DNA of 64,000 bases from Dendrophyllia cribrosa (taxonomy: Eukaryota > Cnidaria > Anthozoa > Scleractinia > Dendrophylliidae), in the NCBI GenBank assembly GCA_024195265.1, contig JAJLRJ010000013.1, positions 17,260,348 through 17,324,347 on the forward strand, given 5' to 3'. Position 1 is the stretch's first letter. Each line of letters opens with the position of its first letter. Below, in pieces: positions 1 to 64,000 of this stretch. The position numbers were made by a program, and so were the translations under genes. The notes below the pieces were generated by a model. It was not told the origin of the DNA and did no database searches. It saw nothing but the letters and a program-made list of their open reading frames with translations.

Positions 1-323
1 CTGCACGTGCTATGCTTCAACTTCGTGGCAATTTGCCTACGGTGCACATTTGTATGCGAACACACAATGCTACGTCCGAGCGTTCCTACATGTACTCTGA
101 ATCTAACAAAGGAGACTTAAATAATTGCAAACTAGACGGACGTTCAATAGAGTGATTTCACTGACGTCATATCAAAATTCAGAAGGAGTTTTCGATTTTA
201 AAATGTTTATGGAATTGTAGAGAGTTTAAAACTACACATCTGGGCCAAATTTTGAAGAGCAAGAGCATTTCATTCAAGAGTTATAGGCGAATGAGTATAG
301 ACATTTTTAGTAAGATATGTATA

Positions 324-503
324 GACCCTATTCATAAATGGCGGCCGATTTATTTATTCTTTTATATTCATGCTAATCAGCCCAACTAGCCTCATTTTAA
401 AGCAAAAATTCTTTTGAATTTTGCACATGCTAACGAGGCTAGTTGGGCTGATTAGCATGAATATAAAAGAATAATAAACCGGCCGCCATTTATGAATAGG
501 GTC
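324..503. mobile_element. Hairpin MITE, TA-flanked
   Basis: The ends GACCCTATTCATAAATGGCG and its complement are flanked by TA on both sides, and almost the whole 180 bp folds into one hairpin. Related elements lie at 26164-26346 and from 49449. No coding capacity. Bases 1-323 hold nothing I recognise. Confidence 0.75.
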
Positions 504-642
504 TATGGAGCGGCCATCTTGGTGTCCCACTAAGGGACACCAACATGGCGGCCAAAAATTGAAAGAATTTAAAGTCTTAATAACACCGAAAATCTCATCC
601 CAAAATATTGTATTCACTATAAGAGGGATGAAATCGGCTTAT

Positions 643-3057
643 TGCGTCGACGAAGGAGACGCTTCCTAATCTTGTCGGCTAGGCGGAACGAATCGAGAAA
701 AGTGTCGGTACCAAATCTGCGCCATCTTGAAACGTCACAATAGTATCCAGCATGCTTAGCGCGTCGTCTAGGCGGAACAAATCGAGAAAAGTGTCGGTAC
801 AAAATCTGCGCCATCTTGAAACGTCACAATAGTATCCAGCATTCCCAGCGCGTGGAAATCAGGCATCATCCTTGGGAGCTGGGGTTCCGAAATGTCACAT
901 GTGAATAATCTATTTGTCTTGATTTAGTTTCGGATATTTTCCCGATTTTGGAATCGTACGGCTCAATATTTCAATGCCTACTAAAAGTACGAAGTGGAAA
1001 AATTGGACGAAGGTTCATTTCCGGACCAAGTAAGTTGTTGGGTCTCTTTGGAATCAAGCAAGAAGTTATCGGATTTTCCTCGCTACCGTTCTGGTATGTT
1101 TTGAATATTCTATCTTGATTTTGCTGTGGTTCTCTGCCTGATTTGGGAAGCTTTCACCTAAATACCGACGTCGTTCTTCGCGATGTTCTACGGTACGGTG
1201 CAATTCGCTGTATGTCTTGTAGCAATAATTCACTGATCGGCCGCGCCAGGCGAACGCAGATTAACTTTACAATGCTTGAAATTGCGCCTGCATCGGGCGC
1301 ATTTGCGACTAAAGATTTCGCAGTTTTGTGACTAAAATTTGTCTAGCTAATAAAGGAATTATATTCAACAGTCTTTTGTCTTATTTGCAACTGGTAGTTG
1401 TAATTTTATCCGAAAAATCCTGCGAAATTCACGTTGAAAGTTGCGTGACTTAATCGTCGATTTCATGCTCCATTAACGCGGTGTCCAAGAAGTTTATCAA
1501 GGGAGCACTTTTTCAGGCTTTCTCAGAAATTTCTCATTTCCGGTTCCGGTATTAGTACAGTGTACATGTACTGAGGAGTATGATTTCAGAATCGGAGAAA
1601 GAACCGAAATGAAACCAAGAGAAATATACTATTTATATGTCGGAAAAATCTGAGACCTTTCGGAGTACACAGCACGGCAGGATTTTTCCCGACCCACGGC
1701 GATAGCGTGAATTTGTTTGATGTCGGCCCGGCATTTTTGCCTGCGTGACATATCCCGCGACATAGCCTTTTTAAACAGTGGCTGAACTAATTCATGAAAC
1801 TGAGGTACTAGGTCAAGACGAGGTGCCACGGGATAAGGAGACGCACCATAATCTATGATTACTACTAGTATTATTCTTTTTGCGTCGACGAAGGAGACGC
1901 TTCCTAATCTTGTCGTCTAGGCGGAACGAATCGAGAAACAGTGTCGGTACCAAATCTGCGCCATCTTGAAACGTCACAATAGTATCCAGTATGCTTGGCG
2001 CGTCGTCTAAGCGGAGCGAATCGAGAAAAGTGTCGGTACCAAATCTGCGCCATCTTGAAACGTTACAATAGTATCCAGCATTCCCAGCGCGTGGAAATCA
2101 GGCATCATCCTGGGGAGCTGGGGTTCCGAAATGTCACATGTGAAAAATCTATTTGTCTTGATTTAGTTTCGGATATTTTCCCGATTCTGGAATCGTACGG
2201 CTCAAGTACGCAGTGGAAGAATTGGACGAAGGTTCTTCTCCGGACCAAGTAAGTTGTTGGGTCTCTTTGGAATCAAGCAAGAAGTTACAGATTTTCCTCG
2301 CTACCGTTCTGTTATGCTTTGAATGTTCTATCTTGATTTTGCTGTGGTTCTCTGCCTGATTTGTGAAGCTTTCACCTAAATACCGACGTCGTTCTTCGCG
2401 ATGTTCTACGGTACGGTGCAATTCGCTTAAGTCTTGTAGCAACAATTCACTGACCGGCCGCGCCAGGCGAACGCAGATTAACTTTACAGTGCTCGAAATT
2501 GCGCCTGTATCGGGCGCATTTGCGACTAAAGATTTCGCAGTTTTGTGACTAAAATTTGTCTAGCTAATAAAGGAATTATATTCAACAGTCTTGTGTCTTA
2601 CTTGCAACTGGTAGTTGTAATTTTATCCGAAAAATCCTGCGAAATTCACGTTGAATGTTGCGTGACTTAAACGTCGATTTCATGCTCCATTAACGCGGTG
2701 TCCAAGAACAGGCTTTCACAGAAATTTCTCATTTCCGGTTCCGGTATTAGTACATGTACTGAGGAGTATGATTTCAGAATCGGAGAAATAACCGAAATGA
2801 AATCAAGAGAAATATACTATTTATATGTCGGAAAAATCTGAGACCTTTCGGAGTACACAGCACGGCAGGATTTTGCCCGATTCCACGGCGATAGCGTGAA
2901 TTTGTTTGATGACGGCCCGACGTTTTTGTCTGCGTGACATATCTCGCGACATAGCCCTTTTAAACAGTTGCTGAATTAATTCATGAAACTGAGGTACTAG
3001 GTCAAGACGAGGTGCCACGGGATAAGGAGACGCACTATAATCTATGATTACTACTAG
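643..3057. repeat. Two-copy tandem duplication, unit about 1.24 kb
   Basis: The block at 643-1880 recurs at 1881 to about 3057 with small differences; both begin TGCGTCGACGAAGGAGACGC and both end near CTATGATTACTACTAGTA. Each unit opens with an internal direct repeat of about 100 bp (words AAGTGTCGGTAC and ATCTGCGCCATCTTGAAACG). About 280 bp of each unit (near 1250-1540 and 2490-2740) matches, in inverted orientation, the element at 47131-47546, so the unit contains mobile-element sequence. No coding capacity was recognised. Confidence 0.85.
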
Positions 3058-3372
3058 TAAGCATCTATAATTCATTAATAACTTTCAACTAGTTCAATTT
3101 TGTTTATTTTCACGGCTTATCTGAAATAGCGTGACGAATTGCGTGACAGATTTGCAACCTTTATAAATCGAAAATGAAACATCGTTAAAACCTGAAACTT
3201 TTTGTGAAAGATTATAACACTGGTATCCACATACCATGTTAGAAACAGCTTTGTAGGATGTATACTTTAGATTTTTTAATTTTTATGACGTCATGTGAAA
3301 ACACTCTATACGAGATTGGTGGGTTTATTTTAGCACTGAAAATATCTGAAGTCGTCTTTTGCGTGTTTCTAG

Positions 3373-3575
3373 AAATGAGGATCAGGGAAAGGAAGGAATA
3401 CATGATGACAAGACTAGAGCTACAGGAGATGGTAGAAGAATTTTATCGACAATTTGCTTTGACTTATAAACAAATGCGATTGAAACACCGCAAACAGCTG
3501 GAACGTTTAAAAATCCGCAACGAGACGATAAACGGAAAGATTCCACCCAACCAACCTAAAGAACACTGGGTCTAG
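3373..3575 (+). CDS. Candidate terminal exon, unidentified coiled-coil protein
   Basis: An acceptor (TTTGCGTGTTTCTAG) precedes an open frame of about 66 codons ending at TAG 3573-3575. The peptide is rich in Glu, Arg, Lys, Met and Gln with heptad-like spacing, as in a coiled coil, and ends with residues PPNQPKEHWV. The exon would begin in phase 1, taking two bases of its first codon. It is not duplicated elsewhere in the window, unlike the flanking repeats. I do not recognise the family. Upstream exons would lie in or beyond the repeat block to the left; none was found. It could also be a chance open frame. Confidence 0.38.
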
Positions 3576-3711
3576 AGAGTCCCGTGCGCATGTTTGCTCC
3601 AAAGTGAGACTACCGTGACGGTGCCTTGGTTCGAACAAGTCAAATTTATAGGAGTCAATTCGAGGCTATGGAATTGAAAACGGATTTTATTTTCGAGAGA
3701 TGTTCTCAATA

Positions 3712-3861
3712 GACCTTTATCACGCGGCGGCCATGTTGATTCCCCGGAGAATAAAATGCTTTGTTTTTGCCCGCCAAACCTCGTTTTCAACTTTTTCACT
3801 GCGAGGCTAGGTGGCGCGAATCTTTTGTTTTTATACAAAATGGCGGGGCGTGATAAAGGCC
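3712..3861. mobile_element. Short MITE with TA duplication
   Basis: Inverted ends GACCTTTATCACGC and GCGTGATAAAGGCC are flanked by TA (3710-3711 and 3862-3863). 150 bp, non-coding. Confidence 0.6.
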
Positions 3862-3901
3862 TATGGAAGCTCAGAAAGCTGCGTCCCTTAATCCCTGACA
3901 A

Positions 3902-4840
3902 AATTCGTTGTATAAGATAACATGCCCTGTTTTTTTTTACCGGTTCAAGATATCAAGCCACAACTTATACCCAACAAATGACCCATCTAAGGGCTTTTAG
4001 AATGACTCAATCCTGTCAATTTTCAGTCGTAGCTGTTATATGATTAAACAAAGAATTGTTGATTTGATGATGTGATTTTCAACCCGCCAAGTCATTGATG
4101 GTGGCCGAGAGCGAGTCTCGATCAAGTGAAAGTAAAAATCGGATCGAAGACGATTTTCTAAGAAAATGCCGAAAGTTAAAATAAAGAGTTGATTTAACAG
4201 AGTGGACATTCAATGCTTTTTCGCAGTTTTGAAAATCTCAGTTCTCACTTTCTCACTTTTTCCGCGTAGTGTGTATGACTGGAATCAAGTGTGGATACCG
4301 ATAGGTTGACTGGCATGGCCTGCGCGCACGTGACCGGTGTCGCCCCAGGCCCTTCGCAGTGGAGCCAGAGGTCGCGCGAGGCACCTTGTGGCAAGCGCGA
4401 GGTACCACAGGAATGGCAAAACAGTAGGCGCCTTCTTTTATCTTCAGGCCATCCTTTGCCTTCTAATTTACATAATCAGAGAGGCGTCTGGGTACGAGGC
4501 ACAGGTCGCAGAGGAGTCAAATAAGAATGTATTGTTTTCTATTTTCACCGCCTGAATCGATTTTAACTCGTCCAGGGAAAGCAGATGGTGTAATGATGGT
4601 CGACCATCCGCTGCAAGTTCACATGCCTTTTACAATTCAACTCAGACGGGACCATCACCCCACCTACGGCCACCCACCCACCCACCCACCCCATTAATAA
4701 ATGTGAATAGGGATTACAACTAAGCTTCTAACGCCAGACGATAACGCCACTCAGTAATGTCAGTAATCGGTCCGGCTTTCAGTTAAAGAAACGTTTCGTA
4801 TCGGGCATAAACGGAAGGGGGAGGAGAGAAGAAGGGGGGG
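3902..4840. other. Gene-poor stretch with one GC-rich open segment
   Basis: Between the MITE and the next repeat I find no supported gene. Bases 4291-4555 are GC-rich and open in two frames, one with a hydrophobic stretch, but there are no convincing splice sites and no family resemblance. A short CACCC run lies near 4674-4692 and a G tract near 4834-4848. Confidence 0.4.
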
Positions 4841-4849
4841 GGGGGAGAT

Positions 4850-5615
4850 GTTATTCCGCAAAATGTAACATTAACGCGAAATGTAACAACGTTTGACGAA
4901 AATGTGACAATTTATTAACGCGAAATGTAACAATTTTTACCGCAAAATGTAAAAAATCTGATCTTGAAATATAAACAAGGGAACTTGGACATATTAACCC
5001 TCTTGTCAAAACAAGCAACACCGTTCAGTTAAATTGCGTGACCTTACTGGTCACACGACATGATCAAAATTCTCTGAAATAGTTTCCATAACTGTTTTTA
5101 AAACTGTAATGGTAACCTGCTGTAGTCTTTTGTTAAACTTGTCTCTATCTGCAATGTTTCAAAAGTTATTAATTTTGTAAAGCCGGGTAAATTTCGTTTT
5201 CTCCAATCATAACTTCTGAAATGTTTGTTTATGTGATGTAAGTGATCGCGTCAATGGCTTAGCCTTGAAATAGAAGAGTATTGTACAATATTCTTTGGTG
5301 AGATTCTGGACTGCATGTAGATTAAACTACGTTGGACCAAACGTCTGTCTGTTCAGATTGTCTCGGAGATGTTATCTACTGTAACAGATCCCGGACTTTC
5401 CGAAGCCTGGGAGTGTTCCTCCAGGTCAAGAAGCCATCCCAGAGTCAAAAGAGAATTGTCCATAGTGCCAAAAAAAACTAGTTTCACGCTGTGTAATAGT
5501 AAATGTGGTAAGCATCTATTGAAAAAGTTGTTATATTTTGCGTTAAAGGCGTTGTTACATTTTGCGGTCAAAAGTTGTTACCATACATTTCCCGTTAAAT
5601 TGTTACATTTTCCCT
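4850..5615. mobile_element. Element with inverted clusters of TGTTACATTTTGCG
   Basis: The left cluster (about 4853-4945) has several copies of CGCAAAATGTAACA; the right cluster (about 5525-5610) has the complement, TGTTACATTTTGCG, in several copies. Another copy at 7254-7268, beyond the TCGAAC repeats, suggests the original right end was split by a later insertion. Non-coding. Confidence 0.5.
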
Positions 5616-5772
5616 GGGTATCACATCGAACGTTCGGTTTTCGAACTCAATCGTTCGATTGGGTTCGATTTTGTTCGGTCATCAAACGAAATCGAACTCA
5701 CAAAAAAAATTGCGCATCGAACAAAATCGAACGTTCGATAAAGTTCGATTTTGTTCAGACATCGAACAAAAT

Positions 5773-6013
5773 CCACAGGGAGCCCACACAATCTGTTTGT
5801 GTAACATAACCGTTTGTAATGTTATAGGAAATGTATGGGATTTACCTAAATTTCATATTATAGCAACGTATCGCCAAATGTATGTACTAATTAACACTAA
5901 ATAAATTACCTTATTTTTTAATCAGTACATACATTCGGCGATACGTTGCTGTAATATGAAATTTAGGTAAATCCCATACATTTCCTATAAAATTACAAAC
6001 GGCTCCCTGTGCC
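5773..6013. mobile_element. Hairpin MITE
   Basis: Arms of about 100 bp are inverted copies (for example GGAAATGTATGGGATTTACC on both strands) with ends CACAGGGAGCC and GGCTCCCTGTG. Non-coding. Confidence 0.65.
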
Positions 6014-6501
6014 GAAAATCGAACGTAGAGCAAAAATAATCGAACAACATCGAATGTTTGGCTTTCCAACTCCAGATACGTAAAATGATTCAGAGTTGAG
6101 ACCGTACGTAAAAGCCATCTGTTTCCTTTATTTTCATATTTTAAATTACATTTTACAGTTCGCCGGGAGTTCGTTGATTGTTCAAGCCCTGAGAAAGAGT
6201 TTTCTTGTTCACAGAAAGTCTGCAAGTCGAATCATACTCGGAAATCATAGTGAAATTGATTTTGTCGGTCCATTTAATCCTCTTGATCATGAGACAATTG
6301 CGCTAAACGTCTTGGATCGTAGCATGAATTCCCTCCAATACCAGCGTCCGTCGGATTTCTTTGGCTTGTCGCTTCCCCACAATTGATTATATATTTATAC
6401 TTTTTCACCTAATTATTGAAATTTTGTACGCCGCTGCCTATGTGGCAGTGAGTAATCTACTTCCAGCCTGACAGTCGGCAGCCTTGATGCAATTTTATAC
6501 A

Positions 6502-6896
6502 CCGTATTTCCTTGAATAATAGCCGTCCTTCGATTAATCGCCCCCCTCGAATAATCGCCTCCCTTTGGTGGAAAAAATTAAATATTTTAAATAATCACCT
6601 TCCTCGATTAATCGCTCCCCATCCCCTCACATCCTCCGAATCGAGTTAAAAATTCACTTCTTTTATAGAAAACAATCGTTACAATTACAGCCGAAAAGTT
6701 ACAAAAGCACAGTTTTCATATAGTTTTCATATAGTGACGTTCGTGTATTTCTTTTTTATTTCTTAGAGCTCTCTAATTAGCACGTTAGCACTTCTAGCGA
6801 GCAATAGTTGAAATAATCGCCCCCCCCTCGAACAATCGTTCCCTTGTGGAGTGAAAAAATTAATAATCGCCCCGGCTATTATTCGAGGAAATACGG
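6502..6896. mobile_element. Inverted-repeat element with AATAATCGCCCCC repeats
   Basis: Ends CCGTATTTCCTTGAATAATA and TATTATTCGAGGAAATACGG are inverted. Several ATAATCGCC(C) words lie just inside both ends. About 395 bp, no coding capacity. A target duplication was not clear. Confidence 0.65.
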
Positions 6897-8073
6897 TACC
6901 TGTAGATTGAAAGACGCTGCGGGCTAACTCAGGGCGGTAACTGAGCTAGAAAATAGAGAAATAACTCCCAGGAAATGACTCAGCGATTGAACACCAATAA
7001 AGTTACGGTTATGTCAAGGCGGACCAGTCTTCTCTGTCATGTGCGGTAATGCTACATTGTAATAATTGAGCGTTTCTAGTCACACACGCGTTCACTGGAC
7101 CAGACACTCTAGTTTTAGCTCAAAGTTTGATATCCAAACAAAATCGAACGATTTAGTTCGATTTCGTTCGGAGATCGAACTCGCAAAAAAATTTTGTGTT
7201 CGATTTCGTTCGATGACTGAACTAAATCGAACGATTTAGTTCGATTTGTTTAGTTGTTACATTTTGCGACGTAACTGGGGGACTTAAGCTTGTTTCATCT
7301 TCGTCAGGTTCCGATCTTCTTTAAATTTGAGTTAAAGAAGTAATGACAGAAAGAAGGGAAGGGTGGCAATATTTGGGCGTTACAGATTTTGTACACCAGT
7401 ATTTGTAGAAATAAAGGATCGTACCCGTTTTAAAGCGCCTTAGACTTCTCCCGGGGGCTTCGCAGTCGTTCTCTCGGGGGCTTCGCAGTCGAGTTGTGGC
7501 AAGTCTAAAAGCGCCTGTGGATGATGAGTTTTTTCTAGATATTTCAGCAACGTGTTTTCACCAAGAGAGTCCATTTAGTATGGTCAACTCTCATTATAAG
7601 TATTAGTCAGCAAATAGCAACTTTACATTTCCTTCCTGTGGGTTAATTTTCCCGAAGGAGCGAATTAATAACCCGCACGTTAAAGGAGCTGTCATACAAT
7701 TCTGTGCGAATTAGAGGTCCGTTATGATGGGGATTTTTATGTTTTGGGGTTAAAAAACTGCCCCAAAATTAATAATAAGTACCTTTGTAAGAGACGAAAT
7801 GCTTATAGGAAAATAACAAGTGAATTTTCGAGGAGAGAATAAACCATAATCTGAGCTTTGGTATTTTTTCCAAGACACAAGGCTTTAAACTTGAAAACAT
7901 TTTTTCAAGTTGCAATCCATTTCCATCCTGGCCATCTGCAGCCCAAGACACTTATTTTTACTCTTGGAACACTAGTAGAATAATTTTAAATAAAACTGGT
8001 CCATTATGTTTGGGTTTACACTGATATAAATATGTATTTTGGCTTTTTAAAAGTAACACTACATAACTAGTAA

Positions 8074-8481
8074 GGCCCGGTTCAGACGCCGAACTTTTCA
8101 TGAGCCGAACTTAATTCGAATTTGGACCGACCCAAATTAACAAAAGTACGCCTGTTGATTCAGACGCCGAACTTAATTAGCCGAACTTAATTCAGTTTGA
8201 TGAGAAACAAATCGAAAGGTCAGCGATTTTCAGGCAAAGATGCCAGAACACGCACCAGTCGTTATAATAATTTATGCATTAGGTTCGGCTCATGAAAAGT
8301 TCGGCGTCTGAATCAAAGCCGTTCCAAAGCCGAAATTCCCGGCTGAGCCAGGCGGAAAGAACGGCTGAGCCGTTCCAAATTCAAATAGCCGTTCTTAACT
8401 GATTCAGACGCCGAACTTTTCATGTACTTAATTCAAAGTATTAGGTTCGGCTCATGAAAAGTTCGGCGTCTGAACCGGGCC
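8074..8481. mobile_element. TAA-flanked inverted-repeat element
   Basis: Ends GGCCCGGTTCAGACGCCGAA and its complement are flanked by TAA (8071-8073 and 8482-8484). Internal copies of GCCGAACTT and TTCGGCTCATGAAAAGTTCG repeat the end sequence. A 3-bp TAA duplication fits PIF/Harbinger-type insertion; the class is inference. Bases 7270-8070 to its left hold no gene I can support. Confidence 0.7.
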
Positions 8482-8787
8482 TAACATAGGCCTTTTATAA
8501 AGGAAATAGGGACACAAACTCACAGACGTCGAACTCATACCACTCGAACTCATCAATTCTAAAAGAGAATCCGTACGTGGAGCTCGCGAAACATTGTATA
8601 TAGAAATGGCCAAAACCATGCAACCGCATGGTATAAACAGAGAAGACGACCGTTAATTTTTCCTACAATTTGTATATCCTCATTCGCTGTTTTAAATTCC
8701 TAGCCTGTATCATATATCAAATTATAACCGTTTCACAATTTGTTTACCATATAAAATATTGTAACGACTTTCCGTATCTCCATTAAA

Positions 8788-8828
8788 TCCCCTGAGGAAG
8801 GACAGCTCGACTGTCCGAAATATCGGGA
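8788..8828 (+). ncRNA. Hammerhead ribozyme-like motif
   Basis: CTGAGGA (8792-8798), a stem II with GGACAG and CTGTCC arms, and GAAA (8817-8820) are followed by AUAU as a palindromic stem III, then C. UCCC (8788-8791) pairs with GGGA (8825-8828) as stem I. This is the type I layout with a minimal stem III described for Penelope-like elements and retrozymes. It sits in a segment bounded by TTTATAAAGGAAATA words near 8495 and 8885. Catalysis is untested. Confidence 0.6.
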
Positions 8829-8899
8829 AACCTCATTCTCTAGTTGTATATTTTTTCTTCGCTGTTTTTCCTCATTATAGTTTATTTCCTTTATAAAGG

Positions 8900-9451
8900 C
8901 ATTGGGGTATTTTACATGTAAAAAAAAAAAAGCTACCGGCGCTCAAAACATGCACAGGAAAACAATAAACGTGTGTAAACGGGAGATGACGGTGCCATGA
9001 ATTCCCCATAACATTCGCCCGTATGAGAAAAAAACAGCTTTTGTAAATGTTTCAGCGAGGTCTTCTGTGACATCAAAACGCTGTCACTTGGTTACAGTCG
9101 TGTGCATATAAACACAACATAACAGCAAGGCAAATATGCCATCCTTAATGAGAATTTTGGGCCAAGTTCATGATGTTGTTACTTTATCGTCACAAATTAT
9201 TATATTCAGTTTTATCCAGCAGTACAAATATATTCTTTGTTCCATTGCCGTGCGGGGATGATATTTGACTGAAATCGACCGGAAGTTAAAAAATGCGAAA
9301 ATGCAGATCAAGCGATTATATATTGAAGCATATATTTTCCGAGGAAAAACGTGCCGTGGAATAATAGCAAACCAAGCAGTCTTTCGTAGATTCCTTGGAG
9401 CACGAAATAATCAGAAATCAAAGCGGGTTTATACCAAGGACAAATGTCCCC
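8900..9451. other. Intergenic stretch downstream of the Tctex1 gene
   Basis: No gene recognised. A short A run lies near 8921-8931. The 3' UTR and polyadenylation site of the minus-strand gene ending at 9452 should lie here, but I cannot place them. Confidence 0.4.
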
Positions 9452-9988
9452 TTATTCTTGATAAACCCCAAACACCACTCCAACAGCAAACAGTGTTTCA
9501 TTCTTGAAGCTTTCACACACAAATCTATCACAATCCGTGTCCCAAACAGACCGACTGGCTATTCTCACACCCTGGCCTCTGTTCTGTCCGATTGTTACGG
9601 TACAGACAAACTTAAACCGTGAATACTCTAGCAACTTCAAGTCGCTCATTATGGAGTTGGACATTCCTTTTGCGAGCTCTCTGCAGAGTTTAGCATCGTA
9701 CTTTTGTGACTCAAGCGACTGAAGATGTTGAAGGATAATGGCTCTCACCTCAGCCGAGCTGAAACCTTTGTCTGGCCCCATCTTATACGTGTTCTCTGTG
9801 ATCAGTGTTGTTCCTCGCGGACGCGCCGAGGAATACGTAGAACTCTGTTCAACGGAACCAACGGGGCATGAGAAATAAGTCATAACAAAATTCCCTTTTT
9901 GTGGCGGGACTTTCGGTGCTGGGAAGAATAAACTTGAGGCGCTTGAACTGCTTCTGCGAGTTCTGGCGCGAGATACACGCTCATCCAT
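9452..9988 (-). CDS. Tctex1 domain-containing protein (dynein light chain Tctex family)
   Basis: A single-exon gene of 178 codons plus TAA. The first 60 or so residues are Ser/Arg-rich and low in complexity. The Tctex1 domain fills roughly residue 65 to the end: it opens with an ENTYKMGPDKGF segment, has an amphipathic helix with SLESQKYDAKLCREL, and then the strands FKFVCTVTIGQ, SRSVWDTDCDRF and TLFAVGVVFGVYQE that end the fold. The pattern is closest to the TCTEX1D/DYNLT4-5 group, ciliary or axonemal dynein light chains that act as dimers. I chose the ATG at 9988; the frame is open upstream to 10015, but only a GTG is there, unlikely as a eukaryotic start. No introns and no frame damage. 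Its 5' flank is short before the palindrome at 10085. Confidence 0.9.
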   Translation of the reverse strand: MDERVSRARTRRSSSSASSLFFPAPKVPPQKGNFVMTYFSCPVGSVEQSSTYSSARPRGTTLITENTYKMGPDKGFSSAEVRAIILQHLQSLESQKYDAKLCRELAKGMSNSIMSDLKLLEYSRFKFVCTVTIGQNRGQGVRIASRSVWDTDCDRFVCESFKNETLFAVGVVFGVYQE

Positions 9989-10084
9989 GATCACTTGTAC
10001 TTGTACACACGACACAATTTAAGTGCAAAATCCGGCTGCGTTTGAGACAGTCACAACTGAAAAGTGATATCTTTATAGTCTGAT

Positions 10085-10552
10085 CACAGGTAGCCCAAGC
10101 TATATGTGTCACAGTAACCATTTTTTTTAATACGAGCGAAATTATAAGGATTTGTATGAGAAAAAGCGGTCCATTCTAGGAGCTAAAAAATACGAACAAG
10201 ATTTCAATAAAAATTGCCTACCTTACTTCGCTTGTGTGTTTCCTTATCTTCTGTGTGGTTTTTGGAGCGATTTAGAGCGTTTCCAGTGAGTTTTAGTTCA
10301 ATTGCTTTCTCTCTATATATATAAGGATATAGAGAGAATGCAATGGAACTAAAACTCACTGGAAATGCTTTAAATCGCCCCAAAAACCACACAGGAAACA
10401 AGGAAACACACAAGCGAAGTAAGGTAGGCAATTTTTATTGAAATCTTGTTCGTATTTTTTAGTTCCTAGAATGGACCGTTTTTTCTCATACAAATCCTTA
10501 TAATTTCGCTCGTAACGGTTACTGTGACACATATAGCTTGGGCTACCTGTGG
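10085..10552. mobile_element. Near-complete palindrome (foldback element)
   Basis: Two arms of about 230 bp are inverted copies around a centre near 10320 (TATATATATAAGG). Ends are CACAGGTAGCCCAAGC and GCTTGGGCTACCTGTGG, with TCTGAT duplicated on both sides (10079-10084 and 10553-10558). The ends match those of the larger element at 16851-17714. Confidence 0.8.
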
Positions 10553-10585
10553 TCTGATCAGGATATCCCTATTCAGTAACGCCAG

Positions 10586-10886
10586 TCTTGAACACCCAGG
10601 GGGGTGGGGGTAACTTTAAATAAAAATGACGGGGATGCTCGTCGGAAATTTTCGACAAATATCCTAAAAGGTACCAGATTCTCGTTTGATGGGCGTGGCT
10701 CAAATGAATTTTTAACCCTAAGAGGTACCAAATCTAAAACAAGGCATGTCATATTCTGTCATATTTTTTTCGGCTCATACCCTAAAAGGTGGTCATTTTA
10801 GATTTTAGTACCCTAAGCGGTACTAATCTACAAATTTTGACCCCTAAAAGTTTCGACGAGCACCCCGTCATTTTTTATATGGGAGG

Positions 10887-10922
<36 letters not shown>

Positions 10923-11475
10923 GCTTGAACATAACGGCACGTGTCCCTCTGCATGGGGACAACTTGCCGAAATATTACAAAATGCCTAGTAATAAAACCA
11001 GGATCGGATCATCGGATCGGATCACGGATGATCCGAGCCCCGATCCAAACCAGATTTTTTCGATACCTTTTACCAGGTTTTGTCGATGTCAATTGCTGGG
11101 ATGGGGATGCTTATCGGAAATTTTGAAAAGTACCATGCCTCGCGTTATACGGGTGTGACCCCATTCCTTTTCACCCATAGGAGGTACCTAAAGAAAACAC
11201 TAACATAAGCATTTTCATAATTTTTATTGGCGATAATTAAGCCAAATTAACATTTACTTTCATTATTTTGACATTTTGTAAGCAATGACATAAATTTCTA
11301 CCATTTTGTACCCTGATTAGTCTCCTGTAGGCGACTATACACTGATGTGTACCACTGAGGATGTTTTCAAAATGAACACCTAAAAGGTCCTAAGACCGTA
11401 ATTTTAACCCCAGTCACTTTGATAGTGGAGCCCCCCCCCCCCCCCCCCCCCCCCCCCATCCCCAGGTGTTCATGT
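10586..11475. mobile_element. Inverted-repeat element with internal C tracts
   Basis: Left end TTGAACACCCAGGGG and right end CCCCAGGTGTTCA are inverted. Inside are repeated words such as GGGGATGCTCGTCGGAAATT (10613, 11102 with changes, and inverted near 10850) and CCTAAAAGGTACC. Homopolymer C tracts lie at 10889-10920 and 11431-11457. No intact coding region. Confidence 0.55.
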
Positions 11476-11649
11476 CCATAGACTATCATTTGGAGACTTT
11501 TTCAAAAATGGACAGGTGTTTTGTAATGAAAGATTCAGTTTATTTCCTATACCTATTTGAAATATGCTTCAAATAGAATTCAATAAAGATTATATATTAT
11601 TATATAAATTCACACAAATCAAGACGAAAAATGTCCTCCTATTTAACAA

Positions 11650-11690
11650 CACCTACATTTCGGCCCCATTCAGTGATCTTCCTCAGGGTG
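11650..11690 (-). ncRNA. Hammerhead ribozyme-like motif (degenerate)
   Basis: Read on the minus strand: CACC, CTGAGGA, a weakened stem II, GAAA, UGUA, then GGUG pairing with CACC. Stem II has at least one mismatch and stem III is imperfect, so this copy is probably inactive. Confidence 0.45.
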
Positions 11691-11904
11691 ACTATAAATT
11701 ATATAAATATAATTTTTTTAGCGAACATACTGCGCATTATTTACTGTACATCACTACATCTATACTAGAAAACTACAATGATTCATGTTACTGCACCATA
11801 TCCTCCTCATGGTCCCAAAGGGGCAAAGGGGAATAGCACAAAAAATGTTTTTGCTGCATAGCACTCACGTTGAATGATAATATTGAAATTTAGTTAAGAT
11901 TGAG

Positions 11905-12005
11905 TGCTGAAAAAAACTGTTACAAAGACAGTCGGACGTTTTGGGGATGAAACAAATGTACTGATGAAGGGGTTATCCCCGAACTGTCTGACTGTCCCAA
12001 AGGGA
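11905..12005 (+). ncRNA. Hammerhead ribozyme-like motif (core changed)
   Basis: CTGATGA (11961-11967) is followed by a GGGG/CCCC stem II and GAAC instead of GAAA, then TGTC. AGACAGTCGGAC upstream is nearly complementary to GTCTGACTGTCC downstream, giving a long distal stem I. Loss of one A in the GAAA box would explain the changed core. Confidence 0.4.
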
Positions 12006-12669
12006 GATCCCTGGTGCCCTGATTGTTTTTCTTTGAAGCCCCAGAGCCCCATGGATTTTTTTCCCTCTGGACAATGTCCAAAGCCCTGAGAAAGTACCAG
12101 TACCACAGAAATGTAGCTAAGAGCCGGCTACCAGCTAATTTCACCACCTGAAAGAGAACTTATCAATGGCTGAAATTTTACTAGAAAACAAAGACTTTGG
12201 AAGATTTTGAAGGTGAACAAGCCAGAAAAACCGGCTGAACTTGTTAATGAGCCTGCTTAGTGTTTTCTTACCTACACTCCGGGTACCACTTTTTTGGCCT
12301 TGGAGCCCTGAGCCCCCCTTTTTGGGACCTGGAGCCTTGGAGCTCTAAAACCCTTTGGGACCGTGTGGAGATAGAGGTCAGTATTAAATCATGGCTAAAT
12401 ACATTGTTTAACTGAGAAATGATTGATTCAAATGGGATTTTGTAATGGAGAAGATTGCTTACAAGAGTCTTTGCTTAGAGGGAAACTCCACTAATGGTGG
12501 AGTATATGGGGTGGGCTTCTTGTGTAGCATGAAATGTGAAGTCTTTTTTCTCTCTACAAGCAGTGTCTTCTCTTGTTACTAACTGCTAAAACCTGAGCCA
12601 GCCCACTCTAAACATGAGAAACACAATACAAACTAATGACAGTATAGTCTGTGCTTGTGTTCTGACTGA

Positions 12670-14507
12670 TTATCTGTCTGTTCCCTTCAACTGAGCATGG
12701 ACAACTTCCATAAACCACAATGCCTCACTGTGTGGATTATTGCTGAGGTCAGCAATCTTCAGCACCCTGATGCCCGGACACTCTCCACTGACACTTGACA
12801 TCAGTTGCCCAGCAACCATGACATACATTCCTATAATTAGGAATGATGATTCAATTAGCATCAGCTGACAAGTTGAGAATCCAAGAATCAACAGCCTAAA
12901 GTTTTGTTTCTTGGTGAGTGCAAAGAGATGGGGCGAGGGTTCCAAATTACTGTCGATCACCCCTCACTATCTTTAATCTTTAGCTAATCCTGCCTGCGGC
13001 CAGCAATGGTGGTCAGCACGGGTGCTCAGATGAAACATTTACAGCAAAGGTGATTACAAATTACATATCAGATGAAACATTTACATTGAAGGTGATTACA
13101 AATTACATAGAGTTCGTTCATTGAAGGAACTATTCACGCACGCATACGAAAAATATAAAACTCACGCTCAAAAAAATCTCGTACATTACAAAGGCAGCTG
13201 GCTAATATCTTCTTACATGTATTATTTGTTCATGCGAATTACCTGCCATATTCAAAAAAAATTTACATCTCATTTCATTTATACATTTTTATCCATCGAA
13301 GACAGTAGCCCGACTGTCGAAAGCTTATGGTTTTTTAATAATTTTTACCAGAGAACGCTTTTTATAATTATTTTACTGTGATGAATCCTGGTCCTCGATA
13401 TTCTTACAAAAAAGAACCTCAATTAAAATACAATAGTTATTTACATCATCATAAAAACCACCTCTTAAAGTTGAATATTAATACCAATTATTATTTTACA
13501 GTTGATGCCAGGCAGGGTCAGAGTCTATAGTTACAGTTACATGTACAAGTAGCTTGATGGATTGAGCAACTAGGCATGAAAATCAAGACTAATACACATA
13601 GCCAATTAATTCTGTTATGTCATGTTATTTCACTAAGTATTGCTCCATACCTAGTATTTTACTGTGATCCTAGATATCAAGAGCACTTATATTATCTACC
13701 AGCTATCAGAGCAGTCAAAATTTTGTCTTACAATATCGCACATTACTACATGTATCTCAGTTTACAGTATTTGATTCCCAACCCACCAAATCCATGCCAG
13801 TTATGATTTTTCTCGTCATTTTTATTGGAATTTTCCTGCAATGTTTGCCTTGTTGATTATTATTGTGAAGTAGTGTTATTTATTACCAGAATGTTGTACT
13901 AAAATGTGGGATCTACTAAACTACCTGACAAGGCTAGAAATTTTTTTAATTTAAGCTTGCCCTTTAGGCAAGCAAGTCTTAAGTTTTACTTGCCTGGACA
14001 AGTTTTTAAAAATTGTCACTTAAGCTTAGTTCACAGGCAGCTTGTCTGTATCCTTGCCCATCAGGCAATTGAGTGGGGAAAGTTACTTGCCCGGCACAAA
14101 AATCTACTTGTCCCAGGCGAAAGGACAGGACCTTTTTCAAGCCCTACCTTATCCCAAACATAGCTTTGAGCCTGTTTCTGTATTTAGAGGGGAAATCATG
14201 AGGTTATCCCCATATAAAAACAATTTTCCCAACTAAATTTTTTTTTAAATTTAAATTTACAATCCAAAGCACTGTGAATACCTTTATGAATGAACAGATC
14301 TTTTACAATCTTGGTTACTCCATTTGCCTGGATTATTCCTGTACCATCATCAAGAAACAGATCATTTCCATCTGCCGACACAAGCACCACAATGCCTTGC
14401 ACCCAGACTTGATCAGTGGAAACTGAAAGGATGCCCTCATTGTGCAAGTGACTGGCAAAGACCTTCCTGGCTGGTGTGTTTAAAATGACTACCTGTTTTT
14501 GTGACAT
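12670..14507 (-). CDS. RMI2, RecQ-mediated genome instability protein 2
   Basis: Two coding exons, 14282-14507 and 12670-12830, joined in phase 1, give 128 residues (human RMI2 has 147). RMI2 is the small OB-fold partner of RMI1 in the BLM-TOP3A-RMI1-RMI2 complex that dissolves double Holliday junctions in the nucleus. Exon 1 carries the VWVQGIVVLVSADGNDLFLD strand pair, matching VWMQGRVV in the human protein. Exon 2 carries GMYVMVAGQLMS and LKIADLSNNPHSEALWFMEV, matching the human GKYVMVMG and MTDLSDNP segments. Donor AAAG|GTATTC; acceptor ATTATAG|GA. I chose the ATG at 14507; an in-frame ATG at 14540 is possible. A GCCATCTTGC (YY1-type) site overlaps the 5' leader. It faces HDAC3 head-to-head. 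The N-terminus is shorter than in human. Confidence 0.85.
13293..13330 (+). ncRNA. Hammerhead ribozyme-like motif (one-base core deletion)
   Basis: CCAU pairs with AUGG across the core. The conserved box reads CGAAGA (CUGAAGA lacking U). Stem II has GACAGT and ACTGTC arms, then GAAA, an AGCU palindrome and U. It lies inside the RMI2 intron, on the opposite strand. Confidence 0.45.
13928..14147. mobile_element. Degenerate short element with ACTTGCC repeats
   Basis: Several copies of ACTTGCC, CTTGCC or GGCAAG crowd a 220-bp stretch ending TCAAGCCCTAC. The left end AAGGCTAGAAATT resembles the CAGGGCT ends seen elsewhere. It is too degraded to give a clear target duplication. Confidence 0.35.
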
Positions 14508-15917
14508 AAGTGCTGCAAGATGGCAATAACAGGAAAACACTGGTTTACATGTATCTGTATAATTTTTGTAGTAAATTTATTCATCTGGGCCCAGTTGTTC
14601 TAAAGCCGATTAGCGCTAATCCAGAATTAAAAGTTAACCAAGGATTTGATTTCTCTTGTTTAAAAATGTTTACAAAAGCTAATTTTAAGCTAGAGGTGAA
14701 GACAAGTCAAAGTTGAAACTCAAGGCCAAAAAGTTATTAGCAAAAATTTCATTGATTAGTTATTAACTGGATTCAAAATTGACGCTAATCCTGGGTTAGC
14801 TTAATCATGCTTTAAACAACCCAGCCCTGGACAATGTGCATAAAAATGTTCATAAATTACATGCAAATGAATTTGAAATATCAACAGCTCCTGCAAGCAA
14901 TTATTAATAGTTAGGGCTACATGTACATGTATGTCCCAAGTGTGTGGGGAATTTCAAATCAATTGCACCAGCACCAATTTGCTGTAATGACTGGTTGCAA
15001 TGACAAGAAGCAAAGAATATTTGACATCAAGTTTAAGGGTGAGAGTCTTATTTTACTTTGAAATGATTTCAAGAAAAGGACTCATACATACATGTATGTG
15101 CAAACATTTTATTGAGGACTCCCTATTGGGCTATTCATCTCAATTTACAAAATCAGTGAAAACAAATGCACTGGTAATTTCCCCCAAGCTTCGCGAGGTT
15201 CTGCGAGACACGTATTTTTAGTACATTATTTTATGAGATGCCTTCTAGGAAGGGGAGGGGGGTACGCCCGCAATCCCCCTCTCCACAAGGGCCGCGGAGG
15301 TCCACCACCTGTTTGCCGAAATATCCATTTTTGATTAACACAAATTTGAGAAATAAAATTGAAATTCATGTTTTTATTACATTCACTTTTGGATTCTAAG
15401 GATTCCACTTTCTTTAAGCAAAAGTACGCGAGTTTAAAGGTTCAGTCATTGCCAATGCCCGGAGTCATTCAGTTGGGTTGACCACTTTGCCTACGCTAAA
15501 CTGTAGAATATTAGACCACTTATTTGCATCCGTTGAATAAGAATGGCTCCTTTTGTTTTCATAAAACTCGTTCTATTAAACGTTCAGGGATATGTAAATA
15601 AGTGGCCGGGTATTCTAAAATCGCTCATTCGCTCCTTGATCCAAGACAAAAGAAATAGTATTTCGAAACTAATTGTCTAATGAACGAACGAAAAATGCTT
15701 CTACTCTCGGATTTTCTAATTGTTCCTATAAAGTTGAAACATTTATTGAAACGTTATTTGACCACGGTTTCACTCTTTCGCTCTAAGCTTACTTAAAATT
15801 TTAAGAGACTTACTAAAAAAAGTTACGAACCTTTATAGTCTTTATACCGTCCTTAAGCTTCCCGCCATTTTGAATGATTTTGTTTTGTCTGTGTAAGCCT
15901 GGGTCCTATTTTGTTAG

Positions 15918-15925
15918 TGACGTCA
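15918..15925 (+). promoter_or_regulatory. Consensus CRE upstream of HDAC3
   Basis: TGACGTCA is a perfect CREB/ATF palindrome 134 bp before the HDAC3 start codon. A CRE near a housekeeping promoter is common; binding here is inference. Confidence 0.5.
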
Positions 15926-15929
15926 TACA

Positions 15930-15939
15930 ACATGGCGGC
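15930..15939 (+). promoter_or_regulatory. YY1-type site near the HDAC3 start
   Basis: ACATGGCGGC matches the YY1 core often found just downstream of animal transcription starts. With the CRE next to it, this places the likely HDAC3 promoter in about 15830-16000. The rest of 14508-15830 holds no recognisable gene. Confidence 0.4.
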
Positions 15940-16058
15940 ACTCTGGGGCTGTACAATGGATGTCTTTGATGAGTTTGGGGGAAGGTGTTTGGAGACTTTG
16001 CTTCGTTTTATTTGAGAACTATGGTTAATCTGAGTTTAAGGTTAACGATAGAATTACA

Positions 16059-19000
16059 ATGTCTAAGAAACGGGTGGCTTATTTTTACGACGAGGACGTA
16101 GGAAACTTCCATTATGGTGAGTATTCTTGAGCTTATAGATCATACTGTATAAAGCTTAAAGTTAACTTAATATTTTGACACATGCGGTAAAATAGTTTAT
16201 AAAACGTTAAAGGTTACTGTGTTTTTTTATCGATCAAGTATGCCTCAAAAGTTTTATCGTTACAAATTTGACTTGCTATAAACTGTAGCTTAATTATGGA
16301 CAAATTGAGGTTAAGCTTTATACATATTAACTTATGTTGTTCTGTCTTTGTTCTAAGCAATAAGGTGTCTATGGAAATAAAAGAAGTGAATAAGTGACGT
16401 TAATGTAGAGTTTTGATGCTCACATTGAGTCTGGAAGGTGTTGTTGAACATTGTGAGACATAAAATGATATACCTGCCAACTTTTTCCGAGTGATAGGCG
16501 TGAGAATTTTTTCGTAGAAGTGCTAGGATTTCCGAAGGCGACCCGACCAAATCCGAAGAAAACCCGATCTATTCCGAAGATGTCCGAAGATATCCCGAAG
16601 AATTCGGAAATTTCCATAGACCTCAGACCTCTGTAATTGTGATTTTCAGAACGATAAAAACCTACAAAAAAGTGCCATATTTTCATGAACGTAACTGTAT
16701 TTTAAATTAGATCATGCGATCAGTTAAGGCTCATAGCTCAAATCTGTAAATCGGGCGTGAGAATTTGCTCCATAGGCGTGGGTAGGCGTGAGATCAGAGT
16801 TTTGGACTCGCAGGCGTGAGACTTGGCAGGTCTAAAATGTGTCAGTCAGCCCACAGGCAGCCCAAGCTCACATCACGAGAAAGCGAAGCATTAATTATTA
16901 GCGGTGTGTGAAATGGGATGTGACCCTTTGATGAAAGCGGTATTGGGTTACACGGTGGCCGTTTTAAAAATTTAAGACTGTATGGGGAAAAAATAACGTA
17001 GATTTCGAAAGCTTAATTAAGTGAAATTTAGGCATTACAGTAATTCAATAAAGTGATTCTATTGAACTCACCTCTGGCATATACTTTTGTCCTTTGGGGT
17101 ATTTCAAGCTGTTTTGGGTTGTTTTGTCACCATTGTTATTCCCTTCATAAGATGGAGTCAAGGCAGAACACTCAGTTTGAGACCAACTTCCACTCAGAGA
17201 CCGTTTGCGTCCCAAAAATCCATCCGATCAGCGATTTTTCCAGCCAAAGTTAAAGCACTATGCGCCTTTCAACGTAAAACATGTCTGGTTTCCGAACATC
17301 ATCGCACATTACACTGAAAATGAGCATTTTCGGCCACCGATTCCAAGATCGCTTCTTTCGGTGTGAGCTGGTGATTCTGAAAGTCGACACGGCCGTCGGA
17401 GAGACTTGGGTCCGAGGTCAAATTCCTCTCTCTCCAGAGTGGTTGAGGTGATTTCTGTTCAGTCCAAAACAAAGGAGCTATTCAATATGTTTTAGTGGGG
17501 ATGGGGTAAGGACTGAACATAAATGTAATGCCTAAATTTCACTTTATTAAGTGTTCGAAATCTACATTATTTTTTCCCCCATACAAAGTCTTAAATTTTT
17601 AAGACGGCCGCCGTGTAAACCCAATACCGCTTTCATCGAAGGGTCGCGTCCCGTCTCACACCGCTTATAATTAATCCTTCGCTTTCTCGTGACGTGAGCT
17701 TGGGCTGCCTGTGGTCAGCCACAGTTAATGCTCATAAATACTCTTTTTATGTGAGAGAACTATTCCAAATAGAATATGTCTTGCCATACACAGATCTAGA
17801 CTTGACACAGCCTTTTACTTAGAGCATCTAACACTGTCATATCAATGACTGCCTTCCCTTTTATGTCATTAATGGGTTATTCCAGAAAAAATCCACACCC
17901 CCCGACGGGTGGCAAGATTTTTTGACCTCTCCCCCCACCCGGATTTCCTGGCCCGCTAGACCCCCCCCCCCCACCTGGATTTCCAAGCCCAGAGACCCCC
18001 CTCCTGCCCGGATTTCCAATAAATTTTAGGAGGCCCTAAATTTACAGACAATGAAAAAAAAAAACATGTAGTCGCATTCAGGAGATCGTGTTTTTATATT
18101 TTTCTAAATTGTGGTGATTAGTGCTATAAATTGGTGAAACATTTTTTAAATAAATATTGCGTGACATAAAAAAAAAAACCGCGATTTCAATACAAAATCG
18201 AATGAAATGTTTCTTTAAATCTAGTTCCTTAAATAACTGCTTTGATTTTGGTATGTTTTAATTTTTTCCAGGCTTCACAGTTTCTTCAAAGTGTTGTCGC
18301 AAATACACAATTTTGTTTCATGCAAATTTTGTGTAAAATGTAATTTGATCGCACCCAGCTTTTTCATGATCATGAATCCAAAACATTTTTTCTTAAAGTG
18401 CTACTGCGATCAAATTTTTGATTTCCTTTTTTTACATCTTCGTGTACAATTATACTTTCTTACTCGTCTTGCCAAATTTCAATCCATTACGAACATCAGA
18501 AGTCATTTTATTTTAACATTTATGTTCGAGAATTTATGGCCGCCATTAATCAACCGTGTTCCATGCTTGGTTGCGAAAGGGATAAAGTGACGTCAAAGGC
18601 TCAAACATACCTCACGGGTTGAAATTATAATAACAATAAGTATTGAAAATCACGCGAAAACGCAACAAAAACATTGGACTTGTTCTTCGTGCAATTTTCT
18701 ATGCTCATTGTTATTATAATTTAAACCCGTGAGGTATGTTTGAGCCTTTGACGTCACTTTATCCTATTCGCAACCAGGCCTTGGAACAAGGTTGATTAAT
18801 GGCGGCCGTAAATTCTCGGACATAAATGTTTAAATAAAATGACTTCTGATGTTCGTAATGGATTGAAATTTGGCAAGATAAGTAAGAAAGTCTAATTGTA
18901 CACGAAGATGTAAAAATATGAAAATCAAAAATTTGATCGCAGTAGCACTTTAAGGTAAAAACTTTTGAATGAAAGTCATATTTCCTTGAATGAAAATGTC

Positions 19001-22000
19001 TTACACTTGTCAGAATTCAGTGATTTTCTGCTTCCGGAAGGCTTGGCGATTTATTTATGACATTTATCCTAATTGCGCGCCGAGCGCTTGTGTCTGCGAA
19101 ATATTGTAAACATCACAAATATTATTTAAATTCAGCAACCTATTTTTATTACATCTAGTGTTTTCTAAAATTTCCGACTTTTCCTGTGTATATAGAATGC
19201 CATTCTTATCCGTAAGAATGATTCACATAATGTTTACGCGAATCAAAAAAATCTTGAAAGCAAACAAATTCAGAAAGCGCTATTTAATTTAATTATATTT
19301 ACTAGCGCCTTTACCGTTTATATATTGGCTTCACAAAGAAAACATTCGAACAAGTTTGATCGCAATTTGCCTTTAAGTATTAAATTGGAAAGCTTCTTTC
19401 AATTATTTTATATTTCCTTCAAGGTTTAACGCATCAACTAAATAGTACACTAGGAAGAGCGGCATAAAAGTTTGGACATTTGCGTAAGCCGTATATTACT
19501 AAGCTTATATCAGATTACAGGGAACGTGCACGAAAGCAAGCTGAAACAATTCTACAAATAGAAAACAATGCGTACTTGCATAACAGTACATCGATTGTTT
19601 TTGTCAAAAATCTTTTGTCTTTTTTCAAATCGGCTGATACTTTTTAACCTTTCCCTGACAATTTGTTGCTGGCAAGAACTCGGACACGAGCTTTGTTGCA
19701 AGGTACCGAAGCACGCTTCCGGTTACGTTAACCACTGACTTTCTCCATATTTGAGTTGTATTTTCTCCCTTTCATCCGGTTTATTCTCTATGAACAGTGT
19801 GGAACCGACGAAGTTAAACCTTAACTTATTGTTTTGAACACAAAGTGTTCTCTTCAAATTATTTTCAAAAAATCGACCCCTGAGGAAGGATTTTTAGGTC
19901 CAGACCCCCCCTCCCGCCTGGATTTCCAGAGCCCTCAACCCCCCCCCTCCCGCGCGAATTTCCAGCATGCCATCCGTCGGGGGGGTGTGGATTTTTTCTG
20001 GAATAACCCAATGTTGTTTTTCCCCTTTTCACTTTTGTTTTTTCGTAATATTTTATTGTTAATGTTAGTTTAACATCTAGCTAATTTAAGACTAACAAGG
20101 ACTTTGTGACTGCTCGCCGTTCCATTGCCAAATAATAGCGACCTTCAGATTGGACTACGAGTACGAGATTGAGTACGAGTACGAGTTTTCAAACCAAATT
20201 CGTGTGCCTCATATACTTAATTATCACACCAATCTTATCCCTAACGTTTATTTACGTGTTTAAGTCAGCAACAGGAAGGAGTTACAGTTCGGTGGATACA
20301 ATTATCTCGAAATTCCAAAGTCGTACTCGTACTCGATTTCGTACTCGTAGTCAAATCTGAAGGTCGCTAATATTACATGCACTACAGTCAGTACAATTAA
20401 AGATTATACTAAATATTGCAAAAAAACTGGAACAATTTTATTGTTAAATTTTGGTCTGTTATTTGTCACAAACAAAAATCCAATTTGATATGACAAATTA
20501 GTAATTTTGAAAACTGAAAATAATTATGTTTAACCCTTTTAAGAATAGTCATCACTGTCTTGTCCACGATAAAGAGGTTAAGTTTATGTGAATTATTATA
20601 GAGGGTCTGTATTTTCAATTATTGTATTTATAGAGGTTATTTTTTAGAAAATGTATAGAGATTTTGGCGGAAAACAAACAAAGTGTCCATAATAAAACAG
20701 TGTCCCATAAAGAGAGGTTCGACTACAATGTATAGACTTGTTTTCTTTAAATGTCATCATTGTGCTATAAAATAGTCTAAAATTTTGTTAATAAATTTTT
20801 ATTTTCCCCAGGCCCCAACCACCCAATGAAACCTCACAGACTCACTTTAACACATAACCTTGTTTTCAACTATGATCTTCACAGGAAAATGGAGGTACAG
20901 TAATAGCTTGTTGTTTTGTAGCTTGCCTTTTGCATGCTCTAAGATTGTGGTTTGAGGACAAAGCCCACAGCTGTAGTACATGTTATGGCTAAAATGTTTC
21001 TTTGGTTTGAAAATTTACAAACCAGTTTGCTTTTTTTTGTTTTCCATTGTCTCAAAATATGGTAATGAATCTAAGACAAAGGAAAATTTAAATTTAAATT
21101 AGTTTTAAAATTTTCGAACCAAAGAAAAATTTAAACCTCAACATACACATTAAACTCCTTACATGTAGTTTCTTATTTCCTACACTGATCTACTGATCTG
21201 AATTGCTGTTATTAAAAAGTGAAGGATCAAGAAATAATATTTTTTTTTATTAAAAGGCGTGGTTGAAAATCTTGCTGAGTGGTGATTTGGCTTTGAGTTC
21301 CAAATTGCTGCAAATTAGCTCCATTTTGGTATACATATTTACATATTTCCTCAGGGCTTGATTAATAATAAAGATCTTTTGACATGGAGCCCATGTCACA
21401 AGAGTGGTTCAGTGGGTCCCTGTATTAAAAAATAATAATAAATAAAAAAGAAAGAAATATCAAGAAAACTTACAAATAGTTAAAAAGTTGTTGTTTTTCT
21501 ACTCACACTGTAGGTGTACAAGCCATACAGGGCAACATATCATGATATGTGCAGATTTCACTCTAATGACTATATACAATTTCTAAGGAGGTGAGATTAT
21601 ATTAGCTTATGAGGTAACCATAAATATTACATATAATACATGAAGGTTGCTCTGATTAATACTGTAAATCCATTCCAGTTTCCATTTTCAGTTATACATG
21701 TAGACCACAGATGACATCAAAATGTGGTAAGAACAAAATGTAGGCAACGAGCCGCTGGTTAGGTGGTCACTGATGTTCTCATACCACGTTTTGACATTTT
21801 CTGTGATCTACTTGTATAACTGAACAGATTCACAGCAAAATGGAGTCTTTTTGTTTTATGCAATAACAGGAAAAAAAACCAGCTTTGTAGTACAGTTGAA
21901 CCTCTCTAATACGGACACCGAAGGGACAGAGCAAAGTGTCCGTATTAGAGAGGTGTCCGTATTATAGAGGTGACCACGATGACGTCACTTTTAAAACTTC

Positions 22001-25000
22001 ACTGACAGTTTTTGTTCATTAACTAAAAACAGGCCCACACTCGTCTTTTAACTGCATCTAAATCGATTAATATACAGCATTGAGACACTGTCTATCAGCA
22101 GTGTACATGTAGTACATTGTAAAATTCTCAGATACCGTAAGGTATACAAATCACTGTTTTAAAACGAAACGAACTACAACGCAATGCTGTATGTAAAAAA
22201 GTAATATAAAGTACAATTCTGAAAACGTCTTTCGATATATGTTTGTAACCACAAACAGGAAATTGTATTACTTACTCAAACTATCATCACCTGATCATCG
22301 GAGTGTCCGTAATAAAGAGGTTAAGTTTGTATGAACTTGCTCTCTTGGGCCGAGATTTAGTGTCCGTAGTCCGTATTAGAGAGGGTCCGTATTATAGAGG
22401 TTTTTTTTAAAGAAAATATGCGAGAATTTTGTCGGGACATAGGAAACTGTCCGTATTAGAGAGGTGTCCGTATTAGAGAGGTGTCCGTAAGGAGAGGTTC
22501 GACTGTAATTGATTGTGATCATGACTGTTTCAGGATTTTTTTTTCTAATTTCAGCATTTCCACATCCACATAAGTTACTACTTTTCATTTTGGTTTCCTC
22601 TTTTTCTTAATTGACAATACTGAATAGCTCTGATACCTTCACTTGCCCTTTCCCTTTTCAAAACTGTCCACCATGTTGGCTATGACATCAGCTGTGTGTC
22701 TGTACTCTTACATTGTATATATCATCGTCATTGACCAATCAAAATGTACATAACAAAACATTGACAACACCAGAAACCAATTAAATTATTCCCCAGCAAC
22801 TTTCTTCACTTACCCATCAGTAGTTAAAAATAACTGACAGCCATGTGCACGTATTGTACGATGGCTGGCTGGCTGACCTGTAAACTATCGTACTATGGCT
22901 GGCTGACCTGTACACATTATTGTATGATGGCTGGTTGACCTGTACTTAACAGTACACTATCGTATGATGGCTGGCTGACCTGTACTGTACATTTACAGTG
23001 TGTATCTTACAATGACCGGCTGACCTGTACACATGCAATGTATTGTATGATGGCTGGATGACCTGTACACGTACACTGTATCATACAATGGCTGGCTGAC
23101 CTGTACACCAGGGCATGAAATTGCACCTGATACAGTCGCCAATGTGCCTAAGTTTTCCATGCTGGCGACCAAGATTCAAAATTTGGTCGCCATATTGGTG
23201 ACCAGAACCCTTTGCTTCATCCTACCTTTAAGTATTGTACAATTAAATAAAGCTTGAAGGTGGGTAAATTGGTGCAAATGACGAGGTTTGTAGCAAAACT
23301 GTCACGAACTCTACGAAGTGAAACGTCAACATCCGCCATCTTGGATATTTCAGAGCCTACGTTGTACATGTATATTGTGCGTTCAAATGTCCCTTTTGCT
23401 AACAGTGCATATTGCGGGGTCATGTCAACAATGTTTTGTTTTCGTTTTTGGAAAAATGAATGGCTACTAACTTTTTGGACTTGGCGACCACTTTGGAATA
23501 TTTAGGAGCCAAATGTCTCCTTGAGAAAAAAGTTAATTTTGTGCCCTGTACAACATCGTACAATGGCTGGTTGACCTGTACACATATCGTACAATGGCTG
23601 GCTGACGTGCACACATATCTTACAATGGCTGGCTGACCTGTACATGTATTGTATGATGGCTGGCTGACCTGTACACGTATCGTACGATGGCTGACTGACC
23701 TTAAGAACGATAATTATTTTATAGGGTAACACCACAAAATACAGGAGGACAAAACAAATTGGCAAACAATTTTAATGTTGGAGAAGACTGGTAAGTAGTC
23801 CCCTAATGCCTACTTCTACAATGTACTGTACCATGTACTGTACCATGTACTGTACCATGTACTGTACCATGTTCTGTGTTACAAATAGATTTTATATCAC
23901 AGTAGCAAAAATAAGATTATTTTCAAAAGGTAGCCTTTAAGATTTCTATATTTTGTTTTTCCCATACAGTATGTAATGTACATGTATTTTTACAAAAGAA
24001 ATAAAAATTGATTACAGTCAACTCTCTCATAGCGACCACTTCTCATAAGCAACCACTTCCTGTAAGCGACCACTTTGTAAATAACCGTTTCGTTTCTCAG
24101 TCAAATACTGTTTCAAAACTCTCTTGAAGCGACCACTACTCAAATTTCTTAAGCAACTGCAACCACTTTTTAGGCCAGAAATTTGACATATTCTTTTGTT
24201 TTCTGTTTCCGTTAAGCGACCACCCGGCATGATCACGTATGATCACAAAAGTTCAGTTTTAAATAGTGCTGACCCGGAGTGCTGACAGATAATAACAGTT
24301 TACTTACAAAATTAAAAAAGATGGCTGTAATAAGATCTGTAGATAAACAAGCAGATTGTTACAGTGAGGAGTATGATAAGATTTTCCAAGCGCTATTTGA
24401 TATGAAATATGCCAGTGCTTTCAATCTTTTTCCTAAGCCATAGAATAGAAATGTCGTTGTCTCCTTAGAAAATGTAACTGGGCACAAGGAATTTTCAGTC
24501 AATAACAAGTGACACATTTTAAACTGTATTGTACTTTTTTCCTGAATCGTGTTGCTTGTAAAAAGAACAAATTAGTTCTTTATGTAATTATGTTAAACAA
24601 TTTAGTTTGAGCCTATTTTGTTGAATTTTGCCGTAAGCAACCACACCTCCCGTAAGCAACCATTTTGTCGTGCACCAAGGGTGGTTGCTGACAAGAGAGT
24701 TGACTGTAATTACTCGAAATGAACAAAATAAAAATTAATACAAATAATCTGATTTTGTTTCATTTATATTTGCATGTAACAGTGTTTCAAAGTCCAGTGA
24801 TTAAAGCCCAGTTCAAATGACAAGCGTTTTGAGCACGGCACCCCTAACTTTGGGCACCCATGCCTAAATGTTCGGCCCATCAATTGTCCATTTGCATAAC
24901 AAAATTTTCTATATTTAGGGCACCGCTAATTTTTTAATGGGCACTAAAATGAGAAACGGCACCTCTAAATTAACGAGCATATCGATGCATTTGTCAGCGG

Positions 25001-28000
25001 TTTAACCACTTTCAAGATGGCGGACATTAGAACAAGACACAGACAAAATGCTTTTTTGTTATGGTATTTCATGAGGAACGAAAAAAGACAATTTACAGGA
25101 GTACAAATGTATATAGTGGAGGGAGAAAGCAGTTCATTTACTGCTTTTAAAAAAGAAAAAGTTAAGAGGCACAGAATGTTTGTGCAAGCCATGCTAGCTG
25201 TTGTAAACCAGCCAAGAATAAAAACTAAAAAGTGTTTGGAACTGGATGTCATCTTGAATTTGAACCATAATTCTCAGTGAGCAGAGAAAATTTGGGCACG
25301 GCACCCCTAAAAAATGGGCACAGGGCCACCAATTCACATGGTCTCGGCACCCCTAAATTTTTGGGCACCCGTGCCCAACACATTTCCATTTACACGATAC
25401 AAATTGAGGGTGCTGTGCCAAAAATTTTAGGTACAGGTGCCCAAAGTTAGGGGTGCCGTGCCCAAAACACTTGTCATTTAATCTGGGCTTAAAACTAGTC
25501 CAGTTGAACCTGTCCAAAAATGGACACCTTCATAATTTATGTTAGCACCACTCTGTACCAGGCAGTTCCATTGGTCAAAAGAAACTAAAACTCATGCAAA
25601 TTATTCTTCCTTGTTACAGTGGCCTGGGTCTCTCACCCCAAAGGGGGGGGAGGGGAGGGGGGTAGTCAGGTGCATATGTTGTGGTTTAAATTTTTCTTTG
25701 GTTTAAAAATTTTTCAAACCAGTTTGATTTTGATTTTCCTTTGTCTCAGATTCATTATCATAATGTGACACAAAAGAAAACAAAAATTGAACTGGTTTAA
25801 AAAAATTTAAACCAAAGAAAAATTTGAACCACAACATATATAATAGTGACAGGGACATACACTGTACAAAGACCTTTCGGTCTCTTTTCATTCCTAAACC
25901 GATTAATGAAGCAGGCAAACAAAGTTTTCAATATCAAGGTTCTGTTCTCTGGAACAGCTTGCCTTTGAACGCTAAGATACAGCCCACTCTTAGCTCTTTC
26001 AAATGATGCATTCAATTTTTATCTAATTTAATGATACATGTAGTTAATAAAGGATAGTTTTCATAGTTTTTAGTACATAATCTTGCATAGATAATTAATT
26101 TAGTTAGATAATTTAAGTTAGTTAAGTAATTAATCTATTGTTGTTTAAAAACATGGTTCCATACACCTTATTCATAAAAAAATGGTGGTGGATTTATTTT
26201 TCTTTTGTATTTATTTTAATTAGCCTCACAAGCCTTGTTAGCATGTGCAAAATTCAAAAGAACTTACACGCTAAAATGAGGCTAGTGAGGCAAATTAACA
26301 TAGATATAAAAGAATCATGAATCGGTCTCCATTTATGAATAAGGTGTATCAAAGTTAATATAACAAACTGGTTATGAAACTCAGACAGTCCTTTATTATA
26401 TGTTTTTGTTCTCCACTTCTTTTGTTCATTTGCCTTGACCCTGCACAAAACACAAAAGGTATTGAAATGCATATGAGCAACTGACCAGTAGAAACATTTG
26501 GGCTCACACGTTAAACAAAACAATGTGCAGGGTCACGGTTCATTCAACATAAAACAAAGCAGCTTTGTACACTCTTTTTGAAATTTGTTGAGCTTCATAA
26601 CCAGTTTGTTCTATGGTGTATAGAAGAGCATGTATTATGAATTGACACCGTGTATAAATAAAGTTTACCTACATGTACCTACCTACCTAAAAGTTTACCT
26701 TGGATTTGACATTCTGTGGCGACCTTTTTGTAAAGACTGGGGGTCTACAAAAAGTGTAAACTTTTTCTGCAGAGAGAAATGGGACTTTTGGGGGGTTATG
26801 TTCAATTTGGCCTCACTCGCACAACCCTGTCACTATTATACAATTCAGGTCAGAGATAACTGAACCAAAATATTCACATATAACGTGTCAATTAAATGTG
26901 CACATGTTCTGTGCATTGTCAATGTGCACCAACAACTTGCATTCAGAAAGCTCATTACTATGTATGAGCTAGCTCATTGATAAATTTCCTATTGCTTGTA
27001 TTATTTTCATTGTTGTTTGAATGGCTTGACATGTAGATTTGAGATGAATTTAGAAAGAGATCACATTGCTATTTATCCGGTCCACAATGTAGCAGAGTAC
27101 CCCACTGGGTTTCTCACTTTGATGTTTGTTTTTTAAAACATACATCAAAGTGAGAGACCCAGTGGGTTCCTTCTTCTCCTTCTTTAAAAAGAAGTTGGAC
27201 TAAAAAAAATGTGGTTCTATAAGAAAGCCACATCACCATACATGTAGCTGATTCTCATTTTATCTAATTTGCTGGATCTTGAGGGATAATGGGTCTGTTA
27301 TTTAACTAGTAGTACATGTAGTAGTAGTAGCAGCAGCAGCAGCAGCAGCTGTAGTAGTTAGTAGTAGTAGTACTACTACGGAGAAAACAAATGTTTTCAG
27401 TGATGCGTGACACTTTGGTTAAATCCTAAAGTAAAAAGGTTTAAATCTTTTAGAAAAGTGTCAATGTCATTTAAAACACAAACGTTTCGGGCTGAGCCCT
27501 TCTTCAGTGTGATTTACACATTTTTAAATCACACTGAAGAAGGGCTCAGCCCGAAACGTTTGTGTTTTAAATGACATTGACACTTTTCTAAAAGATTTAA
27601 ACCTTTTTACTGTAGTACTACTACTACTTCTACTACCACTACTACTACTTAATAGCAGTGGCAGTAGCAGTTACAGCAGCAGCAGAAGTAGCAGTAGCAG
27701 TAGCAGTAGAACATGTAGTAGCAGTGCAGTAGTACATGTAGAAGTAGTAGCAGTAGCAGTAGCAGTTACAGCAGCAGTAGCAGTAGCAGTAGCAGTAGCA
27801 GTAGCAGTAGCAGTAGTAGTAACAGTGCAGTAGTAGCAGTAGCAGTAGCAGTAGCAGTAGCAATAGTTGTAGTAGAAGTAGCAGTAGCAGTAGTAGTAGC
27901 AATAGCAGTAGTAGCAGTAGCAGTAGCAGTAGCAGTAGCAGTAGTAGTAGCAGTAGCAGTAGCAGTAGTAGCAGTAGCAGTAGCAGTAGCAGTAGTAGTA

Positions 28001-31000
28001 GCAGTAGCAGTAGTAGTAGCAGTAGCAGTAGTAGTAGCAGTAGCAGTAGCAGTAGCAGTAGTAGTAGCAGTAGCAGTAGTAGTAGCAGTAGCAGTAGCAG
28101 TAGCAGTAGTAGCAGTAGCAGTAGCAGTAGTAATAGCAATAGCAGTAGTAGCAGTAGTAGTATGAACCCAGATATAATTATATGACTGTCATTAACAATG
28201 CTGATGAACATCTCTTTAGCCCTGTGTTCTCTGGCCTGTTTGATTTCTGTTCTATCTACACTGGTGCATCACTAGAGGGTGCCGTGAGGCTTAATCAAGG
28301 GGTATGTGGTTAGGTTTGGATAAAGAATAAGAATGAACTTTTAATAGTAATCATACAAAAATTGTATGTAAAATTTATATAATGTTATGGTTCAAATTTT
28401 TCTTTGTTTTCAAAAAATTATTTTCAAACCAGTTTAATTTTTATTTTCCTTTCTCTCAGATTCATTATCAAAAATCAACCTGGTTTGAAATTTTCAAACC
28501 AAAGGAAAAATTTGAACCATGCAGTGACAACATATCCAATGTTGTTTTAAAAGAAACTGGGAAATGGAGTCTCGATGATGCTGTAAAAAAAAAACTTTTT
28601 ATTTCTTTTTTTTTTTTCAAGCCATGAAGAACAACTTTAGAGAGTAGATCTTAATATTTTTGATGTTATTATGGCATTGTCATAATTTACAGATGTACTA
28701 ATATTAATTTTCTATAGTATAAAGTTCATTTTCTTGAAGCTATTTAACACTCCTTTATAATTATAGTTACAAATAGAATTGTGTGTTTTTCCAAAATCTT
28801 GTATTTGTTTTATGTCCATTGAAGTATATTTTTACTTGCAAGCTTGTTAAGGCCTGTTTACACATACAATTTTTTAAGCGATTTTTGAACATATTTGCAC
28901 TCTCCAATGCCACTTTTGTTGCAAGTGTAAACTAGCGGCAATTTCTGTGTGAGTCAGGTGCGAGATTGATTTTTTCTGCGATTTGCTCTGATTTCCCAAA
29001 AACCACTGCCAAGTTGCCCGCCAACAAATCGCGCCCAAATCGCATTGGAATTGCCGCTAGTTTACACAGACAATTTGAAAATGCAGCTTGCACGTGGCGA
29101 AAATTACATTGAAAAGTGCACCAAAAGTTGCACAAAAAATTAATTGTGTAAATGGGCCTGTAAGACATGTACAGTATATGTTTCACATGTCCATGTTACA
29201 GTAGTGAATTGAAGTTTACAAGTTGTTTTTTTTTTGTTTATTTGATTTGTGTAACAGGTTTGTGATATTGCTGTCAACTGGGCAGGAGGGCTACATCATG
29301 CCAAGAAATGTGAAGTGAGTGATTACAATGTATTACAAAATCTGACTTCCAAAATGGGACTTACAATATAATTATATATTTGTAAGACAATGGGAGGAGG
29401 GCTTGAATAGCATACATTGTAATAAAAATAAGGAGATGAAGTCCAATACATGTAAAAATGGTTACCGGTAGTTGACAGATTCATCCAGAGTTTTAAAATT
29501 TCAAAAATTGGGGAAAAAGGATTCCTGGTTGTTGTATTTTGAACTTAGTTGATAACACTTAGAGTGAGCTCTTCATGGGTGTTTTGAGATAATACATGTA
29601 TATATAGATAGGCTTAGCCATCATATCACCTAATTATTCAAAATTGAAACCTTTTTAAATGGACCCCAAAAATGCACAATATACATGTAGACCAGAAAAC
29701 AGCTTCAATAGTTATTGCCCAAAGACAAAATCAGGTATAAAAATAATCACTTAGCTCTATATCCCTCCAAAAACGCTTGACCACAGAGTTACGCAGCCAC
29801 AAATGCAGTCTTGAACACTGTTTGAGAAATGTCAAACCTGTCTTGAGTAGCAAACTGTGAAAAAAATGCTGATAAAAATGATATGGCAAACCGTTTTCTT
29901 CACTAAACACACCAAGAGTGTTTACTGTAGCTGATGTTGCATCGGCCGTGTAGCTGCGGGAAGCATGTGAAAAGCCTTGTTTTGGTTTCCAAATTCCTAA
30001 AAACCCAGAGTTGCACTACATCATACGCGCTTGTTATGAGAGCTATGCAAACTTGTAAAAGTTGTAGATCAGATCTACATGTACAGCTGTAGCAGAAAAA
30101 AAAAATTGCTCCCGAATTGTACAGTGTACATGTATGCTTAATATATGCTTTGTTAATTTGTTGCCATGCAGGCATCAGGCTTCTGTTATGTGAATGACAT
30201 TGTGGTTGCAATCCTGGAACTGCTTAAGTGAGTATTCTACTATTAATATTAATTCCTACACAATATTAGGGGAGCAGGGATGGCGCAGTGGTGAGAGCAC
30301 TTGCCTCCCACCAATGTGACCCGGGTTCGATTCCCGGAGGCAACACCTTATTGTAAAATGCTGGTTATACATGTAAGTTAGTACATTGTGTACATGTAAG
30401 CCCATGGCTTATACGACTTTGTAAGTAAGCAAAAAAAATATTGTGATAAATAAGCGTGAAAATTCAGTGCAAGTTTTTATAGAGAATTGCTGTTAACCCT
30501 TTACTCCCTAAGGCAAATGCCACTTTTTTTCCAAATGTCCATGTATGATATACCATTTTAAAGCTATTGCTCAGTGTATTTCACAAAACATATCAGCATC
30601 TGTAAAGGAAGTTATGGTTTTGATAGAAATGGGTTTTAAACGTAAAAATAAAAAAGTTCATTAACATCATACTCTTCGTATATATAATATTAGTTACACC
30701 CTTTAACTATTAATAGCTCATTTTGAAGCTTTTAATACATACATGTACATTAATATGAGATAAGTCTTGGACTACACACATTGTACATGAATGTGTAAGG
30801 AAAGAAATGTTGAAAAGTTGTAGGGGTGGTCAACCATGCCATGTATAGGAGGGGGTCATGATTTTATGCCTTTGTTGGGTAGATCTTTACAAGATGATTT
30901 TGGTGGCAAAAATTCATAGAAATCTACCAAATATTGAGCAAGTTATGGCATTATGTGCCAATTGGCACTCTTAGGGAGTAAAGGGTTAAGGAACTGTGAT

Positions 31001-34000
31001 GTGTTTATACTGTATATAGGAGAGGGTACAACTGGAATTATGTTACTGTATATCCTGTGGGGCTTATAAACGGCATTGTACAGTATGTAGGTTAAGTTTG
31101 TTGTTGGTTCTCATCCTTGCTCCAAGGGTTTTTCTCCATGTACTCCGGTTTTCCTCTCTCCACAAAAACCAACATTTCCAAATTCCAATGTGATCCAGAA
31201 ACATTGGAAGTAAGAGCCATCTCATTGATTCCACTGAGATTCCTAAAGTACTGTATTTAATATTTAGTTTTATTTCTATTTTATATATCTGTGATTTGTA
31301 TTCACATCAACTTTACATTTCAGATATCATTCCCGAGTGTTGTATGTTGACATTGATATTCACCATGGTGATGGAGTTCAGGTGACTTTCTTGAATTTTG
31401 ATATTTGGCACTCTTGGGAGTGAATGTAGAATGAAAGTGGGGTGTCATTAAAAGTGGGACACTTCATCCTTGTTCCATTAGCTAACCACATTTGCAAAAC
31501 CTCCAGCAACTCAGCAACACAGGGATGAGGACTGAGGTTTTTTTATCATTTCATTTGCACATTTTTCACTTAAGCCTTTCAGAAGTAAGCTTTCTTTCCA
31601 GAATGCCCAAGATTTACTTTCCAATGAGAAAATTTACTTTCCAGTGGAAAGGGGTGAGTGTCCCACACTTGACTGAATAAAACCTTGATTTTTGTGCATA
31701 TCAAATTCAAGTTGTTAGTACAGTAATTGTTGTACATGTAAGTTAAACAAACTTGTTGTTATTATTGTAATGATAATTATAATAAATAAAGGGTTTGGTA
31801 GAAAAAAGTCTTAAGTTATGTAAAAAGGCTCCAATCTTGCCCATTTTTTGTATGCGCTCCAGGTTCTATTGATCTGGGGTCAATTCAATAAAACTTTTAC
31901 AAGTTTAATTTACCAGTGTGGCCATTGTTTCAGAGGTTGAAAACACTAGCTACACTTGTAAATTACACTTGTAAAAGTTTTATTGAATTGACCCCTGTAT
32001 TTATTTTATTTCTTTGCCTGAAGGTTACACTGTAATTTCCCAAGATACTCAGAACATCAATAGCTGTTGTTTTTGTACCAGCCATTGGCTGTGGCTAAAT
32101 CCTGAGACTGAATTTTGCCTTCAGGCAAATGTTTTCCTACTGAGCATTTCAATATTTATTATAAAATGTAGTTATAACTTTCATTATAGTTACTGTAGAT
32201 GCTTCAATGCAAAATAATTATTGTCTTTGGGGTAAATTTAATTTAATGTTATTATATTGATATCTTTATGCAGGAAGCATTTTATCTAACTGATCGTGTA
32301 ATGACGCTGTCATTTCACAAATATGGCAACCACTTCTTCCCAGGAACTGGTGAGCTCAGTCCATGTACACATTGTTATTTATAACTAACATGTACTGTGT
32401 CAGTGATCATTAAGCTACAATAATAAATTATGGGGGGTTCATTCATACCCTCCCCATGGAAGTTGTTTCAATTTAATCACCCCTCTAAAAAATTCCAATT
32501 TTTACCTTCATACTGTTAAGTTCCAGAAGTAATGATCCTTGTCACTTTCGGAATTAGCAGCCTTTGGGGCTACTTTTTGGGTGCATGCCCTTTTTCCGAA
32601 TGAAATAAAAGACAGTGACAATTGTTGAAAAATGAGATGAAATTCTTCAGTCCAGTCTCATGTTACTCTCACATGGCCAGGCTCCACATGTCTAGATTGT
32701 TCTGATACAAGCATGTATATTTAAAATTCAGTTACTCGAAAAAAAATTGGAGACCACATACAAAATTTCAGCTCATTTGGACGAGAGAGAAAAAAAAGCA
32801 GACCAAAATTTGACATAGAATGGTTATGCTCCAATATCTTCAATTGTAAACATTTGTGTTAATTGTGTAATATTTTGCTTCAGGTGACATGTTTGAATTA
32901 GGAGTTGAAAATGGAAGATTCTACTCACTCAATGTTCCCTTGAGAGATGGTATAGATGATCCAGGTTAGTATAGCTCAGTTACAGCAAATGTCCCCAGTA
33001 CATGTCTGCAAAAAAAAAAACTATGGAGATACTCATCCCACTGTTGAGCAGACCAGTCTGCCACAAATACAAATACAGTGATTCTGACAGGGTGCGGGAA
33101 AAAACTAAAATTGTGCGGGAGTTTTGGGGCAAATTGTGCAGGAAATAACTTTGATTGTGCAGGAAATTGTGCGGGATTGCGCAGTCCTGTGACCAGGCCA
33201 GAAAAATAATTATGACAGGGAGGAAATTCCGCATAAATGAAAAATACAAATAGATGTTTTACTTTGGGGATTAAAATGTACCCAGCAATCGCCAATTTGC
33301 GGCTGTTTTTCTTCTTCGCCAAAGTTTATTTGTCTCAACAAAATCACATTGCGTGACACGATGAACTTGATTGGGTAAAATCGAAATACCACCTCAAAAT
33401 AAAATGTTTCCGATCTGAGCAAGTTCCTTTATGAAAAATCCGTACATTTTATGTAGTGTGAATAATTGCCGCAAAAACACAATCTCGAGATGTATGCAAA
33501 TTGCGTGCTAAATGTAATTTGATAGCATGTTTGTTTTTCATTTTCCTGAATGAAAATGTCTTTCACTTGATTGAAAAAATCAAATCCAGTATTCTGATCA
33601 GAACTTACATTTGTAATAATTTTCTCCTATCAATCCGAAGTTCCAGCGCTTTAATAGTTTGTTTGTCGATTTGCAAACTTGATAAGTTCTTTGCGTAAAT
33701 AATTCAGACAGAGTGACATTCATTTCGGCGCAACGGTACATTTCTTCGGTGTTTCTTCTTCGGTCCCCGGCATATTAAACTGAAAGAGGAAGCGAAAGAG
33801 CTCGAAAAAATATCAACAGGCTGCTAAGAAAAACGACAACTAAAAAGCTGCGCAAAAAATTCAGTAGGAAGTTGGACAGAAGTAAAACTGAGACTAGTTC
33901 CCAGGACGGCGAAGAGAACGCCTTGTTGTTTTTATATCGATCGCTCAAGCTCTTCGGGAAAAGCGAGGGATTTCTCGATTGTTTGGAAGGAAAATGGGCT

Positions 34001-34673
34001 GAAAATAGCCTAAAACGTTTCTCGAAATCTTGGTAATCAATAGAAATACCTGATTTAATTAAAATTTTAAGCAAATATTTCAGTATTGTGCGGGATTGTG
34101 CGGATATTTAGGAATTGTGCGGAATTGTGCGGGTTTGACCGAATTGTGCGGTCCCGCACCTGCGCACCCTGTCAGAATCCCTGCAAATACAAACAAAGAA
34201 ACAGGATACCTTGTGAAGAATGGAAATGACTACTTGCTGGTACATGTAGCCTCCTCTACAGCCAACTCAAAAGGAGAGATGGAGAAAATTCCCAATTATT
34301 AGGCTTCCTGAAGAAACTTGGGAATGGAAATGGCTTTCCCACTTGGTCTCTTATCCCTAGTGCTTCCTCTTTATTCCTTATGAATTCTCTCCCCAGTCCC
34401 ATCCCCACCCTTGAGCACAGAGTTGCCTGGGAGTAGGCTAGCTTGATGGTTGATCAATATGCATTCCAAGGGTTAGTATGATATAAACAAAATCTCCCAA
34501 GTATTAAGTAACATGGATTAGCCTGTAAGTAGAATGATCTCATAACATTGTCAGTCGAGAGCATTTATATAGACAGGTCAAGACAGACTCATATAATTTG
34601 CATACCCTACAGAGAGAGCCCAGCAGTTGCAACATCTAACTGTTTTGTGTTCTCTGTACTCAGGTTATGCCAA
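16059..34673 (+). CDS. Histone deacetylase 3, N-terminal 231 residues plus (cut by assembly gap)
   Basis: Class I zinc-dependent lysine deacetylase, catalytic subunit of the nuclear NCoR/SMRT co-repressor complex. Exons: 16059-16116, 20812-20894, 21514-21590, 23725-23790, 28220-28301, 29258-29314, 30172-30227, 31324-31381, 32274-32349, 32884-32964 and 34664-34673 (cut by the N run). All introns are GT-AG and all phases join without error. The protein opens with [15 protein letters not shown], has HPMKPHRL, the GGLHHAKK charge relay (H135, H136) and [10 protein letters not shown] with zinc ligands D171 and H173 (one above human numbering), then FFPGTGDM and LRDGIDD. Human HDAC3 has 428 residues, so the third zinc ligand (human D259), the GGGGY segment and the tail are missing. 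The start is the first ATG, aligned with the human start. It faces RMI2 head-to-head and is convergent with SSBP. Confidence 0.92.
16472..16831. mobile_element. Short element with AGGCGTGAGA repeats (HDAC3 intron 1)
   Basis: Ends ACCTGCCAA and TTGGCAGGT are inverted. Four or five copies of GGCGTGAGA lie just inside them (16496, 16751, 16786, 16813). No clear target duplication. Confidence 0.55.
16851..17714. mobile_element. Inverted-repeat element with arms of about 190 bp
   Basis: The arms begin CCACAGGCAGCCCAAGCT and end with its complement. TCAGC is repeated on both sides (16846-16850, 17715-17719). The ends match the palindrome at 10085-10552, making two members of one family. The open frames at 17053-17317 look incidental. 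Confidence 0.75.
17874..20009. mobile_element. 2.1-kb element with GGGTTATTCCAGAAAAAATC ends
   Basis: About 34 bp at each end are inverted copies, flanked by AAT (17871-17873, 20010-20012). C-rich direct repeats with CCCGGATTTCC or CCTGGATTTCC lie just inside both ends. A palindromic element (18397-18949) is nested within. No intact transposase frame was seen. Confidence 0.75.
18397..18949. mobile_element. Near-perfect palindromic MITE, TTAA-flanked
   Basis: 553 bp folding back on itself from AGTGCTACTGCGATCAAATT to its complement. TTAA lies at 18393-18396 and 18950-18953. A second copy is at 62638-63198. TTAA duplications fit piggyBac- or Kolobok-type insertion; the superfamily is inference. 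Confidence 0.8.
20138..20367. mobile_element. TA-flanked MITE with TACGAG repeats
   Basis: Ends GCGACCTTCAGATT and AATCTGAAGGTCGC are inverted and flanked by TA. GAGTACGAGTACGAG and its complement are repeated inside. 230 bp, within HDAC3 intron 1. Confidence 0.75.
20548..20728. mobile_element. Fragment of pogo/Tigger-like MITE
   Basis: The right end AGAGAGGTTCGACTACA and words such as GTGTCC, TATAGAGG and AAAGAGGTTAAG match the complete element at 21893-22505. The left end is missing or decayed. Confidence 0.5.
20996..21145. repeat. Hairpin repeat, TTTCTTTGGTTTGAAAATTT family
   Basis: One of four related hairpins whose arms carry TTCTTTGGTTTGAAA and its complement (others at 25676-25838, 28384-28520 and 60507-60632). 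All lie in introns. Confidence 0.55.
21893..22505. mobile_element. pogo/Tigger-like MITE, TA-flanked
   Basis: Ends CAGTTGAACCTCTCTAATAC and its near complement (ending GGTTCGACTG) are flanked by TA. Multiple GTGTCCGTATTAGAGAGG units fill both ends. No transposase. Family placement rests on the CAGT(T/C) ends and the TA duplication. Confidence 0.75.
22853..23705. repeat. Minisatellite of about 30-bp units, split by an insertion
   Basis: Units built on GATGGCTGGCTGACCTGTACA with GTATCGTAC spacers run from 22853 to 23107 and resume from about 23554 to 23705. The element at 23109-23548 separates the two halves. Confidence 0.8.
23109..23548. mobile_element. hAT-like MITE with GGTCGCCA repeats
   Basis: Ends CAGGGCATGAAATT and AATTTTGTGCCCTG match at 12 of 14 positions when inverted. 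The flanks TACAC and TACAA agree at 4 of 5 bases. TGGCGACCA or TGGTCGCCA occurs several times near both ends. It interrupts a minisatellite. Confidence 0.7.
23817..23872. repeat. Short tandem repeat, unit ATGTACTGTACC
   Basis: About four units of 12 bp just after HDAC3 exon 4. Confidence 0.8.
24015..24706. mobile_element. pogo/Tigger-like MITE, TA-flanked
   Basis: Ends CAGTCAACTCTCTCATAGCG and CAAGAGAGTTGACTG are inverted, with TA on both sides. GTAAGC(G/A)ACCA units are repeated inside both ends. It lies in HDAC3 intron 4. Confidence 0.75.
24805..25489. mobile_element. TAA-flanked element with short ORF
   Basis: Ends AGCCCAGTTCAAATGACAAG and CTTGTCATTTAATCTGGGCT are inverted, with TAA on both sides. 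GGCACCCCTAA and GGGCACC words repeat inside both ends. An 87-codon frame (25017-25280) begins [11 protein letters not shown] and is Lys/Arg-rich; it may be a remnant of the parent element's protein but I cannot assign it. The duplication suggests PIF/Harbinger. Confidence 0.65.
25676..25838. repeat. Hairpin repeat, AACCAGTTT family
   Basis: Arms with GTGGTTTAAATTTTTCTTTG and its complement. Related to the hairpins at 20996, 28384 and 60507. Confidence 0.6.
25840..26006 (+). pseudogene. 3' end of a non-LTR retrotransposon ORF
   Basis: The frame ends with [20 protein letters not shown] and SSFK, then TGA. The pattern (aromatic, then LWNSLP, then a final FK) is typical of the last residues of CR1/L2/Rex-like LINE ORF2 proteins. 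Only about 55 residues remain. A 5'-truncated copy is the normal product of target-primed insertion. Confidence 0.6.
26164..26346. mobile_element. Hairpin MITE, TA-flanked
   Basis: Ends CACCTTATTCATAA and ATGAATAAGGTG with TA on both sides. The inner part resembles the MITE at 324-503. Confidence 0.7.
26361..26611. mobile_element. 251-bp TA-flanked MITE, copy 1
   Basis: Ends TAACAAACTGGTTATGAA and TTCATAACCAGTTTGTTC. An inverted copy of the same length lies at 44610-44860, and the two are very similar throughout. The Tc1/mariner-like TA duplication is the only class evidence. Confidence 0.8.
27101..27166. repeat. Compact imperfect hairpin
   Basis: Arms of 25 nt, inverted copies with one difference (CCCACTGGGT(T/C)TCTCACTTTG), surround a 16-nt loop. 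The size is miRNA-precursor-like, but it could be a degraded MITE. Confidence 0.5.
27477..27511 (-). ncRNA. Hammerhead ribozyme-like motif (left arm of palindrome)
   Basis: Read on the minus strand it equals the motif at 27530-27564: CACA, CTGAAGA, GGGC/GCCC stem II, GAAA, ACGU, U, TGTG. Confidence 0.55.
27530..27564 (+). ncRNA. Hammerhead ribozyme-like motif (right arm of palindrome)
   Basis: CACA (27530-27533), CTGAAGA (27534-27540), GGGC-TCA-GCCC stem II (27542-27552), GAAA (27553-27556), an ACGU palindrome as stem III, U, then TGTG pairing with CACA. All core boxes are intact. Confidence 0.6.
27640..28165. repeat. GTAGCA/GTA microsatellite array
   Basis: About 500 bp of (AGTAGC) and (AGT) units with interruptions. 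On the minus strand it translates to long leucine runs, which is a repeat artefact. It ends about 55 bp before HDAC3 exon 5. Related CAG and TAG triplets also lie at 27311-27379. Confidence 0.9.
28384..28520. repeat. Hairpin repeat, AACCAGTTT family
   Basis: Arms ATGGTTCAAATTTTTCTTTG and its near complement, with the loop CTCAGATTCATTATCA shared with the copy at 25676. Confidence 0.6.
28852..29162. mobile_element. Inverted-repeat element, probable TAA duplication
   Basis: Ends GGCCTGTTTACAC and GTGTAAATGGGCC lie beside TAA on each side. GCGATTT and TAGTTTACAC words are repeated inside. HDAC3 intron 5. Confidence 0.5.
30270..30350 (+). mobile_element. tRNA-derived SINE head
   Basis: A box TGGCGCAGTGG (30281-30291) and B box GGTTCGATTCC (30324-30334) are spaced as in a tRNA gene, but there is no cloverleaf with an anticodon stem, so this is a SINE head rather than a tRNA gene. 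It lies just after HDAC3 exon 7. Confidence 0.75.
30497..30985. mobile_element. TTAA-flanked element
   Basis: Ends CCCTTTACTCCCTAAG and CTTAGGGAGTAAAGGG are inverted between TTAA duplications (30493-30496, 30986-30989). The CCCTTTA ends and TTAA fit a piggyBac-type MITE. Confidence 0.75.
31090..31215 (+). mobile_element. SINE body fragment
   Basis: GTTGTTGGTTCTCAT, TACTCCGGTTTTCCTCTCTC and AAAAACCAACATTTCCAAAT form a unit that recurs in decayed form at 60150-60240, where it follows a SINE head remnant. It likely belongs to the same SINE family as 30270. Confidence 0.5.
31876..31996. mobile_element. About 120-bp MITE, copy 1
   Basis: Ends GGGGTCAATTCAATAAAACT and its complement. A second copy is at 37043-37163. 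Confidence 0.75.
33076..34183. mobile_element. hAT-like element, family with ATTGTGCGGG repeats, copy 1
   Basis: 1108 bp; ends CAGTGATTCTGACAGGG and CCCTGTCAGAATCCCTG; CAAATA duplicated on both sides (33070-33075, 34184-34189). ATTGTGCGG words cluster inside both ends. Copies 2 and 3 are at 54116 and 61376. Short internal frames show no transposase. It lies in HDAC3 intron 10. Confidence 0.85.
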
Positions 34674-35173
34674 NNNNNNNNNNNNNNNNNNNNNNNNNNN
34701 NNNNNNNNNNNNNNNNNNNNNNNNNNNNNNNNNNNNNNNNNNNNNNNNNNNNNNNNNNNNNNNNNNNNNNNNNNNNNNNNNNNNNNNNNNNNNNNNNNNN
34801 NNNNNNNNNNNNNNNNNNNNNNNNNNNNNNNNNNNNNNNNNNNNNNNNNNNNNNNNNNNNNNNNNNNNNNNNNNNNNNNNNNNNNNNNNNNNNNNNNNNN
34901 NNNNNNNNNNNNNNNNNNNNNNNNNNNNNNNNNNNNNNNNNNNNNNNNNNNNNNNNNNNNNNNNNNNNNNNNNNNNNNNNNNNNNNNNNNNNNNNNNNNN
35001 NNNNNNNNNNNNNNNNNNNNNNNNNNNNNNNNNNNNNNNNNNNNNNNNNNNNNNNNNNNNNNNNNNNNNNNNNNNNNNNNNNNNNNNNNNNNNNNNNNNN
35101 NNNNNNNNNNNNNNNNNNNNNNNNNNNNNNNNNNNNNNNNNNNNNNNNNNNNNNNNNNNNNNNNNNNNNNNNN
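34674..35173. other. Assembly gap, 500 N
   Basis: Exactly 500 N, which looks like a placeholder of unknown true length. It begins inside HDAC3 exon 11. Confidence 0.98.
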
Positions 35174-35249
35174 TATTTTTCTCAAGGTGAAGAGACTTGA
35201 AGATACAAGTCATTATCGATGCAGTTTTTTTGTCTACCTCGCAAGAGGC

Positions 35250-35360
35250 ATTCTCGTTCCCAGTGCCGCCTGGCCCTCTTAGCCGCTAGAGCCTGAGCAC
35301 GAGGAGCAGGGTCCTCATGCTCAGGCTGGCAGGCCAGGCTGCTCTAGAGACGAGAATAGG
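35250..35360. repeat. GC-rich imperfect inverted repeat
   Basis: ATTCTCGTTCCCAG near 35251 and GACGAGAATAG near 35348 bound a GC-rich foldable segment containing CCTGAGCAC and CATGCTCAGG. Its nature is unknown. Confidence 0.4.
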
Positions 35361-35637
35361 CGCAAACGCCTAAAAACATGTTAAGGGTGAAAACAGCAAA
35401 GCACTACCTTCACTGTTACCATAGTCACGAAATTTAGCCGCTCTAATATTCAGTGGTTCCTGTGCCATCTCCTGTTTGTTACGCTGTTAGTCCGCTAAGA
35501 AACCCTACATGAACATAATTGCTTATTTAAATCCGTGTTTCTGTAAAGTTACGCCATTTGCGGGAGTACGTGAACTCTATTTTGCATTCGATCCCCCAGT
35601 TCTCCTTCGGCAACGTCCACCCTTTTTATCGCTTGGA

Positions 35638-35995
35638 TATACACCCAGGAGCCCTCCTGATACACCTTATATACCGTATATAGGGTATATCAGGAGGGCT
35701 CCTGGGTGGCACCCAGGAGCCCTCCTGATACACCCTATATACACCCAGGAGCCCTCCTGATACACCTTATATACACCCAGGAGCCCTCCTGATACACCTT
35801 ATATACACCCAGGAGCCCTCCTGATACACCTTATATACACCCAGGAACCCTCCTGATACACCTTATATACACCCAGGAACCCTCCTGATACACCTTATAT
35901 ACACCCAGGAGCCCTCCTGATACACCTTATATACACCCAGGAACCCTCCTGATACACCTTATATACACCCAGGAGCCCTCCTGATACACCTTATT
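35638..35995. repeat. Tandem repeat, 32-bp unit
   Basis: About ten units of ACACCCAGGAGCCCTCCTGA followed by TACACCTTATAT. Each contains the near palindrome CAGGAGCCCTCCTG. An inverted unit near 35670-35705 breaks the first copies. There are no unique spacers, so it is not a CRISPR array. Confidence 0.9.
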
Positions 35996-36399
35996 TTAGG
36001 AGGAAAAGTTGTTATTCCCCAGGTGATGCGTGACGCTTGATTAAATAAATCTTTGTTTAAAAAGAGAGAAAAAAAATCCCAGGGCAAAATTATTTCTCAC
36101 CACTTTTAAGTTAGAAGTTAATGGCTTGGTTTAGTCTTCCCATGGTACTTTGTGCGCTGTCTCGCGCTTCACCCACCGACCATCCCATCACTGGGGCTAT
36201 GTCACCATTTTTAGTGTTACCTTTAAGAAGCCAAAATACATCTTTATAGCAATAAAACCCAAAAAGGAGGGTCCAGTTTTGTTTAAAATTCTTCTAGTAC
36301 TCTAAGAGTAAAAATAAGTGTCTTAGGCTGCAGATGGAAATGGATTTAAAAAATTGGGCTAATTTTTTCAAGTTTATCTGTTTTGGAAAACTCGCTTAA

Positions 36400-36890
36400 C
36401 TCTTTCACTGCTGAACTTTTTAAAAAAAAGGCTATTTTTTTACCGTTAAATCGTTTTTTTGGGAGCAACATGGCCAAATGTCAATAAACATTGCTACAAA
36501 AGCAATTTGCTACACTCGCGCTACAGTATGAACTAGATTCCATCTTGAAAAGTGTAATATTTAGGTTTAGCGCATGCGCATAAGCCAAAAAAAAAGACTG
36601 CGAAATCTTTCCGATTATTTTTTTGCTTCTTTTACTTTCCCTTTCTCTCCCCTTTTCTTCTCTTCCTATCTTCTACTCTCTATTACCTTTCTATCGGCCG
36701 GAAAATATTTGACATAAGCGTTAAAAACGCTGGAAATGAAACATTGTTCAATTGCAGGGGTATTGACCTAATTTACCACCTAATTTTGCACCAATATTTG
36801 AACATGTTTTCTTCGAATAGCTCTGCTAGAATTTGGTGCAATGTCTGCTGCTCCAAATGTCGACAAAAGTCGACTTTGGCAGCGAAAGAG
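36400..36890. mobile_element. TTAA-flanked element
   Basis: Ends CTCTTTCACTGCTG and GGCAGCGAAAGAG are inverted with TTAA on both sides (36396-36399, 36891-36894). Non-coding. Confidence 0.65.
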
Positions 36891-37042
36891 TTAAACTCTG
36901 ATTTTGGTCTATTTTCTCTAGTATCTTCCTATTAAATAGTGTTCTATAAGCATTTTCGGTGAACGACAAAGGAATTTAGTTTTTATTTGGGACAGTTTTG
37001 ACATAGCTACTTTAAGTTGTTGGTCACAAAGCAGCTACAACC

Positions 37043-37163
37043 CTGGAATCAAGTCAATAACTTTTACAAGTGTATTTTACTAGTGTAGCCATTGTTTCCG
37101 AGGTTGAAAACAAAAGCTACAATCGAAATTACACTTGTTAAAGTTTTATTGAATTGACCCCTG
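37043..37163. mobile_element. About 120-bp MITE, copy 2
   Basis: Matches 31876-31996 with changes at the left end. The right end is TTTTATTGAATTGACCCC. Confidence 0.7.
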
Positions 37164-37164
37164 G

Positions 37165-37389
37165 CAGAAACCCATAAGCTGATAAGTGGGTTTAAACGTG
37201 TAACGCGCATTCACAGCTTCCGAATATTCATTTTTTGCTTAGTACCATATCTGGAAACCCCTCGGTCCCTTGAGATTGGAAGCAAGTTGTTCTAGCGAAT
37301 TGATTGGTTAATATTTTTATCTTGATTTTCCAGATATGGCTGTTTTGAAGCGAACAAGAGACAGTTGCACGTTTCAACCACTTATGGGA
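37165..37389. mobile_element. AGAAACCCATAAG-ended MITE, copy 1
   Basis: Starts directly after the previous MITE. Its inner sequence (GGTCCCTTGAGATTGGAAGC, TTGATTGGTTAATATTTTTA) is inverted relative to the copy at 60947-61203. Confidence 0.65.
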
Positions 37390-39324
37390 CATATTTCAAG
37401 TAGTGGCTAGAGAGTTTGCACGTGACGCTAGGACGGTCTTTCTTATTCAAACATTCCCTATGGTTTAAGCACTCCAATATGGCCACCGGTCACATGAGTG
37501 GAAACGCCATTGACTTATCAAATTCACCAGATGTATAACTTGTTTTTTAGTTTGCTAATTGTCGTGAAAGTAGGAACGATTTGTTTTGGGTGTGTCCAGC
37601 GTCATAAATGACAAAAAAATGTTTTTATTTTCCTTTAAGTATGTCGTTATGTTTTGTGCACGGTGGTGTCAAAACATCGACATATAAATAACAGCTAGGA
37701 ATTCTGACACTACGACGGTTTGGTAAATCTAATATTCTTTTAAAATTAATTGGCAATTTCTTTAATCAACATGATCACAAACTGTGTAAGTGTAATTATC
37801 TAGATGAGTTACATATCGAGGAAGATCTTTATACAGATTTATTATGCTATTTACGAGAAAGCCTGTAATGTTCCGTAATATACGGGTATACGCTACTTCA
37901 GAAGATAATTGTTTCGGCTTTTCAAATTGGTTCCTTTGAAATAATCTTACATCAATCATACTTTTTTTCATTCATTGTAATCATAGCCCAGCGTTATTTG
38001 GAAACCCCCCGTATTTTGTCCCGGAGAAAAACAATTTTCATTTAACTGCAGTTACAACTGTATCAGGCAAAAGTTCTGTTGTGTGGCGAAATGATGTGGG
38101 CTGGCAATAAATAACCCACAACTCTAGCAAGTCTTTCAGCCGTAACAATTTAATATCCATTTGATGCTCATTATTAGAAAAAAGGTTGCGAGAATTCAAC
38201 AATGCAATCGTCCAATCTCGTTCCAATAAGGTCCTCTCTTCTTACAACGAAAGAAAGGGAAACTAGCCTGGTAATGAGGAAGGAAGAGAGAGGACCTTAC
38301 GAACGAGGTTGGCAATAGTCTTGCCGCTTATAAGGAAATTTCCCGCCAATAGCGTCACATAGTAACTCGAAACTGGGCTTGAATAAAACGCAGTTTAAAA
38401 GACAAACTAAATTTTGTTGCACGACGAATTCAATTTCCCTTTAAACTGGCCGTTTTAATTATTTAAATATACCTAGCACGCTGAGAAGTTACTGGGTACA
38501 TTAACCGTCCAAATTTAATTATAGGCTTCACTTACATAAGAGTGCTAACTTTCTACCTTGCGTTCAGCTTAAATATTGACGGAGATGCATGCATTTTACA
38601 AAACAGCAAGGTTATACCCTCTATTCGACGAAACAAAAAGAATTAATCTGCAAAGCAATCTTTCATTGAGCGAATAACTGCAAAAACCTTCATTTCCTCC
38701 AAATATGCTCTGCGCAATGTTCAATGAATTTCTTGACAGAAGTCGCACGTCCTCTTGCCGCTTGCCCAAAACGATTCTCAAAAGGTAAACAAAAATTGCG
38801 TCAGTCTTCAAACTAAAGAGGCATCCTTAGAAACCCCGAGTAGAGTCGTGCCGTAGGAAGCGCAGTACCATTCGGAGGCAATTGGAGGCATTCGCGGTAC
38901 GTTACTCGCCGAAAAATCGCAAAACCGATCCAGTCTCCGAACTTACGATTTTCCTGCTTCGCGTTTCCCAGACAACACTGCTAAGCATATTGATTTGATC
39001 CGTCATGGCGCCAATATAAAAAAATGGTCAGCATCGAAGCCATGAAAGCTATTTTTTCAACCTGTAAACTCGGCACAGTGGCGAGAAGTGGCTACTTTAA
39101 TAGTTTTATTTAAATAAGACGCGCTTACAGTTTATCGATAAAGAAATAAACGGTAACACAATACGTCCCCTTGAAAATGCACCTTCCCTACGCATAATTG
39201 GAATATTTCAAAATTGTTTATTGTCAAATTTTTTATGGATGCAGTGAACTTTCCAGCTAGCGAACATGTCATATTACCGTTGATTCTCGATATTACTTGT
39301 GTAAGATCTTTGCTTTTAGCGAAG
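37390..39324. other. Long stretch without a recognised gene
   Basis: No exon of HDAC3 or SSBP was recognised here. A hairpin with arms AAGGTCCTCTCTT and AAGAGAGAGGACCTT spans about 38229-38300. A few short open frames show no family resemblance. Confidence 0.4.
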
Positions 39325-39424
39325 ATGCCGAAAACCGAAAGTGAAAGCTTTGCTATCAGTCATAACTCGCCGATAAATCTACAACGTGAACCCAACAACT
39401 GTCCATATATCTTAAAACCACGAC
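39325..39424 (+). CDS. Candidate first coding exon, unidentified
   Basis: An ATG opens a frame of 33 codons beginning MPKTESESFAISHNSPINLQ, stopping at a strong donor (CGAC|GTAAGT). The composition is protein-like rather than repeat-like. No downstream partner exon was recognised before the SSBP gene and I do not know the family. A chance frame is possible. Confidence 0.3.
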
Positions 39425-39715
39425 GTAAGTAAACGAACTATACAAACATATTTTCCCTTTCTATATAATATACCTTATTTTAGAGACAATCTATTTTGGG
39501 CCCCTATTCTCTCGTGCTCTGCGGTTCATGCGCACGAGTGTAATTTAAAATATTCAACCGCAGAGCGCAAGAGAAACGGGCCCTTGTACTGGCGAGTTTG
39601 GAAATGTTATTAGATTTTCTCCTAATACTAAGGTCCAATCCACGCTGTACCGTTGCTTTCTACAAATCTTTTGATAATGGTTGGTGAATATACAAAGACA
39701 AAAGTTCTCTTGCTG

Positions 39716-39832
39716 TTATTGCATGAAGAACTCTCCTTGATGGTCTGTCGTTCCATCTGTATTTTCAAATCTTCTAGCTTCTTCTTGCATGCTTTCCTTG
39801 ATCTTTAAGATCGCAACTGAGTCGCAGTGATC
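39716..39832 (-). CDS. Candidate terminal exon, unidentified (possibly alternative SSBP 3' exon)
   Basis: The acceptor CATTTTTTAG precedes 38 codons and a TAA stop. The frame starts DHCDSVAILKIKESMQEEAR and ends GEFFMQ. It would join in phase 0, which is also the phase at which the SSBP exon 46128-46211 ends, so it could be a distant 3' exon of that gene. It does not resemble the conserved SSBP ending (SPxMTMSV in vertebrates). Equally it may belong to another gene or to none. Confidence 0.35.
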   Translation of the reverse strand, partial: DHCDSVAILKIKESMQEEARRFENTDGTTDHQGEFFMQ

Positions 39833-39892
39833 CTAAAAAATGTAAGTAATCTCTCAAATGAATGAAGATATTAAAATAAACACAAGCAAATA

Positions 39893-40061
39893 GGCCATTT
39901 CCGAGTTACGTTATGCCTCGTTGTCAAAGCGAGGCTAGGTGCACAACCTTTCATATGGAAATGATTTTAATTTGCATTTGAATAAAAACTCATTTCCATA
40001 TGAAAGGTTGTGCACCTAGCCTCGCTTTGACAACGAGCCATAACGTAACTCGGAAATGGCC
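39893..40061. mobile_element. TA-flanked hairpin MITE
   Basis: Arms of about 75 bp, almost exact inverted copies (GGCCATTTCCGAGTTACGTT), with TA on both sides and a central TTTTAATTTGCATTTGAATA loop. Confidence 0.8.
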
Positions 40062-40153
40062 TATTTATACAATAACTGAAGATTATGCGCGCGCTGTGAT
40101 TGGTCTATAGCTATTGACTATTGTACTGGTAAACCAAATAGAAAATATAGTTA

Positions 40154-40285
40154 CAGTCAACTCTCTCTTAACGGACGCCTCTTAACACGAACACCTCTTA
40201 AGACGGACACCTCTATAAGACGGACACCTGGTGTTGGTCCCTGCCGTTTTTCAGTCATTTTACTGTAACTAAACTGTCTGTATAA
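40154..40285. mobile_element. pogo/Tigger-like MITE, one end only
   Basis: Starts CAGTCAACTCTCTCTTAACG after TA and matches the inverted right end of 51252-51120, including CCTGCCGTTTTTCAGTCATT. The other end is absent. Confidence 0.65.
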
Positions 40286-40328
40286 TAGGAAGCAAGTAAT
40301 AATTTTCAAAGCAACGACAACTGACTTA

Positions 40329-40379
40329 ATTTTAAAAGACATGTTTCGACAATCCTTTGTCATCTTCAGTTTGAAATTT
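40329..40379 (-). ncRNA. Hammerhead ribozyme-like motif
   Basis: Minus strand: CTGAAGA (40363-40369), a GACAA/UUGUC stem II, GAAA (40344-40347), ACAUGU as palindromic stem III, then C as the cleavage-site base. AAA before the core pairs with UUU after it, and a mismatch is followed by UUU with AAA. All core boxes are intact. Confidence 0.6.
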
Positions 40380-42200
40380 TAAGTTACAAAGTTGAATTTA
40401 TACTAAGTAAATGAAAATGCTAATGAGAGAAAACACCTTTGACAAATAAATGAAAGAATGTGTGACAATACGTCTATAGTTGACAAGAAAAATATATACT
40501 GGAAAAGGCTAAGAATTTTTTAGAGAGTTAAAGTGCCACTTACAACAAGTACTCATATTGACGGCAATGCCACATGACAAATCTTAATCCTTTAAAAACT
40601 CCAAAATTCAAATTTCAAAAACAATATCCCACATGTTAAATACAAAATGTATTGAAAAGAAAATGGTACCATGCAAAAGAACTGCTGAACAAATGAGAGG
40701 TTTCATTTGAATGGTCACACCATACTCCACAGACTCAAAAGTGAGACTGCTACACACTACAAGTCTCCATAGCTCGATGACCGCGGTTTATTAATAAGCC
40801 ACCTTGAAACTAGGCTCGATTACCAGCCGCTTTTCGAGAAATGAGCTCGCGCTCACGAGCGGCGGAGATCGAGTCTACCTTAAATTCTCCTTTTGACTCT
40901 GTTTAGCTTGTTGCGAAGGAATCATCGAACAACATGGGTTTGAACCAAGTTTCTAATCAAAGGGCCGGCTTAAGAGCCATCTCGTGAATACGAAACAACG
41001 TAAGGTTGTTAAAATCCACAGATCGGTTTTAATTTTCAGTCAAAGAATTGAAGAGTAAAACATTTAAAACGACCAAAAGATCTTAGCGTGACATAATATA
41101 TGCATTGTATGAAACGAGACTGTCAAGATAACTTAAATGACGTATTAATACGCTGGGGAATTAAAATACAGCAATCATCTTTTAACACCTTATACACTGG
41201 GAAATTAAAAAGTTACAAATGATGGAACGAGTGAATTTGTTCTCGTATACTACTGTATATCTCGCTCAACGATTTGCGTGTTCACGAGATTAAAACTATT
41301 CAGTCAAACAGTGAGACGTGAGGCGTTAGGCGTGTGTATGTGTCGATTACAAAGGGATTGGCCGTTTTACGCTCGACACGAACAAGTTGTTACAATATCA
41401 AGTCAACCATAAGTCATTCGTTAGCTTTAACCACATTAGGCTCGCATGCTCTCAATGCCTATGCACCATTAACTTTTACATAGTTGAACTCACTTCAAAA
41501 GCCTGTTAACGTTCACTCTAACTTGGAAATGTCTGCAAACAAATAAGAATTGTAAGTCAAACGACCGCATGAAAATGAACTGGGCACAAGAGACTCGACT
41601 CCGTGATCAGCGACATCACTGCAGCTGATCATACGGAGCGTGGTCTCAGAAAAAAATCGATGTATGCATCGAACCGAGCGATTCAGCGATGAATGAAAAA
41701 ATAGGGAATGAACGTATGAATAAGTAAGTTTTACAAGTGGTTATGGCGTCAGATGACCTATGGTTGTTCTTAGATCAGGAATTTGTTCACTGGTTAATAA
41801 CAAACAACATATAAAGAAGTGAAATTAGTGTCAACGTGAATTTGTACAAATGCATGAATTTTGACTCCAATTTAAAGGATTGTTCAGCAACACATAATTA
41901 TGCCTTTCAGGTCTGTCATAGCGTTGTTGCACTATAATAGAAGTGTATATTTTTTATTGTTTACTTACTGTAGGCAATTTCGTTAAGATTATTCTTTTTA
42001 ATTCAGAGGTTTATAATTTACGCTGTGGAAATAGCAGTTTTATTTTCCATTCATAATCGAGTTAATCATGATATCACTATTGCAAGGTTATATTATTCCA
42101 TGAGAGCGGTTTTCGATCGACAACCACAGTAATCACTCTGACCAATCAGAACATGAAGCGAACAACGGTAGCTGCCATGAACGCGGAAAAACGCGGCGAG
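40380..42200. other. Stretch without recognised gene or repeat
   Basis: Moderately AT-rich sequence. I saw no supported exon, no tandem repeat and no inverted-repeat element with clear ends. Confidence 0.4.
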
Positions 42201-42936
42201 TAAGGGACGGACCATTAGAAAAGTGATTGGGGGGGGGGGGGGGGGGGGGGGTGGGGAAAAAAACAAAAAAAAAATTCGTGCAAGGGAAAATGCCAGGAAA
42301 AAAAATTCGTGCAAAGTTCAAGGTAAAGAAAACAAAATTCATGCAGAAGGAGAAGTCCTATTGTAGTTGTTATTTAATATATTGCTATTATTGTTATTAT
42401 TGTTGTTATTGTTATATTGTTGTTATTTAATATATAAAAGCTGCCAAAGTGCCTATTGAAAATAGCGCTCTTGGCGTTTCAAAAATTCAAAACATTCTTG
42501 GGGCCTTCCTATACTATTATTTATAAATAGTATTATAAAGGTGACAGGCCAAACACGACTCCCGCTAGTCGCAAAATGTATAAAGAAGCCTTTAGAAATG
42601 CTTTCCCAAGAAGGTCTACGAGATATTTGTTCCCTTTAGATCACCAATATAGAATTGTGACTTGTCACTATTATCTCTGTCTCAGTTTTGCATGCTCGAT
42701 ATGTATTGTATGACTCTTTGATGATCTTTGGGATAAAAATCTCTTAAGTGACAGGAGATTTTCATGCTGTGTAGCCATTTATGGAATTATTGTTTCTCTA
42801 TGCCTTCGTTATGCTAGCTCTCTTGGCATATGTTAGGGCTTCTTTGGCTAACTTTTGTTGCAAGATATGTAGTGATCGGCTGCAGTTTTTGTTATTGTTT
42901 TGAATATGCTAGGATCAGTCAATCTCTCAGCCCGTG

Positions 42937-43091
42937 CAGGGGCGTAGCTACCTGTACGCACGTACGCACGTGCGTACCTGAAAAAGTCGGGAAAAAAGAA
43001 AGATTTGGGACTTGAGGGTGGGGGAGGAGGTAGGGGGAGTGTTTGGAAATTGACTGTGCGTACCTCTGAAAAATTCCTGGCTACACCCCTG
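42937..43091. mobile_element. hAT-like MITE, 155 bp
   Basis: Ends CAGGGGCGTAGCTACCTG and CTGGCTACACCCCTG with CCGTG duplicated (42932-42936, 43092-43096). CAGGGGCGTAGC ends are common among animal hAT elements. Confidence 0.8.
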
Positions 43092-43230
43092 CCGTGATTT
43101 AGTGTTAAAGTCTGCGGTGTGCAAGACTTGTGAGAAAGTGGATCTTTATCACGGATGTAGGCGTCTAAGATCAAAGTCTGAAGCTGCCGTGTCTCTATTG
43201 GAATCATGACTTCTTGCAGTTTATGTTTTA

Positions 43231-43516
43231 CAGTGGCGGATCCAGGGGGAGGGTGGGGGGGGGGGGGGGGGGGGGGGGTCCGGACCCCCCTTTCCGACCT
43301 GTGTCTCCCTTGTGGTTCAAAAATAATAGAATAAAATTGTTTTATACGCAGTTGTTTCACCTCCACCAATTGACTGATTGTCAATTTTTTGACTTAACAA
43401 ACGCTTTTCGAGTTTCAGGAGTGCTGGAAATGGCGTTTCAGAGGGTAAAATTGGAAAAATTTCCGGGCAGGCATGAACCCGGACCCCCCTTTCAGAAATC
43501 CCTGGATCCGCCTCTG
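43231..43516. mobile_element. hAT-like MITE with G tract, 286 bp
   Basis: Ends CAGTGGCGGATCCAGGG and CCCTGGATCCGCCTCTG with TTTTA duplicated (43226-43230, 43517-43521). A G run (about 43256-43279) lies near the left end and CCGGACCCCCCTTTC occurs near both ends. Confidence 0.8.
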
Positions 43517-43675
43517 TTTTAGCTCCTTGTTTTATATATAGTTCTGTTTCTGAGAAGTGTTTCTTGGAGCTTGAAGAACCTCCGTTGTTTCATCATGGCG
43601 TTATTGCATCCCGACATGGCTTAAACAGATATGATGATCTGTATTGAAAATCTCACGGACGCTAGTGAATTCTTA

Positions 43676-43745
43676 CGTTTTTCTTAAGCAAGACTCGAGT
43701 TTCGGTTCTTAGGTGAACCTCATCAGTTGCTCCCATAAGTAACTG
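43676..43745 (-). ncRNA. Hammerhead ribozyme, type I, best-formed copy
   Basis: Minus strand: AGCAA, CTGATGA (43720-43726), a GGUUC/GAACC stem II, GAAA (43700-43703), stem III ACU-CG-AGU, then C (43692) as the predicted cleavage base, then UUGCU pairing with AGCAA. Beyond an internal loop, CUUAU and GUAAG extend stem I. All invariant core positions are present. It lies inside the 42204-44322 element. Confidence 0.75.
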
Positions 43746-44609
43746 TCTCGCGGAATAATATGAAATTATTCCGTTGTACATGAAATGTTTGCCGCTTTTG
43801 TACTCTTGGGAAGGATCGAATGTTCCGTTTTCTCATTGGCTCGTTTAATTGAACCAATAGCATTGGTGTAGTTTCGATCCGACGTTAAGTTGTGTTTCTT
43901 TCTGAGGCTTTATTCTTAATTTCATAGCATGTATGATATTTTCTGACACAAAGAACAGTTCTTTTAGTGTTGTAGAGAGGAGGTCTCGTGTATGTCTCAA
44001 TGAATTCAAGATACACTGCATATTTTTTCTACAACAGGCGTGTAATTCTGGTGTCAAGTTGTGTTTGCTTCATGCGTTCCATAATAGGATATAGTCTTGT
44101 GCAACGTAGCGGACTATTCCTAATATATATTTTTCAAATATACGTAATGGTCAAAAATGGTTTTTAAGTATTACACCTTTTTTTTAATTAGTAAATGAAA
44201 AACAAAGCAATATTTGTCTGTCACCTGCAAAAAAAAAATACTGCACAAGCAATGGGCGAAAAAAAAATTCGTGCAAGCTGAAAATCCCCCACCCCCCCAT
44301 CACTTTTCTAATGGTCCGTCCCTAAGTCAGCATTTGTTTAAGTGTTACTTGGTGGGGAAGGTGGCGCGATTTTTTTTTATCCAATCGTAAAGCGTAGCTA
44401 TGCAAAACCAAAGCAAGAATGAATAACTCTGAGAAACACTTGAAAATCGCCCTATCCCATTATTTATTATTTTTTTATTTCTGTATTTCATTTTTTCTTT
44501 TTCATTCTCTCTCATTTGAGTTTCGTTACCAGGCCCCAATTGCGCTCGGTTTCAGTGCGAAAATGGCGCCACTGGAGAACATGATCAGTCGATCAGAACA
44601 TAGTTTATA

Positions 44610-44860
44610 GAACAAACTGGTTATGAAGCTCAACAGATTTCAAAAAGAGTGTACAAAGCTGCTTTGTTTTATGTTGAACGAACCGTGACCCTGCACATTG
44701 TTTTGTTTAAAGTGTGAGCCCAAATGTTTCTACTGGTCAGTTGCTCATATGCATTTCAATACCTTTTGTGTTTTGTGCAGGGTCAAGGCAAACGAACAAA
44801 AGAAATGGAGAACAAAAACATATAACAAAGGACTGACTAAGTTTCATAACCAGTTTATTC
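44610..44860. mobile_element. 251-bp TA-flanked MITE, copy 2
   Basis: Inverted relative to 26361-26611, same length, ends GAACAAACTGGTTATGAA and CATAACCAGTTTATTC with TA on both sides. Confidence 0.8.
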
Positions 44861-45203
44861 TATTAACTATGATCAGAATTGATCTGCAGGTTTGTACAAA
44901 TTGAGCCCGCTTTTATGCTTCTTTTGATTCTTTTTACAGTGAGAAAATTCCGATACGTTTATATTACTTCTACAACGTTTAATAAGAAGCTTCCAAGTTA
45001 TTTTCACGCAACTTAAAGCTTATTTTTACGCCTGAGCTGTATAATCTCGCACATGAAGAGTTTGATTTAAGCTTAAGATTTAGTTTAATTAGTAAGCTTA
45101 GCATAAGCTAAGCTTATAAAACAAACAACAGAAAGTTGTTGTCTTTATTCCGTTAAAATAATCTATCTCAGAAAACAATTAAAATATTATTTCGTTAAGT
45201 TAA

Positions 45204-45831
45204 GGTGGCTCGACCGGGTTTTTTGGCCACATAACATCCCAACTTTGAACGGCTGACACTTCACTGTCTGAGCTCGGTCGAGCATTAGTTTTTAAATAAA
45301 CGCTTCCCTAACAAAAGTTCTACTTCTGTGAGTAGAATGAGCATATTTAAGACTTTGTTTCTGATCACTTTAACTAAAATCTCGTAGAGCAAACAGGATG
45401 AAACCTTCAAGGAATGTAGTTTTATGACACATGAATAATATATGGTGAAAATATTGTTTCAATTTGTCAGGAAAATGCCGACATAGACGAATTAACAGAA
45501 AGTAATGCAAATCTTAAATTTGTTATGGGAAATATTCAACCCCATTTTATTCTAAAACGCTCTCATAGAGTTTTTTTAAACTTTGCACTCTTGAAGCGGC
45601 CGTTTTAAAAGTTTAGGTCTAGATGTTGAGAAAATTACAAATATGCCAAAACCATGATGTCATCAGATTGTTGTTATGGTAACACCGATGTCAATCAAAT
45701 CTACTTTTTTGGAAAGTTCATTTCATCTCTAGTATATGTGTGAAGCAGCTTGTCTGACCGAGCTCAGACAGTGAAGTATCAGCCATTCAAAGTTGGGATG
45801 TTGTGTCGCCAAAAAACCCAGTTGAGCCACC
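45204..45831. mobile_element. TTAA-flanked element, GGTGGCTCGACC ends
   Basis: Inverted ends of about 80 bp beginning GGTGGCTCGACCGGGTTTTT, with TTAA at 45200-45203 and 45832-45835. Non-coding. Confidence 0.75.
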
Positions 45832-46127
45832 TTAAGTTATAAAGTTTTTTTTGATGAGCAATTGACCATACCAGTTTTATTTTTTAAAATACCGTTCAAA
45901 TAAATGCTACTTTTACTGTTGAGTTTAGGCAGAACGGTTACTAAACCTTTTTTTACATTAAAGTTATTATCATTCTAGCCTAAAGGATTCAATTCAACAC
46001 AAACAATTGAACTTTAAAATCAGCTCACATAAAAATGAAATAAAGCTAAGCTTATTGTTCTCTATGAAAGACATAATTTCTATCTTATAATTCCAACAAA
46101 TTTAATTTTAAACACGTTTTTACTTAC

Positions 46128-49100
46128 ATTATCTTGTGAAAATGGCAGTAAATTGCTAAACTGGTTATCACCTTCCCCAGGGGTACCCGGGTTGTGATCA
46201 TTCTGGTTATCCTGAAAATAACACAATGAAACAGTGATGCTTCTGGGGAGGAGAGGGTAGAGGTGGTTGGTGTGGGGAAAAGAGGGTAGGTGGCTGGTGT
46301 GTGGGAGGAGAGGGCAGAGGTGGCTGGTGTGGGGGAGGAGAGGGCAGAGGTGGCTGGTGTGGGGGAGGAGAGGGCAGAGGTGGCTGGTGTGGGGGAGGAG
46401 AGGGCAGAGGTGGCTGGTGTGGGGGAGGAGAGGGCAGAGGTGGCTGTTAAGGAGGGTAGAGGTGGCTGGTGTGGGGAAGGAGAGGGAAGAGGTGGCTAGT
46501 GTGGAGGAGGAGAGGGTAGAGGTGGCTGGTGTGGGGAAGGAGAGGGAAGAGGTGGCTAGTGTGGAGGAGGAGAGGGTAGAGGTGGCTGGTGTGGGGGAGG
46601 AGGAGGGATTTGGGAGAACAATGTAGACTGTGTACAAGGGGTACTTTCAAATGTTCTTTACTTCCATCCAGTTTGTCTTTAAGATTTTTATACATGGTGA
46701 TAAACAAACCACCACTAAATTATTCTGAGGGCATTTCAGGAAAACAAGCCCAAGGGACCATGTGTTCATGAGGTTCATAGCATGACATTTATACAGAGGA
46801 GAATGGTGTGATAATTCAACATCACAGTGCCATGCTAACCTTAGGCAAACCATCCATATCAGGATTTGTATCTGAGAGAAAAAAGGAAACAAGACATAAA
46901 TATATATGTTTCATTCAGGCAACAAATATTTCTGTTTGCAAGAATAAGCAGAAAACACATGCAACACTACAAGGTACAAATCCATATTGGCTAGTTTTGC
47001 CAAGACCAATCGATGATGAACATTATGTATGCATTTAAAAGTAAAATTTGCACTTTTTAATCACAAGTCAAAATAATATGAACTTATTGATTGAATAGGA
47101 GGGTTGGTCACGAAAATATGTGGCTCAAGGCAGGGCTCGAAATTAAAAAAAAATTCTCCATCGCAATTTGCGATTAATTCCTAAAATTTAGTCGCAAGTT
47201 CAAAAATTTTAGTCGCAAAAAAAAATCGCAATTACAGCAAAGGAACCGGAACCGGAAATGAGAAATGAGAAATTTCTGAGAAGGTCTGAAAAAGTGCGCC
47301 CATGATATACTTCTTGGAAACCACGTTAATGGAGCATGAAATCGACGATTAAGTCACGCAACATTCAACGTGAATTTTGCAGCATTTTTCGGATAAAATT
47401 ACAACTACCAGTTACAAGTAAGACACAAGACTGTTGAACATAATTCCTTTATTAGCTAGCAAGGCCGTAAAACGGTCGCAAAATCGCAACTAATAGACAA
47501 ATTTTAGTCGCAAATGCGCCCGATACAGGCGCAATTTCGAGCCCTGCAAGGTCATGGCGTACTGACCAAGCACAGTAGTTTGTGTACAACAAGACTGAAA
47601 GCAAATGATTTTCCTATCCATCCTGGCCCCATAGCTTATTGTTACGTTTGAATTTTAATTGCAAAATACAATGTCCTTGTGAACACTCTATGATAGTTAA
47701 CAATGATTAACAGCATTAAATGAATTTCAAGATGACATGTGTGGAGCTGGACCTGGCTAACAGCAATCTGCTGTTAGCCAGTGTCAGCTCAGCTCCAGGG
47801 TAGTTGATTTGGAAGGCTTACCGTTCATAACAAGAGGGGCCTCCTGGGCTCCAAGTGATAATGGGGGCTCTGGGGCACCTCCCATGTACTGAAACAAAAA
47901 AAAAAGTTTTGTACATTGACTGCATTTAAAGAGAAGAGAAATGAAAACACAGGCAGACATAGAAACACAGGTCAGTCTGGCACTGGATTATAACAAGTCA
48001 TGGTAGTTAATTTCTCCACATGTATCTTAACAACTCCAAGATAACACATCACGCTTGCAACCTCGGATAAACTTGAATATTTCAAGCGTTTTGCAACAAA
48101 TGTTTGAGTCGTCCAAGTGATTGTTCTGATGACAACTGATGCTGTACATACCTTTTTAACTGAATATATACGCAAATGCTATGCCAAGCATTTACATCTT
48201 CTCAACTACACATATTAACAAATAAATAATAAATTTCAGCACAATGCTCAGGGTTTCCCCATATTTTCTTCATCAACTGTTGCATTTCTGTATACAGGAG
48301 TAACAGTGTGGCACATGGCCAACAGTCCTTCATTACATTGTGTTACATAGTAACAACCCTTACAAGTATCACAAGTTCAACAAACAAATGTTGAATCTTT
48401 ATTATTCTTTCATTATTATTGTTTTTCCAGAAAATATCCATACACCTTCCATGGAAGTTTTTTTATTTAAACCCCCACCCCTCTGGAAATTCCAATTTAG
48501 CTTCATACTTTCCTCAGGGCTTCTGATAGGGTGCAATAAAAAAATGGAAATTATGTGATTTTTTCAAAGCAAATTATGCGATAAGAAAGGACTATTATGT
48601 GGAAAATTATGCAAATTATGCGATTTTTTCTGGAGCTTTTTTATGTATGTTTTACAAGGTTTCAGAGGAAGAAAAACACTTTTATGCTATATCAGCAATT
48701 CTGATTTGTCAACTCACAGAAAAGGATTGTTTTTGCCGTACTAATAGGCAATGGCTTTAGAATTAAATTTAGTACCAGGCCTCGCCCGCGCAGACAAGCA
48801 AATAACGCCTTGGAGATCGATCTTTAACAACATTGAAGGTTGAAAGGTTTCTAAGTTTTTGAGAGGTAAAATCACCTTGAAATAATGTGTATCTTCGGAT
48901 GTTTTTTAGCCAAAGAAATAATTTATAGTCTGTTTTGTTTAAATTGTGTGATTTTTCATGAATTATGCAATTTTTTGGGAATTATGCGATCGGATGCAAT
49001 TTGAGGCTGATTATGCGAAATTGCACCATCGCGTAATATATCAGAAGCCCTGTTTCCTTTAAAAATTAATTGGCTTTTGAGACCCACTTCTCCCATGGAA

Positions 49101-50746
49101 TTTCAAATGATTTTCCTTTAATGTTTTGTGGAACGTACAGCACATTTTTTTTTACATGAGTTTATATAATTTGATCTATAACATTAATCTAAAGAATGAT
49201 GTTGGCTTTTATTTCTGTCAGTTTGCCACACAAGAGCCAAAATGAAAAAAAAAATCTTACAGCTGACATATTTCCTCCAGGGACAGATTTCATCATGGCA
49301 TACATGGATTCACTTCCAGTGCTTGCTGGATCTAAACAAGGTAAGAAAGAGTGATAAAACATCACTTATAATTCACCTTACTTCACATAATGATATTACT
49401 ACATCTAGTAACTAAATGCAAAATAGTGTCAAAGCATTGATACGTGTAGACCTTTCATAAATGGCAGGTGGTGAATTATTCTTTGATGTTCATGCTAATT
49501 AGTCCCACTGGCCTTGTTAATTAGCATGTATAAAATTCCAAAAAAAAATATTTACTCTAAAATGAGACCAGTAAGGCTAACTAACAGAAATATAAAACTA
49601 GCAGTAATCAGAGATTATGGAGCCACGTACGAAGGAATTGCCGGCGGAAATGAGCTCCTGAAAAAAGCAATAGGGGCGGTCAAACGACAGTCCGGACACC
49701 AAAAAATCTCAAATTTTTCTGCATGCAAGGCACAGGGAAACCAACATGAAATTAGGATTGTGTTCTTCAAACATTATAATAATAAATCAGCTGTCATTTA
49801 TGAATAAGGTGAAAAGGCATGTACACTTGCATGTACATGTACAATTTAAGATAAATATAAGAAAATATGGATGAAAGCTCTTATTATCAAACTAAAATAA
49901 ATGAAGATGCACAGTAAATATAAGACAGGGGATGGTGACATTGTCAGCCAAAAAATCTCAAATTTTTCTGCATATAAGGCACAGGGCCTTTGTTAATAAT
50001 TAAGTTAGAATAGTGTATTTTATCTTAAATGTATCATAAATTTCTGTATACTGTTGTTGTATTTGTGGTTAATGGCAAAAATGAATGAATGAATGAATGA
50101 ATGAATGGGCAACCAACACGAAATTAGGATTGCGTTCTTCGAATAATAAATCAGCTGTCATTTATGAATAAGGTGTATAGCTAGGCTGCATGTACAATTT
50201 AAGATGAGAAAATATGGACAAAAGCCCCTTCTTATGCAATTTGTTCAACATGGTTCCCCTTAGGGATTTGGGGAATGCCAGGGGGTATTCTGACTTGCAT
50301 AGAAATGGTCATATTGGTATGGCCTTTTGCTGAAGTCTGAAATATCTGACTTGATATTATTATAATAATAATCTTAAAGCATGGTGGCATCTTTTTTCAA
50401 GTCAGGAGGGGGGTGGGGGGCACCTGGCTTCAAAAGGGTGTGGAGAACACTATGGTCTCTCAATAGTATCTCCAGCTTGTCTTACCGATCTACACTTACA
50501 GTGTACAGTGTACGTCTAGAACAAACACTAGGTGTTTTAGTATACACCAAACCGGTGGATAGCCAGCTATAAATAGCTACTTCATTTCTGATATATGGGG
50601 ACAAAACTAGTGTGCCAAATCCAGGGCAATCTGGAGGAAAATTGTATCAAATACTCTCCGAAGTTTGAGTAGCCAATTAGAGTACAGACAAAAAAACAAG
50701 ATGAAGCACTTAAAAAAAACACAAATATGTATATAGAAGAAAAATA

Positions 50747-50789
<43 letters not shown>

Positions 50790-53601
50790 TTACAATCAAC
50801 TCTCTCTAAGACGGACACCGTCGGGACTGGCCCCAACTGTCCGTCTTAGAGAGGTGTCCGGCTTATAGAGAGTCGATGTAACATGACACCAGTAATTCTG
50901 AGACAATAAAGCTGAACGTATGCACAACAAATACATGTTTGTTTTAAGTCTGTTTAAAGTCGTTTACTTAAGCAAAACCTTCAAACTGGAACAAAAATAA
51001 CATTAGAAAAGTGGACTCGTTTGTTCATATTCAGCACTTACATTTCCGTTTTGAAGTATTTTTTACTAAAAAAAGCACTTCTCAAGTGTCCGTTGACGGT
51101 TTCAAAGTGTCCGTTGTCCGTCTAAGAGAGATGTCCGTCTTATAGAGAGTTTAGTTACAGTAAAATGACTGAAAAACGGCAGGGACCATCACCAGATGTC
51201 CGTCTTATAGAGGTGTCCGTCTTATAGGTGTCCGTTAAGAGAGAGTTGACTGTATTATTATAATTATTATTATTATTATTAAATGACAAGATATAAAAAA
51301 AACATGAACAGAAATGAGACTTTGCACAAGTACAGGCTTCATTCCATCAACAGATGCACTGAGCCATAACAGGAAAAAAACAATAATTATGAAAGAAAAA
51401 TGCAGGACTGTGCATCTTTGTTATACTGTACTACAGACAAATAAGCAAAGTGTTATCGTTGCTTGTGTATATAATTAACTGGCTTACCTTGAGGACTAGG
51501 CATGATGGGTGTTCCAGGGGGGCCAGCCACCTGTCACAAAGCAATACACATTTCCATGACATTTTTTGTTACAAGAAAATATATATCTAGCTAAACTAAA
51601 ATTACTACAACAATAGGACGAATAACTAAATATAAATACCGTTTGAGGAAATGCCTAGTAAACCATACAGTTTTCTAGTTAGACACTAGTCTTGTGTAGT
51701 ATCAATTCACATGTAGACATCTATTACAAACACATAAACACACACACTGCACACAAATAGCAAAAATAACAAAAAAAAAAATAGCGAAAATTAGAAGACG
51801 ACTGGGGTTGGACAGTATATCTGTTTTGACAATAAATACCGTTTAACTTTTTTTTTAAATCAAAGTGACTAATATCTTTGATTTCTTTTGGTAATTTTTC
51901 CCAAGAATCAACTGCTAAAGCTGATGATGTTTTTTCCTGATATTATAGTCCTGAAAAATCCAGTTTGATTACAACATAAATAGGATTGTATAATCCTGCA
52001 AACATACGTCTAGCTTAATCCATTACATAAACATGATTTTAGTTAACATCCAGAAAACTACATCACACAGAGATGGAGAAAGCTAATTTAAATGACTTGT
52101 AATGTCAGAAACAAGGCATGCAATTTATTTAGAAAGAGCACTTTGGCAAAAGCTAAAAAAGCTAAAATATGTAGTTACTTAACAAGTGAACATCGTAAGA
52201 ATCAACAGACAGAACTAAAGATTGAAGTAAATATAGTTAGCCTTGGCCAATAATGTGAAGACCAAAGTTTTCACTAAGGGACCGGTCATTATTTATGTGG
52301 GGGGGAAAATCATGGGATGGGCCAGGCCTATTTTTTTTAGAGAAAAGGGGTGGGCCAAAAGAGAATTTCACGATGATTGGGGGTGGGTCATTGTGTGTTT
52401 TGTAAAGAATCGCACTCACTACAATTCATGTGGAAGATCTAAATAAATTCTAATGCAATGCTGGACATAAAATATAATGCAACTGGATGTCACATGTAGC
52501 AATCCAACCTAAGTATGGAGAATCAAAGATGTGGGCACTAAATATCAATAAATAAACATAAGCCCTATTGAGAAGGCTTGCATGCTTCCTTTTCTTAATA
52601 TAACTGTCTGGGAATTTTTACTACCTGAACAGCCAGGGGAGCTTTATGCCGAATTTTTGAAAGGATCATGTAAAGAAAAAGATGGTTCATTGTGCAAGCA
52701 CTGCTGTGTAACAGATGGACCTGAGGAGATAGCCTGGACTGGACAAGCAACTGAAAGAATACCAAGACCAATTCCAGACCAATCTGCACTTCCCGAATTT
52801 AAATACTTGAGCGTTCATACTTCTTCCAATAATGATGAAAATAGCAAGAAGCGTATTCCCGATGATTGGCAGCCATGATCAAATATTAAGAAGCTCTTCG
52901 AGCAAGGGAAGTTGTCAAGTAATGCATCGGATGCTATCACAGAATTTTCCTCCAAGTTCATTGTAGACGAAAAACTGGTGAAGAATTAAAATTGAGCACT
53001 TGTCGCAACTGCAAAGTGTCAATGAGATCCGTAAGCAAGAGCGAAGAAAAGAAAAGCAAGTTCAAGCCTTAAAAGATGTACATTGCTATGACTGGAAAAC
53101 ACTTGTAAAGAAGGGGGAGCTTGACACTCTGAAAGTCCCCGAGTTGGACAAATACAATTGAGCATAATAAACTTAGCAAGAACGGAAAGAAAATCAACAA
53201 AATCAAGCGAATGACAGTACACTATTATGAAACTTCAAAGGAATCTACATTTCCTTCAAGCGTCAGTGTTGGTGAGGACAGTGATGAGAGTGACAGTGAC
53301 AATGACCTTGTTTTGCGTGATAAAAGTGAAAGCGAAAGTGAATCAGATGATGACAGTCATACTGTAACAATACAAGAAGGCACATCAACAAGAAGTGGCC
53401 GCAGAGTGGGACACTGGTCCACAAGATATGCTGATTTCGTTCAGTGAACAGGAACTCCTTATAGAGGTATAGATTGAAGGGGGTTGGGGGTGGGTCACCT
53501 CTTATATAACGTTATATGGGGTGGGTCAAGAATTAACTAATGGACTTAAAGGGGTGGGTCACGTTTCTTCTTTCATGCTAAAACAAAAAAAATCCCCCCC
53601 C

Positions 53602-53698
<97 letters not shown>

Positions 53699-56600
53699 CC
53701 CCACACATAAATAATGACCGGTCCCTAAAGTTTCACTTGTACTGCAGTACAAAAAGTAATCCTTCCCAGACAACATATCCATGGAAATAAGGACATGCAC
53801 AAGTCAACACAAAATACATCAAAGATCAAAAGGATTTACATAGTAAATGAACAAATCTAACATCCCAAATAATGAATGCAACTGTGCTCTAACAGATCAT
53901 GGACAAGATGCCAACATAAAAGCTTTATAAGTTATTGTACCTGGTACTGCTTACTGAAAGACAACAAACAATCCTTTCTACTTAGCTTCTTACCGATGTT
54001 GTGGGATTCCACGGTCTACTGCCAGGCCTATTAAGAAAGGCAAACACACAATTAAAGACAGTGAAGAGTTAAAATTTTATTCAGTAAACTGGATATAAAC
54101 CTTCAAAGCTTATTACAGGGATTCTGACAGGGTGCGGGGAAAAAACAAAAATTGTGCGGGAGTTTTGAGGCAAATTGTGCGGGAAATAACGTCGATTGTG
54201 CGGGAAATTGTGCGGGATTGCGCAATCCTGTGACCAACCAAATATCAATCACCAGTGTTCTAGCCAGGCCAGAAAAATATGTCAGGGAGGAAATTCTGCA
54301 TAAATGAAAAATACAAATAGATGTTTTACTTTGGGGATTAAAATGTACCCAGCAATCGCCAATTTGCGGCTGTTTTTCTTTGCCAAAGTTTATTTGTCTC
54401 AACAAAATCACATTGCGTGACACGATGAACTCGATCGGGTAAAACCGAAATACCACATTTAAATGACATGTTTCCGATCTGTTGCGAGTTCCTTTATGAA
54501 AAATCCGTACATTTTATGTAGTTTGAATAATTTCCATTAAAGGTTCACACAATTTCTTCGAAAGTTTGCCGCAAAAACACAACCTCGAGATGTATGCAAA
54601 TTGTGTGCTAAATGTAATTTGATAGCATGTTTGTTTTGCATTTTCCTGAATGAAAACGTCTTTCACTTGATTGAAAAAATCAAATCCAGTATTCTGATCA
54701 TAACTTAATAATTTTCTCCTATCAATCCGAAGTTCCAGCGCTTTAATAGTTTGTTTGTCGATTCGCAAACTTGATAAGTTCTTTGCGAAAATAATTCAGA
54801 CAGTGACATTCATTTCGGCGTGACCGGGTACCTTCGATGTTTCTTCTTCGGTCCCCGACATATTAAACTGAAAGAGGATGCGAAGCGCTGGGAAAAAATA
54901 TCAACAGGCCGCTAAGAAAAACGACATAATGTCTGAAAATCGACAACTAAAAAGCTACGCGAAAAAATCTGTAGGAAGTCGGAAAGAAGTAAAACTGAGA
55001 CTTATAAGTTCCCAGGACGGCGAAGAGAACGTCTTGTTGTTGTTATATCGATCCTCTCGAACTGTTCAAGGAAAGCGAGGGTTTTCTCGATTGTTTGGAA
55101 GGAAAATGGGCTGAAAATAGCCTAAAACGTTTCTCGAAATCATGGTAATCAATAGAAATACCTGATTTAATTAACATTTTAATCAAATATTTCAGTATTG
55201 TGCGGGATTGTGCGGATTTTTAGGAATTGTGCGGAATTGTGCGGGTTTGACCGAATTGTGCGGTCCCGCACCCGCGCATCCTGTCAGAATCTCTGTTATT
55301 ACAAACACTTTATGGCTATAAACATGGTTGGCATGTAGTAATGGGCACATATCACACAGGGTTGACCAATTTTTTTTGTCTACCAAAGATTATAGCCAAA
55401 TAATTATTGTGCTTTGCTGAATATGATAAAGTGTTTCCATTCATTGGATAATCATTTGTGTACATGTTGTATGCTAGTGTATAATATCTATTGAAAGAAG
55501 AGATTGAAGATAATGACATTACACGACTTAAATCCTATGCATAACAAACAAAGCATTATTTTGTAACTGAAAACTTAAATCCCATTGTAATAATTCATTT
55601 GGCACAACAGTCAGTTTAACCTGGTTTCTGTAGCGTGAAGTATCACTACTAACCACATACATACATATCACATCTACATGTATAACGTTAAACAAAGCAA
55701 AGGAATGATCAAGCAAATTTGAATTTAAATTATTATCAAAATTAAAAAAAAAAATTAAAATCAGTGTCCAGGTATTTTTTAAGGCTTACATTGGCATGTT
55801 TACCCCAGGTGCTACTGAGCTGTTAGGCGGAGGTCGCATTCCACCATAGTTCTACAGGTAAGAAAAACAACTGGATCAGAAATTATCCTATCAAGTGAGT
55901 AAAAATGCATTATTATTTTGTAGAATATTAGAATATTAATTTGCTTACTGGTGGAACTGCAACTCGGGGGTGATTCATTCTGCTCATCTGCATGGGCTGG
56001 CCTACAATTAATGGGTATATCATAAAAACATAGCAAAAAGTTGAAAACACTGACATTCGTTTTACAATGTTATCTTAAGCTTTACAGGCCGTTTCACTGC
56101 AGTGTACGGAGATGGGTTTTTCAAGCATGATTCGCTGGCTATGATTTGCCTGTCCTCATAATCTGTCCAAGCTAAGACAATGGGGAAGGAATTTACCCAT
56201 AACATAAGTTCAAAGAGTAAAATACTTACTTCGTGAAATAGATCTGTGAATTTTCTGACAATGGGCAAATTATCGTGACGGAAAAATCGTGACCAGCTAA
56301 TCATGACATTCAAATCATGGTAGGTGAATCATAACTGGTGAATCACGTTTGAAAAACATGGTGCTTTCAGTGCAAGTTGTACTGAGATCATTATGGATTT
56401 TTTATATTTTAGGAACTCAACATTATACTCTGTGAACTCGAGCTCAGTATATGCACATATGATCTTCATGATTGTCTGATCATGGGCAGATCATGGGCAG
56501 ACCATGATGGGTGAGTCATGTTTAAAAAAACCCGGGTCTGTACACTGCAGTGAAATCGGCTGTGACAGGGCTCAAAATAACAGCCGGTCAACGGACAATG

Positions 56601-59600
56601 TCCTGTCAGAATGGCGACTTGACCGGACAAAACCTTCCATTGCCAGTCATGTGGACTGGTCACATACATTCTTATACTGTCTTGAATAAACAGTCAAATC
56701 ATCAAATGAATACCTCAGTCACGTCCCAAAAGAATGAGAATTTTGTCACTTTTTAATAAGACATTCACAAATAGAAAATACGCATTTAGCTTGCAGCCAC
56801 AGATTACTAGAATACATATGTTCTGATAATTGATTAACAGCTCTGTGATTGCGAGTTTTTCTTTTCCATCCATTTTACGTTAAACATCCGGGAGACCCAG
56901 ATTGAGAGGCCCGGCTACTTAAACCTTTGCAGTCCAAGAATAACAGGGTTTGGCTGCCGTAATTTTACTATGAACTCAGTTACCTTGAAAAGGGATATCA
57001 CATCACTTTGCATGGACAATCACATAATTGTTACACATAAAGCAGTTGTGTTTCCTTTTTTTCTACACGCCAAGCTGAAGCATGGCAAAGTTTCCTCACT
57101 TGCAGTTTGAGCATTGCCGTAAGTTTCCTTACATTATAACCTAATTTTTATTCTCGTGAAAATAAAAAGAATTAATTAAAACTGTTTACAAATTAAGGTT
57201 GAATGTTATGAGCAATTACTGATTACTGTATCTAGTTTCGATTGTTGTTCTAATAAGTTGCATGCCCCGCATTTTGAGTTTGATGTCAAAATGGGGATCA
57301 GAGGCTACATGTATAGCAGTGTTCTCACCAGGATTTTGCTTTGGGGAGTCGCAGGGCTCCCTATGCTGAAAAATAGGGGCCCTGTAAGAATATTAGAGGG
57401 ACAAAGTTACTCCAAAAGGTCTGTTACATGAAGTACACCTACCTGATCCAACATGGCGGACAAGATGTTTACGATTTGATAGCGATGCTTACGCAAACCT
57501 TCACCACATACGTGTGACCAACGAGGGTAAAGGCAATAAAATTAAAGGCTTTAATTTTTTGATAAATGTTTTTATTCATTTGAACAAGCAAAATGCTGGG
57601 GTGTTCGATTGACCATTAAACTACATTGTACTCATAAACATTGAAAAGTCTGTTTGACTCTAAGCTTGCTTCTGCGCCCTAACGGGCGCATCTTCATTGA
57701 TTTTGGTGCGCCATCTCAATTTTTTTTTGCGGGAATCCCGCAAGGCCGCGGCCTGGTGAGAACACTGGTATAGTGAAATTGTTACTGAAGTTTTGTAACT
57801 AAAAAAAACCTTTTTAAATGGTCTTCAACTTGAGGGGGCTTTAGCAATGATTGTAAATGATATAACAATATAAAAACTTTTTTTCCAATAATTTGACAGG
57901 TCGGAAATGAGATGCAACCGAGCTAAAATTTCTTTGGCCAGTCATCACCATCCGGAATTTAATTTGAGCCCTACTGTAAACAACATGTATTTTGAATAAA
58001 CATTTTAACTGAGAGGGATGGACAGATCCAACAAAACATGTAATTTTGAGGCCCTGAATGCTCAATTTTCTTCTATTTTAGCAAAGAGTTTGATTCCAAA
58101 TTTGCAAAATTTAAGTATTTCTGCTGTCCCAAATACTGTAAAATAATAATAATAATAATTATAATAATAAGCATTTATAAAGCGCCCTTTCCAAAGGTCT
58201 AAAGGCACTACAGTGTAGCTACAAAGTTAAAATTTAAAACTACATTAAGATGTCCTAAACATATAAAAACCTATTCTAATCACATTAAAAGCAAATAAAA
58301 GCTAAGATGTAAAACTGTAAATACAGATTCATTTCCAGGGCCTCCAAATTACTTGTTTTGTTGGATTTTTCTTCTTTTTTGGAGGTGGTTTATAGATCAT
58401 GTTGTATTACACGAAGGACAGACCATAGACCATAAAATAATGAGCCTATAGTCATCTGACTGTGTAATTTCATTATTCATGTTTTCTTGTCAGGTTTTCA
58501 AAAACATTTTTTGCATTTCTAAACTTCTGTAATTTCTAGTATTAAAGAGGGTTTGCTTGTTACTTCGTTTGATTTGTGCTATTTTTGAAGAAATAAATGA
58601 TTAGTAAATGACATGAATTGATTTGATGAAATTTGAAGCCAATTGTGCAAAATCACACCATTGCATTTGCATAATATTTGAAGCCCTGGCAATATAATGT
58701 TCCAATTCTGATTAGCATAAAACGTTATGGTACAATTTGTATTAATGAGACCCTATTACCTTGGTAACCCCCTGGCTGTCGTGTTGGGTCCATGGTGCTT
58801 GGCAGCAAAGGCTGTGCACCTGGTACACCTGTGACACCCCCTGGAGGCTGTTAATAATAATAACAACAACAAATATTTAAACAGGGTAGCCACTTCAGTT
58901 ATACAACTGTTATCAGTGTGGGCCTTGTAAAATAAAACTAAAATAAAAAATTTACAGAAAATTTACATCTATAATTACAGATAAAATTTATAAATTTTAA
59001 TCTATAAAACACTATATTGCAACGGGTTAGAGTTTAAGAATTAAAAATTACCACACTCTAGAGTGACATCACAAAAACTAAATTTGTGAAATAGCCCAAT
59101 TTGGATATATTAAAATTCAACTTGAAACAAAAGACATCACTACGAGGCTTAGGGGAATAAACCATACAAATCCCTGCTATCATTCCCCTAAGCCTCGTAG
59201 TGATGTCTTTTGTTTCAAGTTGAATTTTAATATATCGAAATTCGGCTATTATGGGATTTGATTAGATATTCGGAAAGGGCATGACGAAAAATGCCCCCTT
59301 GCCAAAAATCAGCATCTTATTGCAATTTGGGGGTGAGATATTGGCACCGTTATGCTCTGATGACTCCATACAAATCCTTCTAATTTTTGCCTTGGTTCAT
59401 TGCGTAATGAACCAAGGCCAAACTTAGAAGGATTTGTATGGAGTCATCAAAGCAAAACAGTGCCAATATCTAATCAAATACCATAATTTCACAAATTTTT
59501 GTTTTTGTGACGTCACACTTTAGTACTCTATAATGCACGTTTTGTGATCTCTAACTTAATTTTTTCAATAAAACCTACATTACTGTGCCTGGCATTGTGC

Positions 59601-62600
59601 AAATGGATGTCACAGCATTTTGTGTTAAATTAATTGGTGAATGTATCAGGGACAAGCCCCTGAATATATTTGATAACTAATTGTTTTATGTGTTCCTCTC
59701 GTCACTCTGATAATGTTCCATCCCAGACAACTAATAATGGCATCACTTGGAAGGTCCCGTGAATTCTCGAGGATTATTCTGCCTGCTCGTCTTAAAAATC
59801 GTTCAATAAATACAAGTCAAACCCACAAAGCCCTCAAAATGGTTTGAAACCAATTTAAAATAATAAGACACTACAAAGACTTGAGCAGAAAATGGCTGAC
59901 ATGCTGGGCTGACATTAGTAGCTGCCAAAAGTAGTGAAGATGAGTGAATTTTAATAATTTATGGTCAAATGACAATACCCATGTAAGGCCACCCTCGTGT
60001 GTTCTATGTTCACAAGTTATGAATTTGTTAAGACTGTGTAAAATTGGCTAGCCGCAATGTCTAGCTGGGTAAACTTTTCACCATATTTGTGGAACAGGAA
60101 TTGCCTCCCATTAATGTGGCCTGGGTTTAACTCCTGAATTTGACATCAGATGTAGATTGTGTTTGTTGTTGGTTCTCATGATCCATGCTCTTCTTCTTTC
60201 CTTATAAGAATCAACTACTCAAAAATCTAATTTGATCTGTGATCACAGAAAACAGGTTTACTGGTCTTTTAATGACTGTGAAGTGTCACCCTTATAACAA
60301 AGTTGATTTATTTGATTGTTTTATTGATTATAATGAGTTTCTTACCAAAACTACATTGTAAGAAAAGTACAAAGCTTTAACTCCATACAAATTATTGCAT
60401 AAAATTAATTTTGGAAAGTTTAATTTTTGCAAACCTTCAACAATATGTGAAAATTAAAAAATATATAAAAACAACATGAAAATAAAAGGCCTTTAAGGGG
60501 ATGTTGTAGTTAATTTTTTATCTCAGGTATTTTTTGTTTTTCCATTGTTTTTGGGTATGGTAATATATGCTAATGAATTTGAAACAAAGGAAAAACAAAA
60601 ATTACCTGAAATGAAAAATTAACTACAACAGGGGATGATGAGGAGCCTGAGCTGCTTCAAGGCTTAACTACACTGCTAACGTAACACAATACATGTCAGA
60701 AAAAAAAGTTATCTAAAGATTTCCTTGGATTAGCATGGTGGGGAGGGTGAATGTTTTTAAAGATAACTCAATATCTGTTGCCAAATTACCTGGCCTGGTA
60801 TCCTGACATTTGGTGGTCTGTTTGTCGCTGGGTTATATCTGGACATACCATATGGTGTCTGTAAAAACCAAGTGCAAACACGCAATCAGTTCTCTTATCT
60901 TGTCACCATGAGAGACAGAAAGAGAAGACACTGTGCATAGGTTACCAGAAACCCATAAGTGGGTTGAAATGTGCAACTGTCTCTTGTATGCTTCAAAACA
61001 AGCTTCCGATTATTCAATTTGCTAAGAACTTGTTACAGCCATATTTGGAAAATCAAGATAAAAATATTAACCAATCAATTTGCTAGAACGACTTGCTTCC
61101 AATCTCAAGGGACCAAGGGGTTTCCAAATATGGTACTAAGCAAAAAATGAATATTCGGCAGCTGTGAATGCGCGTTACACGTTTCAACCCACTTATGGGT
61201 TTCTCATGTTATGTATCATTACTCTCTGTTAATATGCAGGTTTCTCATTCTTTTATTTATTATATACATTATGAAATATAGACTGAAAATAACATTTGTT
61301 TGTAGTCAATTGTAAGGGTCTCATTACAATTCTGAACCCTATCTATCTTTTAAGACAAATAAGGCATTGTTACTACAGGGATTCTGACAGGGTGTGGGGA
61401 AAAAACTAAAATTGTGCGGGAGTTTTGATGCAAATTGTGCGGATAATAACGTCGATTGTGCAAGAAATTGTGCGGGATTGCGCAATCCTGTGACCAACCA
61501 AATATTCAATCACCAGTGTTCTAGCCAGGCCAGAAAAATATGTCAGGGAGGAAATTCTGCATAAATGAAAAATACAAATAGATGTTTTACTTTGGGGATT
61601 AAAATGCAAAAGCAATCGCCAATTTGCGGCTGTTTTTCTTCACCAAAGTTTATTTGTCTCAACAAAATCACATTGCGTGACACGATGAACTTGATCGGGT
61701 AAAACCGAAATACCACATTTAAATGAAATGTTTCCGATCTGTTGCGAGTTCCTTTATGAAAAATCCGTACATTTTATGTAGTTTGAATAATTTCCATTAA
61801 AGGTTCACACAATTCTTCGAAAGTTTGCAGCAAAAACACAACCTCGAGATGTATGCAAATTGCGTGCTAAATGTAATTTGATAGCATGGTTTTGCATTTT
61901 CCTGAATGAAAAAGTCTTTCAGTTGATTGAAAAAATGAAATCCAGTATTCTGATCAGAACTTAATAATTTTCTCCTATCAATCCGAAGTTTCAGCGCTTT
62001 AATAGTTTGTTTGTCGATTCGCAAACTTGATAAGTTCTTTGCGAAAATAATTCAGACAGAGTGACATTCATTTCAGCGTGACCGGGTACATTTCTTCGGT
62101 GTTTCTTCTTCGGTCCCCGACATATTAAACTGAAAGAGGAAGCGAAAGCGCTCGCAAAAATATCAACAGGCCGCTAAGAAAAATGACATGTAATGTCTGA
62201 AAAACGACAACTAAAAAGCTAGGCGAAAAAATCTGTAGGAAGTCGGAAAGAAGTGAAACTGAGACTAGTTCCCAGGACGGCAAAGAGAACGCCTTGTTGT
62301 TTTTATATCGATCCTCTCGAGCTGTTCGAGGAAAGCGAGGGTTTTCGATTGTTTGGAAGGAAAATGGGCTGAAAATAGCCTAAAACGTTTCTCGAAATCT
62401 TGGTAATCAATAGAAATACCTGATTTAATTAAAATTTTAATCAAATATTTCAGTATTGCGTGGGATTGTGCGGATTTTTAGGAATTGTGCAGGTTTGACC
62501 GAATTGTGCGGTCCCGCACCCGCGCATCCTGTCAGAATCCCTGTTACTAATAAACTGCTGGTCCCCAGCTCCGAGGTGTATATTTTACCCATCTGTAATG

Positions 62601-63818
62601 TTGTCATGAACCAGTTACATGTATTTTCATGCTTTAAAGTGCCCCTGTGATCAAATTTTTGATTTTCATTTTTTTATATTTTCATGTAAAAAAGTATTAG
62701 ACTTTCTTACTCATCTTGCCAAATTTCAATTCATTACGAACATCAGAAGTCATTTTATTTTAACATTTATTTCCGAGAATTTACGGCCGCCATTAATCAA
62801 CCTTGTTCCAAGGCTTGGTTGCGAATGGGAGAAAGTGACGTCAAAGACTCAAACATACCTCGCGGGTTGAAATTATAATAACAATAAGTATTGAAAATCA
62901 CGCCAAAAGCAACAAAAGCTTTGGACTTGTTCTCCGTGCAATTTTCTATGCTGATTGTTATTATAATTTCAACCCGTGAGGTATGTTTGAGTCTTTGACG
63001 TCACTTTCTCCCATTCGCAACCAAGCCTTGGAACAAGGTTGATTAATGGCGGCCGTAAATTCTCGGAAATAAATGTTAAAATAAATGACTTCTGATGTTC
63101 GTAATGTATTGAAATTTGGCAAGATGAGTAAGAAAGTCTAATAGTACACGAAAATGAAAAAAAAAAATGAAAATTAAAAATTTGATCACAGGGGCACTTT
63201 TACCTGTAAAGTTGTGTTGTGCATGTTATGCAAATTCTTAGCTAAGTTTTGTTTGCTTTATCATGTTGCATTAGAAAACATTTTTTAATGGGCAAGCTTG
63301 ACCCCTTTGGCATTTGAAAATGTCTGTCTAGAATGATCTTAAATCTGCTTTGTTACATACCAACTACATTAAATAGCTGTTATTAATACTTCTTATTAGT
63401 AACAGCTTTTATTTATACAAGCTAAATAAAATCCCTGCCATATATAGCTACAATTGTACTTTTTTTCCAATAATTGGAAAACTGGATTGGATTCCACTGC
63501 AGCTACTGTACATCCCTGGACAAAACTAGTTGAGAGAAACTGAAATAATGCCGACACTTCTGTATACTTCTGAAACAAATTTTCAACACCATTATATAAA
63601 TATGTGTCCTCCCGTTTGGTTTCTTTGTGCCAAGATGATGATCAGTTAGGACAATCCAATCAATTAACCTTAATGATCAATTAATTATGAAATCCTAATT
63701 GATTCTCTTCAATACCACTATGCAGTACATGTTACAGTACAACATACTAAATATTTTTAAAACTTCAACTCCTGGCTCAAATTCTTACCTGATTTTGCAT
63801 ATATCCTTGAGGTGGGCC
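46128..63818 (-). CDS. SSBP/Ssdp, LDB1-associated single-stranded DNA-binding protein, C-terminal 211 codons
   Basis: Nuclear adaptor that binds and stabilises LDB1/Chip in LIM-homeodomain and Wnt enhanceosome complexes. Exons in transcript order: 63789-63818, 60790-60858, 58760-58847, 55949-56001, 55790-55851, 53994-54027, 51488-51530, 49261-49331, 47822-47888, 46840-46871, 46128-46211. All are GT-AG and all phases join. The Gly/Pro-rich sequence follows vertebrate SSBP2/3/4: RPPNVRIPGQ, PGAQPLLPSTMDPTRQPGGY, NYGGMRPP, RPWNP, PPGTPIMPSPQ, SESMYAMMKSVPGGN, DMDGLPK and NPGTPGEGDNQF. The N-terminal LUFS (LisH) domain is encoded beyond the window. The short last exon (SPxMTMSV in vertebrates) was not found. 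Introns hold many MITEs. The direction is convergent with HDAC3. One invertebrate gene usually represents all vertebrate paralogues. Confidence 0.92.
46252..46603. repeat. Minisatellite, 30-bp unit, in SSBP intron
   Basis: Units of GGTGGCTGGTGTGGGGGAGG plus AGAGGGCAGA, first uniform (46300-46440), then variant. A length divisible by three keeps both strands open; the minus-strand frame runs without a stop into SSBP exon 46128-46211. Confidence 0.9.
47131..47546. mobile_element. hAT-like MITE with TTTAGTCGCAA repeats
   Basis: Perfect 14-bp ends CAGGGCTCGAAATT and complement. CAAGG duplicated at 47126-47130 and 47547-47551. AGTCGCAA or ATCGCAA words cluster inside both ends. The centre matches, inverted, parts of the tandem block at 643-3057. 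Confidence 0.85.
48515..49052. mobile_element. hAT-like MITE with AATTATGCGA repeats
   Basis: Ends CAGGGCTTCTGATA and complement. TTTCCT duplicated at 48509-48514 and 49053-49058. AATTATGCGATTTTTT and variants repeat inside both ends. 538 bp. Confidence 0.85.
49449..50174. mobile_element. Composite of hairpin-MITE pieces
   Basis: The left part resembles 324-503 and 26164-26346 (GACCTTTCATAAATGGC, GCATGTATAAAATTC). TCATTTATGAATAAGGTG occurs at about 49795 and again at about 50157. AAAAAATCTCAAATTTTTCT is repeated at 49702 and 49951. An internal GAAT tetranucleotide run lies at 50082-50106. Confidence 0.5.
50746..50789. repeat. AAT trinucleotide run
   Basis: About 14 AAT units directly abutting the pogo-like element at 50793. 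Confidence 0.9.
50793..51252. mobile_element. pogo/Tigger-like MITE, TA-flanked
   Basis: Ends CAATCAACTCTCTCTAAGAC and AAGAGAGAGTTGACTG with TA duplicated. GTGTCCGTCTTATAGAG units fill both ends. 460 bp. Confidence 0.75.
51255..52277. other. SSBP intronic sequence around exon 51488-51530
   Basis: Apart from the exon, I see no gene or clear element. A-rich and TTTTT stretches only. Confidence 0.4.
52582..53447 (+). pseudogene. Decayed element-encoded protein with SAP-like region and acidic tail
   Basis: One frame runs 52582-52878, ends in TGA and continues in the same frame to about 52989. A shifted frame then gives IEHLSQLQSVNEIRKQERRK, a KTLVKKGELDTLKVPELDKY segment and, after another break, NKLSKNGKKINKIKR. 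The last frame is rich in Asp, Glu and Ser and ends SGRRVGHWSTRYADFVQ. The LxxLKVPELxxY ... SKxGKKxxKI pattern resembles a SAP DNA-binding motif. A CKHCC cluster lies in the first part. At least one nonsense change and two or more frame breaks show it is not functional. The family is unknown to me. Confidence 0.6.
53597..53695. repeat. Poly-C tract of about 100 bp
   Basis: An almost pure C run inside the right end of the GGGAC element. The length is likely unstable or assembly-dependent. Confidence 0.9.
54116..55295. mobile_element. hAT-like element, ATTGTGCGGG family, copy 2
   Basis: 1180 bp; ends CAGGGATTCTGACAGGG and its near complement; TTATTA duplicated (54110-54115, 55296-55301). Very similar to copies 1 and 3 over its length. 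SSBP intron. Confidence 0.88.
56566..57973. mobile_element. hAT-like element with GACCGG/ACTGGTCA repeats
   Basis: Left end CAGGGCTCAAAATAA, right end AATTTGAGCCCTA. Flanks CTGTGA and CTGTAA agree at 5 of 6. GCCGGTCAA, TTGACCGGACAA, GACTGGTCA and GGCCAGTCAT lie inside the ends. Another element (57317-57767) is nested within. Confidence 0.65.
57317..57767. mobile_element. hAT-like MITE, CAGTGTTCTCACCAGG ends, nested
   Basis: Perfect 16-bp inverted ends and a GTATAG duplication (57311-57316, 57768-57773). GGGCGCA and GCGGGAATCCCGC occur near the right end. 451 bp. Confidence 0.85.
57980..58759. other. SSBP intronic stretch
   Basis: AAT repeats near 58143-58170. A degraded segment about 58339-58690 (CAGGGCCTCCAAATT ... 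TTTGAAGCCCTGG, with TTGTGCAAAATCAC inside) looks like an old CAGGG-ended element. No gene. Confidence 0.45.
59049..59526. mobile_element. Inverted-repeat element with two nested hairpins
   Basis: Left GTGACATCACAAAAACTAAA and right TTTTTGTGACGTCACACTTT are inverted. Inside lie an almost exact hairpin at about 59108-59240 (arm CATCACTACGAGGCTTAGGG) and another at about 59364-59452 (arm GACTCCATACAAATCCTTCT). Confidence 0.65.
60103..60240 (+). mobile_element. Decayed SINE copy
   Basis: TTGCCTCCCATTAATGTGGC and a degraded B box, then GTTTGTTGTTGGTTCTCATG. It shares the head of 30270 and the body of 31090, linking those two pieces into one SINE family. Confidence 0.6.
60507..60632. repeat. Hairpin repeat, TTGTAGTTAATTTTT arms
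   Basis: Arms TTGTAGTTAATTTTTTATCT and its near complement around a loop with GGTATGGTAATATATGCTAA. Related to the hairpin at 20996. Confidence 0.6.
60947..61203. mobile_element. AGAAACCCATAAG-ended MITE, copy 2
   Basis: Ends AGAAACCCATAAGTGGGTTG and complement. Inverted relative to 37165-37389. Confidence 0.75.
61376..62543. mobile_element. hAT-like element, ATTGTGCGGG family, copy 3
   Basis: 1168 bp; ends CAGGGATTCTGACAGGG and complement; TTACTA duplicated (61370-61375, 62544-62549). Copies 2 and 3 differ by scattered changes and small indels. Confidence 0.88.
62638..63198. mobile_element. Near-perfect palindromic MITE, second copy
   Basis: Ends AGTGCCCCTGTGATCAAATT and complement. TTAA on the left and TTTA on the right. 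The centre matches 18397-18949 (ACGGCCGCCATTAATCAACC, AAGTGACGTCAAAG). Confidence 0.8.
63203..63788. other. SSBP intronic stretch
   Basis: AT-rich sequence between the palindrome and exon 63789-63818. No element or gene recognised. After that exon, 63819-64000 is also intronic. Confidence 0.4.
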
Positions 63819-64000
63819 CTGAAGATCAAGACAAAAGATGACTGCTCAATAAACGGAAACTAAATGCACAAGTGTAAAAAGTCAAATGATTTAACTTCAG
63901 CTACAAGAAACCTTGTGATGTGGTTTTGACAAAACAGACAGTGATTACAGGTATAATCACCAATGACTGACAGAAATACTGAACAGTGATTTCTCCCACT

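What the first reader, a model, noticed from the sequence alone, without database searches (positions are those of the whole stretch)
43676..43745. Well-formed type I hammerhead ribozyme on the minus strand
All invariant boxes are present: CTGATGA, a paired stem II, GAAA, a 3-bp stem III with a 2-nt loop, and a cleavage C. Stem I pairs AGCAA with UUGCU, then has an internal loop and a second helix, as in natural fast-cleaving hammerheads. The minimal stem III is the form known from Penelope-like elements and retrozymes.
Basis: partly seen in the sequence, partly recalled or inferred. Interest (0 to 1): 0.78.

Follow-up and report, generated by a model that had tools for sequence, protein, structure and literature searches.

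The report
Coral hammerhead ribozyme inside DNA transposon
The window holds a real copy of a self-cleaving RNA motif of a kind that corals are known to carry in the thousands, and this copy sits in a dispersed non-coding repeat that rides inside a cut-and-paste DNA transposon.

Summary
The motif is real: a minimal type I hammerhead at 43686-43732 on the minus strand, cleavage C at 43692. Its 35-nt core (two loop letters free) occurs 248 times in the source genome, the reversed pattern 0 times, so it is not chance. The DNA is stony-coral-like, and corals are known to hold thousands of type I hammerheads (PMC7229834), so the motif itself is ordinary. (1) Stem III cannot be 3 bp with a 2-nt loop; it is the 8-nt palindrome ACUCGAGU, suited to a dimer. 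The outer stem I helix is unproven. (2) The motif belongs to a dispersed non-coding element of about 1.13 kb (E1). In seven copies of a diverged subfamily, stem I, not in the search pattern, matches at 83 of 84 letters, flanks at 49-62%. (3) This E1 copy is cargo in a 2,119-bp non-autonomous transposon with 24-bp inverted ends and a TTA duplication (PIF/Harbinger type), 44322-42204. 15 of 19 checkable transposon copies keep the core. No Penelope coding sequence was seen in the neighbourhood scanned; the genome was not searched for one. Cleavage is untested.

The parts
43686..43732 (-). Type I hammerhead ribozyme: stem I 43732-43727/43691-43686, CUGAUGA 43726-43720, stem II 43719-43715/43708-43704, GAA 43703-43701, palindromic stem III 43700-43693
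   Evidence: core 248 times in the genome, reversed control 0
43692..43692 (-). Predicted cleavage nucleotide C17 (cut between 43692 and 43691)
   Evidence: Position relative to the conserved core; cleavage not tested
43693..43700 (-). 8-nt palindrome ACUCGAGU, stem III, able to pair between two RNA copies
   Evidence: best two-strand fold is an exact double hammerhead, -30.5 against 2 x -11.3 kcal/mol; but 126 of 300 shuffles gain as much energy
43672..43739 (-). Possible outer stem I helix CUUAUG (43739-43734) / CGUAAG (43677-43672) across a 1 x 8 internal loop
   Evidence: inconclusive: 30 of 400 flank shuffles do as well, and several copies with a perfect hammerhead lack it
42529..44113 (-). 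E1, the dispersed non-coding hammerhead-bearing element, about 1.13 kb once the two nested inserts and their duplications are left out
   Evidence: homology of diverged loci stops near these limits
43231..43514 (-). Nested insert 1 (hAT-like short inverted-repeat element, type by eye) flanked by TAAAACA duplications 43521-43515 and 43230-43224
   Evidence: site empty in 11 of 11 older loci probed
42937..43091 (-). Nested insert 2 (inverted ends CAGGGGTGTAGC/GCTACGCCCCTG) flanked by CACGG duplications 43096-43092 and 42936-42932
   Evidence: site empty in 10 of 11 older loci probed, the eleventh (L060) aligns on one side only
42204..44322 (-). Non-autonomous PIF/Harbinger-type transposon, 2119 bp, carrying E1 as cargo
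   Evidence: inverted ends GGGACGGACCATTAGAAAAGTGAT; 22 of 27 sequences show both ends, 20 of 22 a matching TTA/TAA duplication
44299..44322 (-). Left terminal inverted repeat
42204..42227 (-). Right terminal inverted repeat
44323..44325 (.). Target-site duplication TTA, left
42201..42203 (.). Target-site duplication TTA, right

Best explanation
The motif is a genuine minimal type I hammerhead that belongs to E1, a dispersed non-coding element of about 1.13 kb in this coral genome. Its ribozyme has been kept while the rest of E1 diverged. A copy of E1 became cargo inside a PIF/Harbinger-type transposon, took two small insertions, and was multiplied by cut-and-paste transposition; the window holds one such copy. 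Inferred mechanism: two E1 RNAs, or two units of one tandem transcript, pair through the ACUCGAGU palindrome and through stem I to form a double hammerhead. It cuts after C43692 and leaves a 2',3'-cyclic phosphate and a 5'-OH, ends that can be ligated or copied by a reverse transcriptase supplied in trans. In the solitary window copy cleavage is expected to be weak and the ribozyme is probably a passenger. Shown here: sequence, copies, conservation, nesting, transposon ends and duplications. Inferred: cleavage, dimer use, reverse transcription, passenger status.
For: Core and stems read directly; 248 cores, reversed control 0. In 7 E1b copies stem I is identical at 83 of 84 letters although it was not in the search pattern, while flanks are 49-62% identical. 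In 11 group rows the hammerhead differs at 23/517 letters against 89/1063 and 139/1352 in the flanks. Transposon: both ends in 22 of 27 sequences, TTA/TAA duplication in 20 of 22. Empty sites of both inserts in older loci. Best two-strand fold is the double hammerhead. Intact tandem copies exist: 4 of 5 units of L080. Right end near 42522-42538 in 11 of 20 loci with varied left ends suggests a reverse-transcribed origin. Literature: minimal type I hammerheads with palindromic stem III are proposed to act as dimers (PMC3088659, PMC7761336, passages).
Against: No cleavage or expression data. Rfam score far below gathering. Monomer fold disfavoured. The dimer energy gain is not special: 126 of 300 shuffles gain as much. 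No compensatory change in stems I-III. Loci for one search were found with a query covering the hammerhead; copies for one search were found by an exact core, E1b copies without it were not counted, and exchange of a short stretch between subfamilies would give the same picture. A left-out E1b-like locus, L084, has one stem I change that leaves 2 bp. 8 of 20 fetched exact cores lack stem I. In 9 of 20 loci homology to E1 stops before its right end. No target-site duplication was recognised for E1. No transposase was identified; the Harbinger label rests on ends and duplication.
Confidence: 0.72

Rival explanations
1. E1 is the non-coding end (pseudo-LTR) of a Penelope-like retroelement, and the hammerhead is that element's ribozyme.
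For: Minimal type I hammerheads sit in Penelope pseudo-LTRs, and Penelope copies lie in tandem or partial tandem (PMC7761336, PMC11167929, passages). E1 shows varied left ends, one tandem array and head-to-head pairs.
Against: No Pfam domain at E 0.01 in 65 of 66 longer frames at 36.5-57.6 kb. Among frames over 110 aa in L080-L083, the only reverse-transcriptase-like one (L083) reads by eye as LINE type and lies beside a transposon copy. The genome was not searched for Penelope genes.
Confidence: 0.3
2. E1 is a large-unit retrozyme: tandem copies are transcribed, cut by the hammerhead into units of about 1.1 kb, circularised and copied back.
For: The L080 array has 1456-bp units with an intact core in 4 of 5. 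Coral retrozymes make circular RNAs (PMC7229834, coral results and discussion read).
Against: No two of the 100 listed cores (of 248) lie closer than 600 bp. None of 20 fetched loci has a second core on the same strand within about 800 bp. Published coral units are 220-240 bp. The one array carries a roughly 280-bp insert beside the hammerhead.
Confidence: 0.2
3. The transposon uses the ribozyme, for example to cut read-through or antisense transcripts crossing it, so the hammerhead is a working part of the DNA transposon.
For: 15 of 19 checkable transposon copies chosen by another part keep the exact core; 40 of 40 scored copies, the window included, are identical over 141 bp.
Against: The 40 are the best-scored of 754 candidates. 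At a few per cent divergence many copies would keep 33 letters by chance alone. The monomer form is weak.
Confidence: 0.1
4. Chance resemblance to a hammerhead.
For: Fails the Rfam threshold; the bare core pattern turns up in 9 of 100 shuffles.
Against: 248 copies against 0 for the reversed pattern; conservation stops at the ends of stem I; 1 hit in 400 simulated windows once stems are required.
Confidence: 0.01

Closest known systems
Metazoan (coral) non-LTR retrozymes with type I hammerheads (Cervera and de la Pena 2020, PMC7229834)
   Same: Stony coral host, type I hammerhead, non-coding repeat; that paper reports more than 6000 motifs in 16 families in Acropora millepora.
   Different: Published coral units are 220-240-bp tandem repeats; E1 is about 1.13 kb, solitary in the places examined except one array, and here carried by a DNA transposon.
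Minimal type I hammerheads of Penelope-like elements and Terminons (as described in PMC7761336 and PMC6431247, passages; primary papers not held)
   Same: Very short stem III, dispersed solitary motifs, dimer activity proposed.
   Different: No Penelope coding sequence seen near this copy; stem III letters here form an 8-nt palindrome.
Repeat-type hammerheads with palindromic stem III (Perreault et al. 2011, PMC3088659, passages and Figure S8 legend)
   Same: Palindromic stem III able to pair fully in a dimer; Nematostella and Aedes are named as possibly requiring dimers.
   Different: The carrier element is not described in the passages read.
Non-autonomous PIF/Harbinger DNA transposons (definition recalled)
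   Same: TTA/TAA duplications, inverted ends beginning GGG.
   Different: Carries a hammerhead-bearing element as cargo; no transposase linked to it here.

Membership tests
Type I hammerhead, minimal variant | Invariant core C3 U4 G5 A6 N7 G8 A9, G12 A13 A14, A15.1-U16.1, H17 (list in PMC3088659) | tested here: met
Type I hammerhead, minimal variant | Stems I and II paired, stem I the open one, very short stem III | tested here: met
   6 bp and 5 bp; stem III 2 bp in the monomer or an 8-bp palindrome between two copies
Type I hammerhead, minimal variant | Self-cleavage at H17 | not testable with these tools
   Needs transcription in vitro
Type I hammerhead, canonical (fast-cleaving) class | Stable stem III in the monomer | tested here: not met
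Type I hammerhead, canonical (fast-cleaving) class | Contact between stems I and II beyond the core | tested here: inconclusive
   Outer helix here and in close relatives, not in all perfect copies, and not above shuffled flanks in most
Rfam hammerhead families | Score at or above the gathering threshold | tested here: not met
   0 hits; best 19.5 against 52 bits
Metazoan retrozyme | Tandem units of 150-450 bp bounded by hammerheads | tested here: not met
   Single core in the window; 0 pairs under 600 bp among 100 of 248 places; 0 of 20 loci, same strand
Metazoan retrozyme | Circular RNA | not testable with these tools
   No RNA data
Penelope-like element | Reverse transcriptase with GIY-YIG endonuclease | tested here: not met
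   For this copy only: 0 Pfam families in 65 of 66 longer frames at 36.5-57.6 kb; no genome-wide search
PIF/Harbinger-type DNA transposon (non-autonomous) | 3-bp TTA/TAA target-site duplication | tested here: met
   20 of 22 copies with both ends, window included
PIF/Harbinger-type DNA transposon (non-autonomous) | Terminal inverted repeats | tested here: met
   24 bp, perfectly inverted in the window copy
PIF/Harbinger-type DNA transposon (non-autonomous) | Autonomous partner with Harbinger transposase sharing the ends | not tested
   No search was made for it

The most novel reading that the evidence does not exclude
A hammerhead-bearing RNA element has switched carrier: it now spreads through a cut-and-paste DNA transposon that multiplies the ribozyme, and the copies' transcripts meet and cleave one another as dimers in trans, so the ribozyme works in a DNA transposon context.
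Probability: 0.12. Interest if true: 0.72.

Novelty: new variant of a known kind. Interest (0 to 1): 0.47.

Why it matters
The thousands of solitary minimal hammerheads in animal genomes have no agreed role. This case ties one family to a defined element, shows between two subfamilies a conserved stretch that stops at the ends of the ribozyme although the copies seen are mostly solitary, and shows that part of the copy number comes from a DNA transposon rather than from the ribozyme's own life cycle. Counts of genomic hammerheads may therefore include passengers. The two subfamilies give a direct comparison set for testing what the minimal form does.

Tried and rejected
Rfam scans of the window and of five related loci reached no hammerhead threshold. 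A viral-contig pattern scan found one contig without the palindrome, a stricter one none, and a profile of the frame through the hammerhead found no relatives there. Ten prokaryote contigs matched a looser core pattern; none has both stems I and II (0-4 and 0-2 bp). Pfam on 65 frames gave nothing. Idea dropped: L098 and L100 break exactly at the cleavage C, which looked like a reverse-transcribed cleavage product; the break is an inverted-repeat insert of about 445 bp with related sequence going on beyond it. Idea dropped: an unusually stable dimer; shuffles gain as much. A first guess of a lone hAT-like neighbour was replaced once older loci showed it nested in E1. Mended on re-checking: I had written that the outer helix is not conserved; one search shows half of the E1b flanks can form another 5-bp pairing, though shuffles often do too, so it is now inconclusive. 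The count of intact cores is 15 of 23, not 14.

Full report
Observation. The minus strand at 43732-43686 reads GAGCAA CUGAUGA GGUUC ACCUAA GAACC GAA ACUCGAGU C UUGCUU. It has every invariant hammerhead letter, a 6-bp stem I, a 5-bp stem II and the cleavage C at 43692. The bare core pattern is not rare (9 of 100 shuffles have a match). A descriptor with stems finds one match in the window; in 400 simulated windows it gave 20 hits with stems of at least 3 bp, 6 with at least 4 bp in stems I and II, and 1 with at least 5 bp and the exact core. Rfam reports nothing at gathering, 19.5 bits to Hammerhead_HH9 against a cut-off of 52, E 4.2 over the whole window. Of five related loci scanned, L083 and L080 are listed at 19.5 and 18.8 bits and L063, L067 and L069 are not listed, so that test is uninformative for this short form.

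Structure. A 3-bp stem III with a 2-nt loop is not an allowed hairpin. The monomer hammerhead with a 2-bp stem III costs -7.0 kcal/mol against a best fold of -11.3; its predicted share of the ensemble is at most about 1 in 7000 in six contexts (approximate). Stem III is an 8-nt palindrome. The best fold of two copies is exactly the double hammerhead, -30.5 kcal/mol, and so it is for L083, L069, L067, four of five L080 units, L068 (core broken) and L063; it is not for L071/L074-L078/L082, L061/L065, L066 and L072. The energy gain is not unusual: 126 of 300 shuffles gain at least as much. The outer stem I helix: of 14 distinct flank pairs around a perfect hammerhead, the window type, L083, L069 and L087 form CUUAUG/CGUAAG and two L080 types 5 bp of it; four E1b types form a different UACAU/GUGUA; L067, L086/L093, L088 and L101-L103 form neither as their best pairing. 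Flank shuffles do as well in 30 to 195 of 400. Inconclusive.

Host and first relatives. A Tctex-type dynein light chain frame at 9455-10018 matches named Montipora (84%), Acropora (81%) and Oculina (79%) proteins best, sea anemones at 46-55%, so the DNA is from a stony coral; the species is not known. A meaningless frame through the hammerhead has 13 relatives in unnamed ENA contigs, the first sign of a dispersed repeat. By my reading, 4 of the 13 cannot encode an intact core (P0030, P0035, P0038, P0041).

Genome. The window lies in a held 627-Mb genome. The 141-bp hammerhead query gave 754 candidates; the 40 scored, the window's own among them, are all identical. The 35-nt core with two free loop letters occurs 248 times (131 + 117), the reversed pattern 0 times. 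Of the 100 places listed, the loop is ACCUAA in 66, ACCUUA in 24 and ACCAAA in 10 (my count).

Carrier. Of eight loci fetched, seven share a nearly continuous stretch of up to 2.1 kb with the window, bounded by inverted repeats; L012 shares only pieces. Of 27 sequences examined for both ends (window, L013, L014, L016-L019, L040-L059), 22 show them and 20 of the 22 have matching TTA or TAA duplications; L040 and L051 do not. L018/L019 and L044/L045 share flanks, so independent insertions are fewer. L012, L015 and six copies seen only were not in that count. This is the signature of a non-autonomous PIF/Harbinger transposon (definition recalled). The window copy is 44322-42204.

Older element. 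A search with P0034 (150 of 1002 candidates scored) brought 20 loci, two of which overlap (L061, L065). They align to parts of window 44113-43515, 43230-43092 and 42936-42529. Probes across the joined flanks of the missing stretches match unbroken in 11 of 11 older loci at site 1 and 10 of 11 at site 2, so those stretches are nested inserts with flanking duplications. The rest, E1, is about 1.13 kb and without long frames. Homology ends at 42522-42538 in 11 of 20 loci and earlier in 9; left ends vary. L080 (7 kb read) holds tandem 1456-bp units of E1, 99.4-99.7% identical, in head-to-head arrays; 4 of 5 have an intact core. L083 shows the transposon's right part (77% identical) and neither insert, which suggests that E1 entered the transposon before them.

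Constraint. Among 23 hammerhead rows (duplicates L061 and L074 left out) the core is intact in 15, window included; six of these are one family with two broken stem II pairs, and stems I-III show no compensatory change. In 11 group rows the hammerhead differs from the window at 23/517 letters, the flanks at 89/1063 and 139/1352 (Fisher p 0.005 and 3e-5, letters not independent; the loci came from a query covering the hammerhead; rows with fewer than 45 aligned hammerhead letters and further copies of two families were dropped). The cleaner test is subfamily E1b. All ten listed ACCAAA loci were fetched; L087 proved close to the window type, L091 a near-duplicate of L090, and L084 shares only a short stretch. 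In the other seven, stem I, which was not in the search pattern, is identical to the window at 83 of 84 letters, while four flank stretches are 49-62% identical. L084 would add 11 of 12, but its one change leaves only 2 bp of stem I. Exchange between subfamilies could give the same picture.

Solitary copies. None of the 100 listed cores lies within 600 bp of another, and none of 20 fetched loci, picked from the two rarer loop types, has a second core on the same strand within about 800 bp. Stem I is intact in 12 of those 20; the other 8 are fragments or interrupted, so a core match does not mean a working ribozyme. None of the 20 shows the transposon's ends. For transposon copies chosen by another part (40 scored of 345 candidates), 19 could be checked against the listed places and 15 keep the core. 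At a few per cent divergence that does not show selection.

What is known. PMC7229834 (abstract, introduction, coral results, discussion read) reports more than 6000 type I hammerheads of 16 families in Acropora millepora: 1508 canonical ones, found within 220-240-bp retrozymes, the rest minimal and resembling Penelope or Terminon ones. PMC7761336 (passages) calls the role of the minimal ones a mystery. PMC3088659 (passages) describes palindromic stem III and dimers. PMC11167929 (passages) finds cleavage of a Penelope hammerhead not needed for insertion in vitro. Two library searches for hammerhead ribozymes with Harbinger, or with DNA transposons and terminal inverted repeats, listed three papers. 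Of two I saw the hammerhead passages, which speak of Terminons and Penelope elements only (PMC6431247, PMC12477314); the third I saw as a listing (a drug-resistance review). Most subscription papers are not held.

Verdict. The ribozyme motif is real and of a known kind. New here, as far as those searches go, are the carrier element, the sharp limits of conservation between its subfamilies, and its passage inside a DNA transposon. Activity and role remain inference.

Noticed in passing
L001:11660-11760: IMG/VR contig with a hammerhead-like core (CUGAUGA-GGUUC-AAAA-GAACC-GAAA); flanks show no likeness to E1 by eye.
   Followed up: no
L080:1-7001: Head-to-head tandem arrays of 1456-bp units of E1, each with a roughly 280-bp insert just after the hammerhead flanked by a 17-bp repeat.
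   Followed up: partly
L098 and L100, just after the core: An inverted-repeat insert of about 445 bp lies exactly at the hammerhead cleavage site.
   Followed up: partly
L094-L097, L099: Another repeat family begins its shared stretch exactly at the C of CUGAUGA, without the 5' strand of stem I.
   Followed up: no
L083:3484-5759: Endonuclease/reverse-transcriptase-like frames beside a transposon copy (LINE type by eye).
   Followed up: no
window 9455-10018 (-): Tctex-type dynein light chain coding frame.
   Followed up: partly
window 638-3059; 54110-55298 and 61370-62546: Large repeats: adjacent copies at 92% and a dispersed pair at 94% identity.
   Followed up: no
window 35710-35994; 27653-28160; 46245-46607: Tandem arrays with 32-, 6- and 30-bp units.
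   Followed up: no
window 27471-27570; 39920-40033; 5848-5964: Long inverted repeats that draw sub-threshold microRNA matches; perhaps small inverted-repeat transposons.
   Followed up: no
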